Below are positions 1 through 57,670 of a stretch of DNA of 57,670 nucleotides, piece after piece. The stretch covers positions 1-57,670 of the forward strand of contig NZ_CAHJWH010000002.1 of assembly GCF_903642205.1 (NCBI RefSeq). Direction: 5' to 3'. The stretch is from Caulobacter sp. S45 (lineage in GTDB: Bacteria > Pseudomonadota > Alphaproteobacteria > Caulobacterales > Caulobacteraceae). Each line of letters opens with the position of its first letter. Position 1 is the stretch's first letter. The translations under genes and the position numbers were made by a program. A model generated the notes under the pieces. That model was given only the letters and a program-made list of their open reading frames with translations. It was not told where the DNA came from and did no database searches.

Positions 1-72
1 CCGCTGGAAGCTGAACCTGATCGAGGGCGAGACCCCGGGCTGGCGAACCTCTACGAGCGGCTGAAAGGTTAA
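1..72 (+). CDS. 3' end of an unrecognised gene (partial)
   Basis: The first 72 bases are open in frame 1 and end in TAA, with a C-terminus reading LANLYERLKG. In frame 2 the earlier bases read RWKLNLIEGETPG, which looks more protein-like than the frame 1 equivalent. The two halves would join if one C were restored in the GGGC run near positions 42-46. This therefore looks like the tail of a gene with a possible single-base deletion (real or a sequencing error). No function can be named from so little sequence. Confidence 0.35.
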   Translation, partial: PLEAEPDRGRDPGLANLYERLKG

Positions 73-86
73 CGTCATGCTCTGGA

Positions 87-107
87 CGCCCGGAATACGT
101 CCGGGCG
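87..107 (+). terminator. hairpin after the partial gene
   Basis: CGCCCGGA and TCCGGGCG pair over 8 bp around a 5-base loop, 15 bases after the stop codon of the partial gene. There is no T-run, so it is at best a weak or Rho-assisted terminator. Confidence 0.25.
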
Positions 108-187
108 AGACGGGAGTAGGAGGGCCGCTTTGGAGCCGCTGTCGTCATTGTGCTTGCGCCGTCAAGCGGAACCCAAGCCCGCCGCCC

Positions 188-709
188 TCACGCGAACACC
201 GCCTCCACCGCCGCCCGGCTCAGCCTTCGCGCCCGCAGGCCCATCTCCAGGGCCCGCGCCAGAAAGAGGCCCAGCGCCAGGAGCAGGAAGGCGTCCTGGA
301 TCAGGAGGGCGGGGAGGTGGTAGGCGGCCTCGAGCTGGCCGGCCAGGGTGCGCATCAACGCGCGCACCAGCACCAGGGCGACGATGAAGACCATGGCCAG
401 CGGCGAGGCCTTGGCCCGCACCGCGCGGGTGGTGGGATCGACCTCCAGGTGGATGGTGGCGCCGCTGACCCAGCCGAGGCCGAACCCCGCCGCGAGCGCC
501 AGGGCGAGCCACAGCCACTGCATCCCCTCGGGCGGGTGCGCCGCCAGGGTGAAGACGGTGAGCGCCAGGAACAGGGTGGGCAGGACCCAGATGTACTGCA
601 AGCGGAACGGCCGGCTGGCCATGGCGCGGCGCATGCGCAAGGCCAGGAACACCAGGAAGACGGCGCCGCCCACGACGTAGGCGACCAGCCGTCCCGTCTG
701 ATCGTGCAT
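188..709 (-). CDS. CcdC/DUF1453-like membrane protein
   Basis: A 173-residue inner-membrane protein that begins MHDQTGRLVAYVV. About five hydrophobic segments are visible, roughly residues 6-24, 38-56, 65-86, 103-119 and 135-155. Between them lies a short soluble stretch reading HLEVDPTTRAVRAKASP. This layout (R-rich loop, GLGW-SGA turn, then a 'VDPTTR' loop) resembles the DUF1453/CcdC-like family, whose function is not established. The start was placed at the ATG directly before the first membrane segment; the longer open frame upstream is Pro/Arg-rich and not credible. It stands alone, separated from purA by an inverted-repeat element. Confidence 0.7.
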   Translation of the reverse strand: MHDQTGRLVAYVVGGAVFLVFLALRMRRAMASRPFRLQYIWVLPTLFLALTVFTLAAHPPEGMQWLWLALALAAGFGLGWVSGATIHLEVDPTTRAVRAKASPLAMVFIVALVLVRALMRTLAGQLEAAYHLPALLIQDAFLLLALGLFLARALEMGLRARRLSRAAVEAVFA

Positions 710-773
710 CCCACATCCCCCCGGACCTGCGCACGCAAGGGTAGCGGATGGGGCGGGCAGGGCAAGGGGCGGG

Positions 774-932
774 CTTCCCCTCCCCTGCGCAGCGGGGGAG
801 GTGGCGCGATGCGGATACGCGCCGTGACGGAGGGGGCGTAACCGCCCCGGCAGCATCAGGCTTGGAAACGGTGACGGCCCCTCCACCGTGCTGCGCATGG
901 TCCCCCTCCCCCGCTGTCGCAGGGGAGGAGAA
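774..932. repeat. imperfect inverted-repeat element, 'cctcccctgcg' type
   Basis: Left arm about 774-837 and right arm about 878-932 are imperfect reverse complements. Both contain the core CTCCCCTGCG(A)CAGCGGGGGAG and a second block of the form CGTGNNGGAGGGG. The element fills the gap between purA and the DUF1453-like gene. Similar extragenic palindromes are scattered through Caulobacteraceae genomes (general knowledge; copy number cannot be checked here). Confidence 0.6.
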
Positions 933-940
933 GACGGCGT

Positions 941-2233
<1,293 letters not shown>

Positions 2234-2235
2234 CG

Positions 2236-2865
2236 CTAGAACAGGCCGCCGAAGCGGTACAGGACCCGGCCGCCGAAGGTGTCGAGCCCAGGGTTGCGGC
2301 CGCCGAAGCCGGCGTTGGAATAGTGGTCCCAGGAGGCTTCCACCGCGAAGTGGCGCGACAGGTCGTAGCCGACGGTGAAGTTGGGGTTGAACACGAAGTC
2401 CGATCCCATGGCCTTGTTCCTGTTGTAGATTTTCAGGTCCTGCTGGTAGAGGACGTTCTGGGCCGGGGTGGTGGGCAGCGGCGTGCTGTCCGGGTTGAAG
2501 TGGTCGGGATAGGTATTGTAGCCGTCCACATAGGCTCCGCCGAGCCCGAAATCGCCGTAGAACCTGCTGTGGAACAAGTGGTGGCGCCACTCGATGCCCA
2601 GGGTGAAGAAGTTGGTGCGGCTGTCGGTGTTGATCTGCGCCTTGGCGTAGAACATCGGGTTGAGCAGGTAGTCGATATGGAAGGTCCTGGTGCGGTAGAG
2701 CAGCTGGACGTCCTCGGTGCCGCTCTCGTGCGGGGTGCCGGACACGCCGAAGCTGGTGTCGTGAGCATAGACGCCGACGCCCACCTCGTCCGCCAGGGCG
2801 GGCGCCGCCGACAGCAGGGCCGCGGCCGCCACGGTGAGGGCCAGGGCCCGACGCGATCTACCCAT
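2236..2865 (-). CDS. PagL-like acyloxyacyl hydrolase / lipid A 3-O-deacylase
   Basis: A 209-residue secreted outer-membrane beta-barrel protein. The signal peptide spans about residues 1-25 ([11 protein letters not shown]). The mature part has alternating aromatic strands and ends in the outer-membrane signature YRFGGLF. The motif HYSN at 181-184 supplies the His and Ser of the PagL catalytic site. In Pseudomonas PagL the third residue is a Glu 14 positions after the His; here that position is Asp195 (NPGLD). PagL enzymes remove the 3-position acyl chain of lipid A. The family call is good; retained activity is an inference. The gene sits two bases upstream of purA. Confidence 0.8.
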
Positions 2866-2981
2866 ATGCAAGTCCTCTGGCGGCCCCAAGGGCGGCGCTA
2901 CGAAACCGGCGTCATAAAGCGACAAAGCCGCCGCATGTCCAGCCGGACGGCGGCGTGGCGGCCCGCTGCGCGACGTGCGTG

Positions 2982-4595
2982 TCAGTGGCGGAACACCCGC
3001 ACGCCGGTGAAGGCCATGGCGACGCCGCGCGCGTCGGCGGCGGCGATCACCTCGGCGTCGCGGATGGAGCCGCCGGGCTGGATCACCGCGGTCGCGCCCC
3101 CCTCCACCGCCTGGATCAGCCCGTCGGCGAAAGGGAAGAAGGCCTCCGACGCGCAGGCCGAGCCGTCGGCGAGCGAGCCCGGCAGGCCTGCGGTCTCGGC
3201 GGCTTCCCGGGCGCGCAGCGCGGCGATGCGGGCGCTGTCGCGGCGGTTCATCTGGCCGGCGCCGATGCCTGAGGTCTGCCCGTCCTTGGCATAGACGATG
3301 GCGTTGGACTTCACGTGCTTGGCGATGGTGAAGGCGAACAGCATGTCGGCGACCTCCGCGTCGGTGGGCTGGCGCTTCGTCACGATCTTCAGGTCGGCGG
3401 GCGTGATGCGGGCGCTGTCGCGCGACTGCACCAGGAAGCCGCCGGCCACCGAGCGGAACACCTCTCCCGCCGCCCGCGGATCGGGCAGGCCGCCCGTGGT
3501 GAGCAGGCGCAGGTTCTTCTTCGCGGCGAACACGGCGATGGCGTCCTCGTCGGCCTCGGGCGCGATCACCACCTCGGTGAACACCTCCACGATCGCGCGC
3601 GCCGCCGCCACGTCCAGCCGGCGGTTCACGGCCACGATGCCGCCGAAGGCCGAGACCGGATCGCACTGCAGGGCGCGCCGGTAGGCCTCAAGCAGGCTCC
3701 CGCCCACCGCGACCCCGCAGGGGTTGGCGTGCTTGATGATGGCTACGGCGGCGTGGTCGGCGGGATCGAACTCGGCCACGAGCTCGAAGGCGGCGTCGGT
3801 GTCGGCCACGTTGTTGTAGCTGAGCGCCTTGCCCTGATGCTGGCGCGCCGCGGCCACGCCCGGCCTCGTGGCGCCCAAACGGTAGAAGGCGGCGGCCTGG
3901 TGCGGGTTCTCGCCATAGCGCATGGTCTGCAGCCGCTCGCCCGCGATGGCCTTGCGCTCGGGGAAGGCGTCGCCGAGCTGGCCGGCGAACCAGGTCGAGA
4001 TGGCGGCGTCATAGGCGGCGGTGCGGGCGAAGGCGCGGGCGGCCAGCCTCTTGCGGAGTTCCAAGGTCGTGGCGCCGTCGGCCTGCAGGGCGGCGAGCAC
4101 CTCGGCCATGGCCTCCGGGTCGGTGCAGACGGCGACACAGCCGTGGTTCTTGGCGGCGGAGCGGATCATCGCGGGGCCGCCGATATCGATGTTCTCCACC
4201 GCCGTGGCGAAGTCCGCGCCCGCCGCCACCGTCGCCTCGAACGGGTAGAGGTTGACGTAGAGCAGATCGATGCCGCCGATCCCGTGCTCCGCCATGGCCT
4301 GCGCATGGGACGGGGCGTCGCGGACGCCGAGCAGGCCGCCGTGGACGACCGGGTGCAGGGTCTTGACCCGGCCGTCCATCATCTCGGGAAAGCCGGTCAG
4401 CTCGGCCACGTCGCGCACGGGCAGGCCGGCGGCGGCCAACGCCGCGCGGGTGCCGCCGGTGGAGACCAGCTCCACGCCCAGCGCGTGCAGGGCGCGGCCG
4501 GCCTCGACCAGCCCCGCCTTGTCGGAGACGGAGATCAGGGCGCGGCGGACAGGGACGCGGTCGGGCGCCGGCGGGAAGTCGGGGGCTGAGGGCAT
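2982..4595 (-). CDS. purH: bifunctional AICAR transformylase / IMP cyclohydrolase
   Basis: A 537-residue cytosolic enzyme for the last two steps of IMP synthesis. It transfers formyl from 10-formyl-THF to AICAR, then closes the ring. The N-terminal MGS-like cyclohydrolase domain begins at about residue 14 ([13 protein letters not shown]). The C-terminal transformylase domain carries the Lys288-His289 catalytic pair ([11 protein letters not shown]). The ATG at 4595 was chosen because conserved sequence starts 15 residues later and the region upstream folds as a ZTP riboswitch. The 30 bases between riboswitch and ATG have no clear Shine-Dalgarno, so the expression platform could act on translation. 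Confidence 0.96.
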
Positions 4596-4624
4596 GGCGG
4601 AGTCCGGACGGGAAGGGGTTCGGG

Positions 4625-4695
4625 AGCCCAGGCGCGCGGCGATCCACCCCGCACTCCCCGGTGGTGACCCACCTTCAGCGCCAGTCGTGCGAGGC
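4625..4695 (-). promoter_or_regulatory. ZTP (pfl motif) riboswitch upstream of purH
   Basis: Read on the minus strand, the RNA contains CGACTGGCG (4679-4687), then GGTGGGTCACCACCGGGGAG (4654-4673), and CCTGGGC (4626-4632). These are the conserved elements of the pfl/ZTP aptamer in the correct order. CCTCGCAC (4687-4694) pairs with GTGCGGGG (4647-4654) to form P1. GGTGG and CCACC form the inner hairpin. The class binds ZMP/ZTP, which accumulates when 10-formyl-THF is short, and turns on purine and folate genes; purH uses ZMP as substrate. It ends 30 bases before the purH ATG. Confidence 0.9.
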
Positions 4696-4748
4696 GGCCG
4701 GACCATAGGAGGGCCGGCGAGGGTGTCAACGCAGGTCGGGCGGGCTCG

Positions 4749-5030
4749 TCAGAAGGGCCGGCCGTTGCGGCGGGTCACGGTGAGCTCGCCGACCTCCAGC
4801 TGGTCGATGCGAACCCTGCCCAGGCGCGCGTCGCCGACCGCCAGCCGTCCTATGGCCAGGGCGCCCACCGCCAGCGCGCCGACGGCCAGCCCGAACACCG
4901 CGACCAGGCCGAACGAGCCGAACGGAAGGGCGAGGGGTCGTATCGGTCCGCCCACCGTGGGGCCATGTCGCGGCGACCAGTGCACCAGCTCAGGCGCGTC
5001 CAGCTCGGCTGTGGGGTCGTCGTGATCCAT
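4749..5030 (-). CDS. small protein with AVGALAIG-type repeats
   Basis: A 93-residue protein of unknown function. Residues 1-30 are polar. They are followed by a short hydrophobic segment (about 36-50), then a run of five-residue-like repeats: [17 protein letters not shown], then [20 protein letters not shown]. Every second or third position is hydrophobic, as in pentapeptide/beta-helix or lattice-forming bactofilin-like folds; this is inference. The ATG is clear and the gene stands alone between purH and the divergent yebC-family gene. Confidence 0.6.
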
Positions 5031-5158
5031 TGCGCACGAACGGCTGCGCTGGAGCCCTGTTCCGTGCAGGGCGGATGACGCGGCGGCCGGGCGGCGCTAG
5101 AACCCGGCCCTTCCGGGCAGGCCTGTCGGCCACGCCCCGCAACCTCGACGACACGCAC

Positions 5159-5905
5159 ATGGCCGGCCATTCCAAGTTCAAGAACATCCAGTTCCGCAAG
5201 GGGCGCCAGGACAAGATCCGCTCCAAGCTGTTCTCCAAGCTGTCGCGCGACATCACGCTCGCCGCCAAGACCGGCGTGCCAGACCCCAAGGACAACGCCC
5301 GCCTGCGCCTGGCCATCGCGGCGGCCAAGGCGGAGTCGATGCCCAAGGACAACATCGACCGGGCCATAAAGAAGGCCGCGGGCGGGGAGGCCGACACCTA
5401 TGAGGAGATCCGCTACGAGGGCTTCGGCCCTGGCGGCGTGGGCCTGATCGTGGAGGTGCTCACCGATAACCGCAACCGCGCCGCCGCCAACGTGCGCGCC
5501 ATCTTCGGCAAGAACGGCGGCGCGCTGGGGGAGACCGGCTCGGTCGCCTTCATGTTCGACCGGCTGGGCGAGGTCGTCTATCCGGCCAAGGCGGCCAGCG
5601 ACGACGCCATGATGGAGGCGGCCATCGAGGCCGGGGCCGAGGACGTGGAGAGCGACGAGGAGACCCACACCGTGTTCACCGGCTTCGAGGACCTGGGTGC
5701 GGTCATCGAGGCGCTGGAGGCGAAGTTCGGCGCGCCGAAACGCACCGGCATCGTCTGGCGACCGAAGTCGCTCACGCCTGTAGAGGGCGAGCAGGCGGCC
5801 TCCCTGCTCAAGCTGATGGACGCGCTGGACGACGAGGACGACGTTCAGACCGTCTTCCCGAACTCCGACATCAGCGAGGAGGAGATGGAGCGGCTCAGCG
5901 CCTAA
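5159..5905 (+). CDS. YebC/PmpR-family regulatory protein
   Basis: A 248-residue protein that starts with the family signature [18 protein letters not shown]. It continues with the conserved blocks [28 protein letters not shown] and [22 protein letters not shown]. The whole length matches the family. YebC proteins act in the cytosol as DNA-binding regulators or, as shown more recently for some members, assist ribosomes at difficult motifs. In many alphaproteobacteria the gene precedes ruvC; here the next gene is an efflux component, so that link is absent. The start was set at the conserved MAGHSKF rather than the longer upstream frame. Confidence 0.95.
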
Positions 5906-6009
5906 ACCGCGGCTCCGCGGCCTGCAGACGCAGTGACTTGGCCTCCCGCTTAGGTTCAATACGCTTACGCTTGCTCCGCCCGCTCCGCGCGCCGGGGCGC
6001 GGACTGTTC

Positions 6010-7572
6010 ATGAGGTCGCCCTTGCAGACAGCGATCCGCAGACCCCGAGCGCGGCCGGGCGGCCTGGTCGCTGCGGCCGTCCTGCTGGCTGCGAGCCTGG
6101 CAGGATGCGCAGGCGGCGGCATATCGCACCCCTCCACGGTCATGCCCGCCGCCTACCAGGCGCCCGGCAAGTCGGACCCGGCCCTGTCGCCCCAGGCGCT
6201 GGACGCCTGGTGGCGGCTCTACGACGATCCCCAGCTCACCGGCCTGGTGGAAGGCGCGATGCAGGCCAGCCCCGACGCGCGCACCGGGCTGCAGCGCATC
6301 GCGGAGTCCCGCGCCGCCCGGTCCCAGGCCCTGGCGGCCTACCTGCCCCAGGGCGACCTGCTGGGTTCGGCCCAGAACCAGCACACCTCCGAGAGCTTCG
6401 GGGGGCTGGGCGTCAGCACAGGGCTCGGCAGCACCACGACCGGGACGGGTTCGGTCGGGACGACGGGAACGACGGGAACCACGACCACCAGCGATTCCGG
6501 CGCCGTCCTGACGCCCTCGGGCAGCCTGCAGACCTACGCCGCCCAGTTCAACGTCTCCTACGAGCTGGACATCTTCGGCCGCAGACGGGCGGCCAAGCGG
6601 GCGGCGGACGCGGACCTGTGGACCCAGCGCTTCGACTACGAGGCGGTGCGCTCGATGCTGGCCACCAACGTGGCCAACGACCTGTTCCAGGCCCGCGGCG
6701 ACGCCATCCAGCTGGCCGAGGCGCGGGAAACCTACCGCATCGCCCAGTCGCTGGCCCGCTCGGCCGACCTGTCGGCCTCCCATGGCCTGACCTCGACCTC
6801 CGACGCCGCCCGGCTGGAGAGCGATGCGGCCACCGACGCGGCCGAGGTCGTGCGGCTGGAGGCGGTGGGCCGGGCCGCCCGCCGCACCCTGCTCGACCTG
6901 GTCGGCCGCGGCCTGGACGGGATCGAGACCCTGGTGGTGGAGCCTGTGGCCGTAGCCCCGCCCGTGCCGCCGCAGACCACGCCGGGAGAGCTGCTCCGCC
7001 GCCGCCCCGACGTGCGCGAGGCCCAGGCGCGGCTGCAGTCCGCGGCCGGCACGCTCGACCTCGACAGGCTCGGCCTGTTCCCGGACTTCTCGCTGGCCCC
7101 GGCGCTGGAGCTGGCCAAGACCACCGGGACCTATGACAGCTTCAGCACCATCTGGTCGCTCGGCCTGAACGCCACCGCGCCGGTGCTGGACCGGCCGCGC
7201 CTGCTCGCCATCGTGCGCGGTCAGAGGGCGCGGGGCGAGCAGGCGGTGATCGCCTACGAGAAGGCGGTGCAGGACGCCTATCGCGACGCGGAGAACGGGC
7301 TGAACACGCTGGACGCCGACCGCAGGCGCGGGGCCAGCCTGCAGACCGCGGTGGACCGGGCGCGCTTCGCCTTTGACGCCAAGCGGCGGGGCTACGACCT
7401 TGGCCTCACCGACCTCACCACCCTGCTGGCGGCGGAGAGCACCTGGCGCCAGGCGCGGCTGACGCTCTCCACCGCCCAGGTGACCACCCTGATGGACAGC
7501 GCCACCCTGTTCCAGGCGCTCGGCGGCGGCTGGACACCCCCGCCCATGCCCCAGCGGGTGGCGGCGCGATGA
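6010..7572 (+). CDS. RND efflux outer-membrane lipoprotein (NodT/OprM family)
   Basis: A 520-residue outer-membrane factor that forms the exit duct of a tripartite pump. It has a lipoprotein signal ending at Cys33 (LAASLAGC). Two OEP repeats follow, with typical phrases WWRLYDDPQLTGLV, YELDIFGRRRAAK and LLRRRPDVREAQARL. Residues about 137-164 form a Gly/Thr-rich run that looks like an insertion in a surface or hinge loop. The ATG at 6010 was chosen because it immediately precedes a positively charged n-region; the 24 residues upstream are not signal-like. It is the first gene of an operon with the adaptor (7704) and the permease (8807). Confidence 0.9.
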   Translation: MRSPLQTAIRRPRARPGGLVAAAVLLAASLAGCAGGGISHPSTVMPAAYQAPGKSDPALSPQALDAWWRLYDDPQLTGLVEGAMQASPDARTGLQRIAESRAARSQALAAYLPQGDLLGSAQNQHTSESFGGLGVSTGLGSTTTGTGSVGTTGTTGTTTTSDSGAVLTPSGSLQTYAAQFNVSYELDIFGRRRAAKRAADADLWTQRFDYEAVRSMLATNVANDLFQARGDAIQLAEARETYRIAQSLARSADLSASHGLTSTSDAARLESDAATDAAEVVRLEAVGRAARRTLLDLVGRGLDGIETLVVEPVAVAPPVPPQTTPGELLRRRPDVREAQARLQSAAGTLDLDRLGLFPDFSLAPALELAKTTGTYDSFSTIWSLGLNATAPVLDRPRLLAIVRGQRARGEQAVIAYEKAVQDAYRDAENGLNTLDADRRRGASLQTAVDRARFAFDAKRRGYDLGLTDLTTLLAAESTWRQARLTLSTAQVTTLMDSATLFQALGGGWTPPPMPQRVAAR

Positions 7573-7703
7573 TTACGAAGAGATAATGCGGCGTTGATGA
7601 GTAGTGACGCTAAAGGTTCGGGCGGCGCTTCGTCGACGGGCGGCGGAGCCGCGTCCGACACAGGCCCCCGCCCGTGCTGCAGACCTGTCGTGAAAAGGCC
7701 TGT

Positions 7704-8810
7704 ATGAGCTTCCTCCGTTCCGCCTCCGCGTCGCTTCCCGCTGCGCTTCTCGCCTCGTCGGTGCTGCTGGCCGGCTGCAATAAGCCGGCGGCGAAGACGG
7801 CCGTGGCCGCCGCGCCGCTCAGCGTCAGCGTCACGCCCGTCCGCACCCAGGTGCTGCGAGGTGGGGTCACCGCCTCCGGCCTGCTGATCCCCAAGCTCGA
7901 GGCCGCCGTCTCCACCGAGCTGAGCGGCTATCGAGTGGCGAAGGTGTTCGTCGATCAGGACGCCCAGGTGGCGCCGGACCAGCCCCTGGCCCAGCTCGAC
8001 GACACCCTGCTGCGCGCCCAGATCGCCCAGCAGCAGGCGATGGTGGACGAGCAGAAGGTCGCCTCAGAACGCAGCGTGGAGGAGGCCAAGCGCGTCTCCG
8101 GCCTGGACAACCAGGGCGTGCTGCCCCAGGAGCAGATCGTGGAGCGGCGCCTGGCCGCCCGCAGCGCCGGGGCCGGCGTCGCCGCCGCCCAGGCCCAGCT
8201 CAACGACCTGCTCACCCGCGAGCGGATGATGACCGTGCGCGCCCCCGTAGGCGGACGGGTGCTGGAGCGCACCGTGCGACCCGGCGATATCGCCGCCCCC
8301 ACCATGGTCATGTACCGCATCGCCGCCGACAACGTGGTGGAGTTGAACGCCGAAGTGTCGGAAGCCGACCTCGCCGGCATCCATCCCGGCGACCACGCCA
8401 CCGTCACCCTGCCCGACAATGCCAGCGTCGACGGCGTGGTGCGGGTGGTCAGCCCCGAGGTGGACGCCCAGACCAAGCTCGGCCACGTGCGCGTCACCCT
8501 GCCGGTGCGCGCGGACCTGCGCCCCGGCGGCTATGGTCGGGCGACCTTCACCAGCAGCGGCCGCAGCGCCACGGTGATCCCGGAGAGCGCGCTGCGCTTC
8601 GACGCCGACGGCGCCTCGGTGATGACGCTCGGCTCCGGCGACGTGGTGCGCCGCATCCCGGTCCGCACCGGCGCTCATGCGGGCGGCCTGGTGGAGCTCT
8701 TGAGCGGGCCCCAGCCCGGCCAGATGGTGCTGCTCGGCGGCGGCGCCTTCGTGCTCGACGGCGACAAGGTCAACCCGGTGCGGACCGATCCGGGAGCGCC
8801 CGCGGCATGA
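7704..8810 (+). CDS. RND efflux periplasmic adaptor subunit (membrane fusion protein)
   Basis: A 368-residue lipoprotein with lipobox LLAGC (Cys25). It carries the biotinyl-lipoyl halves (VFVDQDAQVAPDQPLAQLDD and MTVRAPVGGRVLERTVRPGD) flanking an alpha-helical hairpin (about residues 100-175) and a beta-barrel domain (ADLAGIHPGDHATVTLP). It bridges the permease and the outer-membrane factor. It starts 131 bases after the outer-membrane gene, and its stop overlaps the permease start by four bases (ATGA), indicating translational coupling. Confidence 0.93.
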   Translation: MSFLRSASASLPAALLASSVLLAGCNKPAAKTAVAAAPLSVSVTPVRTQVLRGGVTASGLLIPKLEAAVSTELSGYRVAKVFVDQDAQVAPDQPLAQLDDTLLRAQIAQQQAMVDEQKVASERSVEEAKRVSGLDNQGVLPQEQIVERRLAARSAGAGVAAAQAQLNDLLTRERMMTVRAPVGGRVLERTVRPGDIAAPTMVMYRIAADNVVELNAEVSEADLAGIHPGDHATVTLPDNASVDGVVRVVSPEVDAQTKLGHVRVTLPVRADLRPGGYGRATFTSSGRSATVIPESALRFDADGASVMTLGSGDVVRRIPVRTGAHAGGLVELLSGPQPGQMVLLGGGAFVLDGDKVNPVRTDPGAPAA

Positions 8811-11800
8811 AGCTCCGCATCTCGGCCTGGGCGATACGCAACCCGCTGCCGATCACGGTGCTGTTCGTGGCGCTGACCCTGATGGGCTGGCTGTCCTACA
8901 CCAAGCTGCCGATCCGCGAGTACCCCAACATCACCTTCCCCGCGGTCAGCATCACCGTCACCCAGAGCGGCGCGGCGCCCAGCGAGATCCAGAACCAGAT
9001 CACCCGCCCGATCGAGGACGCGGTGGCTGCGCTCCCCAACGTCAAGCACGTCTACAGCTCGATCAGCCTGGGGCTGGAGCACACCACGGTGGAGTTTGAA
9101 CTCGGCTCCGACCTGCAGAAGGAGACCGACCAGGTCAGGACCGCGGTCGACCGCACCCGCGTGCAACTGCCCCCCGGCATCGACCCGCCGCTGGTGGAGC
9201 GGGTGGACGCCAACACCAACTCCATCCTGATCTACGCGCTCAGCTCCAACTCGATGAACCCGGTCCAGCTGTCCTGGTTCATCGACAACACCGTCTCGCG
9301 CGGGCTGCAGGGCGTCTCGGGCGTCGCTCAGGTGAACCGCGACGGCGGCCAGGACCGCGAGATCAACGTCACCCTCAACCCGCAGCGGATGACCGCCTTC
9401 GGCGTCACCGCGCCCCAGGTGAATGCGGCGCTCTACACCTACAACATCGACGAGACCGGCGGCCGGGCCGACATCGGCGGCCGCGAGCAGACCGTGCGCG
9501 TGCTCGGCCAGGCGGCGACCGTCGACTCGCTCCGTCGCCTCACCATCCCCGCCAACGGCCGCTACGTGCAGCTCTCCGACATCGCCGAGATCGGCGACGG
9601 CCAGTCGGAGCCCCGGGCCTTCGCCCTGCTGAACGGGCGCCCGGTGGTCGGCTTCGAGGTGAACGAGACCGTCGGCGCTGACGAGATCAAGACCGAGCAT
9701 GCCGTGAAGGCCGCCATCGCCAAGCTGGCGCACGCCTATCCCGCCGTCGCCTTCACCCAGATCATCGACACGGTGGACGAGACGCGACTCTCCTATGAGG
9801 CGACGGTGCACGTGTTGCTGGAAGGCATGGTGCTGGCGGCGCTGGTGGTCTTCGTCTTCCTGAAGAGCTGGCGCGCCACCGCGATCGCCGCGACCGCCAT
9901 GCCGCTCTCCCTGATCCCCACCTTTACGGCGGTGCAGCTGTTCGGCTTCAACCTCGACGTCATCAGCCTGCTCTCGCTGACGCTGGTCATCGGCATCCTG
10001 GTCGACGACGCCATCGTCGAGATCGAGAACATCGAGAAGCGCATCGAGCGCGGCGAGACCCCCTACCGGGCCTCGCTGATCGGGGCGGACTCCATCGGGC
10101 TGGCGGTGGTCGCCACCACCGCCACGATCGTGGTGGTGTTTACCCCCGTCTCGTTCATGGGCGGCATACCGGGCCAGTTCTTCAAGGAATTCGGGCTGAC
10201 CGTCGCCGTGGCGGTCATGTTCTCCCTGGTGGTGGCGCGCCTGCTGACGCCTCTGCTCGCGGCCTATTTCCTGAAGCCCCGCGCCCATATCCAGCCGAAC
10301 AGGCCGATGGGCGGCTTCTATCGTCGTGCGCTGGACTGGGCGATGGGCCACCGCTGGCTCGCCGCCGTCGCGGGCCTGCTGATCTTCGTGGCCTCGCTGG
10401 CGCTCATGGGCACCCGGCCGACGGGCTTCCAGCCGGTCGGCGATCCCGGCTACTTCTACCTGACCATCGAGGGTCCGCCGGGCGCGACCCGGGCCGACAT
10501 GACCGACAGCGTCGAACGCGCCACCAAGATGCTGCTGGCCCAGCCCGATGCGGAGCGCGTCTACGCCCAGGTCGGCGAGGGCAATCCGTCCAGCGAGGGC
10601 CAGGACCTGAACAACGGCGTGCTGACCGTGGTGCTGAAGCCCGTCCGCCGCCTGACCACCGAGGGCTTCAAGAAGCGCATCCGCCCTCTGCTGCGCCAGC
10701 AGCCGGACGTGCGGGTCAACACCCAGGGCAGCGGCTTCGGCGGCTCGGCGGACGTGGAGATCGTGCTGGCCAGCCAGAACGGGCCGGCCCTGGAGGTCAG
10801 CCAGCTCGAGCTCATGCGCGAGATGCGCCGCCTGCCCCAGCTGTCGGACGTGCGCCCCTCGCCCATGCCGTCGGGGCCCGAACTTGTGGTGCGGCCCAAG
10901 GCCGACGAGGCGGCCCGGCTCGGCGTCACCTCCGACGCCCTGGCCCAGGTGCTGCGCATCGCCACCATCGGCGACATCGACGCGGCGGTCTCCAAGTTCA
11001 GCGAGGGCGAGCGCCGCATCCCCATCCGCGTGCGCCTGCCCGAAGCCGACCGCACCGACGTGTCCACTCTCGGCCAGCTGCAGGTGCCGACCACGAACGG
11101 GGCCTCGACCCCGCTGTCCTCGGTCGCCGACCTCAGCTTCGAGGCGGGTCCGGCGCGCCTGGTGCGCTATGGGCGCGAGCGGCGCGTCTCGGTGCAGGCG
11201 GACCTGAACGGCGCCAGCCTCGGCACGGCGCTGAAGGCGGTGAAGGCGCTGCCGGTGATGCAGCACCTGCCGCCCGACGTGCATCAGCCCGCCATCGGCG
11301 ACGCGGAGGCGCTCGGCGAGATCATCGGCGGCTTCACGCTCGCGCTCTTCACCGGGATCGGGCTGATCTACGCGGTGCTGGTCCTGCTGTTCCGGAGCTT
11401 CTTCAAGCCCATCATCATCCTGGGCGCGCTGCCGCTCAGCCTGGCGGGGGCGGCGGTGGCGCTGACGCTCTGCGGCATGGAGATCGACATGCCGGTTTTC
11501 ATCGGCCTGCTCATGCTGTTCGGCATCACCGCCAAGAACTCCATCCTGCTCGTGGAGTTCGCCATCGAGGACGAGCGCGCCGGCCAGGACCGCTGGACCG
11601 CCCTGCACAACGCCTGCCGTGAGCGCGCCCGCCCGATCGTGATGACCACGGTGGCCATGGTGGCCGGAATGCTGCCGACTGCGCTGGGCCTGGGCGCCGG
11701 TTCGGAGTTCCGGAAGCCGATGGCGGTAGCGGTGATCGGCGGCCTGATGAGCTCGACCTTCCTAAGCCTCATCCTGGTGCCCGTGATCTATCTCTTCGTC

Positions 11801-11917
11801 GACGGCTTCGAGGCCTGGCTGAGACCCAAGTTCTCCCGCTTCGCCACGCCCCGACAGCCCGGCGACGACGCGCCGATCCGCGAGGGCGAGGAGACCCTGG
11901 TCACCTCCGGGGCCTGA
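8807..11917 (+). CDS. RND efflux permease (AcrB/MexB-type, HAE family)
   Basis: A 1036-residue inner-membrane proton/drug antiporter with 12 predicted membrane helices in two homologous halves. TM4 has the proton-relay pair Asp400-Asp401 (GILVDDAIVEIENIEKR). The second half has the partner Lys in FGITAKNSILLVEFA. Large periplasmic porter loops follow TM1 and TM7. The ATG overlaps the adaptor stop. The substrate cannot be predicted. No TetR or MarR repressor lies beside the operon, so its control is not evident. Confidence 0.94.
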   Translation: MKLRISAWAIRNPLPITVLFVALTLMGWLSYTKLPIREYPNITFPAVSITVTQSGAAPSEIQNQITRPIEDAVAALPNVKHVYSSISLGLEHTTVEFELGSDLQKETDQVRTAVDRTRVQLPPGIDPPLVERVDANTNSILIYALSSNSMNPVQLSWFIDNTVSRGLQGVSGVAQVNRDGGQDREINVTLNPQRMTAFGVTAPQVNAALYTYNIDETGGRADIGGREQTVRVLGQAATVDSLRRLTIPANGRYVQLSDIAEIGDGQSEPRAFALLNGRPVVGFEVNETVGADEIKTEHAVKAAIAKLAHAYPAVAFTQIIDTVDETRLSYEATVHVLLEGMVLAALVVFVFLKSWRATAIAATAMPLSLIPTFTAVQLFGFNLDVISLLSLTLVIGILVDDAIVEIENIEKRIERGETPYRASLIGADSIGLAVVATTATIVVVFTPVSFMGGIPGQFFKEFGLTVAVAVMFSLVVARLLTPLLAAYFLKPRAHIQPNRPMGGFYRRALDWAMGHRWLAAVAGLLIFVASLALMGTRPTGFQPVGDPGYFYLTIEGPPGATRADMTDSVERATKMLLAQPDAERVYAQVGEGNPSSEGQDLNNGVLTVVLKPVRRLTTEGFKKRIRPLLRQQPDVRVNTQGSGFGGSADVEIVLASQNGPALEVSQLELMREMRRLPQLSDVRPSPMPSGPELVVRPKADEAARLGVTSDALAQVLRIATIGDIDAAVSKFSEGERRIPIRVRLPEADRTDVSTLGQLQVPTTNGASTPLSSVADLSFEAGPARLVRYGRERRVSVQADLNGASLGTALKAVKALPVMQHLPPDVHQPAIGDAEALGEIIGGFTLALFTGIGLIYAVLVLLFRSFFKPIIILGALPLSLAGAAVALTLCGMEIDMPVFIGLLMLFGITAKNSILLVEFAIEDERAGQDRWTALHNACRERARPIVMTTVAMVAGMLPTALGLGAGSEFRKPMAVAVIGGLMSSTFLSLILVPVIYLFVDGFEAWLRPKFSRFATPRQPGDDAPIREGEETLVTSGA

Positions 11918-11971
11918 CCTCGCTCCCGCAGGACGGGCGGAGTGGAGCGACCGGCGCCGGTGAGCCGACCG

Positions 11972-12742
11972 TCAGGCGAGGAGCCTGGCGCAGAGGCGCG
12001 AGAGGCGGTCCTGTCCGACGCCCAGCGAGGCGAGATACGGCTCCAGCCCGCCCGTCCGTATGTCGAGGGAGGCCAGGGCAACGTCGAGGTGGCCGCCGGT
12101 CACGCCCATGAAGCCCTGCAGGATGGCGGCTGAAGGCTCGCCGCCGAGGATGGGCGCCAGGGTGGCGGAGACCTGCTCACGCCGTGGGCCGGTCATCATC
12201 GCCGTGTTCGTGGCCAGGAAGTCGGCCATGATCTCCGGGCGGCCGACCCCCAGCGCGGCCTGGATCAGGGCGGCCAGCAGCCCGGTGCGGTCCTTGCCCG
12301 CCGTACAGTGGATCAGCAGGGCGCCGTCACCGGCGTCGAGGGCCGAGAAGGTCTCGGCGAACAGGGCCATGTGGCGCGGCTCGAAGAACGCCTCGCGGTA
12401 GTAGCCGCTGAGATAGGCCTCCACGCCTGCGTCGCTGAGATCGCCCTGGCGCAGGAAGGCGATGTGCGGCCCCTCCTCCCGGTCGCCGAGATCGGACAGG
12501 ATCAGGCGGCCCGGGAAGCTGGTCCAGCGGGAGGGCTGGCGGCGCCGTTCGGCCGGGCGGCGCAGGTCGACGATCGTGCGGACGCCGAGCCGGTCGAGCT
12601 GGACGATGTCGGCCTTGTCCGCGCCCGCGAGGTTGGCCGAGCGGAACAGCCGGCCAGTACGCACGCGGCCGCCGAAGCGCGACACCGCTCCGCCGAAGTC
12701 GCGGAAGTTGTCTACCCCGGCGAGGGCGTGGCACGTGGGCAT
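11972..12742 (-). CDS. tyrosine-protein phosphatase family protein
   Basis: A 256-residue protein with the dual-specificity/PTP P-loop HCTAGKDRTG at residues 145-154, where Cys146 is the nucleophile. The N-terminal block NFRDFGG...GRVRTGRLFRSANL is typical of the bacterial Tyr phosphatase_3 group (lipid or protein phosphatases such as LipA of Listeria). It ends convergently with the RND permease. The next minus-strand gene upstream is the class II aldolase, 49 bases away, so the two may be co-transcribed. The substrate is unknown. Confidence 0.85.
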   Translation of the reverse strand: MPTCHALAGVDNFRDFGGAVSRFGGRVRTGRLFRSANLAGADKADIVQLDRLGVRTIVDLRRPAERRRQPSRWTSFPGRLILSDLGDREEGPHIAFLRQGDLSDAGVEAYLSGYYREAFFEPRHMALFAETFSALDAGDGALLIHCTAGKDRTGLLAALIQAALGVGRPEIMADFLATNTAMMTGPRREQVSATLAPILGGEPSAAILQGFMGVTGGHLDVALASLDIRTGGLEPYLASLGVGQDRLSRLCARLLA

Positions 12743-12791
12743 GGCGGCTGCGCGGACAGGCGCACCGGAGCGTTGTTACGGGCGCCTGGCT

Positions 12792-13568
12792 TCAGGCGTC
12801 GTAGCCGGGCAGCTTGCGGTCGAGCTTTCGGAGCAGGCCGGGCCAGCCGAGCTGCGCCACGGCGGCCATGCCGCGGGCCGTCTGCCCCAGGACGACCTCC
12901 TGCGCCTCGGGGGGTGCCGTGAGGATGTGGTCGCGGCCGCCGGACAGGGCGGCGACCTGCTGGGCGCAGGCGCGTTCCAGGAAGTACATGGCCGTCCAGG
13001 CCTCCGCCGCCGAGCCGCCCACGGCCAGGGTGCCATGGTTCCGCAGCATCATCACCGACCTGTCCCCAAGGTCGGCCACCAGCCGCTCGCGCTCGTCGTG
13101 GTTCAGAGCCACGCCCTCATAGCCGTGATAGGCCAGCCGGGGGATGATGATCAGGTGGTTCTGGCTGATCGGCAGCAGGCCCTCGGCCTGGGCCGACACG
13201 CCGACGCCGCAGTCGGTGTGCAGGTGCATGACGCACATGGCGTCCGGCCGCGCCGCATGGATGGCGGAGTGGATGGTGAACCCCGCCGGATTGATCTTGT
13301 ACGGCGTGTCCATGACGATCCGGCCATCCAGGTCCACCTTGACCAGGGCGGACGCCGTCATCTCGTCGAAATAGACGCCGTAGGGGTTGATCAGGAAGTG
13401 GTGCTCGGGTCCCGGCACACGCATCGACACGTGGGTGAAGATGGCGTCGTCCCAGCCGTGCAGCGCCACCAGGCGGTAGAGGGCGGCGAGTTCGACCCGC
13501 GCGCCCCACTCCTGTTCGCTCACCCGGCCCCTGAGGGAGCTGGGACCTGCCATCGAACCATCCGCCAT
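12792..13568 (-). CDS. class II aldolase/adducin family protein
   Basis: A 258-residue cytosolic protein of the AraD/FucA-like fold. Expected metal ligands appear as HLHTDCG (HxH) and the later NHGTLAVGG. The conserved openings LAALYRLVALHGW and THVSMRVPGPEHHFLINPYG place it among the putative aldolases frequently found beside catabolic clusters and TonB receptors in sphingomonads and Caulobacteraceae. Family members include true aldolases and decarboxylases; the substrate is unknown. It lies 38 bases downstream of the TonB-dependent receptor on the same strand, which suggests linked uptake and metabolism of one compound. Confidence 0.85.
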   Translation of the reverse strand: MADGSMAGPSSLRGRVSEQEWGARVELAALYRLVALHGWDDAIFTHVSMRVPGPEHHFLINPYGVYFDEMTASALVKVDLDGRIVMDTPYKINPAGFTIHSAIHAARPDAMCVMHLHTDCGVGVSAQAEGLLPISQNHLIIIPRLAYHGYEGVALNHDERERLVADLGDRSVMMLRNHGTLAVGGSAAEAWTAMYFLERACAQQVAALSGGRDHILTAPPEAQEVVLGQTARGMAAVAQLGWPGLLRKLDRKLPGYDA

Positions 13569-13606
13569 CGCCGATCGTCCCTCAGTGCAGGCCTCGTTCT
13601 GCGCCC

Positions 13607-16330
13607 TTAGAACTTGGCCCGCAAGGTCGCCCCGAAGGTGCGCGGGTTGCCCAGGAAGGCGTCGATCAGGCCGGTGGCGTTGGTCGGCGCGTTCTGGAAG
13701 CCGCTGTCGAAGGCCACCTGCTCGTAGTGGGTGTTGGCCAGGTTCTCCACCCAGAACTCCACGTCGTACTTGCCGTCCTGTGGGCCGAAGATGATGCGGC
13801 CGTCGGTGACGAAGTAGGCGCCCTGCTCCTTGCGGATGTCCTCGTCGGAGCCGGTGTTGTACTTGGAGTTGAACTTGGTCCCGAGGTTCAGGCGGACCAT
13901 GTAGTCGGCGGGCAGCCGGTAGGTGTAGGTTCCCTCCAGCGAGGCCGAATACTGGGGGGCCAGCGGCAGGCGCGACCCGGCGGCGCCGAGGAAGCCTGAG
14001 GTGGCCAGCACGCCCGAGGTGGCGTCCCCGTCGGTGTGGGAGAAGCGGGTGCTGGCGATGGTCAGGCCGCCCTGTACGTTCAGGTCGCGGATCGGCCGCC
14101 ACAGGAAGTCGGTGTCCAGCCCTTTGCTGTAGACCGCCGGCAGCGAGTCGACCACGAACACCAGGCCGTTGAAGGTGTTGTACTGGAAGTTGGAGAACTT
14201 CTCGTAGAACAGGGTGGCGTTCAGCAGCAGCTTGCGGTCGAACAGGGTGGTCTTGGCCCCCGCCTCGATCGAGTCGGAATATTCCGGCTTGAAGAAGGTG
14301 TTGGTGTCGGCGGTGAGAGCGGTGATGATCTTGGTCCCGCCGGTGCCGAAAGGATTGGTCGGCACGGTGGCCACGGGGCATGAGCCCGCCGGGACCGGTC
14401 CGGTCCCGGCATAGGGCTGGCCGTTCGGACAGCCGACGCGGTCCAGGTTGAAGCCGCCTGCCTTGAAGCCCTTGGCGTAGGAGACGTAGGTCAGAAGCTC
14501 CGGCGCCCAACGATAGACCGCCTTCACCGTGCCCGAAGTGTTGGAGGTCGACTCGCTCTGGTGGTTGGAGAAGTTGTCGAAGGCCGGGCTGAAGAACGGC
14601 AGGCAGACGGTGTTCAGCAGCGCCTGCGGGATCAGGCCCAGCTGGGTCAGCGGGCTGGAGTCGATCGCCTGGCAGCCTGCGCCGGGATTGGCGCCGGTGT
14701 TCTGGTTGCTGCTGTTCAGCACCTTGTTGTCGATGGTGTAGCGCACGCCGACGTTCACGTCGAACTTGCTGGTGAAGTGGTAGGTGTCGTTGGTGAAGAC
14801 GGAGTAGTCGTCGTCACGCTGGCGATAGCGATCCATGCTGGCGTTGCCGCCGGGGAAGGTGGCTTGCGGGCCGAACAGGCCCGGCAGGAATCCGGGTGTC
14901 GGCTGGCCTTCAACGATCGTGCTGAACAGGTCGTCCAGATAGGCGCCGAACTGGTTCCCGGTGCGGAACTCGAAGTTGTCGCGCAGGTATTCGTTCGCGT
15001 AGAACGCGCCCACCAGGTAGTCGAGCTTGCCGTAGGTTCCAGCAAAGCGCAGCTCCTGACTCAAGTCCTGGAACTGGGTGCTGTTCTCGTCGCCTACGGG
15101 AGTGGAGAACAGGTCGGCGTTGCTGAAGTCCAGGTCGTTACCATCGATAAGCTTCCAGTTCCGGAAGGCGGTGATCGAGGTAATGGCGGCGTTGATGCTG
15201 GGGAGTTTGTAGTCGATCTGGGCCGAAATGCCCTCATCGACGATGTTCTGCACGCTGGGCTCGTTCTGGTAGGCGAGGCGGCTGTAAGGGTCCGGCGTCT
15301 GGGCCTCGCCCCCGCCCGCGCCCGCCAGGCCGGCGACGATCCCCTGCACGTTCAGGGGACTCGCGGCGTTGAGCGGCCCGCTGTTGGCCTTCACCACCGC
15401 CGCGCAGCAGTTCTCGTCGCGGTGGGTGTAGTCGGCGATGATCCGTGCGGTGAGGTTTGAGTCCGGCCGGAACAGCAGCTGGCCGCGGGCGGTGTAGAAG
15501 TCCTCGTTGTCGCTGGCGTCCTGGGTGCGCGGCCCCTGGCCAGTGACCACGTCGTAAAAGCCGTCGCGATGGCGGTCGGCGAAGTAGAAGCTGCCCGCCA
15601 CCTTGTCGCCGCCCAGCACCGGCAGCGCGCCGTGGACCTCGGCCGATCCGCCGATCTCGTTATAGTTGCCGACGGTGAACTCGGCGCTGCCGCCGGTCTT
15701 GAAGCTGGGCTCGGCGGTGGTGATGCTGATCACGCCGGCGGAGGTGGACTTGCCGAACAGGGTGCCCTGGGGACCCTTCAGCACCTCGATCTGGTCCACG
15801 TCGCCCAGGTCGTTGAAGCCTACACCGTTCCTTGGCCGGTAGACGCCGTCGATGACCACGCCGACCGACGGCTCCAGGCCCGGATTGTCGCCGACGGTGC
15901 CGACGCCGCGGATGCGGGCGGTGGTGGTGGCCTCGGACGCGGTGGAGGTCACCGTCAGGCCAGAGGTCAGCTTGGAGAGGTCCTTGATGTCCCGGACGCC
16001 GCTGTCCTGCAGCAGCTGCTTGTTGACCACCGTCACCACGATGGGCACGTCCTGCAGGTTCTCCTTCCGCTTCTGGGCGGTGACCACGACGGTGTCGACG
16101 GTGTAGCCGCTGGTGGTGTTGGCGCCGCCGCCGGCGGCGGGGGCCGCGGGACCGGGGGCCGTGGTGCTCTGGGAGGCGGCCACGCCCGTCGTGCCGGAGC
16201 TTGACTGTTCGGCGCCGGTCGGGACGGGGGCCGGGTTGGCGGCGCTTTGCGCCAGGGCGATACCGGCGCCCGCCAGGGTGGCCGTGGTGATCGCCAGAGT
16301 CGACGCGGTGATCCGCAGGAATGCGCGCAT
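13607..16330 (-). CDS. TonB-dependent receptor
   Basis: A 907-residue outer-membrane active transporter. A signal peptide spans about residues 1-28 (GAGIALAQS), followed by a Ser/Thr/Pro/Gly-rich linker. The plug begins near residue 70 (DTVVVTAQKRKENLQDVPI) with VLKGPQGTLFGKSTSAGVI. The 22-strand barrel ends in RTFGATLRAKF with a C-terminal Phe. The sequence style (QKRKENLQDVP) is that of the large receptor family used for plant, terpene or aromatic compounds rather than classic siderophore receptors; the ligand is unknown. The ATG at 16330 was chosen because it starts the signal peptide, although the frame stays open upstream. Confidence 0.95.
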   Translation of the reverse strand: MRAFLRITASTLAITTATLAGAGIALAQSAANPAPVPTGAEQSSSGTTGVAASQSTTAPGPAAPAAGGGANTTSGYTVDTVVVTAQKRKENLQDVPIVVTVVNKQLLQDSGVRDIKDLSKLTSGLTVTSTASEATTTARIRGVGTVGDNPGLEPSVGVVIDGVYRPRNGVGFNDLGDVDQIEVLKGPQGTLFGKSTSAGVISITTAEPSFKTGGSAEFTVGNYNEIGGSAEVHGALPVLGGDKVAGSFYFADRHRDGFYDVVTGQGPRTQDASDNEDFYTARGQLLFRPDSNLTARIIADYTHRDENCCAAVVKANSGPLNAASPLNVQGIVAGLAGAGGGEAQTPDPYSRLAYQNEPSVQNIVDEGISAQIDYKLPSINAAITSITAFRNWKLIDGNDLDFSNADLFSTPVGDENSTQFQDLSQELRFAGTYGKLDYLVGAFYANEYLRDNFEFRTGNQFGAYLDDLFSTIVEGQPTPGFLPGLFGPQATFPGGNASMDRYRQRDDDYSVFTNDTYHFTSKFDVNVGVRYTIDNKVLNSSNQNTGANPGAGCQAIDSSPLTQLGLIPQALLNTVCLPFFSPAFDNFSNHQSESTSNTSGTVKAVYRWAPELLTYVSYAKGFKAGGFNLDRVGCPNGQPYAGTGPVPAGSCPVATVPTNPFGTGGTKIITALTADTNTFFKPEYSDSIEAGAKTTLFDRKLLLNATLFYEKFSNFQYNTFNGLVFVVDSLPAVYSKGLDTDFLWRPIRDLNVQGGLTIASTRFSHTDGDATSGVLATSGFLGAAGSRLPLAPQYSASLEGTYTYRLPADYMVRLNLGTKFNSKYNTGSDEDIRKEQGAYFVTDGRIIFGPQDGKYDVEFWVENLANTHYEQVAFDSGFQNAPTNATGLIDAFLGNPRTFGATLRAKF

Positions 16331-16369
16331 AGTCGTTCCACCCCCATGTACGGGCGGTCGTGGACGCCG

Positions 16370-16646
16370 CCCTTCGTTGGGGCTTCCTAGCGCCGGTGAA
16401 CGCCACATTTCCAGGACGATTTCTTCAAAAAGGGCGATTGCGTCCCGGAAACCACACAGCGGCGCCATACTCGTTGCTCGAACCCAGGTTCCGGCGTCCC
16501 GATCGGACAGCCTTCGGTCGGCGGCGCGCATCACCGTGCAGAAGACCTCCTCGCCCTGCCCGGCCTTTCCGATGCTCGACCAACCCGGTTTTCCAATTTT
16601 GCTGCAGATCACCAGGGATGTTGACCGCAAGAGCATACCGGAACAT
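16370..16646 (-). pseudogene. frameshifted remnant of a small gene
   Basis: A minus-strand ATG at 16646 follows a good ribosome site (GGAGGCGAGACG). It begins MFRYALAVNIPGDLQQNW, but that frame soon becomes unlike protein. Another frame then takes over with high third-position GC and reads GQGEEVFCTVMRAADRR and further GFRDAIALFEEIVLEMW. The two parts would make one protein of about 85 residues after a frameshift near 16565-16600. I do not recognise the family. It lies in the 468-base gap between the TonB receptor and the MFS gene; nothing else is evident there. Confidence 0.4.
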
Positions 16647-16798
16647 CGTCTCGCCTCCCCGCCGGAAGCCGGGCCGGAGCTCGCCACCGTTGCGGCGGTC
16701 CAAGGCGGATGGCCGTGGCGTCCAGGCGCGATGCGCCTCGCGCCACGTTCCAACAGGTGAAGACGCCATGCCCGCGAAACAGCCTCGGAGGCGTCCCC

Positions 16799-18124
16799 AT
16801 GGCCGCTGAGGTCGCGTTCCCCGACGGGCGGCCCTCGTCACGCAGGCCCGGTCCCGCCGCCTCCGCCCGCTACCGCTATCTGTGCGTAGGCATCCTGGCC
16901 CTGGCCTACACCTTCAACTTCCTGGACCGCCAGATCCTGTCCCTGCTGGCCGAGCCGGTGCGCAAGGAGCTGCACCTGTCCGACTCCCAGATCGGCATGC
17001 TGACCGGGTTTGCGTTCGCGCTGTTCTACACGCTGTTCGGGGTGCCCATCGCCTGGTTCGCGGACCGCTCGCACCGGGTCCGCATCGTGGCCCTGGCCTG
17101 CGCCTGCTGGAGCCTGTGCTCCGCCGCGGGCGGCCTCGCGAGCAGCTTCCTGCAGCTGGCTATGGCCCGCATGGGCGTCGGCATCGGCGAGGCGGGAGGC
17201 ACCACGCCCTCCTACGCCATCATCTCCGACTACTTCCCGCCCAAGGAGCGGGGCAAGGCGCTGGCCCTCTATTCACTGGGCGTACCGTTCGGCATCGCCA
17301 TCGGCGCGGCGCTCGGGGGCGGGGTGGCGGCGCATTATGGCTGGCGCGCCGCCTTCTTCGCCGTGGGCCTGCCAGGGCTGCTGATCGCGCTGCTGATCCT
17401 GACCGTGGTGCGCGAGCCCGTCCGCGGATCGCAGGACGCCCCGTCCGCCACCCGCGAGATCGCCCCCGCCCAGCTGGGCGCCACCATCGCCATGTTCTTC
17501 GGCGATCCGGTGCTGCGCTGGACGGCGGTGTCCACAGCCCTCGGGGCCTTTGCGGGCTACGGCTCGTCCAACTGGGTCCCGGCCTTCCTGATGCGCCACG
17601 AACACATGACGCTCAGTCAGATCGCCCTCCTCTACAGCGTCTGCGTAGGGGTCGCGGTGGGGTTCGGCACATGGTTCAGCGGCTATCTGGCCGACCGGCT
17701 GTCCAGGCGTGACCCGCGCGCCTATGCCATGATCCCGTTCTGGGGGTCTTTAGTGGCCCTGCCCTTCGCGGTGGCGGGCTATCTGGCGCCCAGCTGGCCG
17801 ATCAGCCTGGCTTGCCTCACGGTCAGCGGCGCGGCCGCCATCCTGTATCTCGCGCCGGCCCTGGCGGTGGTGCAGAACATCGTGCCGCCGCAGGCGCGCA
17901 GCACCTCGGCGGCCCTGCTGCTGCTGGTGCTGAACCTCGTCGGTCTGGGCGGCGGCCCGGTGTACGTCGGCGTGCTCAGCGACCTGTTCAAGCCCCACTT
18001 CGGCGACCGCTCCCTGCAGATCGCGCTCCTGTGCGGCGCGCCGGTGCTGCTCCTGGTGATGGGCGCCTGCCTCATGCAGGCGCGGGCGCTCGGCCGGACC
18101 GCCAAGACAGGCGCGCCGGCCTAG
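16799..18124 (+). CDS. MFS transporter, spinster-like
   Basis: A 441-residue inner-membrane transporter with 12 predicted helices. The first helix and loop read NFLDRQILSLLAEPVRKELHL. The motif A region is GVPIAWFADRSHR. The pattern GEAGGTTPSYAIISDYFPPKERGKALA is typical of the spinster/hexuronate-like MFS group that often partners TonB receptors in this lineage. The ATG at 16799 has GGAGG ten bases upstream; an earlier in-frame ATG would add 30 non-conserved residues. It is divergent from the TonB receptor, which suggests a shared uptake route for an unknown organic acid or lipid. Confidence 0.9.
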   Translation: MAAEVAFPDGRPSSRRPGPAASARYRYLCVGILALAYTFNFLDRQILSLLAEPVRKELHLSDSQIGMLTGFAFALFYTLFGVPIAWFADRSHRVRIVALACACWSLCSAAGGLASSFLQLAMARMGVGIGEAGGTTPSYAIISDYFPPKERGKALALYSLGVPFGIAIGAALGGGVAAHYGWRAAFFAVGLPGLLIALLILTVVREPVRGSQDAPSATREIAPAQLGATIAMFFGDPVLRWTAVSTALGAFAGYGSSNWVPAFLMRHEHMTLSQIALLYSVCVGVAVGFGTWFSGYLADRLSRRDPRAYAMIPFWGSLVALPFAVAGYLAPSWPISLACLTVSGAAAILYLAPALAVVQNIVPPQARSTSAALLLLVLNLVGLGGGPVYVGVLSDLFKPHFGDRSLQIALLCGAPVLLLVMGACLMQARALGRTAKTGAPA

Positions 18125-18163
18125 CGGTCCATACCCAGCGGCCGGACAGCTCAGCTTCGCCGC

Positions 18164-18619
18164 TCAGAAGAAGAGCTGCCCGATCCAGACCGCGGTCAGG
18201 GCCGGCTTGCCTGCGCCTTCCACCTCCAGCGTCGTGTCGGCGAGCTGCTGCAGCTGGCCGGGCCGCTTCTCCTCCACCGACACCAGGGTCGAGGTGGCGC
18301 GCACGCGGGAGCCGGAGCGGACCGGCGTCACGAAGCGCACCCGCTCGAAGCCGTAGTTCACCGCCATCCGCAGCCCCTCGGGACGAGGCCGCCCCATGCT
18401 CGCCTGCAGCCTCGGCAGCAGCGACAGCAGCAGGAAGCCGTGGGCGACCGTGCCGCCGAACGGGGTCTGCGCCGCCCGCTCGGGATCGACGTGGATGAAC
18501 TGGTGATCGCCGGTCACCTCGGCGAAGCGGTCGATCATCGCCTGATCGACGAGGATCCACTCCGAGACATAGGTGCGGCCGACCTCGGCCTGCAGCGTCT
18601 TGAGGGGGGTTTCCGTCAT
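18164..18619 (-). CDS. MaoC family (R)-specific enoyl-CoA hydratase-like protein
   Basis: A 151-residue single hot-dog domain. The hydratase signature VTGDHQFIHVDPERA gives the catalytic Asp and His, followed by FGGTVAHGFLLLSLLPRL. Such enzymes hydrate 2-enoyl-CoA to (R)-3-hydroxyacyl-CoA in beta-oxidation or PHA precursor supply. The protein has family length and a clean ATG. It is transcribed toward the end of the MFS gene. It is separated from the TetR-like gene by about 180 bases that include an AT-rich patch (18705-18745), probably its promoter. Confidence 0.88.
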   Translation of the reverse strand: MTETPLKTLQAEVGRTYVSEWILVDQAMIDRFAEVTGDHQFIHVDPERAAQTPFGGTVAHGFLLLSLLPRLQASMGRPRPEGLRMAVNYGFERVRFVTPVRSGSRVRATSTLVSVEEKRPGQLQQLADTTLEVEGAGKPALTAVWIGQLFF

Positions 18620-18802
18620 GGATCAGCCTTGGCTCAGCCGGGCGCCAGCGCGCGTCTGGAGGGCGACGAGCGAGGAGTTCGAGGCCCCTCCCACGCCGCC
18701 TGACGAGCCAATTACAAGACTCGGTATCTTCATCATAGCAGAAAGCTCGGAGATCGCATCCCAAGGCTTCGGGAACGGGCGGCGAAGAGCGACAGGGCTT
18801 CC

Positions 18803-20104
18803 CTACAGCAGGCGGGGTCGAGGGCGTCCGGCCGGGCCGCCCAGCGCCCGGTCGTCGAACAGGCCGTGCGCCAGCGTCGAGGCGTACAGCGCCACGGCGT
18901 GCGCCCGGGGCCAGGGAGACGCCCAGTTGCGCAACTCGTTGGCGGCGTTCAGCGTGGCCATGATGGCCTGGCTGGCGATCATGGGATCGACGGCGCGGAT
19001 CGAGCCTTCGGTGATCCCGTCGGCCAGAGCGCCGGCGAAGCGCAGCGCCATGCGGTTGGACCGGTCGATCACGTCCGGCCGCACGTCGCTCGGCAGGGTC
19101 TGGAGCGCGGTGGTCCGAAGCAGCGGCCAATCGTCGGCGAACTGGATGTCGAGCAGGGCCGCAATCGCCGAAGACAGGCGCGTCCACTGATCGCCCCCCG
19201 CGCTGTCCGCGGCGCGCTGGGCCTCCGACACACGCTCGTAGCTCCGGGTGAAGCACTCCAGCACCAGGTCGTCCTTGGCCTCCATGTGATGGTAGAAGCT
19301 GCCCTTGGTGACCTTCAGCTCCAGGGCGATCCTCTCCACTGACGCGCCCCGGTAGCCCCGCTCGCTGATCAGCCGGGTGGCGACCCGCAAGAAGTTGGCG
19401 CGGCCGGGCTCCAGCGCCGCCCCGGACGGCGCGAGGTCCAGCGGCTGCGGCGCCCACGGGGCGTTCGACGGCGCCAGACCGTGGTCGAACACCTCGAACA
19501 TGCGCCGCTGCACCCGCTCGTAATCTCCGAGCGAATAGCGGTCGAGCCAGGCGGGCATCCAGAACACCGTCTCCATCAACGCCTGGGCGCGGGCGGTCTG
19601 CAGCGCCTTGTGGCCGGTGTCCCGCGGCTCGCCGAAGAAGTCGCGCACGCCTCGAAAGATGGCGGAGTAGTGCCGGGTCAGGGGCGCGCGCACGGGCTCG
19701 TCCAAGGCGCGCATGTCCGACAGCAGGGCGATCGGCCGCTCCTCGCCCCGGCGTATGCGGGCCCGCAGATCGAAGTGCAGGGCGAGGTAGCGGGCGACGC
19801 GGGCGCGGGGATCGGGCTCGGCGCCCGCCTCGCGCACCATGGCCTCCAGCCGGCCCAGCGTCAGCTCGAACACGGCGGCGGCGAGCTGTTCCTTCAGGCG
19901 GAAATAGTAGGTGACGCTGGCGGTGTTCAGCTTCACCTGCTGCGCCACCTCCACGAAGGTCATGCCCTTCACGCCCCGCTGGTTGATCAGCTGGGTGGCG
20001 GCGTCCAGGATCAGCTCGCGCTTGCGCTCGAACCGGCTGGGCTCCGCAGCGGCGGAGCCGCCGGCGAGCGCCGAAGTCGATGTCATGGGCGGATACTGCC
20101 CCAT
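18803..20104 (-). CDS. tandem TetR-family transcriptional regulator (two TetR units fused)
   Basis: A 433-residue protein with two complete TetR N-terminal helix-turn-helix regions. The first is at about residues 25-75 (ILDAATQLINQRGVKGMTF, then NTASVTYYFRLKEQL). The second is at about 240-290 (FLRVATRLISERGYRGASV, then TKGSFYHHMEAKDDL). Each is followed by a helical ligand/dimer-like region. A usual TetR is about 200 residues, so one chain here equals a covalent dimer. The start is uncertain: 20104 has GAGGCG ten bases upstream, while ATGs at 20122 and 20086 are also possible. It is divergent from the thioesterase and acyl-CoA gene cluster, which it probably regulates in response to an acyl-CoA (inference). 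Confidence 0.88.
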   Translation of the reverse strand: MGQYPPMTSTSALAGGSAAAEPSRFERKRELILDAATQLINQRGVKGMTFVEVAQQVKLNTASVTYYFRLKEQLAAAVFELTLGRLEAMVREAGAEPDPRARVARYLALHFDLRARIRRGEERPIALLSDMRALDEPVRAPLTRHYSAIFRGVRDFFGEPRDTGHKALQTARAQALMETVFWMPAWLDRYSLGDYERVQRRMFEVFDHGLAPSNAPWAPQPLDLAPSGAALEPGRANFLRVATRLISERGYRGASVERIALELKVTKGSFYHHMEAKDDLVLECFTRSYERVSEAQRAADSAGGDQWTRLSSAIAALLDIQFADDWPLLRTTALQTLPSDVRPDVIDRSNRMALRFAGALADGITEGSIRAVDPMIASQAIMATLNAANELRNWASPWPRAHAVALYASTLAHGLFDDRALGGPAGRPRPRLL

Positions 20105-20325
20105 CGTCGCGCCTCGCGCCATGGCGGCCGATCACGCCCCGGGTACGGCCCGGGCCGACGCCCGCGCACGCGCCTGCTTACGCGGCTTGATGGGCGTCGC
20201 CGCGCATGATTTCTGCGCGCCAGAAGGCCGGGCACGCTCCGCCGACAGGGAGACACGATGCCGGCGAGCGGTCTGACGCACAGCGGGCCTGCGAACGCGC
20301 GGGGCGCGGTCGAGCGGAGAGGGCG

Positions 20326-21102
20326 TTGAGTCTCGCCGCGGTGCTCGCCGGCGCGGAGCGCGAGGCGGGGCGTCTCTCCCTGGCCCAGCCGTCGGACTGG
20401 ACACAGGGCCGCACGGTCTATGGCGGCCTGTCGACGGCGCTGGCGTTCGAGGCGGCCCGGAGCTGCATGCCGGAGCCGCCGCCGCTGCGTTCGCTGCAGG
20501 TGGCCTTCGTCGGACCCATGGCGGGACGGATCGAGGCCTCCGCCGAGGTGCTGCGCCAGGGCCGCTCGGCCACCTTCGTCCAGGCGGACGTACGCAGCGA
20601 GGCGGGTCTGGCCCTGCGCGCCACCTTCCTGTTCTCCACGAAGCGGGCCTCGGCCCTGGACTTCGAGGACGCGCCGGCCCCTCGAACGCCAGATCCCGAA
20701 GACGCGGCGCCCTCCCTTCTCCGCGCGCCGCCGAGCTTCTTCTCCAACCGCTTCGAGTACCGCCACGCCTTGCCGCGGACCGATCCGCCGACGCCGGAGT
20801 TCCTGCGCTGGGTGCGGCTGCGCGATCGCGACGGGGTGGAGCCGGTGAGCGGGCTGCTGACCCTGGCCGACGCCCTGCCGCCCGCCGCCATGGCTGTCAT
20901 GGCCGCGCCGGGGCCGGTGAGTTCGGCCACCTGGACGATGAACCTCCTGGCCGCGGAGCCCGCCACCCGCGACGGCTGGTGGCTGCTCCGCGCCCGGGCC
21001 GAGCAGGCCAGGGACGGCGTCAGCAGCCAGTCCATGGCCATCTGGAACCGCGACGGCCAGCCCATCGCCCTGGGCATGCAGAGCGTCGCGATCTTCGTGT
21101 GA
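20326..21102 (+). CDS. acyl-CoA thioesterase family protein (double hot-dog, TesB-like)
   Basis: About 258 residues, with an N-terminal hot-dog (WTQGRTVYGGLSTALAFEAA) and a second half (VSSATWTMNLLAAEP, DGVSSQSMAIWNRDG). This is the layout of TesB-like thioesterases that release CoA from acyl-CoAs. No ATG lies near the conserved start. A TTG at 20326 preceded by GGAGAGGG was chosen, and the 40 residues read upstream are Arg-rich and not family-like. It is divergent from the tandem TetR gene and lies 218 bases before the FadB-like gene. Confidence 0.8.
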   Translation: MSLAAVLAGAEREAGRLSLAQPSDWTQGRTVYGGLSTALAFEAARSCMPEPPPLRSLQVAFVGPMAGRIEASAEVLRQGRSATFVQADVRSEAGLALRATFLFSTKRASALDFEDAPAPRTPDPEDAAPSLLRAPPSFFSNRFEYRHALPRTDPPTPEFLRWVRLRDRDGVEPVSGLLTLADALPPAAMAVMAAPGPVSSATWTMNLLAAEPATRDGWWLLRARAEQARDGVSSQSMAIWNRDGQPIALGMQSVAIFV

Positions 21103-21320
21103 GCTGCGGGCCGGTGCGGAGCGAAAGATGGTCGCGTTCGGCTCGCCGAGGCTCGAAAGGCAGGTATGGTTTCGAGCGATGGTCGAGACAGGGAAAAAGA
21201 CGCGCCTACGGGTAGCGGGTGTCTTGCGCGGGCGGGCGCGTAAGACCTAAAGCCCTGTGCGCCTCGTCCATCGATCCGGACCGGCCGCCGACACGAACGC
21301 CGCTGACCAGGAGACGCTCA

Positions 21321-23375
21321 ATGCCCGTCGTCACGACCCACAAGGACGGGGATGTGCTCGTCGTCGTAAGCGACAATCCGCCGGTGAACGCGCTGGGCGC
21401 CGCCGTCCGCCAGGGGCTCGCCGAGGCGATGAAGACCGCGGCCTCGGACGACAGCGTCAAGGCGGTGGTGATCGTGGGCCACGGCCGGACCTTCTTCGCC
21501 GGCGCCGACATCACCGAGTTCGGCAAGCCGCCGGTCGAGCCGGGCCTGCCGGAGGTGGTGGACCTGATCGAGGCCTCCGCCAAGCCGGTGGTCGCCGCCA
21601 TCCATGGCACGGCGCTCGGCGGCGGGCTGGAGGTGGCGCTGGGCTGCCACTACCGCGTGGCGGTCCCCTCGGCCAAGCTCGGATTGCCGGAGGTGAAGCT
21701 CGGCCTCCTGCCCGGCGCCGGCGGCACCCAGCGCCTTCCGCGTGTGATCGGGGTCGAGGCCGCCCTGCCGATGATCGTCTCCGGTGACCCGATCTCCGCC
21801 AAGACGGCGGAAGCGGCCGGCCTGATCGACAGGATCGTCGGCGAGGGCTCGCTCGAACCCGACGCCATCGCCTTCGCCCGCGAGGTCGCGAGCCGCAGCG
21901 ATCATCCGGTCTCCAGCAAGCGTACGGACAAGATCTCCGGAACCGACCCTGGGGTATTCGACCGCTTCCGCCAGGAGAATGCGCGCCGGCTGAAGGGCTT
22001 CGAGGCGCCGGAGGCCTGCATCCAGGCCGTGAAGGCCGCGGTCGACCTGCCTTTCGCCGAGGGCCTGAACAAGGAACGCGAGCTGTTTATGAAGCTCGTC
22101 TCGGGCACGCAGTCGGCGGCGCTGCGCCACAACTTCTTCGCCGAGCGGGCCGCCACCAAGATCGACGGCATCGCGGCCGACATCCAGCTGATCCCCATCA
22201 AGAAGGTGGGCATCCTGGGCGCCGGCACCATGGGCGGCGGCATCGGCATGAACTTCCTCTCCGCCGGGATCGAGGTGGTCATGGTGGAACGCGAGCAGGC
22301 GCCGCTGGACCGCGGCGTCGGCGTCATCCGCAAGAACTACGAGAACACCGCCAAGCGCGGCCGCCTGACCCCGGACCAGGTCGAAGGGGCGATGGCCAAG
22401 CTGAAGCCCACCCTCTCCTACGACGACCTGGCCGATTGCGACCTTGTGATCGAGGCCGTGTTCGAGAACATGGACGTGAAGAAGGAGGTGTTCGGCCGCC
22501 TCGATACGATCGTGAAGCCCGGCGCGATCCTGGCGTCGAACACCAGCTACCTGAACATCGACCAGATCGCGGCGATGACCAGGCGGCCGGAGTCGGTGAT
22601 CGGGCTGCACTTCTTCTCCCCCGCCAACGTCATGCGCCTGCTGGAGATCGTGCGGGGCGCCAGGACCGGCGGGGCCGTGCTCGCCACCTGCATGGCGCTG
22701 GCCAAGAAGATCGGCAAGATCGCGGTGGTGGCCGGCGTCTGCGACGGCTTCATCGGCAACCGCATGCTCACCCCCCGCCAGCGGGAGGCCAACAAGCTGA
22801 TCCTGCAGGGCGCGCCCTTCGACCGGGTGGACCAGGTGCTGCTCGACTTCGGCTTCCCCATGGGGCCGTTCCAGATGGCCGACCTCGCGGGCCTCGACCT
22901 CGGCTGGAACAAGGAGACGTCCAAGGGCGCCTCGATCCGCGACCTGCTCTGCGAGCGCGATCGCCGTGGCCAGAAGAACGGACGCGGCTTCTACGACTAT
23001 GACGAGAAGCGTAACCGCACCCCCTCGCCCGAGGTGCAGCAGATCATCCGCGAGTTCGCCGCCGAGTCCGGCGAGGACCAGCGCGAGATCGGCGACCAGG
23101 AGATCCTGGAGCGGCTGCTCTATCCCATGGTCAACGAGGGCGCGCTGATCCTGGAGGAGCACATGGCGCAGCGCGCCAGCGACATCGACGTGGTCTGGCT
23201 GAACGGCTACGGCTGGCCGGCCTGGACCGGCGGCCCGATGTTCTGGGCCGACACCGTGGGCCTGGGCAAGGTGGTCGAAGGCCTGGAGAAGAACGCGCCG
23301 CACATGGACAAGGCGTTCCGCATGTCGGCCCTGCTCAAGTCCAAGGCGGCCGAAGGCGGGAGGTTCAACACGTGA
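21321..23375 (+). CDS. bifunctional enoyl-CoA hydratase / 3-hydroxyacyl-CoA dehydrogenase (FadB/FadJ-like)
   Basis: A 684-residue cytosolic fusion for the middle two steps of beta-oxidation. The crotonase domain (about residues 1-200) has the oxyanion motif [25 protein letters not shown] and the catalytic Glu region [21 protein letters not shown]. The NAD-binding domain starts near residue 297 ([15 protein letters not shown]). The catalytic His lies in [19 protein letters not shown], followed by two C-terminal dehydrogenase domains. The ATG follows AGGAGA. The stop overlaps the GTG start of the next dehydrogenase by four bases, so the genes form an operon. Confidence 0.94.
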
Positions 23376-24565
23376 ACGCTCCCGTCGACAGCCTCGAGAC
23401 GTTCCGGGCCGAGACGCGCGCCTGGCTCGAGGCGAACTGCCCGCCGGAGATGCGCCGCCCGCTCCGCAAAGAGGCCGACGTGGTCTGGGGCGGGCGGCGC
23501 GCCCAGCTCAGCGAACCGCAACGCCAGTGGCTGGACCGCATGGCGGAGCGGGGCTGGACCACGCCGGACTGGCCGCGCGAGTACGGCGGCGGCGGCCTGA
23601 CCCCACAGCAAGCCAAGGCGCTCCGCGAGGAGATGGCCGGGCTCGGCTGCCGCAGCCCGCTCAACTCCTTCGGCATCTCCATGCTGGGTCCGGCGCTGCT
23701 GAAGTACGGGACGGAGGCGCAGAAGCAGGAACACCTGCCCAAGATCGTGCGGGGCGAGATCCGCTGGTGCCAGGGCTATTCGGAGCCGGGCGCGGGCTCG
23801 GACCTCGCCGGTCTGCAGACCTCGGCGGAGGACGCCGGCGACCACTTCGTCGTCAATGGCCAGAAGGTCTGGACCAGCTACGCCGACAAGGCGGACTGGA
23901 TCTTCTGCCTGGTGCGGACCGACAAGTCGGTGAAGCAGGGCGGCATCAGCTTCGTTCTGTTCGACATGGACTCTGCCGGCGTCTCCACCAAGCCGATCCT
24001 GCTGATCTCCGGCTCCTCGCCCTTCTGCGAGACCTTCTTTGATGACGTTAAGGTCCCCAAGGCCAACCTGATCGGGGAGCTCAACCACGGTTGGGACGTG
24101 GCCAAGTACCTGCTGGGCCACGAGCGGGAGATGATCTCCGGCATGGGCCTGGGTAACAGCGGCCACAAGAGCCTGCCCGAGATTGCGCTCGGGGCAATCG
24201 GCGCTGAGGCGGATGGACGGCTCGACGACCCCGTCCTGCGCGCCAGGATCGCCTTGTTCGAAGTGCGCGCCATGGCCTTCCAGGCCATGTCGGAGCGGTT
24301 TATGGACGAGCTGAAGGCCAGGCGCGCCCACCCCGCGCAGCCCTCGATGATGAAGTATTACGGCACCGAGCTGAACAAGGCGCGCCACGAGCTGATCATG
24401 GCCGCCGGCGGCTCCGACGCCCTGGCCTGGGACAGCGAGGCGAGCGGCGGCGGAGCGCTTGCGCGGGGGTGGCTCCGCACCAAGGGCAACTCCATCGAGG
24501 GCGGCACCTCGGAGGTGCAGCTCAACATCGTCGCCAAGCGCATCCTCGAGCTGCCCGGAGCCTGA
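23372..24565 (+). CDS. acyl-CoA dehydrogenase, catalytic subunit of a probable heteromeric pair
   Basis: A 397-residue FAD enzyme that introduces the alpha-beta double bond in an acyl-CoA. The FAD/substrate motif is [15 protein letters not shown]. The C-terminal catalytic base is Glu376 in IEGGTSEVQ. The N-terminal style ([14 protein letters not shown]) matches the FadE group of steroid and branched-acid dehydrogenases. The GTG start overlaps the stop of the FadB-like gene (GTGA). The next gene, five bases away, encodes a second dehydrogenase without the catalytic Glu, as in alpha2beta2 enzymes. Confidence 0.92.
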
Positions 24566-24570
24566 TCGTC

Positions 24571-25704
24571 GTGCCCCTGTTCCTGAACGACGACCAGGCG
24601 ATGCTGGCCGACACCGCCCGCCCCTTCATGGCCGAGCAGGCGCCGGTCGGACACATGCGCGCGCTCCGCGACACAGCCGACCCCACCGGCTTCTCCCGCG
24701 ATCTGTGGCGTCAGTTCGCCGAGATGGGCTTTACCGGCATGCTGGTGGAGGAGGCTCACGGCGGCCTGGGTCTCGGCCAAGTGGAGGCCGGGATCGTAAT
24801 GGAGGAGATCGGCCGCAACCTGACCCCCTCCCCCTTCCTGTCCACCTCCGTCGGCGCCGTCACCGCGCTGAAGGGCGCGGCCGGCTTGGCGGAGCGCTGG
24901 CTGCCCGGGATCGTGGCCGGCGAGGTGGTGGCGGCGCTCGCCATCGACGAGGCGACGCACCACCGGCCGCTCCGAACCGCGCTGAAGGCCGAGCGCTCCG
25001 GCAACGGCTTCCGGCTGACCGGCGACAAGCGCTTCGTCGCTCACGGCCACGTCGCCGACCTGCTGATCGTCGCCGCCCGCACCGCGGGCGCTCCGGGCGA
25101 GGCGGACGGGATCACCCTGTTCGCCGTGGAGAAGGGCGCGCCGGGCCTCACCGCCACGCCCGAGCGGCTGGCCGACGCCAGCCTGGCTTCGCGCCTGGCC
25201 TTCGACGGGGTGCAGGTGGATGCGGACGCGGTGATCGGCGAGGTGGACGGCGGCTGGGCGGTCCTGTCCCGGGTGCTGGCGGCGGTCCGCACCGGAGCGG
25301 CGGCCGAGATGGGGGGCGTGAGCGCCGCGGCCCTGGCCATGACGATGGACTATCTGAAGTCCCGCAAGCAGTTCGGCGTGCACATCGGCAGCTTCCAGGC
25401 CCTGCAGCACCGCGCCGCCCACCTCTACTCGGAGATGGAAGTCACCCGCTCAGCCGTGCTCAAGGCTCAGCAGCTGCTCGACGCCGGAGACCCCGCGGCG
25501 GAGCGCGCGACGCTCGTGGCCAAGGCCATGGCGGGGCTGACCACCACGCTGGCGGTGCAGGAGGGCGTGCAGATGCACGGCGGCATCGGCATGACCGACG
25601 CATACGACATCGGGTTCTACATAAAGCGCGGCCGGGTGCTCGCGGAGATGTTCGGGGATGCGGACTTCCATGCGGATCAGCTGGCGCGGCTGAGCGGGTA
25701 CTGA
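24571..25704 (+). CDS. acyl-CoA dehydrogenase-like subunit lacking the catalytic Glu
   Basis: A 377-residue acyl-CoA dehydrogenase-family protein. N-terminal, middle and C-terminal domains are present (FTGMLVEEAHGGLGLGQVEAG; YLKSRKQFGVHIGSFQALQH; QMHGGIGMTDAYDIGFYIKR). Where catalytic members carry a Tyr-Glu-Gly motif it reads EMFGDADFHADQ, with no Glu at the base position. In steroid-type heterotetramers this pattern marks the non-catalytic, FAD-sharing partner. GTG at 24571 was chosen as start because it follows GGAG and lies five bases after the upstream stop; no earlier family-like sequence exists. Confidence 0.9.
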   Translation: MPLFLNDDQAMLADTARPFMAEQAPVGHMRALRDTADPTGFSRDLWRQFAEMGFTGMLVEEAHGGLGLGQVEAGIVMEEIGRNLTPSPFLSTSVGAVTALKGAAGLAERWLPGIVAGEVVAALAIDEATHHRPLRTALKAERSGNGFRLTGDKRFVAHGHVADLLIVAARTAGAPGEADGITLFAVEKGAPGLTATPERLADASLASRLAFDGVQVDADAVIGEVDGGWAVLSRVLAAVRTGAAAEMGGVSAAALAMTMDYLKSRKQFGVHIGSFQALQHRAAHLYSEMEVTRSAVLKAQQLLDAGDPAAERATLVAKAMAGLTTTLAVQEGVQMHGGIGMTDAYDIGFYIKRGRVLAEMFGDADFHADQLARLSGY

Positions 25705-25721
25705 GCGGAGCTGCATCAACT

Positions 25722-26039
25722 CCGCTCATCCCGGCGAATGCCGGGACCCAGATCATAGGGCTCAGTAATACCAGCGGCTGTTGAGCTTGACCGCTGGCGA
25801 CCCTGATCCTCCCCTCTTGGGGGAGGGGGACCAGCGAAGCTGGTGGAGCGGGCTGCGCCGCCGCTTCGCGTCGGCCCCCACAGTCGGCTCCGCCGACAGC
25901 TCCCCCAGAGGGGGAGCATCTGGGACGCTGTCGTTGAGGAGTCAGGGTCAACCGCCGCTGGTATGAGACAGGACTCGGCTGATCCGCTCGAGAAGTCACG
26001 ACCTTTGATCTGGGTCCCGCCATTCGGCGGGATGAGCGG
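25722..26039. repeat. composite 318-bp imperfect palindrome between convergent genes
   Basis: The outer arms 25722-25757 and 26004-26039 are reverse complements over 36 bases with only a few mismatches (core CATCCCGGCGAATGCCGGGA / TCCCGCCATTCGGCGGGATG). Inside, ATACCAGCGGC at 25768-25778 pairs with GCCGCTGGTAT at about 25953-25963, and GACCCTGA pairs with TCAGGGTC. At the centre is another palindromic module rich in CTCCCCC/GGGGGAG. It fills the whole 353-base gap between the convergent dehydrogenase and thiolase genes. It may also end transcription from both sides. No coding sequence is evident. Confidence 0.75.
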
Positions 26040-26057
26040 ATGATGGTGGGCCGCGGC

Positions 26058-27260
26058 TCAGTAGATCTCGAACAGCCCCGCAGCGCCCATCCCGCCGCCG
26101 ACGCACATGGTGACCACGCCATACTTCGCCTTCTCACGGCGGCCCTGGAGCAGCACGTGGCCGACCATGCGCGCGCCGCTCATGCCGTAGGGATGGCCGA
26201 CGGAGATGGCGCCGCCGGTGGCGTTCAGCTTCTCGTCCGGGATGCCGAGCTTGTCACGGCAGTAGAGCACCTGCGAGGCGAAGGCCTCGTTCAGCTGCCA
26301 CACGCCGATATCGTCCATGGAGAGATTGTTCAGCTTCAGCAGCTTGGGCACCGCGAACACCGGCCCGATGCCCATCTCATCCGGATCGCAGCCGGCCACA
26401 GCGATCCCGACATAGCGGCCGAGCGGCTCCAGCCCCCGGCGCTCCGCCTCCTTGGCCTCCATCAGCACCAGCGCCGCGGCCCCGTCCGACAGCTGGGAGG
26501 CGTTGCCGGCGGTGATGTACTTGCCTTCCTGGATGCGCTGGCCGCCCTTGAAGACGGGCTTCAGCGCCGCGAGCCCTTCCAGGGTGGTGTCGGCGCGGTT
26601 GCCTTCGTCCTTGCTTATGGTGATCTCGCGATCGGAGACCTGGCCCGTGGCCTTGTCCATCACCTTCATGGTGGTGGTGATGGGGACGATCTCCTCGGAA
26701 TAGATGCCCTCGGCCTGGCCTTTGGCGGTGCGCTGCTGGGAGCGCAGGGCGTATTCGTCCTGGGCCTCGCGGCTGACGCCATAGCGGTCGGCCACGATCT
26801 CGGCGGTCTCGATCATGGACATGTAGGTCTGGGGGATGTGCTCCACGAGCCAAGGATCGGCGGCGCGGTACCGGTTGGCATGCTCGTTCTGGACCAGCGA
26901 GATCGACTCCATGCCGCCCCCGAGCGCCACCTGCATGCCGTCGCTGATGATCTGCTTGGCGGTGATCGCCACGCCCATGAGGCCCGAGGCGCACTGGCGG
27001 TCGATGGTCTGGCCGGGCACGCTCATGGGCAGGCCGGCGCGGAGCAAGGCCTGGCGCGCCACGTTCATGCCCTGGGCGCCCTGCTGGGAGGCGCAGCCCA
27101 TGGTGACGTCCTCGATCTCGCCCGGATCGATCTTGGCGCGCTCCACCGCGGCGCGGATGGCGTGGGCGCCCAGCGTCTGGGCGGGGGTGTCGTTGAAGGC
27201 GCCGCGGAACGCCTTGCCGATGGGCGTGCGGGCGGTGGAGACGATGACGGCTTCACGCAT
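26058..27260 (-). CDS. acetyl-CoA C-acyltransferase (thiolase)
   Basis: A 400-residue thiolase that cleaves 3-ketoacyl-CoA with CoA, the last step of a beta-oxidation cycle (reversible as acetoacetyl-CoA synthesis). Nucleophilic Cys90 is in DRQCASG. Downstream are NEAFASQ, the His motif [10 protein letters not shown] and the second Cys motif [10 protein letters not shown]. The protein has family length. The ATG at 27260 opens the typical [16 protein letters not shown] 4HBT thioesterase and a dehydrogenase lie directly upstream on the same strand, and the three probably form one transcript. Confidence 0.94.
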
Positions 27261-27271
27261 GGGGGCTCTCC

Positions 27272-27751
27272 CTAAGTATCTTGCTGTTGCATAGAGGACG
27301 TCGGCTCGGCGGGCACGGTCAGGGCATAGGCCTGGAGTGCCGTGCGAAGGCCGTCCGGCAAGGGGCGCGACCCGCTCTCCCGGCGCTTGACGTGGACGAG
27401 CGTGGTCTCGGAGGTGCCGATGCAGGCGCCGAGCTGGAACAGGGCATGGCCCATGGTGAAGGAGCTGCGGCCCAGGCGCAGCAGGCCGGAGCTGACGGTC
27501 ACCACATCCGGGTAGCGCCCCTCGGCCAGATACTGGATGGCGACCTCCGCCACCACGAAGCCGTAGCCCGGCTCCACCGCCGCCCGCGCGCCGATGGCGT
27601 CGACGAAGCGGACGCGCCCATCCTCGTAGAAGCGGGCGAGCGCTGCATTGTTCAGGTGGCGGAGCGGGTCGAGGTCGCCGAACCGCGGCGGCACGTCCAC
27701 GCTCCATGGATAGGTGGCGGGCAGCAGGCGCTCAGGGCTCGGCTTGGCCAC
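27272..27751 (-). CDS. 4-hydroxybenzoyl-CoA-type (4HBT) thioesterase
   Basis: A 159-residue single hot-dog thioesterase with the family motif [22 protein letters not shown], whose acidic residue is catalytic in the group. The start is a GTG at 27751, two bases after the stop of the acyl-CoA dehydrogenase. The thiolase begins 11 bases after its own stop. Its position inside the dehydrogenase-thioesterase-thiolase set suggests release of CoA from stalled or branched intermediates. Confidence 0.85.
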
Positions 27752-27753
27752 GC

Positions 27754-28902
27754 TCAGCCGCCCCGGCGCAGGGTTTCGCGGGCGATGATCAGCTTCTGGA
27801 TCTCCGAGGAGCCCTCGTAGATGCGGAACAGCCGCACGTCCCGGTACAGCCGCTCCACCCCGTATTCGGAGATGTAGCCGGCGCCGCCGAAGATCTGCAC
27901 CGTCCGGTCCGCCACCCGGCCCACCATCTCCGAGGCGATCAGCTTGGAGCTGGCGGCCTCGAGCGTCGTGTTGGCGCCGCCGTCGCGCAGGCGCGCGGTC
28001 TCCAGGGTCAGGGCGCGGGCGGCCAGGGCCTCGGCCTTGGAGTCGGCGATCATGGCCTGCACCATCTGGAAGCCGGAAACGGCCTGGCCGAACTGCTTGC
28101 GCTCGCTGGCGTAGGCGACCTGGTCGGCGATCAGCCGCTCGGCCACGCCGACGCAGACGGCCGAGATGTGCAGCCGCCCGCGGTCCAGCACCCGCATGGC
28201 CAGGGTGAAGCCCTCGCCCTCGGCGCCCAGCCGGTTGTCGGCCGGCACGCGCACGTCCTCGAAGATGACGTCGCAGACGTGGGCGCCCTGCTGGCCCATC
28301 TTGCGCTCCGGCTTGCCGATGGACAGCCCCGGGCTGTCGGCGAGGACCAGGAAGGCGGAGACGCCCTTGGCCCCCGGCGTGTCGGCATGGGTGCGGGCCA
28401 TGACGGTGAAGAGCGAGGCCTTGTCGGCGTTGGTGATGTAGCGCTTGGCGCCGTTCAGCACGTAATCGTCACCGTCTCGCACCGCCCGGGTGCGCACCGA
28501 GGCGCTGTCCGAGCCGGCCTCGGACTCGGTGAGCGCGAAGGAGGTGATGGTCTCGCCGCTGGCGATCTTGGGCAGCCACCGCGCCTTCTGGGCTTCGGTC
28601 CCGTACATGACCAGGCCCTGGCTGCCGATGCCGATATTGGTGCCGACCACCGAGCGGAACACCGGCGAGGTGCGGCCGAGCTCGATGGCGACCCGGCACT
28701 CGTCCTCCATGGAGAGCCCAAGCCCGCCGTACTCTTCGGGGATCGACAGGCCGAACAGGCCGAGCTCGCGCATCTCCTGCACCAGGGCCTCGGGGATGGC
28801 GTCGGCCTCGGCGACCTCGGCCTCCATGGGCCGCAACCGCTCGGCCACGAAGCGGCGAACGGCGTCGAGGAGCTGGGTGAGGGTCTCGGGGTCGAGGGTC
28901 AT
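27754..28902 (-). CDS. acyl-CoA dehydrogenase
   Basis: A 382-residue FAD enzyme of normal length for short/medium-chain dehydrogenases. Motifs are ALTESEAGSDSASVRT, ERKQFGQAVSGFQMVQ and the catalytic Glu363 in YEGSSEIQ. The ATG at 28902 gives MTLDPETLTQLL with the canonical N-terminal helix. It is the first gene of the minus-strand set that continues with the thioesterase and thiolase, two and eleven bases apart. A 30-bp-arm hairpin separates it from the alcohol dehydrogenase upstream. Confidence 0.94.
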   Translation of the reverse strand: MTLDPETLTQLLDAVRRFVAERLRPMEAEVAEADAIPEALVQEMRELGLFGLSIPEEYGGLGLSMEDECRVAIELGRTSPVFRSVVGTNIGIGSQGLVMYGTEAQKARWLPKIASGETITSFALTESEAGSDSASVRTRAVRDGDDYVLNGAKRYITNADKASLFTVMARTHADTPGAKGVSAFLVLADSPGLSIGKPERKMGQQGAHVCDVIFEDVRVPADNRLGAEGEGFTLAMRVLDRGRLHISAVCVGVAERLIADQVAYASERKQFGQAVSGFQMVQAMIADSKAEALAARALTLETARLRDGGANTTLEAASSKLIASEMVGRVADRTVQIFGGAGYISEYGVERLYRDVRLFRIYEGSSEIQKLIIARETLRRGG

Positions 28903-28965
28903 GCGATCTTAGAACCCCCGCAAGGCCGAGGCGCCGCTAGACGCCATCAGCTCCGCCTGCCTTCG

Positions 28966-29044
28966 CCTCACCCTGAGCTTGTCGAAGGACGAGGCGTCCA
29001 CCGGGCGAGCCACGGCCTCGTCCTTCGACAAGCTCAGGATGAGG
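28966..29044. repeat. long hairpin repeat, 'CCTGAGCTTGTCGAAGGA' type
   Basis: Arms 28966-28995 and 29015-29044 are 30 bases each and match as reverse complements at 29 positions, with a 19-base loop. The core CCTGAGCTTGTCGAAGGA is a very common extragenic palindrome in alphaproteobacteria (general knowledge). It lies between two same-strand genes, so transcripts read through it would form a very stable stem. Confidence 0.75.
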
Positions 29045-29088
29045 CCGAATGAGACGGAAGCGTTTTGGAGCTGAGCAGCCATGACTTG

Positions 29089-30177
29089 CTAGGCGTCGAA
29101 CACGATCATGGACCGCGCCACCTCGCCGCGCTTCATCTCCTCGAAGGCGTCGTTGACCCGCTCCAGCGGCAGGCGGGCGGACACCATCTCGTCCAGCTTC
29201 AGCCGGCCCTGCATGTAGAAGTCGACATAGCGGGGCATGTCCACGGGGAAGCGGTTGGAGCCCATGAAGGAGCCCTGCATCTTCTTCTCCGACAGGAAGT
29301 CGACGCCGCTCAGCTCCACCTTCACGCCGGGCGGGATCATGCCGATGATGGTGGCCGCGCCGCCCCTGCGCAGCATCTTGAAGGCGTCCTCGGCGGTGGC
29401 CTTCAGCCCGATGCACTCGAAGGCGTGGTGCACGCCGCCGCCGGTCAGCTCGCGCACCCGCTTGGCCACATCGCCTTCGGAGGCGTCGATCACGTCGGTG
29501 GCGCCGAACACACGGGCCATCTCCAGCTTGGAGGGCTGGCGGTCGATGGCGATGATGCGGCCGGCGCCGGCGATCAGGGCGCCGTTGAGGGTCGCCAGCC
29601 CCACGCCGCCGCAGCCGATCACCGTCACCGTCTCGCCAGGGCGGACATTGGCGGTGTGGGTCACCGCCCCGATACCGGTGGTGACGGCGCAGCCGATCAG
29701 CGCGGCCCGATCCAGCGGCATGTCCTTGCGGATCGCGGTGCAGGCGTGCTCGTGCACCAGCATGTGCTCGGCGAAGGCCGACAGGTTCAGATACTGGGTC
29801 ATGGACCCGCCGTCCGGCTGGGCCAGGCGCGGCGGCTCGTCCTTACCCCGCTGGGTGTCGGGGCTGGGGCAGAGCGACATGTGTCCGGTGAGGCAGTACT
29901 CGCAGTGGCCGCAATAGGCCGACAGGCAAGTGACCACGTGGTCGCCGACCTTCACCGTGCGAACTTCAGAACCGACCTTCTCCACGATCCCGGCCGCCTC
30001 GTGCCCGAGCACGGTGGGGAGCGCGGTCTTGTAGGACCCTTCGATGAAGTGCAGGTCGGAGTGGCAGACGCCTACGGCCGAGGTGCGGATCAGCACCTCG
30101 CGTGGACCCGGAAGGCCAATCTCCACGTCCTCGATCGAGAGGGGCTGGCCCACGGCGCGCAGGACGGCGGCCTTCAT
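29089..30177 (-). CDS. zinc-dependent alcohol dehydrogenase (class III-like MDR)
   Basis: A 362-residue medium-chain dehydrogenase. Catalytic zinc ligands are in GVCHSDLH, GHEAAG and GCAV. The structural zinc loop is CGHCEYCLTGHMSLC. The nucleotide-binding motif GCGGVGLATLNGA is followed by AIDRQPSKLEMA, favouring NAD. Similar enzymes oxidise alcohols or glutathione/other thiol adducts of aldehydes. The ATG at 30177 (MKAAVLRAVGQP) was chosen over a longer upstream frame. It is divergent from the ACAD/kinase operon, with 182 bases between them. Confidence 0.9.
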   Translation of the reverse strand: MKAAVLRAVGQPLSIEDVEIGLPGPREVLIRTSAVGVCHSDLHFIEGSYKTALPTVLGHEAAGIVEKVGSEVRTVKVGDHVVTCLSAYCGHCEYCLTGHMSLCPSPDTQRGKDEPPRLAQPDGGSMTQYLNLSAFAEHMLVHEHACTAIRKDMPLDRAALIGCAVTTGIGAVTHTANVRPGETVTVIGCGGVGLATLNGALIAGAGRIIAIDRQPSKLEMARVFGATDVIDASEGDVAKRVRELTGGGVHHAFECIGLKATAEDAFKMLRRGGAATIIGMIPPGVKVELSGVDFLSEKKMQGSFMGSNRFPVDMPRYVDFYMQGRLKLDEMVSARLPLERVNDAFEEMKRGEVARSMIVFDA

Positions 30178-30359
30178 CGGTTGGCGCTCCAGAGTGGCTC
30201 GGCGGTTTTCGAGGGTGAGGTATGCGGTTCTGACCGGGCTGGCCAGTCCAAAAGCATGATGTCTGCTTTGGACGGGTTCGGGGTTGTCCAAGCCCTTGCG
30301 CTTGATGGTATGGTGAAGCCCAACCGCGCCAGCCAGAGCCGGCCTGTCGGAGCTTCGCC

Positions 30360-31631
30360 TTGGACTTCACCCTATCCGCCTCCCAGAGCCACTGGCTGAA
30401 GCGCGTGCGCGACTTCATGGATGCGGAGGTCTATCCCGCCCTCGAAGGCGTCCACCATGAGCACCAGGCGGCCGGCGCCGACCGCTGGATCGTGCTGCAG
30501 GGGCTGGAGGCGCTGAAGGCTAAGGCCAAGGCGCAGGGGCTGTGGAACCTGTTCATGCCGCCTTCCGCCACCCACGATGTGGGCGACTATCGCGGCGCGG
30601 GCCTGACCAATCTGGACTACGCCCTGTGCGCCCAGGAGATGGGGCGCGCCCAGCACGCCTCCGAAGTGTTCAACTGCTCCGCCCCCGACACCGGCAACAT
30701 GGAGGTGCTGCACTTCTACGGGACGGACGCCCAGAAGGACCGCTGGCTGAAGCCGTTGATGGCCGGCGAGATCCGCTCCGCCTTCCTGATGACCGAGCCC
30801 GAGGTCGCCTCGTCGGACGCCACCAACATCACCACCTCGATCCGGCGCGACGGCGACGAATACGTCATCAACGGACGCAAGTGGTGGTCGTCAGGCGTCG
30901 GCGATCCGCGCTGCAAGGTCGCCATCGTCATGGGCAAGACCGACCCGGACGCCGCTCGTCACAAGCAGCAGTCCCAGATCCTGGTGCCGCTCGACGCCCC
31001 GGGCGTCGAGGTGGTCCGCATGCTGCCCGTCTTCGGCTACGACGACGCCCCCCACGGCCATGCCGAGGTAATCCTGCGCGACGTGCGCGTACCTGTGGAC
31101 AACCTGCTGCTCGGCGAAGGCCGCGGCTTCGAGATCGCCCAGGGGCGGCTGGGGCCGGGCCGCATCCACCATTGCATGAGGACGCTGGGAACCGCCGAGG
31201 TGGCGCTGGAGAAGATGTGCAAGCGGCTGCTCACCCGCACCGCCTTCGGCAAGCGCATCTCCGAACAGTCCGTCTGGGAGCAGCGGATCGCCGAGGCCCG
31301 CATGGACATCGAGATGACCCGCCTGCTGTGCCTGAAGGCCGCCGACGCCATGGACAAGGTCGGCAACAAGGGCGCCCAGCTGGAGATCGCCATGATCAAG
31401 GTGGCCGCCCCCCGCGCCGCCCTGAAGATCATCGACGACGCCATCCAGGCGCACGGCGGCGGCGGCGTCTCCGACGACTTCGGCCTGGCCAAGAGCTACG
31501 CCGGCATCCGCACCCTGCGCCTCGCCGACGGGCCGGACGAGGTGCACAACCGGGCGATCGCGCGGCTGGAGTTCCGCCGCTACACCAACGCTCCTGAAAG
31601 CGTGCCGCAGCAGGCGGCCGCCGCCGAATGA
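30360..31631 (+). CDS. acyl-CoA dehydrogenase of the ACAD10/11 (LvaC-like) type
   Basis: A 423-residue flavoprotein. Motifs include [17 protein letters not shown] and RWGW-type substitutions seen in ACAD10/11 relatives. At the usual catalytic base position it reads [17 protein letters not shown], with Asp in place of the Glu of YEG. That swap is characteristic of the ACAD10/11 and LvaC group, which acts on 4-phosphorylated acyl-CoAs. No ATG fits; TTG at 30360 with GGAG upstream opens the conserved [19 protein letters not shown]. The stop overlaps the kinase-like gene by four bases (ATGA). Confidence 0.88.
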
Positions 31632-32695
31632 GCGAAGCGCTGGCCGACGCCTTCTCCGGCGTGAAGCCGGTGGAGGCCCGTCATCAGTTCGACGAGGCGG
31701 CGCTGGCGCGCTGGATGGACGCGCACGTGGACGGTTACGCCGGCCCGCTGCAGGTTTTCCAGTTCAAGGGCGGCCAGTCCAACCCGACCTACCGGCTGGA
31801 GACGCCCCGCCAGGCCTATGTGCTCCGCCGCAAGCCGTTCGGGACGCTGCTGCCCTCGGCCCACGCGGTGGACCGGGAGTTCAGGCTGATCGCAGCCCTG
31901 AACAAGGTCAACTTCGCCGTCCCCCATGCCTATGCGCTCTGCGAGGACGCCTCGGTGATCGGCGCGGTGTTCTACGTCATGGAGGCGGTGGAGGGTGCGA
32001 TTCACTGGGACGGCGCCCTGCCTGGCCTCACTCCGGAGGCCCGGCGCAAGGTCTACGAGGCCATGATCACCACCCTGGCGACCCTGCACCAGGTGGATTA
32101 CGCCGCGATCGGCCTCGGCGACTACGGCCGCCCCGGCAACTACTTCGCCCGCCAGGTGGAGCGCTGGACCCGGCAGTACCGCGCCTCGGAGACCGACCGG
32201 ATCGAGGCGGCCGAAAAGCTGATGGAGTGGCTGCCCCGCACGGTGCCGGAGCAGGCCGGTACGTCGATCGTCCACGGCGACTACCGGCTGGACAACATGA
32301 TCATGGCCCCCTCCGGCGACCGGGTGGCGGCGGTGCTGGACTGGGAGCTGTCGACGCTCGGCGACCCCCTGGCAGACTTTTCCTACACGCTGATGAACTG
32401 GGAGATGCCGCACGATGGCCGCAGCGGCCTGGGCGGGCTCGACCTGCCCGCGCTCGGCATCCCGTCGCGCGACAAGGCGGCGGCGCTCTACTGCCGGCTG
32501 ACGGGGCGGGACGCCATGCCGGCGCTGGACTGGTACTTCGCCTACAACCTGTTCCGCCTGGTGGGCATCCTGCAGGGCATCGGCGGCCGGGTGCGCGACG
32601 GCACCGCCGCCAGCCCCCGGGCGGCCGAGATGGCGGCGCGCGCGCCCCGGCTGGCGGAGGCCGCCTGGGGCTTCGCCGTGAGGGCGGGGGCCTGA
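31628..32695 (+). CDS. aminoglycoside-phosphotransferase-like kinase (ACAD10/11 N-domain / LvaA type)
   Basis: A 355-residue APH-fold protein. It has the catalytic loop [11 protein letters not shown] and the metal motif [16 protein letters not shown], which match the kinase domain of ACAD10/11 and bacterial LvaA. The ATG overlaps the dehydrogenase stop. In the levulinate pathway such a kinase phosphorylates the 4-hydroxyl of 4-hydroxyacyl-CoA, and the partner dehydrogenase then removes the phosphate. Gene pairing here suggests the same chemistry; drug resistance is unlikely. Two SDR genes follow. Confidence 0.87.
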
Positions 32696-32705
32696 AGGAA
32701 CCAAG

Positions 32706-33488
32706 ATGCAGCTGAGCGGCAAGATCGTGGTCGTCACCGGCGCCGCCCAGGGCATCGGGCGCGCGCTCTGCGAACGCTTCCATGCCGAGGGTGCGGCCAA
32801 GGTGATCGCCGCCGACCTGAACATCGACGGCGCAGCGGAGACGGCCGACCGGGTGGGCGGCTCCGCCTTCGCCTGCGACGTCTCCCAGGCGGACGAGGTC
32901 GCCGCCATGGTGGAGAAGGTCCAGGCTGACGTGGGCGTGATCGACCTCTACGCCTCCAACGCCGGCGTCCTGGCGCGCGACCCCGACTTCAAGGACGCGT
33001 CTTCCGCCTCGGAGGAGGATTGGGCGCGATCCTGGGGCGTCAACGTCATGGGCCATGTTCACGCTGTGCGCGCCCTGCTGCCGGCCTGGCGCGAACGGCG
33101 CGAGGGCTACTTCCTGGCCACCGTCTCGGCCGCGGGCCTGCTGAGTCAGGTGGGCAGCGCCACCTATTCGACCACCAAGCACGCGGCGCTCGGCTTCTGC
33201 GAGCACCTCGCCATCACCCACAAGGACGACGGCATCAAGGTCTCGGCCCTCTGTCCCCAGGGGGTGGATACCGCTATGGCGCGCGGCGCGGACGCCAGGA
33301 CGCCCGCCCTGCTGGACGGTCTGCTCAGCCTGGAGACGGTGGCGGAGTCCGTCGTCCAGGGCCTGGCCGCCGAACAGTTCCTGATCCTGCCCCATCCCCA
33401 GGTCGCCCAGTACATGCTGAACAAGGCGACGAACTACGACCGCTGGTTAGGCGGCATGGTCAAGCTGCGCCGCGCGACAGGGTGGTGA
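32706..33488 (+). CDS. short-chain dehydrogenase/reductase (SDR)
   Basis: A 260-residue classical SDR. The NAD(P) motif TGAAQGIGRAL is at about residues 12-22, with NAG and the catalytic Ser and Tyr-X3-Lys in GSATYSTTKHAALG. The ATG has AAGGAACC upstream and lies 10 bases after the kinase gene, so it belongs to the same operon. It probably oxidises a hydroxyacyl intermediate; the substrate is unknown. Confidence 0.9.
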   Translation: MQLSGKIVVVTGAAQGIGRALCERFHAEGAAKVIAADLNIDGAAETADRVGGSAFACDVSQADEVAAMVEKVQADVGVIDLYASNAGVLARDPDFKDASSASEEDWARSWGVNVMGHVHAVRALLPAWRERREGYFLATVSAAGLLSQVGSATYSTTKHAALGFCEHLAITHKDDGIKVSALCPQGVDTAMARGADARTPALLDGLLSLETVAESVVQGLAAEQFLILPHPQVAQYMLNKATNYDRWLGGMVKLRRATGW

Positions 33489-33498
33489 GCCGTCGTGC

Positions 33499-33609
33499 TG
33501 CGTGCTTCGAGACGCCCTTCGGGCTCCTCAGCATGACGAAGGTTTATGCAATCCACCCCCGCTCGTCATCCTGAGGAGCGGGCCTATGGCCCGCGTCTCG
33601 AAGGACGCA
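33499..33609. repeat. inverted repeat, 'cgtcatcctgaggag' type
   Basis: Arms 33499-33539 and 33563-33609 pair as reverse complements except for a variable inner hairpin tip (CCCTTCGGG versus CGGGCCTATGGCCCG). The core GTCATCCTGAGGAG...CGTCTCGAAGGACGCA is another common extragenic repeat of this lineage. It lies between the two SDR genes, so it may split or attenuate the transcript. Confidence 0.7.
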
Positions 33610-33641
33610 GGCCCTCGACAGCCAGTAGGAACCCCGTCGCC

Positions 33642-34427
33642 ATGTCCCTGTTCGACCTGACCGGCAAGGTGGCCGTCGTCACCGGCTCCTCCCGCGGCAT
33701 CGGCAAGGCGATCGCGCACCGCATGGCCGAGCAGGGAGCGCGGGTGGTGATCTCGTCGCGCAAGCAGGACGCCTGCCAGGCCGTCGCCGACGAGATCAAC
33801 GCGGCCTTCGGCCCCGATCGGGCGGTGGCGATCGCCGCCAGCATCTCGCACAAGGAGGCGCTGGCCCAGCTGGTCACCCAGACGAATGACACGCTCGGCC
33901 CGATCGACGTGATGGTCTGCAACGCCGCCAGCAATCCTTATTACGGGCCAATGGCCGGCATCTCCGACGACCAGTTCCGCAAGATCATGGACAACAACAT
34001 CCTGTCCAACCACTGGCTGGTCCAGCTGGTCGCGCCGCAGATGGTGGAGCGCGGCGACGGCGCAATCATCATCGTCTCCTCCATCGGCGGGCTGAAGTCC
34101 TCCACCGTCATCGGCGCCTACAACGTGTCAAAGGCCGCCGACATGCAGCTGGCCAGGAACTACGCCGACGAGTACGGCCCCCACAACGTGCGGGTGAACT
34201 GCATCGCGCCGGGCCTGATCCGCACCGACTTCGCCAAGGCGCTGTGGGAGAACCCCGCCACCCTGAAGTCCGCCACCGCCTCCACCCCTCTGCGCCGGAT
34301 CGGCGAGCCGGACGAGATCGCGGGCGCGGCGGTGTTCCTGGCTTCGGACGCGGGGCGTTTCACCACCGGCCACGTGCTGGTGGTGGACGGCGGCCAGACC
34401 ATCTCCAGCGGCGGGGCGATCGGGTGA
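33642..34427 (+). CDS. short-chain dehydrogenase/reductase (SDR)
   Basis: A 261-residue classical SDR. It has TGSSRGIGKAIAHRMAEQ at the N-terminus, NAAS, the catalytic Ser and YNVSKAAD, and a C-terminal FLASDAGRFTTGHVLVVDGGQT. It resembles the DHRS4/FabG-like group that acts on 3-oxoacyl or ketone substrates. The ATG at 33642 lies 12 bases after AGGA. The stop abuts the quinone oxidoreductase gene, with an overlapping GTGA, so the two are likely coupled. Confidence 0.9.
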   Translation: MSLFDLTGKVAVVTGSSRGIGKAIAHRMAEQGARVVISSRKQDACQAVADEINAAFGPDRAVAIAASISHKEALAQLVTQTNDTLGPIDVMVCNAASNPYYGPMAGISDDQFRKIMDNNILSNHWLVQLVAPQMVERGDGAIIIVSSIGGLKSSTVIGAYNVSKAADMQLARNYADEYGPHNVRVNCIAPGLIRTDFAKALWENPATLKSATASTPLRRIGEPDEIAGAAVFLASDAGRFTTGHVLVVDGGQTISSGGAIG

Positions 34428-34432
34428 GCACG

Positions 34433-35434
34433 ATGAAGGCCCTCCTCAGCAAGGCGCCCGGCGGGCCCGACACCCTGGTCATCGAGGATCTGCCGACGCC
34501 TGAGCCCGGCCCCGGCGAGGTCCGCATCAAGGTGGCCGCCTGCGGGATCAACTTCCCCGACAGCCTGATCATCGAAGACAGATACCAGGTGAAGCCGCCC
34601 CGGCCCTTCTCGCCGGGCGCGGAGGTGTCCGGCGTGGTGGACGCCGTCGGAGAAGGCGTCGCGACGGTCTCGGCCGGCGACCGGGTGATCGGCTCGGCGG
34701 CCTATGGCGGTCTTTCGGAGATGATGGTTGTCCCGGCGAGCCGCTGCCTGCCCATGCCCGACGGCATGCCCTTCGAGACCGCCGCCGCCTTCACCATGAC
34801 CTACGGCACCTCCTACCACGCCCTGAAGCAGCGCGGCCGTCTACAGCCCGACCAGACCCTGCTGGTGCTAGGCGCCGCGGGCGGGGTGGGGCTGGCGGCG
34901 GTGGAGATCGGCAAGGCGTTCGGCGCGCGCGTGATCGCTGCGGTCTCCTCCGACGAGAAGGCGGCGATGGCGAAGGCGCACGGCGCGGACGCCACGGTGG
35001 TCTATCCTCACGGCCCCTTCGACAAGGACGGGCTGAAGGCGTTGTCGGCCCAGTTCAAGGACGCGGTCGGAGCCGAAGGCGCCCACGTGATCTACGATCC
35101 CGTCGGCGGCGACTATGCGGAGCCCGCGCTGCGGGCCATCGCCTGGGAAGGCCGGTTCCTGGTGGTCGGCTTCCCGGCCGGCATTCCCAAGCTGCCGCTG
35201 AACCTCACCCTGCTCAAGGGCTGCGACATCTGCGGCGTGTTCTGGGGCGCCTTCGTGGCCCGCGATCCCAAGGCGCACCAAGCCAATGTCGCGCAGATGA
35301 TGTCGCTCTACGCCGAGGGGAAGCTCCGCCCCGAGGTGTCCCAGACCTTCCCTTTCGTCCGGGCCGCCGAGGCGATCCGTGTGCTGGCCGAGCGGCGGGC
35401 CCTGGGCAAGGTCGTGGTCCGGATGGGCGGATAG
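34433..35434 (+). CDS. NADPH:quinone oxidoreductase-like MDR protein
   Basis: A 333-residue zinc-free medium-chain reductase with N-terminal GroES-like fold (PGEVRIKVAACGINFPDSLI), nucleotide motif VLGAAGGVGLAAVEIGKAFGA and YDPVGG. These enzymes reduce quinones or enones with NADPH. The start may instead be the in-frame GTG at 34424, which overlaps the SDR stop; ATG at 34433 is preferred because MKALLSKAPGG is the usual N-terminus. It closes the plus-strand catabolic operon and ends two bases from a convergent gene. Confidence 0.88.
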   Translation: MKALLSKAPGGPDTLVIEDLPTPEPGPGEVRIKVAACGINFPDSLIIEDRYQVKPPRPFSPGAEVSGVVDAVGEGVATVSAGDRVIGSAAYGGLSEMMVVPASRCLPMPDGMPFETAAAFTMTYGTSYHALKQRGRLQPDQTLLVLGAAGGVGLAAVEIGKAFGARVIAAVSSDEKAAMAKAHGADATVVYPHGPFDKDGLKALSAQFKDAVGAEGAHVIYDPVGGDYAEPALRAIAWEGRFLVVGFPAGIPKLPLNLTLLKGCDICGVFWGAFVARDPKAHQANVAQMMSLYAEGKLRPEVSQTFPFVRAAEAIRVLAERRALGKVVVRMGG

Positions 35435-35436
35435 CG

Positions 35437-35982
35437 TCAGTTCAGCAGGCGCGTTCCGGTCGGTGCGCTTGGCCGGTGCGGCGGCGGCCATGACCGGGAG
35501 TCGTTGGGCGGTCTTCCTGCGCCGATGTCTTCAGCCAGGGTGTTGAAGGCCGCATCCGCATCGCCCCAAGTGGTGAAGTTGACCTCGTCGCGCAGCTGGG
35601 TCTCGAAGAATCGGTAACGGATGGGCAGGCGCGACCCGTCCGCCAGCACGACCTCACCGGTGATGGCCGCGCCGCCAAGCCCGAAACTGCCGGCGTTCAG
35701 CGACGTGCTGAGCCCAAGTTCGCGCGAGGTCGGCCGGTTCGGCTGGATGTCCTGGATCACCAGATGCACCTGAAGCGGCGCCTTGTGGCTCCGGGCTATG
35801 GCCTGCTCCACCTCGTGCTGCAGCTCAAGCCGCTGTCCGTCGAGCTCAGCCTGCCCGAGGTCCGCCGTCCGCGCCTGCACGGCGGGCCCGAGGCGGACAT
35901 CCACGCTGGACGATTGCGCGAAGGCCGCGGATTCGACGGCGGACAAGATTATGACGGAGGCGAACAAGGCGATGGGTCTCAT
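35437..35982 (-). CDS. secreted protein of unknown function
   Basis: A 181-residue protein with a clear signal peptide (about residues 1-22, VESAAFAQ), so it is periplasmic or exported. Residues about 75-150 contain a beta-rich stretch (GAAITGEVVLADGSRLPIRY) and a short helix (WGDADAAFNTLAEDIG). The end is Pro/Arg-rich. I do not recognise the family. It is divergent from metF and shares its 131-base upstream region. In many alphaproteobacteria an ArsR-type regulator sits at this position, but this protein has no DNA-binding motif. Confidence 0.65.
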   Translation of the reverse strand: MRPIALFASVIILSAVESAAFAQSSSVDVRLGPAVQARTADLGQAELDGQRLELQHEVEQAIARSHKAPLQVHLVIQDIQPNRPTSRELGLSTSLNAGSFGLGGAAITGEVVLADGSRLPIRYRFFETQLRDEVNFTTWGDADAAFNTLAEDIGAGRPPNDSRSWPPPHRPSAPTGTRLLN

Positions 35983-36038
35983 GCAGTTTGAACCCTATGG
36001 GCTTCCGGCAGGTTCCACCGGCCAAGCCTGCGGTCGGA

Positions 36039-36080
36039 TTGACCCCTCGCCGGGCGGGGGATATAAGGATATCCTTATAT
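36039..36080 (+). promoter_or_regulatory. metF promoter with palindromic operator (SahR-like)
   Basis: TTGACC at 36039-36044, a 17-base spacer and TATAAG at 36062-36067 form a good sigma-70 promoter. The -10 lies inside a perfect 20-bp palindrome, ATATAAGGATATCCTTATAT (36061-36080), in otherwise GC-rich DNA. It resembles the AT-rich palindromes bound by SahR, the ArsR-family SAH sensor controlling methionine-cycle genes in proteobacteria. Binding here would block RNA polymerase. The metF ATG is 33 bases downstream. Confidence 0.75.
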
Positions 36081-36113
36081 GATTACCTCGTCCTTTTAAC
36101 ATCCGGTTCGGTC

Positions 36114-37028
36114 ATGCAGGTCCAGCCCTCGCCGTCCCGGCCGGCCCTCGCTCCCGTGGGGGCCGTGCGGCCGCGGGTCTCGTTCGAGTTCTTCCCGCCC
36201 AAGACCCCGGAGTTGGAGGCCCAGCTCTGGCGCGCCGTCGATCGGCTGGCGCCGCTGGATCCCACCTTCGTCTCGGTCACCTACGGGGCCGGCGGCTCCA
36301 CGCGGGAACGCACGCTCGGCGTCCTGCGCCGGATGCTGGCCGAGACACGGCTTAAGCCCGCCGCCCACCTGACCTGCGTCTCCGCCACTCGGGCGGAGGT
36401 GGACCAGGTGGTGCGCGACTACTGGGCGGCCGGGGTACGCCACATCGTGGCGCTGCGCGGCGACCCGCCGGGCCAGCTCGGCGGCGCCTACCAGCCGGGA
36501 CCGGACAGCTATCGCAACGCCTGCGAGCTGGCGGCCGGCATCAGCGCCATCGCGCCCTTCGAGATCAGCGTCGCCGCCTATCCGGAGAAGCATCCCGAGA
36601 GCCCCTCCATGCTGCAGGACATCGACGCCCTGAAGGCCAAGGTGGACTCAGGCGCGACCCGCGCGATCACCCAGTTCTTCCTGGACACCGAAGCCTTCTA
36701 CCGCTTCGTCGACCGGGTGCGGAAGGCTGGGATCAACATCCCGATCCTGCCCGGCGTGATGCCGGTGACCAGCGTCAAGGGCCTGAAGCGCATGGCCGAG
36801 ATCGCCTGCGCCCACATCCCTGCCTCCATCGCCAAGGTGTTCGAGGGCCTGGACGCCGATCCGGACACGCGCAGCCTGGTGGCCGCGACGGTCGCCAGCG
36901 AGATGTGCCAGGAGCTGGTGGGCCAGGGGTTCTCGGAGCTGCATTTCTACACCCTGAACCGGGCCGAGCTGGTCTACGCAGTCTGCCGCATGCTGGGCGT
37001 CACCACACCCGCAGCCGAGGCCGCATGA
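36114..37028 (+). CDS. metF: 5,10-methylenetetrahydrofolate reductase
   Basis: A 304-residue FAD-dependent TIM-barrel enzyme that reduces methylene-THF to methyl-THF, the methyl donor for MetH. Family blocks are [48 protein letters not shown] and [14 protein letters not shown]. The ATG at 36114 was chosen because the promoter and operator lie just upstream; a longer open frame runs through them. The stop overlaps the start of the MetH N-part (ATGA). Confidence 0.96.
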
Positions 37029-38086
37029 GGCGCGCCGACCGCATCGCGGCGCTGAAGGCCGCCGCCCATGATCGCATCCTGATCCTGGACGGCGCCGCGG
37101 GCTCCATGTTCCAGCAACGCAAGCTGACCGAAGCGGACTTCCGCGGGGCCCGCTTCGCCGACCATCCGAGCCCCTTGCAGGGCGACAACGACCTGCTCTG
37201 CGTCACCCGGCCGGACGTGGTAGGCGAGCTGCACGACGCCTATCTGGCCGCCGGCGCCGACATCGTGGCCACCAACACCTTCAACGCCACCTCGATCAGC
37301 CAGGCGGACTACGCGCTGGAGGCGGCGGTGATGGACATCAACGCCTGCGCGGCCCGCCTGGCGCGGGAGGCGGCCGACCGCTGGACCGCCAAGAGCCCGG
37401 ACCGGCCGCGCTATGTCGCCGGCTCCATCGGGCCGCTCTCGCGCACCCTGTCCATCTCCCCGGACGTGAACGATCCGTCCAAACGGGCGGTGACCTTCGA
37501 CGAGGTCTACCACGCCTATCGCGAGCAGGCCCTGGCGCTGCACGCGGGCGATGTGGACATCTTCCTGGTGGAGACGGTGTTCGACACCCTGAACGCCAAG
37601 GCCGCCATCAAGGCGATCCTGGACCTGGAGGACGACGGAATGGAGCCCCTGCCGATCTGGGTCTCCGGCACCATCACCGACCGGTCGGGCCGCACCCTGT
37701 CGGGCCAGACCGTGGAGGCCTTCTGGAACTCCATCCGCCATGCCCGCCCTTTTGCGGTGGGGCTGAACTGCGCCCTGGGCGCCGAGCTGATGCGCCCGCA
37801 CGTGGCCGAGCTCTCGAGGCTGGCCGACTGCCTGGTCTCCGCCTATCCCAACGCCGGCCTTCCGAACGCCTTCGGCGAGTACGACGAGCAGCCGCACGAG
37901 ACCGCCTGCCAGCTGGAGGAGTGGGCGGCGAGCGGCATCGTCAACATCCTGGGCGGCTGCTGCGGCACCACGCCAGACCACATCGCCCACATAGCCCAGT
38001 CGGTAGCCGGCAAGCGTCCCCGCGCTCCGGTGAAGCGGCCTGTCGCCATGCGCCTGTCAGGGTTGGAGCCGTTCGAGCTGGCATGA
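37025..38086 (+). CDS. metH: methionine synthase, homocysteine-binding part (split MetH, N-terminal unit)
   Basis: A 353-residue protein equal to the first module of E. coli MetH. It binds zinc and homocysteine. The zinc ligands are Cys249 (GLNCALG) and Cys312-Cys313 (GGCCGTTP). Other landmarks are [11 protein letters not shown] and [14 protein letters not shown]. The folate, cobalamin and activation modules are on the separate gene at 38501. Split MetH is known in Caulobacter and relatives. It starts inside the metF stop codon and is followed seven bases later by a small unknown gene. Confidence 0.94.
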
Positions 38087-38093
38087 CCGCGTC

Positions 38094-38500
38094 GTGACGG
38101 TCAGCCGCCCTGATCCCAAGCTCGCCCTGTCCCAGGTCGAGGTCGAGGCACTGCGCACTTTGCGCGCCCGGCTGAACAAGCCGGCGGTGAGCGACGCCGC
38201 CTCCGCCACCCTCGGCCGCGCCTTCTTCCAGGTGATCGCCCGCTCCGACCTCGAACCCGCCGCCGACTCCGCGGGTCTCACCGTGATTGAGGCCACCCTG
38301 GGCCGCGCGCCGGCCACGATTTTGGACGCGGTGCATGGCGCCGGCATGGCCAACCTGCGCGTGATCCTCGGCGTGCTGTACAAGCGCCTGACCTCAAGCC
38401 CCGCCGACTGGCGTGCGCTGCAAACGGCTGGGGCGCCCCAGGCGGTGATCTCTCGCCGCCTCCAGCTCGCCGGCCGCGAGCCCGATCCGATTGCAAGCGC

Positions 38501-38504
<4 letters not shown>
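38094..38504 (+). CDS. small unknown protein between the two MetH parts
   Basis: A 136-residue protein with no Cys and no signal peptide or membrane segment. The charged N-terminal part is followed by a central [13 protein letters not shown] and by a helical [21 protein letters not shown] region. I do not recognise a family. The start is a GTG at 38094 with a weak ribosome site. The stop overlaps the ATG of the MetH C-part (ATGA), so translation is tied into the methionine operon. It could be an accessory or assembly factor for the split enzyme, but this is only positional inference. Confidence 0.6.
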
Positions 38505-41143
<2,639 letters not shown>

Positions 41144-41412
41144 CTCCCTCTCGGGAGACATGCAGGCGCCTGAGGCGTCAAGCCGATCTGAGCTGGAGTA
41201 AGCCCAGAGCAACTCAGCTGCGCAGGATGATCCAGCTCATTGCCTGCCGGACTTGACGAGCGTTCCATCTTTGACATGGACTTGGTAGCCCGGCCGGCCC
41301 ATGGCTGATGCCGGTTCTTTTCGCTATCGCAACATCTCCAACATTGCACCGCGGACGCCCGTGCCCTAGCACCCGCTCGGGCCGGAGGAGCCATCCCCGG
41401 CGGAGATAGTGA
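41144..41412. other. intergenic stretch with lower GC, no confident gene
   Basis: These 269 bases lie between metH and the second efflux operon. Composition drops (about 41200-41350) relative to both flanks. A 21-codon open frame on the minus strand (41251-41301 region, MGRPGYQVHVKDGTLVKSGR) has no good ribosome site and is unproven. The promoter for the efflux operon should lie here, but I cannot place it firmly. Confidence 0.3.
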
Positions 41413-42606
41413 ATGCGTGCGATCACGCTGATGGTTGCGATCTGCGTCGGCGTCGCCGGATGCGCCAAGAAGGCCCCGCCCAAGCCCCCGCCGCCGACCG
41501 TGATCGTCTCCAAGCCCCTGGCCAAGAAGATCGTGGACTGGGACGACTTCGTGGGCCGCTTCGAGGCGATCGACTCCGTGGACATCCGTCCGCGGGTGAG
41601 CGGGTATCTGAAGTCGATCGGCTTCACTGACGGCCAGGTGGTCCGCAAGGGCCAGGTGCTGTTCGTCATCGACCCCCGCCCCTACCAGGCGGCGCTGGAC
41701 CAGGCCAAGGGGCAGGAGGCGCGTGCGGTCGCCACCCTGGCCAACGCCAGGATCGAGCGCGCCCGGGCCGAGCGCCTGTACGCGGCCAAGGCGATCGCCG
41801 AGCAGGAGTACGAGACCCGCCTGGCCGCCGAACAGCAGGCGGCCGCCGACCTGGTCGCCGCCCGCGCCACCACCGCGACAGCCGCCCTGAACCTGAGCTT
41901 CACCCGGGTGACCGCGCCCCAGGACGGCCTGGCCTCGGATCGCCGGGTGGCGCCCGGCAACCTGGTGACCCAGGACACCACCATCCTGACCAACATCACC
42001 GACCTGAACCCGATCCGCTTCAGCTTCTACGGCGCGGAGTCGCTCTATCTGAAGTACCAGCGCCAGGCGGCGATGGGCAGCCGGCCCAGTTCCCGCACCT
42101 TCGCCAACCCGGTGGAGATCCGGCTGCAGGACCAGCCCAACTTCGCCATCCGCGGCCGCATGGACTTCGTGGACAACACGTTGGACGCGAACTCGGGCAC
42201 GATCCGGGGCCGCGCCCTGGTGGACAATCCCAAGCTGATCTACCTGCCGGGCCTGTTCGGCCACCTGCGCCTGCTGGGCTCCGGCGCCTATCAGGCCCTG
42301 CTCATCCCCGACGATGTCACCACGACCCAGCAGAGCGACACGGTCGTCTATGTGGTCGGCCGCGACGGCAAGATCGAGCAGCGCAAGATCACCGAGGGGC
42401 CGCTGGTGGACGGCCTGCGCGTGGTGACCGGTGGCCTCAAGGCCGGGGACGATCTGGTTATCGACGGCCTGCAGCGCGCCAAGGTGGGCGTCGAGGTGAA
42501 GGTCAAGCAGGGCAGGATCACCCCGCCCGACCCCGGCGCCTCGCCCACGCCCGCCGACCTCGCGCCCCCCGCCGCCGCCGGCACCTACGCCGGCCAGATC
42601 CAGTAA
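41413..42606 (+). CDS. RND efflux periplasmic adaptor subunit (AcrA/MexA type)
   Basis: A 397-residue lipoprotein. The signal ends at a lipobox GVAGC near residue 17. Then come the lipoyl half (IRPRVSGYLKSIGFTDGQVVRKGQVLF), a long helical hairpin (about residues 90-170) and the second half with TRVTAPQDGLASDRRVAPGN. It has an AcrA-type barrel and membrane-proximal domain (RGRALVDNPKLIYLPGLFG). The ATG is preceded by GGAG. It is first in the operon with the permease (16 bases) and outer-membrane factor. Confidence 0.93.
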   Translation: MRAITLMVAICVGVAGCAKKAPPKPPPPTVIVSKPLAKKIVDWDDFVGRFEAIDSVDIRPRVSGYLKSIGFTDGQVVRKGQVLFVIDPRPYQAALDQAKGQEARAVATLANARIERARAERLYAAKAIAEQEYETRLAAEQQAAADLVAARATTATAALNLSFTRVTAPQDGLASDRRVAPGNLVTQDTTILTNITDLNPIRFSFYGAESLYLKYQRQAAMGSRPSSRTFANPVEIRLQDQPNFAIRGRMDFVDNTLDANSGTIRGRALVDNPKLIYLPGLFGHLRLLGSGAYQALLIPDDVTTTQQSDTVVYVVGRDGKIEQRKITEGPLVDGLRVVTGGLKAGDDLVIDGLQRAKVGVEVKVKQGRITPPDPGASPTPADLAPPAAAGTYAGQIQ

Positions 42607-42621
42607 GGCGGCCCACGGGCG

Positions 42622-45600
42622 ATGCGTTTTTCCCACTTCATGATCGACCGGCCGGTGTTCGCGGCCGTCATCGCCATCCTGATCACCCTGCTGGGCGCCA
42701 TCGCCTACCCGAACCTGCCGGCCGCCCAGTACCCGGAGATCGTGCCGCCGACCGTCAACGTGACGCTGACCTATCCCGGCGCCTCGGCCGAGACCATCGC
42801 CGAGACCGTGGCCGACCCTCTCGAGGAACAGATCAACGGGGTGGAGGACATGATCTACATGTCCTCCCAGTCCACCGGCGACGGCAACCTGCAGATCACC
42901 GTCACCTTCAAGCTCGGCACCGACCTCGACAAGGCCCAGGAGCTTGTAGAGAACCGGGTCGACACCGCCAAGCCCCGCCTGCCCCAGGAGATCCAGTCCA
43001 CCGGCATCACGGTGCGCAAGAGCTCGCCGGACATCCTGCTGGCGGTGCACATGTACTCGCCGGACAAGTCTCTGGACCAGCAGTACGTGGCCAACTACGT
43101 CACCCTGCAGGTCCAGAACCCCCTGTTGCGGCTGCCGGGCGTCGGCGACGTGTCGGTGCGTGCGGCGCGCGACTACTCCATCCGCATCTGGATCGACCCG
43201 GACAAGGCGGCGGCGCGCAACCTCACGGTGGACGACATCGTCACCCAGCTGAGGAACCACAACGTCCAGGTCGCCGCCGGCAACATCGGTTCGCCGCCTT
43301 TCGGGAACAATCCGGCCGCCTACCAGCTGCAGGTCCAGACCCAGGGCCGGCTGGTGACGCCTGCGGAGTTCGCCGACATCGTGCTGAAGCGCGACGACCA
43401 GGGGCGCATCACGCGCGTCTCGGACGTGGCGCGGGTGACGCTGGGCGCCGCCACCTACACCACCAACGCCTATCTCGGCATCCTCAAGGACGGCAAGCCG
43501 GACACCAACCCCGCCGCCGCCATCGGCATCCTGCAGCAGCCCGGCACCAATGCGCTGCAGGCCGCCGACGCCGTCATCAAGGAGATGGCGGAGCTGAAGA
43601 AGAGCTTCCCGCCGGGGCTCGACTACCAGATCATCTACAACCCCACCCAGTACATCAAGGACAGCATCACCGAGGTGCAGCGCACCCTGTTCGAGGCGCT
43701 GATCCTGGTGGTGGTGGTGGTGATCGTCTTCCTGCAGAGCTGGCGCGCGGCGATCATCCCGATCCTGGCCATCCCGGTCAGCCTGATCGGCACGCTGGCG
43801 GTGATGCTGGCGGCGGGGTTTTCGCTCAACAACCTGTCGCTGTTCGGCCTGGTGCTGGCCATCGGCATCGTGGTCGACGACGCCATTGTCGTGGTGGAGA
43901 ACGTCGAGCGCCACCTCGAAGACGGCATGAGCCCCCCCGAAGCCGCCCATGCCACCATGGACGAGGTGGGCGGCGCCCTGGTCGCCATCGCGCTCGTGCT
44001 CTCGGCGGTGTTCATCCCCGCGGCCTTCATCAGCGGCATCTCGGGCCAGTTCTACCGCCAGTTCGCCCTGACCATCGCCACGGCCACCATCTTCTCCCTG
44101 ATCGTGTCGCTGACCCTGTCCCCCGCCATGGCCGCCCTGCTGCTGAAGCCCAAGCACCAGCACGGCGGCAAGCGCGGGCCGGCCTGGATGCGGCCGTTCA
44201 GCGTCGGCGCGCAGACGTTCAACAAGGGCTTCGACCGGCTGAGCCGGGGCTACGGCAACCTGACACGGCGGTTGCTGCGCATGGCCGTGCTCATGCTGGT
44301 GATCTATGCCGGCCTGATCGCGCTGACCGTCTGGCGGATCGGGGCGACGCCCGTGGGCTTCATCCCGTCCCAGGACCAGGGCAATGTCATCATGGCGGCG
44401 AACCTGCCCAACGGATCCTCGCTGTCGCGAACCGACACCCTGATCCGCAAGACCATTCCTCTCGCGCTTGGATCCAAGGGCATGATCGGCGCATCCACCT
44501 ATGCCGGGGTGGACGCCTCCACCCAGACCACCAACTCCGCCTCCGGACAGGCCTACCTGATCGAGGACAGCTTCGAGAACCGCCACAAGGCCCATGTCAC
44601 GCTGAAGAGCATGATCGCCGACGAGCAGAAGCGGCTGCAGTCGATCCCCGGCGCCCAGATCCGCATCCTGCCGCCGCCGCCCGTACGCGGCATCGGCACT
44701 CAGGGCGGGGTGAAGATGATCATCGAGGACCGGAGCGGGAAGGCCAACTACAAGCAGCTGGAGCAGGTCGCCCAGGAGATGGTCGACGCCGTCAACCAGG
44801 ACCCCAGCGTCACCGGCGCCTACGAGACCTTCAACACCAAGACTCCCCGCTTGCTGGCTAACATCGACCGGGTGAAGGCGGAGTACTTCGGCGTCAACGA
44901 CAGTTCTGTCTTCAACACCCTGCAGACCTATCTGGGCTCAAGCTACATCAATGACTTCAACTACCTGAACCACACCTACGAGGTGTTCGCCCAGGCCGAC
45001 ACGCCCTACCGCATGGACGCCTCGGAAATCCAGCAGCTGCAGACCCGCACCAACAGCGGCGCGATGATGCCGCTGGGCGCGGTGATCGACGTCAAGCGCG
45101 TCACCGGTCCCTACCGCGTGCTGCGCTACCAGCTGTTCCCCGCCGCCGAGGTCCAGGCCAACACGCCCCCCGGCCGCTCCACCGGCCAGACCATGAAGGC
45201 GATGGAAGAGATCGCCACCCGCATCCTGCCCGAGGGCTACCACTATGAGTGGACCGAGCTGGCCTACCAGCAGGAAGCTGCCGGCAACACCGCAGGCCTG
45301 GTGTTCGTGCTGGCCGTGGTGCTGGTCTTCCTGCTGCTGGCGGCGCTGTACGAGAGCGTGACCATGCCGCTGGCGGTGATCCTGATCGTGCCCATGTGCC
45401 TGCTGGCCGCCATCACCGGCGTGAACATCATGGGGCTGGACAACAACATCCTGACCCAGATCGGCTTCATCGTACTGGTGGGCCTGGCCGCCAAGAACGC
45501 CATCCTGATCGTGGAGTTTGCGCGCCAGGGCGAGATCGAGCACGGACACGACCGCTACAAGGCCGCGACCGAAGCGGCCCGCACCCGCCTGCGTCCGATC

Positions 45601-45852
45601 CTGATGACCTCCTTCGCCTTCATTCTGGGCGTGGTGCCGCTGGCGTTTGCAAGCGGGGCCGGCGCGGAGCTGCGTCAGGCGCTGGGGGTCGCGGTGTTCT
45701 TCGGCATGATCGGGGTGACCGTGTTCGGCCTGATCTTCACCCCGGTCTTCTACACCGTGGCCCGCGCGCTCGGCGACCGCCTGCCCAAGCCCGCCAAGCC
45801 CCCGCCCGAGGCGCCCACCACCGGCGGCATGCCGACCGGGGCCGAGGTCTGA
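42622..45852 (+). CDS. RND efflux permease (AcrB/MexF type)
   Basis: A 1076-residue 12-helix inner-membrane pump. It opens MRFSHFMIDRPVFAAVIAIL, as HAE1 pumps do. Proton-relay residues are Asp419-Asp420 (GIVVDDAIVVVENVERH), and the partner Lys is in VGLAAKNAILIVEFARQG. The porter domain has the usual repeats. The stop and the next start share one base (TGATG). It is likely a broad-substrate drug or solvent exporter; no regulator adjoins it. Confidence 0.95.
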   Translation: MRFSHFMIDRPVFAAVIAILITLLGAIAYPNLPAAQYPEIVPPTVNVTLTYPGASAETIAETVADPLEEQINGVEDMIYMSSQSTGDGNLQITVTFKLGTDLDKAQELVENRVDTAKPRLPQEIQSTGITVRKSSPDILLAVHMYSPDKSLDQQYVANYVTLQVQNPLLRLPGVGDVSVRAARDYSIRIWIDPDKAAARNLTVDDIVTQLRNHNVQVAAGNIGSPPFGNNPAAYQLQVQTQGRLVTPAEFADIVLKRDDQGRITRVSDVARVTLGAATYTTNAYLGILKDGKPDTNPAAAIGILQQPGTNALQAADAVIKEMAELKKSFPPGLDYQIIYNPTQYIKDSITEVQRTLFEALILVVVVVIVFLQSWRAAIIPILAIPVSLIGTLAVMLAAGFSLNNLSLFGLVLAIGIVVDDAIVVVENVERHLEDGMSPPEAAHATMDEVGGALVAIALVLSAVFIPAAFISGISGQFYRQFALTIATATIFSLIVSLTLSPAMAALLLKPKHQHGGKRGPAWMRPFSVGAQTFNKGFDRLSRGYGNLTRRLLRMAVLMLVIYAGLIALTVWRIGATPVGFIPSQDQGNVIMAANLPNGSSLSRTDTLIRKTIPLALGSKGMIGASTYAGVDASTQTTNSASGQAYLIEDSFENRHKAHVTLKSMIADEQKRLQSIPGAQIRILPPPPVRGIGTQGGVKMIIEDRSGKANYKQLEQVAQEMVDAVNQDPSVTGAYETFNTKTPRLLANIDRVKAEYFGVNDSSVFNTLQTYLGSSYINDFNYLNHTYEVFAQADTPYRMDASEIQQLQTRTNSGAMMPLGAVIDVKRVTGPYRVLRYQLFPAAEVQANTPPGRSTGQTMKAMEEIATRILPEGYHYEWTELAYQQEAAGNTAGLVFVLAVVLVFLLLAALYESVTMPLAVILIVPMCLLAAITGVNIMGLDNNILTQIGFIVLVGLAAKNAILIVEFARQGEIEHGHDRYKAATEAARTRLRPILMTSFAFILGVVPLAFASGAGAELRQALGVAVFFGMIGVTVFGLIFTPVFYTVARALGDRLPKPAKPPPEAPTTGGMPTGAEV

Positions 45853-47378
45853 TGCGCCAGCTCGCGCCTCGCCTCGCCGGCCTGCTCAGCTGTGCAGCCC
45901 TCACCGGCTGCGTGGTCGGTCCCAAGTACGTCCCGCCCTCCACACCCGCGCCCGACCAGCCGGGCGGCGGCAAGTTTGCGGCCAGCGCGCCGGACACCTC
46001 CACCGGGTCGCCCCTGCCGCCGGACTGGTGGCGGCTCTACAACGACGCCGCGCTCAACGACCTCGTTCAGGACGCCCTGCTCCACAACAACACGCTGAAG
46101 CAGTCCGCCGCCAACTTGGTGCAGGCGCGCGCCGCCCTGACGCTCGCCCGCTCCGCCCGCCTGCCCTCCACCAACCTCACCGGCAGCGCCCAGTACGGCG
46201 TCAGCGGCGATAGCCTCTTCGCGTCCGCGATCCGCAGCGGCGGCGACTCCGCCGGCAGCACCGCCTCGATCGTCCCGCCCGCACAAAGCTACTATTCCTA
46301 CGGCCTGGACGTCTCCTACGAGGTGGATCTGTTCGGGCGTATAACCCGCACCATCCAGGCCGCCCGCGCCGACGCCCAGGCCCAGGCCGCAGCCCTCGAC
46401 TACACCCGCGTCAGCGTCGCCGGCGAGACCACCCGGGCCTATGTCAACGCCTGCGCCTTCGGTCAGGAGGCCGAGGTCGCCCAGCGCGCGGTGGACGTGG
46501 TCCAGCAGACGCTCGCCGTCACCAAGGCGCAGCAGGCGGCCGGCGGCGTCGGCCAGCTCGAAGTGGTCCAGCAGCAGGGCCTGCTGCAGCAGGTCCAGGC
46601 CGACCAGCCGGCCTACGACGCCCAGCGCCGCAGCGCCTTGTTCCAATTGGCGGTGCTGACAGGCAAGCCCCCGGAAGCCATCTCCAAGGACGCCGATGCC
46701 TGCAAGGCCCCGCCGACGCTGAAGCAGCTGGTGCCGGTGGGCGACGGCCAGGCCCTGATCCGCCGCCGCCCGGACCTGCGCGAGGCCGAGCGGCAGCTGG
46801 CCGGTAACGTCGCCCGCATCGGCGTCGCCACCGCCGACCTCTACCCCACCATCACGATCGGCGGATCGGCAGCGGAGTCGGCCACCAAGCTCGGCAACCT
46901 GGCCTCCACCGGCGGCCTGAGCTATCTCATCGGCCCGCTGCTGAGCTGGAGTTTCCCCAACACCCTGGCGGTACAGGCGCAGATCCGGGAAGCGCGCGCC
47001 GCCGCCTCAGCCTCGCTGGCCAACTTCCAGCAGACCGTGCTGCAGGCGCTGCAGGACGTGGAGACCTCGCTCGTCGCCTACCAGGGCGAGCTTCGCCGCA
47101 ACAAGTCGCTCAAGGGCGCCGACGACGCGCAGCGCCACGCCTTCGACCTCCAGCGCATCCGCTACCGCGAAGGCTCGGCCAGCTATCTCGACCTGCTGAC
47201 CGCCGAAACCAACCTCGTCAACGCCGACCTGGCTCTGGCCGACTCCGACCAGGCGCTGGCCTCCGACCAGGTCACCGTGTTCAAGTCGCTCGGGGGCGGC
47301 TGGGAGCAGGCGCCGCCTGTCACGCCGCTGCCGATCCCGGACAGCAAGAAGGGCGACGCGGTCACCCCGGTCGCCTGA
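45852..47378 (+). CDS. RND efflux outer-membrane lipoprotein (NodT/OprM family)
   Basis: A 508-residue outer-membrane factor with a lipobox ALTGC near residue 20 (then VVGPKYVPPSTP). Landmarks are DWWRLYNDAALNDLVQDAL, SYEVDLFGRITRTIQAARAD, ALIRRRPDLREAERQLA and REGSASYLDLLTAETNLVNADL. It forms the trimeric exit duct for the permease upstream. The C-terminal 25 residues are Pro-rich. It has no Gly/Thr insertion, unlike the factor of the first pump at 6010. Confidence 0.93.
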   Translation: MRQLAPRLAGLLSCAALTGCVVGPKYVPPSTPAPDQPGGGKFAASAPDTSTGSPLPPDWWRLYNDAALNDLVQDALLHNNTLKQSAANLVQARAALTLARSARLPSTNLTGSAQYGVSGDSLFASAIRSGGDSAGSTASIVPPAQSYYSYGLDVSYEVDLFGRITRTIQAARADAQAQAAALDYTRVSVAGETTRAYVNACAFGQEAEVAQRAVDVVQQTLAVTKAQQAAGGVGQLEVVQQQGLLQQVQADQPAYDAQRRSALFQLAVLTGKPPEAISKDADACKAPPTLKQLVPVGDGQALIRRRPDLREAERQLAGNVARIGVATADLYPTITIGGSAAESATKLGNLASTGGLSYLIGPLLSWSFPNTLAVQAQIREARAAASASLANFQQTVLQALQDVETSLVAYQGELRRNKSLKGADDAQRHAFDLQRIRYREGSASYLDLLTAETNLVNADLALADSDQALASDQVTVFKSLGGGWEQAPPVTPLPIPDSKKGDAVTPVA

Positions 47379-47447
47379 GCCGCTTTCAGCCATTCGTAAG
47401 TCGAAGGCGCGAAACTCGCCCGGTTCTTCGACGCCTCGGGTCACGTC

Positions 47448-48248
47448 ATGCTGTTCGGCATCCTCCTCTCCGCCGCCGTGGCGCTGCTCGCCATGGGGCT
47501 GGTCCATGTGCTGGTGGAGCGGCGCTCTCCCGTCGCGCCGGTCCCGCCCAACCACCGGCTGCTGAATCTGGCGACCATGCTGGCCTGGCTTATGCTGAAC
47601 GCTGCGGTCGGGCCGCTGCTGGTCGGCGCGGTCGCGGTCGGCGCGAACCGCCTTGGCGGTGGGATGATCGTCCTGTCCGACCACGGCTGGGGACTGGCCG
47701 CAGGCGCCTTTGCCTACGTTTTCGTCGCCGACGCCGGCGAGTACGGCTTCCACCGCCTGCAGCACACCGTTCCCTGGCTCTGGTCGCTGCACACCCTGCA
47801 CCACAGCGAGCCGCACATAAACTCCACCTCCGGCGTGCTGCACCACTGGTCGGCGATGATCATGCGCACCGCCTTCGTCGCCTTGCCGCTCGGGCTGCTG
47901 TTCAGGGCGCCGGCGGCCGTCCTCTCGATCTATTTCCTGTCGACCCTCTACGTGCACTTCATGCACGCCAACTCCACGCTGGATTTCGGCCGGTTGTCCT
48001 GGCTGTTGTCCTCGCCCAGCTACCACCGCATCCATCACTCGGTGGAGCCGGAACACTATGACCGGAACTTCGCCTTCATCTTCCCGATCTACGACGTGGC
48101 CCTTGGCACCTACCGGCGGGCCCGGCCCGGCGAGCTCCCCGCCACGGGCCTGGAGGACGGTGACCGCCCCCACGACCTTCTGGAGGTGATGCTCTGGCCG
48201 GTGCGGCGTCGCTTGCGCCGATGGAATGGCTTGATCACCGCCCAATAG
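47448..48248 (+). CDS. sterol desaturase / fatty acid hydroxylase family protein
   Basis: A 266-residue membrane di-iron enzyme. The histidine boxes are HRLQH, HTLHHS and HRIHHS, in the order and spacing of the FA_hydroxylase superfamily. Four to five hydrophobic segments are visible. Family members hydroxylate or desaturate lipids, sterols, hopanoids or carotenoids; the substrate is unknown. The ATG at 47448 precedes a typical transmembrane start. It is 69 bases downstream of the efflux operon and may be independently expressed. A strong hairpin follows its stop. Confidence 0.88.
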   Translation: MLFGILLSAAVALLAMGLVHVLVERRSPVAPVPPNHRLLNLATMLAWLMLNAAVGPLLVGAVAVGANRLGGGMIVLSDHGWGLAAGAFAYVFVADAGEYGFHRLQHTVPWLWSLHTLHHSEPHINSTSGVLHHWSAMIMRTAFVALPLGLLFRAPAAVLSIYFLSTLYVHFMHANSTLDFGRLSWLLSSPSYHRIHHSVEPEHYDRNFAFIFPIYDVALGTYRRARPGELPATGLEDGDRPHDLLEVMLWPVRRRLRRWNGLITAQ

Positions 48249-48250
48249 AA

Positions 48251-48274
48251 AGGGCCGCCACGACGGGCGGCCCT
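48251..48274 (-). terminator. intrinsic terminator between convergent genes
   Basis: AGGGCCGCC (48251-48259) and GGCGGCCCT (48266-48274) form a perfect 9-bp stem with a six-base loop. On the minus strand it is followed by TTTCTATT, fitting the small glycine-zipper gene at 48297. From the plus side it lies directly after the hydroxylase stop. Confidence 0.7.
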
Positions 48275-48296
48275 CCTGCCGGATGCGACGGCGAGA

Positions 48297-48887
48297 TCAG
48301 TAGCCGTAGCTGGCTTCCCAGCGCAGGCTGCGGCCCACATAGTCGAGCTGCGACTGGACGTAGCCCTGCTGGTCCGGGGTCAGCTGGCCGTAGCGCTGGT
48401 AGTTGTTCCGCGCATAGCGGCGGACCTGGCTCAGGCGGGCATAGGCCTGCTGGGCCTCGCCTGGGCTGATCCGGCCGTTGGCGGACAGGCGGTTGATCCG
48501 CTGCTGCAGGAAATCGATGCGAGCCCTCACATCGGTCGGCGCACCGCGCCAGAACCCGCCGGCGCCGACAGGGCCGTAGGCCGGCGGCGGAGCACCGTAG
48601 CCCGGCTGGGGATAGTAATAGCCCGGAGGGCAGGGATCGTTGCGCTGTCCGGCGATCACGTTGCCGGCCACGCCACCGCCGACCGCGCCCAGAACCGCAC
48701 CTTCACCGCGGGAGTGGCGGCCCGCCAGCACGCTGCCGAGCACGGCGCCCGCGCCCGCGCCGAGAACGGTGCCTTCCACCCGGCTGTTCTGGTTGGACTG
48801 CACGCACGCCGGGTTCGGCGGCTGGGCCAGGGCGGCGCTCGGCAGGACGGCCGCCATGGCCCCGGCCAGAATAAGCTTCTTCTTCAT
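48297..48887 (-). CDS. secreted glycine-zipper envelope protein
   Basis: A 196-residue exported protein. The signal peptide is about residues 1-21 (AAVLPSAALAQ). It then has two glycine-zipper stretches (GTVLGAGAGAVLGSVLAG and GAVLGAVGGGVAGNVIAG), which usually pack as membrane-associated helices. A Tyr/Pro-rich linker (PPGYYYPQPGYGAPPPAYG) and a charged helical C-terminal part follow (RARIDFLQQRINRLSANGRI). The function is unknown. The ATG has GGAGGCAAGAC upstream. Confidence 0.75.
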   Translation of the reverse strand: MKKKLILAGAMAAVLPSAALAQPPNPACVQSNQNSRVEGTVLGAGAGAVLGSVLAGRHSRGEGAVLGAVGGGVAGNVIAGQRNDPCPPGYYYPQPGYGAPPPAYGPVGAGGFWRGAPTDVRARIDFLQQRINRLSANGRISPGEAQQAYARLSQVRRYARNNYQRYGQLTPDQQGYVQSQLDYVGRSLRWEASYGY

Positions 48888-48966
48888 GTCTTGCCTCCGT
48901 CAGCACGCCTCCAGGGCGTGCAGCCTGTTTCGAATGGCGGGACGGTAGCCCCGCCAAGCTGAACCA

Positions 48967-49000
48967 GGGCTGACGACAGGGCTCACGCCTGCGTCAGCCC
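48967..49000 (-). terminator. hairpin downstream of the 63-residue gene
   Basis: GGGCTGACG (48967-48975) pairs with CGTCAGCCC (48992-49000) over 9 bp with a 16-base loop. It sits seven bases beyond the stop of the small gene at 49007. No T-run is seen, so it is a plausible but weak terminator. Confidence 0.4.
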
Positions 49001-49006
49001 CGAGAC

Positions 49007-49198
49007 TCAGCGGTGGTAGTGGCGGTGGGCCATGTAGTGACCGACCGCGCAGCCGCCCGCCGCGCCGACAAGGGCGTGGTGGCCGGCGAAATGGCCGGCG
49101 ACGCCGCCGACCAGGGCGCCCTTCAGGCAGCCCCTCGCCTCGGCCGCGCCTGCGGTCAGGGCGAGTGCAGCGGTGGCGGCGATCAGGATGGTCTTCAT
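49007..49198 (-). CDS. small secreted Gly/His-rich protein
   Basis: A 63-residue exported peptide. The signal peptide is about residues 1-21 (TAALALTAGAAEA). The mature part reads CLKGALVGGVAGHFAGHHAL, then GAAGGCAVGHYMAHRHYH, with two Cys and about eight His. It matches the short glycine-zipper '17 kDa surface antigen-like' proteins of this lineage. His-rich ends could bind metal; this is inference. The ATG at 49198 opens a normal signal peptide. Confidence 0.7.
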   Translation of the reverse strand: MKTILIAATAALALTAGAAEARGCLKGALVGGVAGHFAGHHALVGAAGGCAVGHYMAHRHYHR

Positions 49199-49294
49199 GT
49201 GGGTTTCCTCAGATGGCGGTTGCTGAACGCAAAAGGCCAAGCTTGGGTCCCCCGCCGCCCAGCTTACCTGGCTGAGCGGGACCCGCCGGACGCG

Positions 49295-50077
49295 TTAAAC
49301 CACGCGATCCACCAGCATGGCCTTGATCGAGGCGATCGCCTTGGCCGGGTTCAGCCCCTTCGGACACACCTGCGCGCAGTTCATGATGGTGTGGCAGCGA
49401 TAGAGCTTGAACGGGTCTTCCAGGTAGTCGAGCCGCTCGCCCCGCGCCTCGTCGCGGCTGTCGGCCAGCCAGCGATAGGCCTGCAGCAGGGCGGCGGGAC
49501 CCAGGTACTTCTCCTGGTTCCACCAGTAGCTCGGGCAGGACGTGGAGCAGCAGGCGCACATTATGCACTCGTACAGTCCGTCGACCAGGCCGCGGTCCTC
49601 CGGCGTCTGCACCCACTCCTTCTGAGGCTCGGGCGTGTCGGTGTGCAGCCAGGGTTCGATCGATTCGTACTGGGCGAAAAACAGCGTCAGGTCCGCCACC
49701 AGGTCCTTGATCACCGGCATGTGCGGCAGGGGCGAGATGGTGATCTCCTTGCCCGGAACGTCGGACCAGGCATGGGTGCAGGCCAAGGTATTACGGCCGC
49801 CCAGGTTGACCGAACAGGAGCCGCACACGCCCTCGCGGCAGGAGCGGCGGATCGCGAGGGTCGGGTCCACGGTGTTCTTGATGTGCAGGATCACGTCGAG
49901 CACCATCGGCCCGCAGGATCCGACATCCACGTCGTAGGTGTCCCAGCGCGGATTGGAATCCACTTCGGGATCGTAGCGATAGACCTTGAAGGTCTTGACC
50001 TTCTTGGCCCCCTCGGGCGCAGGGTGGTGTTTGCCCTTGGTAAGCTTGGAGTTCTTCGGAAGCGCGAATTCAGCCAT
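49295..50077 (-). CDS. sdhB: succinate dehydrogenase iron-sulfur subunit
   Basis: A 260-residue subunit that carries electrons from SdhA to ubiquinone through three clusters. The [2Fe-2S] motif is [12 protein letters not shown]. The [4Fe-4S] and [3Fe-4S] motifs lie in [16 protein letters not shown] and [11 protein letters not shown]. The ATG at 50077 is preceded by AGGA, which overlaps the stop codon of the VapD-like gene. Thus sdhB translation is physically tied to that inserted gene. Confidence 0.96.
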
Positions 50078-50086
50078 GAGCGTGTC

Positions 50087-50452
50087 CTAAACCGTCCGGC
50101 GCCTGCGGCGCTTGCGATCGAGCACCGTCATCAGATCGTTGTTCTCTTCGATCCGCAGCATGCGGATGTCGCGTAATGACGGGACGAACCAATCGTATTC
50201 TTCCGCCAAATCCTGCACCACGGCGATGCAATCAGTCGCGTCGATCTCATCCAATGCGAAGTAAACCGAGCCCTGCTTGTTTTCGAACCCGTTGGCTTCC
50301 AGAAAGCGGCGCACATCAGAGTAAGCATTACGCCAGGAGTCGTTTTTATAGAGTTGCTCAAGCAACTCAGTGTTGAAGTCGAAGGTGATCGCGTACACGC
50401 GCTGCCGTCCTCGCGCCCTGTTATGCCCGAGACCAGCTGTAGCGATCGCCAT
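50087..50452 (-). CDS. VapD-family (Cas2-like fold) protein inserted in the sdh operon
   Basis: A 121-residue protein. From residue 19 it matches VapD: VYAITFDFNTELLEQLY, RRFLEANGFENKQGSVYFAL and DIRMLRIEENNDLM. VapD proteins are small endoribonucleases with a ferredoxin/Cas2-like fold, known as virulence-associated or toxin-like proteins. An alternative GTG start at 50398 (with GAGGAC before it) gives exactly the usual N-terminus and 103 residues. The ATG at 50452 (GAGGGTGG upstream) adds an 18-residue extension. It lies nine bases after sdhA and nine before sdhB. GC is about 54%, far below its neighbours, which suggests transfer. No antitoxin partner is visible. Confidence 0.85.
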   Translation of the reverse strand: MAIATAGLGHNRARGRQRVYAITFDFNTELLEQLYKNDSWRNAYSDVRRFLEANGFENKQGSVYFALDEIDATDCIAVVQDLAEEYDWFVPSLRDIRMLRIEENNDLMTVLDRKRRRRRTV

Positions 50453-50461
50453 CGTCCACCC

Positions 50462-52252
50462 TCAGTACACCCGCCTCTTAGGCGGAATGTACGACACGTC
50501 GTTGGTCATGGTGTAGGTGTGCACCGGGCGGTAGTCGATCGACACCTTGCCCGTGCCGGCATCCAGCCACGCCAAGGTGTGCTTCATCCACTCCGCATCG
50601 TTGCGATCCGGATAGTCGTCCCGGGCGTGGGCCCCTCTACTCTCCGGGCGGTTGACGGCGGAGTTCACCGTCACCGCCGCCTGGCCGATCAGGTTGTCGA
50701 ATTCAAGCGTTTCCATCAGGTCGGTGTTCCAGATCATCCCGCGGTCGGTGGTGCGGATGTCGGCGACCTTGTCGTAGACGTCGGCGATGCGCTTGACGCC
50801 CTGCTGCAGGGTGTCGTCGATGCGGAACACCGCCACATCCTCCTGCATCGCCTTCTGCATCTCCATCCGAAGGGTCGAGGTCGGCGTGGAGCCGGAGGCG
50901 TTGCGGAAGCGGTCCAGCCGGGCGAGGTGGGGATCGGTAAGGCTGTCCGGGATGTCCCGCTGGGCCTCGCCGGGCTTGACGATCTCAGCCGCCCGCAGGC
51001 CCGCCGCGCGCCCGAACACCACAAGGTCGGTCAGCGAGTTGGAGCCCAGCCGGTTGGCGCCGTGGATGGAGACGCAGGCGGCCTCGCCCACCGCCATCAG
51101 GCCAGGCACCACGTGGTCGTTGTCCTCGCCGACCTTGGTGAGCACCTCGCCGTGGTAGTTCGCCGGAATGCCGCCCATGTTGTAGTGGACGGTCGGAAGG
51201 ACCGGGATCGGCTCCTTGGTGACGTCCACGCCGGCGAAGATGCGCGCGGACTCCGAGATGCCGGGCAGCCGCTCGTGGATCACCGCAGGATCGAGGTGGT
51301 CCAGGTGCAGGAAGATGTGGTCCTTGTTCGGACCGACGCCGCGCCCTTCCTTGATCTCCACCGTCATCGAGCGGCTGACCACGTCGCGTGACGCCAAGTC
51401 CTTGGCCGAAGGGGCGTAGCGCTCCATGAAGCGCTCCCCCTCCGAATTGGTCAGGTAACCGCCCTCGCCCCGCACGCCCTCGGTGATCAGCACGCCGGCG
51501 CCATAGATCCCCGTGGGGTGGAACTGCACGAACTCCATGTCCTGCAGCGGAAGCCCCGCCCGCAGGATCATGGCGTTGCCGTCGCCGGTGCAGGTGTGGG
51601 CCGAGGTGCAGGAGAGATAGGCCCGGCCGTAGCCGCCGGTGGCCAGGATCACCAGTTGGGCGGAGAAGCGATGCAGGGTGCCGTCGTCCAGCTTCCACGC
51701 GGTGACGCCGCGGCAGGCCCCCTCGTCCATGATCAGGTCGAGCGCGAAATACTCGGTGAAGAACTCCACCGAGCGGCGCAGCGACTGGCCGTAGAGGGTG
51801 TGCAGGATGGCGTGGCCGGTGCGGTCGGCGGCGGCGCAGGTGCGCTGGATCGGCCCCTCGCCGAAGTTCTTGGTCATGCCGCCGAAGGCGCGCTGATAGA
51901 TCTTGCCCTCGTCGGTGCGGGAGAAGGGCACGCCCCAGTGCTCCAGCTCATAGACGGCGGCCGGGGCGTTGCGGGTCAGGTATTCGATGGCGTCCTGGTC
52001 GCCGAGCCAGTCGGAGCCCTTGACGGTGTCGTACATGTGCCAGCGCCAGTCGTCCGCGCCCATGTTGCCCAGCGAGGCGGAGATGCCGCCCTGGGCCGCC
52101 ACAGTGTGCGATCGCGTCGGGAAAACTTTGGAGACGCAGGCGGTCTTCAGGCCGGCCTGCGCGCAGCCGAGGGCGGCGCGGAGGCCGGAGCCGCCTGCCC
52201 CGACCACCACCACGTCGTAGACGTGGTCGACGAACTTATAGGCCGAGGCCAT
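50462..52252 (-). CDS. sdhA: succinate dehydrogenase flavoprotein subunit
   Basis: A 596-residue subunit that oxidises succinate to fumarate. The FAD motif [20 protein letters not shown] is N-terminal. His49 in [10 protein letters not shown] is the covalent FAD site, and the active-site region [15 protein letters not shown] is intact. The ATG at 52252 lies two bases after the sdhD stop. The VapD-like gene follows nine bases after its own stop. Confidence 0.97.
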
Positions 52253-52254
52253 GA

Positions 52255-52656
52255 CTAGTGGGCTCCTACGCCCAGCAGGGCGACTTTCAGGACGGAGAAC
52301 ACCCCGATCGCCGCGGCCAGCCAGCACAGGCCGGAATTCAGCAGCAGCAGGGGGAGTTTGCGGTTGGGGATGTGAATGTAGTCTTCGATGATCACCTGCA
52401 TTCCCATTTTCATATGGAGTGCGGAGACGAAGATCAGAAGGGCCGCCATCACCGCGTTGACCGGCGACTGCAAGAAGCCGACCGCGCCCGCATAGCCGCC
52501 TTGCCCGAGCTTGACCCCCGCATAGACCGCCCAGAGCGTCAGGGGCACGAGCGCCACCGAGGTGGCGCGCTCGCTGATGAAGCGGCCGACGCCCTCATGG
52601 GCGCTGCCGAGGCCCCGGGCGCGCGAGAGCGGGGTGCGGAGGGAGGATTGCGCCAT
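52255..52656 (-). CDS. sdhD: succinate dehydrogenase membrane anchor subunit D
   Basis: A 133-residue protein with three hydrophobic segments (about residues 33-50, 62-82 and 103-127). The heme/quinone-site region [17 protein letters not shown] contains the conserved His. It anchors SdhAB and binds ubiquinone with SdhC. It lies three bases after sdhC and two before sdhA, so the operon is tightly packed. Confidence 0.92.
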
Positions 52657-52659
52657 GGC

Positions 52660-53085
52660 TCAGGACCTCGTCATCAGCGCTAGGGCGAATACCGCGATCC
52701 CCGCCACGATGGCGAAGCCGAAGCAGAGCCAGGCGGTGATGTTGGCGGTGGTGGGCAGGAAGCCCTTGCCGCTGTCGAAGGCGAGGTGCCGCACGCCCGC
52801 CGCCAGATGGTAGAAGTTCGCCACCGTGATCCCGAACAGCACCAGCAGCCCGATCGGCGAGCCGAGCACGCCGGCGAATGCGGTGTAGGCTCCCGGCCCC
52901 GCCGCGAGCGACAGCGCCAGGCCGACCACGATCAGCAGGCCGACATAGAGCGCGCCCCCGCTCACCCGCGTGGCGATGGAGGCGGCCATGGTGACGTGCC
53001 ACCGCCAGACCTGGAGGTGCGGCGACATGGGGCGCGCGCGCACCGCCGTCCCGGGTCCCCTGGCGTCCGCCTTGACCTGGCTCAT
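52660..53085 (-). CDS. sdhC: succinate dehydrogenase cytochrome b556 subunit
   Basis: A 141-residue membrane subunit. It has the family opening RPMSPHLQVWRWHVTMAASI, three membrane segments and the heme-ligand His motif YHLAAGVRHLAFDSG. It is the first gene of sdhC-D-A-(vapD)-B. About 50 bases upstream the minus strand has TTGACT followed by an AT-rich TTTAAAA, a possible but poorly spaced promoter. Confidence 0.94.
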   Translation of the reverse strand: MSQVKADARGPGTAVRARPMSPHLQVWRWHVTMAASIATRVSGGALYVGLLIVVGLALSLAAGPGAYTAFAGVLGSPIGLLVLFGITVANFYHLAAGVRHLAFDSGKGFLPTTANITAWLCFGFAIVAGIAVFALALMTRS

Positions 53086-53215
53086 CCGCGCCCTTTCGCA
53101 CCTGCAACGGGGCCGCTTTTAAACCCGCCCCCCCTCAAGTCAACGAAAGCCCCCAGGTTGTGGCTCTTCGGCAACATGGGTTACGATCCCGTCGCCACGC
53201 TTGACTTGCTGCGGG

Positions 53216-53656
53216 TCAGACCGGGGCCGCCAGGCTCCGTGAAGCGGCCAGACGGGCGAAGGCGAGGGTCAGCGCCTTGCGCCGGGCGCCGACCAGCGGC
53301 GTGAGCGGCGCTTCGGTCAGGATGGCCCCGCCGAACCCGTCGGCAACGATCACGCCGGGGCCCTCCGGCAGGACGGCGCGGGGGAACTCGGGCGCCACGG
53401 CGAAGTAGAAGGCATCGCAGTAGGGCCGGTATTCGCGCCACTTCTGGTCGGCGCGGAAGTCCTCGAGCGAGGACTTGACCTCCACGATGACGACCTCGCC
53501 GCGGGGTCCCAGCGCCATGACGTCGGCGCGCCGGCCGTTCGGCAGCGGCGCCTCCAGCAGGGGCGCATAGCCGAGCTGGGCCATCAGCCGAGCCGCGCCG
53601 CGGGTGACCTGCCCCGTGATCTCAGGCCGGCAGACGATCTTGGCGACAAGGCTCAC
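53216..53656 (-). CDS. mmcB: MmcB-family DNA repair protein
   Basis: A 146-residue protein with a PD-(D/E)XK nuclease-like core. The key residues are Asp in RRADVMALGP and Glu/Lys in VVIVEVKSSLEDF. The family matches Caulobacter MmcB, an SOS-induced protein needed for mitomycin C resistance. A GTTC-N7-GTTC box lies 12 bases upstream of the ATG. It is a single gene between sdhC and the lipocalin gene. Confidence 0.9.
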   Translation of the reverse strand: MSLVAKIVCRPEITGQVTRGAARLMAQLGYAPLLEAPLPNGRRADVMALGPRGEVVIVEVKSSLEDFRADQKWREYRPYCDAFYFAVAPEFPRAVLPEGPGVIVADGFGGAILTEAPLTPLVGARRKALTLAFARLAASRSLAAPV

Positions 53657-53667
53657 CCCGCCAGAAT

Positions 53668-53682
53668 GTTCCGCCTTCGTTC
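53668..53682 (-). promoter_or_regulatory. LexA (SOS) box upstream of mmcB
   Basis: GTTCCGCCTTCGTTC at 53668-53682 fits exactly the alphaproteobacterial LexA operator GTTC-N7-GTTC. Its distance of 12 bases from the mmcB ATG and the SOS control known for Caulobacter mmcB support the call. Confidence 0.85.
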
Positions 53683-53703
53683 GTTGTCAAGCCGTAGAGC
53701 CGG

Positions 53704-54207
53704 CTACGCCCCCTTGTCGTAGATCAGCTTGGAGGTGTCGTAGCCCAGCGACCTGGCGCGGGCGACGAGAGCCGCCTTGTGGGCCTGCAGGTCGGGGGTC
53801 CGGCTGAACAGCCAGAGGTATTTGCCGGTCGGCTCTCCCAGCACCACCCAGCTGTTGTCGGGTGCATAGTCCAGCACCCAGTAATCCTTCGAGATGAAGG
53901 CGAAGAAGGTCAGGCGGAACTTGGCGTTGGTGCCGGGGTCGAGCACCTTCATCATCGGGTGGTACAGCTTGGGCGGTCCCTTGGCGTGGAGACAGGCGTC
54001 CACGACCTTAAAGCCGCCGTCCTCGGCGGGGGTGTAGGTCACCTGGGCGTCGACGCACTCCTCCTCGATCTTGTTGTGCAGTCGGGCCACCTCGTACCAA
54101 CGGCCGGCGTACTTCTGCAGGTCGATGGGCCTGGCCGGTTCGGGCGCCGCCGCGATCAGGGCGAGCCAGAGCGGTGCGAGGACGGCGACGAGGGTGACGG
54201 TGCGCAT
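53704..54207 (-). CDS. lipocalin family protein (Blc-like)
   Basis: A 167-residue exported protein. The signal peptide spans about residues 1-21 (ALIAAAPEPA) without a clear lipobox Cys. The lipocalin signature is DLQKYAGRWYEVARLHNKIE, with the later strand DYWVLDYAPDNSWVVLGEP and LWLFSRTPDL. Bacterial lipocalins bind fatty acids or lysophospholipids in the envelope. The ATG at 54207 starts the signal peptide; the frame is open further upstream but is built from a tandem repeat. Confidence 0.9.
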   Translation of the reverse strand: MRTVTLVAVLAPLWLALIAAAPEPARPIDLQKYAGRWYEVARLHNKIEEECVDAQVTYTPAEDGGFKVVDACLHAKGPPKLYHPMMKVLDPGTNAKFRLTFFAFISKDYWVLDYAPDNSWVVLGEPTGKYLWLFSRTPDLQAHKAALVARARSLGYDTSKLIYDKGA

Positions 54208-54228
54208 CGGCTTCAATCTTCGGGCTGG

Positions 54229-54264
54229 AACTGCAAGGGCCTGGAAAACTGCAAGGGCCTGAAA
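54229..54264. repeat. 18-bp tandem direct repeat, two copies
   Basis: Two consecutive 18-base copies, aactgcaagggcctggaa (54229-54246) and aactgcaagggcctgaaa (54247-54264), lie 22 bases upstream of the lipocalin start. They could be a simple duplication or paired regulator sites. Confidence 0.7.
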
Positions 54265-54430
54265 CAGGTCTATGTTCGGCCATTTGGGCGAGATGGCGGC
54301 GAGCGCGGACAGCCGCTCCCGACGCCGCTCGCGGGCGCACGGGATCATGGCCGCCCCGCCGAGAGCTTGTCAAAGCGCCAGGAACACCGGCCGGGTCGCA
54401 GCGCTTCTCCCTGCAACCGAGGAGGACGCC

Positions 54431-54589
54431 ATGCCCGACGCCGAGACGCCCGACGCCAACAAGGAAGCCCGCGACGACGCGGCGGGGAAGACCCCTGAGC
54501 AGCAGGCCAAGGAAGGCAAGGCGTTCCTCGAGGACGAACGCAAGCGCGAGCTGCCGAAGGACAACTGGCCAGGCAAGGGCGAGCATTGA
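54431..54589 (+). CDS. short acidic/charged protein upstream of the photolyase
   Basis: A 52-residue, highly polar protein (MPDAETPDANKEARDDAAG and ending DERKRELPKDNWPGKGEH) with no Cys and no hydrophobic core, so it is probably disordered. The ATG has a strong GAGGAGG site. Its stop overlaps the TTG start of the photolyase gene, indicating translational coupling. The function is unknown; similar small proteins are often annotated as hypothetical. Confidence 0.65.
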   Translation: MPDAETPDANKEARDDAAGKTPEQQAKEGKAFLEDERKRELPKDNWPGKGEH

Positions 54590-56169
54590 GGTCAGGCGAC
54601 GGGCCCGGCGCCTCTCCTCCGCAGACCCAGGGGTCGCTCCGGCTGGTCCTGGGCGACCAGATCAGCGACGGGCGGCTGTCCTCCCTGCGTGATCTCGACC
54701 CCCGGCGGGACGTGGTGCTGCTGGCCGAGGTGATGAGCGAGGCCAGCTATGTCCGCCATCACAAGCAGAAGTTCGCCCTGGTCTTCTCGGGCATGCGCCA
54801 GTTCGCCGACCGGCTGAGGGACCAGGGCGCGGTGGTGCGATACGTGCGGCTGGACGACCCCGCCAACACCCACAGCCTGAACGGCGAGGTGCTGCGCGCC
54901 CTGGAGGACCAGCCATTCGGGCGGGTGGTGGTCACCGAGCCCGGCGAGTGGCGCCTGGTCCAAGCTTTCGACGAGCTGGCCCACGTGGCGGCCGTGCCGG
55001 TGGAGATGAGGCCCGACGACCGCTTCATCTGCTCGCGCGCCGAGTTCGAGGCCTGGGCCAATGACGGCCGCGGCGAGCTGCGCATGGAGTTCTTCTACCG
55101 CCTGATGCGCCGCAAGACCGGCCTGCTGATGGACGGCGACAAGCCCACCGGCGGCCGCTGGAACTTCGACGCGGAGAACCGCAAGCGCCTGCCCAAGGGC
55201 AAGGCGATTCCCCCGCGTCACATGATCGAGCCGAACGGGCTCACCCGCCAGGTCATGGGCGAGATGGCCGCCCGCTTTCCGGACAATTTCGGGACCATGG
55301 AAGGCTTCAACTTTCCCACCAACCCGCAGGAGGCCGAGGCGGCGCTGGACCACTTCATCACCCGCCACCTGCCGGAGTTCGGCGACTGGCAGGACTTCAT
55401 GAAGTCGGGCGAGCCCTGGATGTGGCACGCCCACATCTCGGCCGGCATGAACCTGGGGCTGATCGATCCCCTGGACGCCTGCCGCCGGGCGGAGGCCGAA
55501 TACCGCGCCGGCCGTGCGCCGGTGAACGCGGTGGAGGGCTTCGTCCGCCAGATCCTGGGCTGGCGCGAATACGTGCGCGGCGTCTACTGGCTGAAGGGGC
55601 CGGACTACAGGACGACCAACGCGCTGCAGGCCGACCGCCGCCTGCCCTGGTCCTACTGGTCGGCCGAGACCAGGATGGCCTGCGTGGCCGACGTGGTGGC
55701 GGTGACCCGCGACCACGCCTACGCCCACCACATCCAGCGGCTGATGGTGACCGGCAACCTGGCCATGCTGCTGGGCGTGCACCCCGACGAGATCAACGAC
55801 TGGTACATGGTCGTCTATGCCGACGCCTACGAATGGGTGGAGCTGCCCAACACCCACGGCATGGCCACCTTCGCCGACGGGGGCGTCATGAGCTCCAAGC
55901 CTTATGCGGGGTCGGGCGCCTACATCAACCGCATGTCGGACTATTGCGGGGGCTGCGCCTATGACGTGAAGGACCGGCTCGGGGACAACGCCTGCCCGTT
56001 CAACGCCCTCTATTGGGATTTTCTGATCCGCAACCGGGCGCGTCTCGGCGCCAATCCTCGCATGAGCATCCCCTACGCCGCCGTGGATCGCATGGGGGCG
56101 GACGACGTGGAGGCGATCGGGCGAAAGGCGGAAAGCCTGAAGGAGAAGTTGGGCGCGACACGGCGCTAA
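54586..56169 (+). CDS. Fe-S photolyase/cryptochrome (FeS-BCP, PhrB-like (6-4) photolyase)
   Basis: A 527-residue light-dependent repair flavoprotein. The start reads LRLVLGDQISDGRLSSL, as in the photolyase-related group. The FAD-binding helical domain includes RQILGWREYVRGVYWLKGPDY and HAYAHHIQRLMVTGN. C-terminal cluster cysteines are in YCGGCAYDVKD and DNACPFNALYWDFL, with a fourth in the earlier MACVADVVAV. This matches Agrobacterium PhrB, which repairs (6-4) photoproducts. Only a TTG at 54586 gives a full-length start. It overlaps the stop of the small upstream gene. Confidence 0.93.
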   Translation: MRSGDGPGASPPQTQGSLRLVLGDQISDGRLSSLRDLDPRRDVVLLAEVMSEASYVRHHKQKFALVFSGMRQFADRLRDQGAVVRYVRLDDPANTHSLNGEVLRALEDQPFGRVVVTEPGEWRLVQAFDELAHVAAVPVEMRPDDRFICSRAEFEAWANDGRGELRMEFFYRLMRRKTGLLMDGDKPTGGRWNFDAENRKRLPKGKAIPPRHMIEPNGLTRQVMGEMAARFPDNFGTMEGFNFPTNPQEAEAALDHFITRHLPEFGDWQDFMKSGEPWMWHAHISAGMNLGLIDPLDACRRAEAEYRAGRAPVNAVEGFVRQILGWREYVRGVYWLKGPDYRTTNALQADRRLPWSYWSAETRMACVADVVAVTRDHAYAHHIQRLMVTGNLAMLLGVHPDEINDWYMVVYADAYEWVELPNTHGMATFADGGVMSSKPYAGSGAYINRMSDYCGGCAYDVKDRLGDNACPFNALYWDFLIRNRARLGANPRMSIPYAAVDRMGADDVEAIGRKAESLKEKLGATRR

Positions 56170-56193
56170 TCCAGGCCTCCAACCCAGACGCCC

Positions 56194-56448
56194 TCAGGCC
56201 TCCGGCGTGTCCTCCGCATCGTAGGCGCCGGGATCGAGCCGCTCATCCTCCCCGTGCGCAGGGTCGGAGAGCACGAAGCGCCGGTCGCAGTAGCCGCACT
56301 CCACAAAGCCCTTGGCGCCCATCTCCAGATAGACCCGGGGATGGCCGAGCGCGCCGCCGACGCCGTCGCAGCTCACCCGGTGGGTGTCCACCATGACCAC
56401 CTCCGGCGGTCCGGGCGCGGCGGTGGCCAGGGTTGAGGACAGGGACAT
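56194..56448 (-). CDS. zinc-finger domain protein (zf-CHCC, NDUFS6-like)
   Basis: An 84-residue protein with the Cys-His-Cys-Cys zinc pattern VSCDGVGGALGHPRVYLEM and VECGYCDRRFVL. The domain is that of the mitochondrial complex I subunit NDUFS6 and its alphaproteobacterial homologues. The C-terminus is acidic. The bacterial role is thought to be in complex I, but that is inference. It is convergent with the photolyase. Confidence 0.88.
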   Translation of the reverse strand: MSLSSTLATAAPGPPEVVMVDTHRVSCDGVGGALGHPRVYLEMGAKGFVECGYCDRRFVLSDPAHGEDERLDPGAYDAEDTPEA

Positions 56449-56558
56449 GGACCGGAGCTCCAGCTTGGCAAGGCGGGCCGCGCCGCCTACCTATGCACCG
56501 GGCCTGGACGCGTCAACGAACCGACCGCCCGCCGCTCCCAAGGATCGTCAAGCCCCGC

Positions 56559-57533
56559 ATGAGCGCTCCCGCCGCAGCCCCCGAGTTCGCCCTCCAGGCC
56601 GAGGGGCTGGTCAAGACCTATCCCGCCAGCAAGATGACGCCGGAAAAGACGGCGCTGCGCGGCATCGACCTGGCCATCCCGCGGGGCTCTATCTTCGGGC
56701 TGCTGGGGCCGAATGGGGCGGGCAAGTCCACCTTTATCAACATCTTGGCCGGGATGGTGAACAAAACGGCCGGCAAGGTGCGCATCTGGGGCATGGACAT
56801 CGATGTCCAGCCCAGGACGGCCCGCGGAGCCATCGGCGTCGTGCACCAGGAGATCGTGTCGGACGTCTTCTTCACCCCACGCGAGGCGCTGGAGGTCCAG
56901 GCCGGGTTCTACGGCGTCAGGAAGGCCGACCGCAAGACGGACGAAATCCTGGCCAGCCTGGGTCTGACCGACAAGGCCGACGCCTATGTGCGCCAGCTCT
57001 CCGGCGGCATGAAGCGGCGGCTGATGGTGGCCAAGGCGATGGTCCACTCCCCGCCCATCCTGATCCTGGACGAGCCCACCGCAGGCGTCGACGTGGAGCT
57101 CCGCCGCCAGCTGTGGGAGCGGGTGCAGGCGCTGAACGCGCTCGGCGTCACCATCGTGCTGACCACCCACTATCTTGAGGAGGCCCAGGCCCTGTGCGAC
57201 CAGATCGCCATCGTCAACCGGGGCGTGGTGGTCGCCTGCGAGCCGACCCCCCAGCTGCTCCGCCGCCTGGACACCCGATCCGTGGTCATCGTCCCGGTCC
57301 TCCCTCTTGAAGCTGCGCCCCTGCTGGACGGGTTCGACGCCGACCTGCGTCCCGACGGGCGGCTGGCCGTGACCTACAAGAGCGAGCAGTCCAGCGTCGA
57401 GGCGGTGTTGGCTGCGGTCCGCGCCGCGGGGGTGCAGATCCGCGATCTGACCACCGAGCAGCCGGACCTGGAGGACGTGTTCCTCTCCCTCACCTACGGC
57501 GACGTCGCCGAGCTGAGCCCCACCCGTTTCTGA
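56559..57533 (+). CDS. ABC transporter ATP-binding protein (ABC-2 type exporter)
   Basis: A 324-residue ATPase with Walker A GPNGAGKST, Q-loop VVHQEIVSDVFF, signature LSGGMKRRLMVAKAM, Walker B LILDEPTAGVD and the switch His in LTTHYLEEA. The C-terminal extension (about residues 240-324) is typical of ABC-2 exporters such as the YadG/DrrA group. No permease is within the window; a tRNA gene follows and the permease may be beyond it. The ATG at 56559 gives MSAPAAAPEFALQAEGLVK. Confidence 0.92.
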   Translation: MSAPAAAPEFALQAEGLVKTYPASKMTPEKTALRGIDLAIPRGSIFGLLGPNGAGKSTFINILAGMVNKTAGKVRIWGMDIDVQPRTARGAIGVVHQEIVSDVFFTPREALEVQAGFYGVRKADRKTDEILASLGLTDKADAYVRQLSGGMKRRLMVAKAMVHSPPILILDEPTAGVDVELRRQLWERVQALNALGVTIVLTTHYLEEAQALCDQIAIVNRGVVVACEPTPQLLRRLDTRSVVIVPVLPLEAAPLLDGFDADLRPDGRLAVTYKSEQSSVEAVLAAVRAAGVQIRDLTTEQPDLEDVFLSLTYGDVAELSPTRF

Positions 57534-57592
57534 CGCCCGCCGCCCGTTGCGCCCCCGGGTCGCCTCGTCTAGGTTCGAGGTCCCGCGCATCT

Positions 57593-57669
<77 letters not shown>

Positions 57670-57670
57670 G

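Follow-up and report, generated by a model that had tools for sequence, protein, structure and literature searches.

A double TetR regulator in Caulobacter sp. S45 and a candidate asymmetric operator beside beta-oxidation genes

How does a TetR-type regulator with two DNA-binding units in a single chain read its operator, and which genes does it govern? The question is raised by an open reading frame at 18803-20104 (minus strand) of a 57,670-nucleotide stretch of Caulobacter sp. S45 DNA (the window), the translation of which gives 433 residues and a stop. An earlier note on this DNA had proposed that two TetR units form a covalent pseudo-dimer able to read an asymmetric operator and two ligands, and that the protein controls the adjacent catabolic cluster. 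Computational evidence gives good support both to asymmetric reading and to control of the cluster. New here are an alphaproteobacterial double-TetR family, undescribed in the literature we found, and a candidate asymmetric operator; the accessible literature on fused TetRs yielded only Mce3R and general TetR papers (PMC4482099, PMC3511530) as relevant.

Domain Architecture of the Regulator

TetR_N is found by Pfam in two stretches of the protein (whole-protein E 4.5e-24), both above the 24-bit cut-off. The first helix-turn-helix (HTH) covers residues ~32-78 (19871-20011, minus strand; 42.0 bits) and the second residues ~239-284 (19253-19390, minus strand; 50.9 bits), with a recognition helix that is nearly invariant in the family. 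A single TetR_N was the outcome named in the earlier note as telling against it; the domain search returned two and, with nine helices per half in the model described below, the claim of two TetR HTH units in 433 residues is borne out. TetR_C_24 is detected once, in the C-half only (residues 308-388, Pfam). By its TetR_N HTHs the protein belongs to the TetR/AcrR family, and it falls outside the class of single-unit acyl-CoA TetRs (FadR, AibR, KstR2), which carry one unit per chain. The frame could begin at 20122, but a methionine aligned in all six sequences of alignment A1 suggests that the true start is M7, at ~20086.

The two halves are weakly alignable with each other (24% identity, E 6e-5), and their profile-profile comparison gives a probability of 98.9 and an E of 1.4e-17. 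Their closest solved sequence relatives differ, being 3s5r and 3dpj for the N-half and DarR, 3vpr, and SCO3833 for the C-half. Such divergence is compatible with an ancient origin either by fusion of two TetRs or by duplication. The tandem architecture is not a chance arrangement, because full-length relatives with 25-93% identity and both HTHs aligned occur in 63 loci besides the window. In its own genome, where TetR_N has 17 matches including the regulator's two, there is no second frame with two.

Predicted Fold and Relation to Known Regulators

Structure prediction, proposed in the earlier note as a check, gave two nine-helix TetR units: an AlphaFold2 model computed without templates from six sequences (the window protein and five relatives) has a mean pLDDT of 81.7 and a pTM of 0.82. 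Its top Foldseek match is Mce3R (9b7y_A; E 3.9e-7, 423 alignment columns, TM 0.61/0.67), followed by a runner-up at E 4.5e-4 across ~200 columns. By VIA, Mce3R scores Z 27.5 (rmsd 4.0, 355 residues, 15% identity), while among the matches listed all others score 16.0 or less, the next best being single TetRs at 16.0. The covalent pseudo-dimer is thus upheld by the model, in that Mce3R, its best match, aligns over both halves. The regulator is a double TetR of a rare but already known kind, since its best solved match, Mce3R of M. tuberculosis, is itself a "double TFR", and two complete TetR units are likewise present in its chain; the intramolecular asymmetric four-helix bundle is predicted from the model and this match (pTM 0.82; Mce3R Z 27.5 over 355 residues).

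Mce3R (Rv1963c, PDB 9b7y, Mycobacterium tuberculosis) is the only solved double TetR that we met among structure matches and the literature found. In the accessible text of PMC11667970, its authors call the structure the first of a double TetR, describe a one-chain asymmetric TetR fold (a pseudo-dimer) whose halves form a single ligand-binding domain and which binds a 25-bp nonpalindromic site, and cite earlier work predicting 204 putative double TFRs in actinomycetes. The likeness to our regulator extends from the two complete units per chain and the whole-chain fold match to a nonpalindromic operator (a candidate here) and lipid-type targets (predicted here); autoregulation is reported for Mce3R in the same text. 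However, the two proteins share only ~15% identity in the structural alignment and come from different phyla, and the Mce3R site of ~25 bp lies upstream of mce3, whereas the candidate element here spans 18-26 bp beside beta-oxidation genes. Mce3R 9b7y is absent from the 28 sequence-profile matches at E <= 1e-6, and the regulator's neighbours are beta-oxidation genes.

The C-half also resembles AibR, FadR (Bacillus), KstR2, and DarR in fold (Z 14-16), all of which differ from the regulator in having a single TetR unit per chain. Its sequence matches include DarR, FadR, and KstR2 in one search and AibR and DarR in a profile search. AibR, FadR, and KstR2 are acyl-CoA sensors, the first two solved with acyl-CoAs according to the structure titles.

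Distribution of the Family

Of the 199 genomes sampled from the window's bacterial family, 96 contain relatives of the regulator, as many as five in a single genome; in a class-wide draw, 5 of 385 genomes have a match (both counts at E <= 1e-20), and in a phylum-wide draw 19 of 398 (E <= 1e-15). Named relatives are from a Caulobacteraceae MAG (93%) and Pseudooceanicola spongiae (50%), with two Caulobacter and another Caulobacteraceae MAG at 45-48%. The closest genus outside the family, here called g35 (family f14), has a regulator match in 59 of its 61 genomes at E <= 1e-90.

A Nonpalindromic Element Upstream of the Tandem TetRs

In six g35 relatives, the DNA preceding the gene can be aligned around TAGACCRTACC-N5-TTCGGTAAA. 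Allowing up to two mismatches, 56 of the 59 TetR-bearing g35 genomes carry the element CCRTACC-N5-TTCGGTAAA at a distance of 67-162 bp upstream of their tandem TetR, and the other three (G932, G955, and G982) have no site within that limit. The exact pattern MCCRTACCN5TTCGGTAAA is found in 28 of the 61 genomes, once in each, and its reversed control in none of the 61. The sites located upstream of the tandem TetR comprise 44/44 of those with no mismatch, 9/9 with one, and 3/38 with two, so that every g35 site at 0-1 mismatch (53/53) holds this position; G938 and G985, the two genomes without a TetR match, have no site at 0-1 mismatch. Restricting the g35 loci to those found by protein search leaves 20 distinct upstream regions, 18 of them with the element (a larger count, 46/48, includes loci picked by the pattern itself).

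This element is not a palindrome. Its best palindrome centre has a mean complementarity of 0.59 over 11 pairs, and TACC pairs with GGTA, yet the adjacent pairs are conserved and non-complementary; the dyad thus amounts to only ~4 base pairs per side, and the right arm is TTCGA in other genera. As far as sequence comparison can tell, the asymmetric operator foreseen in the earlier note is supported by this recurrent CCRTACC-N5-TTCG element tied to double TetRs.

The 64 loci examined (1.14 Mb) contain 24 copies of CCRTACC-N5-TTCG, 7 in six g35 loci and 17 elsewhere, and each of the twelve alternative spacings between N0 and N12 is found 0-3 times (9 in total); the control CCATRCC/TTCG, with 4 and 8 matches, is not clean, containing true CCATACC sites. 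Thirteen of the 17 non-g35 sites are intergenic, versus 17% of the sequence, and most of the 17 adjoin gene starts, often within divergent promoters. In the 199 family genomes, 19 of 134 matches to CCRTACC-N5-TTCGRW fall no more than 9 kb from any of the 148 tandem TetRs, against ~0.5 expected for a roughly assumed mean genome size of 3.75 Mb, a ~40-fold excess. Because many of the 19 are close relatives, their true weight is below the raw count, and the element counts in general are not independent because the species are related. Counted over whole family genomes, the short pattern shows no clear excess over its reversed control; what sets it apart is solely where it lies, close to these genes. 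Among diverged paralogues, 45 of 54 loci have no element match, and no distinct motif emerged beyond g35 when the upstream DNA of each paralogue group was aligned. One-mismatch half-site matches outside g35 resembled noise and were set aside. In one Caulobacteraceae relative (L088, genus g22; 5014-8271), the element is flanked by genes for a beta-lactamase-fold protein and a PAS hybrid histidine kinase; the kinase gene precedes that of the double TetR and has the same orientation.

Candidate Operators in the Window

Four CCRTACC sequences are present in the window, none of them inside a called gene, and only one continues as N5-TTCG. This best candidate operator, ACCATACC-TGCCT-TTCGA at 21153-21170 (minus strand), occupies the gap that separates the thioesterase (stop at 21102) from FadB (start at 21315) and precedes the FadB/acyl-CoA dehydrogenase (ACAD) operon. 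In the sister species G027, whose FadB is 93% identical, 19 of 20 columns of the element are identical while the columns next to it differ. The site is the sole exact match to ACCATACCN4TTTCGA in its own genome (G000), which has two one-mismatch copies, at C20:12074 and C38:646; that on C20 is directly upstream of an acyl-CoA ligase (ligase match from 12099). In G027 the situation is reversed, the orthologous ligase having the exact match and FadB the copy with one mismatch, and both species therefore keep the element at the same two targets. The predicted control of the catabolic cluster thus draws support from a conserved putative operator before the FadB/ACAD operon and another before the ligase elsewhere in the genome. 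A further match in G000, at C45:6983, falls within an ORF and was disregarded. The C38 copy (L224, 646-663) is ~100 bp upstream of an ORF, the start of which we take to resemble DnaA, and may be a chance match.

At the promoter of the regulator itself, the window offers no more than a poor match to the element. This weaker candidate, CCGTACC-N5-CGTGAT at 20131-20148 (minus strand), could serve autoregulation; G027 keeps its CCGTACC half and TGAT, and its right half departs from TTCGRW. A position weight matrix of the g35 form (46 sites) found no window site scoring more than 8 bits (best -2.4), so that the core spacing pattern alone matched. The two stretches previously suggested for footprinting both miss the best site: 20105-20325 holds just the weaker candidate (~20131-20148), and 18620-18802 has no CCRTACC.

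A Model for Operator Recognition and Its Alternatives

We consider it probable that the regulator is a one-chain pseudo-dimer repressor acting on the asymmetric candidate operator, with the FadB/ACAD operon and the ligase as targets and an acyl-CoA causing release. The last helices of each half would pack into an asymmetric four-helix bundle, as predicted via the Mce3R match, and two different recognition helices would read the CCRTACC and TTCGRW halves of a single operator, with half-site centres about one helical turn apart. The protein most likely represses the adjacent FadB/acyl-CoA dehydrogenase operon and the distant acyl-CoA ligase and, in relatives, its own promoter.

Ordinary TetRs bind palindromes as homodimers, and two chains might accordingly pair like half with like half (N-N, C-C) to give a tetravalent regulator reading two palindromes, an alternative assembly also given by the Mce3R authors in the accessible text of PMC11667970. 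The core of the g35 element does contain TACC-N8-GGTA, but with so short a dyad, a TTCGA right arm in other genera, and a model and top match that are both one-chain, we judge this pairing decidedly unlikely. It is unlikely, too, that CCRTACC-N5-TTCG is another regulator's site or a promoter element that stands beside these genes incidentally: 115 of the 134 family matches are indeed away from any tandem TetR on their own contig, yet all 53 g35 sites at 0-1 mismatch are just upstream of one, the TetR-less genomes G938 and G985 lack such a site, and the family matches are ~40-fold enriched near tandem TetRs.

Two conserved arms in the element also weigh against the use of one HTH only, in which the other TetR unit would have lost specific DNA binding and become a dimerisation or ligand domain. 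Among 45 non-redundant core members (four distant rows of 49 were left out), the N-half recognition helix (residues 60-67) is indeed less conserved than that of the C-half (residues 266-273), with mean pairwise identities of 0.63 and 0.91, but both exceed the values for their halves (0.40 and 0.49, respectively), and both units are above the TetR_N cut-off, making this explanation very improbable.

Within the preferred one-chain model, a tentative refinement is that the near-invariant C-half helix reads a constant CCRTACC arm while the diverging N-half helix reads a changing half-site. The free-arm pairings would be, with similar reserve, TTCGGTAAA with GLNTTSVTYYF, TTCGAW in several groups, and TTAGGATT with some DLVPTGVIYYF helices. 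Four of the 16 loci with the latter helix (L102, L106, L233, and L236) carry the conserved variant CCRTACC-A[AG]CCC-TTAGGATT ~2.8 kb upstream; the remaining 12 lack any match. These data suggest rather than show a fixed and a free arm, because the search itself fixed the left arm, and the notion that the right arm always tracks the N-helix is weakened by HPVSL paralogues, which have a TTCGA arm in 5 of 20 loci. If the refinement is correct, one genome would hold up to five regulators with half an operator in common. The commonness of these regulators, present in about half the genomes sampled from a single bacterial family, together with a defined candidate operator of asymmetric form, brings general asymmetric reading by fused TetRs within reach of testing, and repressors of natural origin with two different half-sites would be useful parts.

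Neighbouring Genes and Probable Shared Targets

Downstream of the regulator (18803-20104, minus strand; 433 aa) is a MaoC-like hydratase (18164-18619, minus strand), and its divergent neighbour is an acyl-CoA thioesterase (4HBT_3; 20206-21102, plus strand), whose true start by inspection is probably near 20327. The predicted direct target, a FadB-type enoyl-CoA hydratase/3-hydroxyacyl-CoA dehydrogenase (21315-23375, plus strand), shares its operon with PimC-like (23372-24565, plus strand) and PimD-like (24553-25704, plus strand) acyl-CoA dehydrogenases. Beyond these lie a thiolase (26058-27707, minus strand; ORF over-extended at its start), the G970 homologue of which has an operator-like site just upstream, a zinc alcohol dehydrogenase (29089-30291, minus strand), and an ACAD11-like acyl-CoA dehydrogenase (30360-31631, plus strand) with its ACAD11-like kinase (APH) partner (31628-32695, plus strand), identified by sequence match.

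Three g35 regulator clusters hold homologues of the ACAD11-like dehydrogenase (68-70%), the alcohol dehydrogenase, and the kinase; there, the ACAD11-like homologue is the regulator's divergent neighbour and the alcohol dehydrogenase belongs to the same divergent gene group. Two of the three also hold FadB (65-66%) and both acyl-CoA dehydrogenases (66-77%). Weaker second g35 sites are located 32 bp upstream of a dehydrogenase pair in L178 and just upstream of a thiolase homologue in L183.

The frames at 30360-31631 and 31628-32695 match the two halves of animal ACAD11 (a dehydrogenase and an APH-type kinase) and so form a split pair, pointing to possible 4-hydroxyacyl-CoA breakdown; ACAD11 lets 4-hydroxy acids enter beta-oxidation, according to the accessible text of PMC12440821 and PMC11342911. 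Based on this pair, the pathway, and the fold, a pathway acyl-CoA, perhaps a 4-hydroxyacyl-CoA, may release the regulator.

Pfam tallies of neighbours across loci (57, 53, and 56 proteins) revealed no single constant partner; acyl-CoA dehydrogenases (7/57) and AMP-binding ligases (6/57) are among the commonest genes adjoining the regulator. These counts drop 6 of the 64 loci, in which the gene caller missed the regulator, as well as L079 and genes shorter than ~300 bp. Clustering of neighbours by BLAST was discarded, as antisense ORFs in GC-rich DNA dominated it. An inverted repeat, TGAGCTTGTCGAAGGACGAGGC ... GCCTCGTCCTTCGACAAGCTCA, lies between two genes at ~28965-29040 and is probably a dispersed palindromic repeat.
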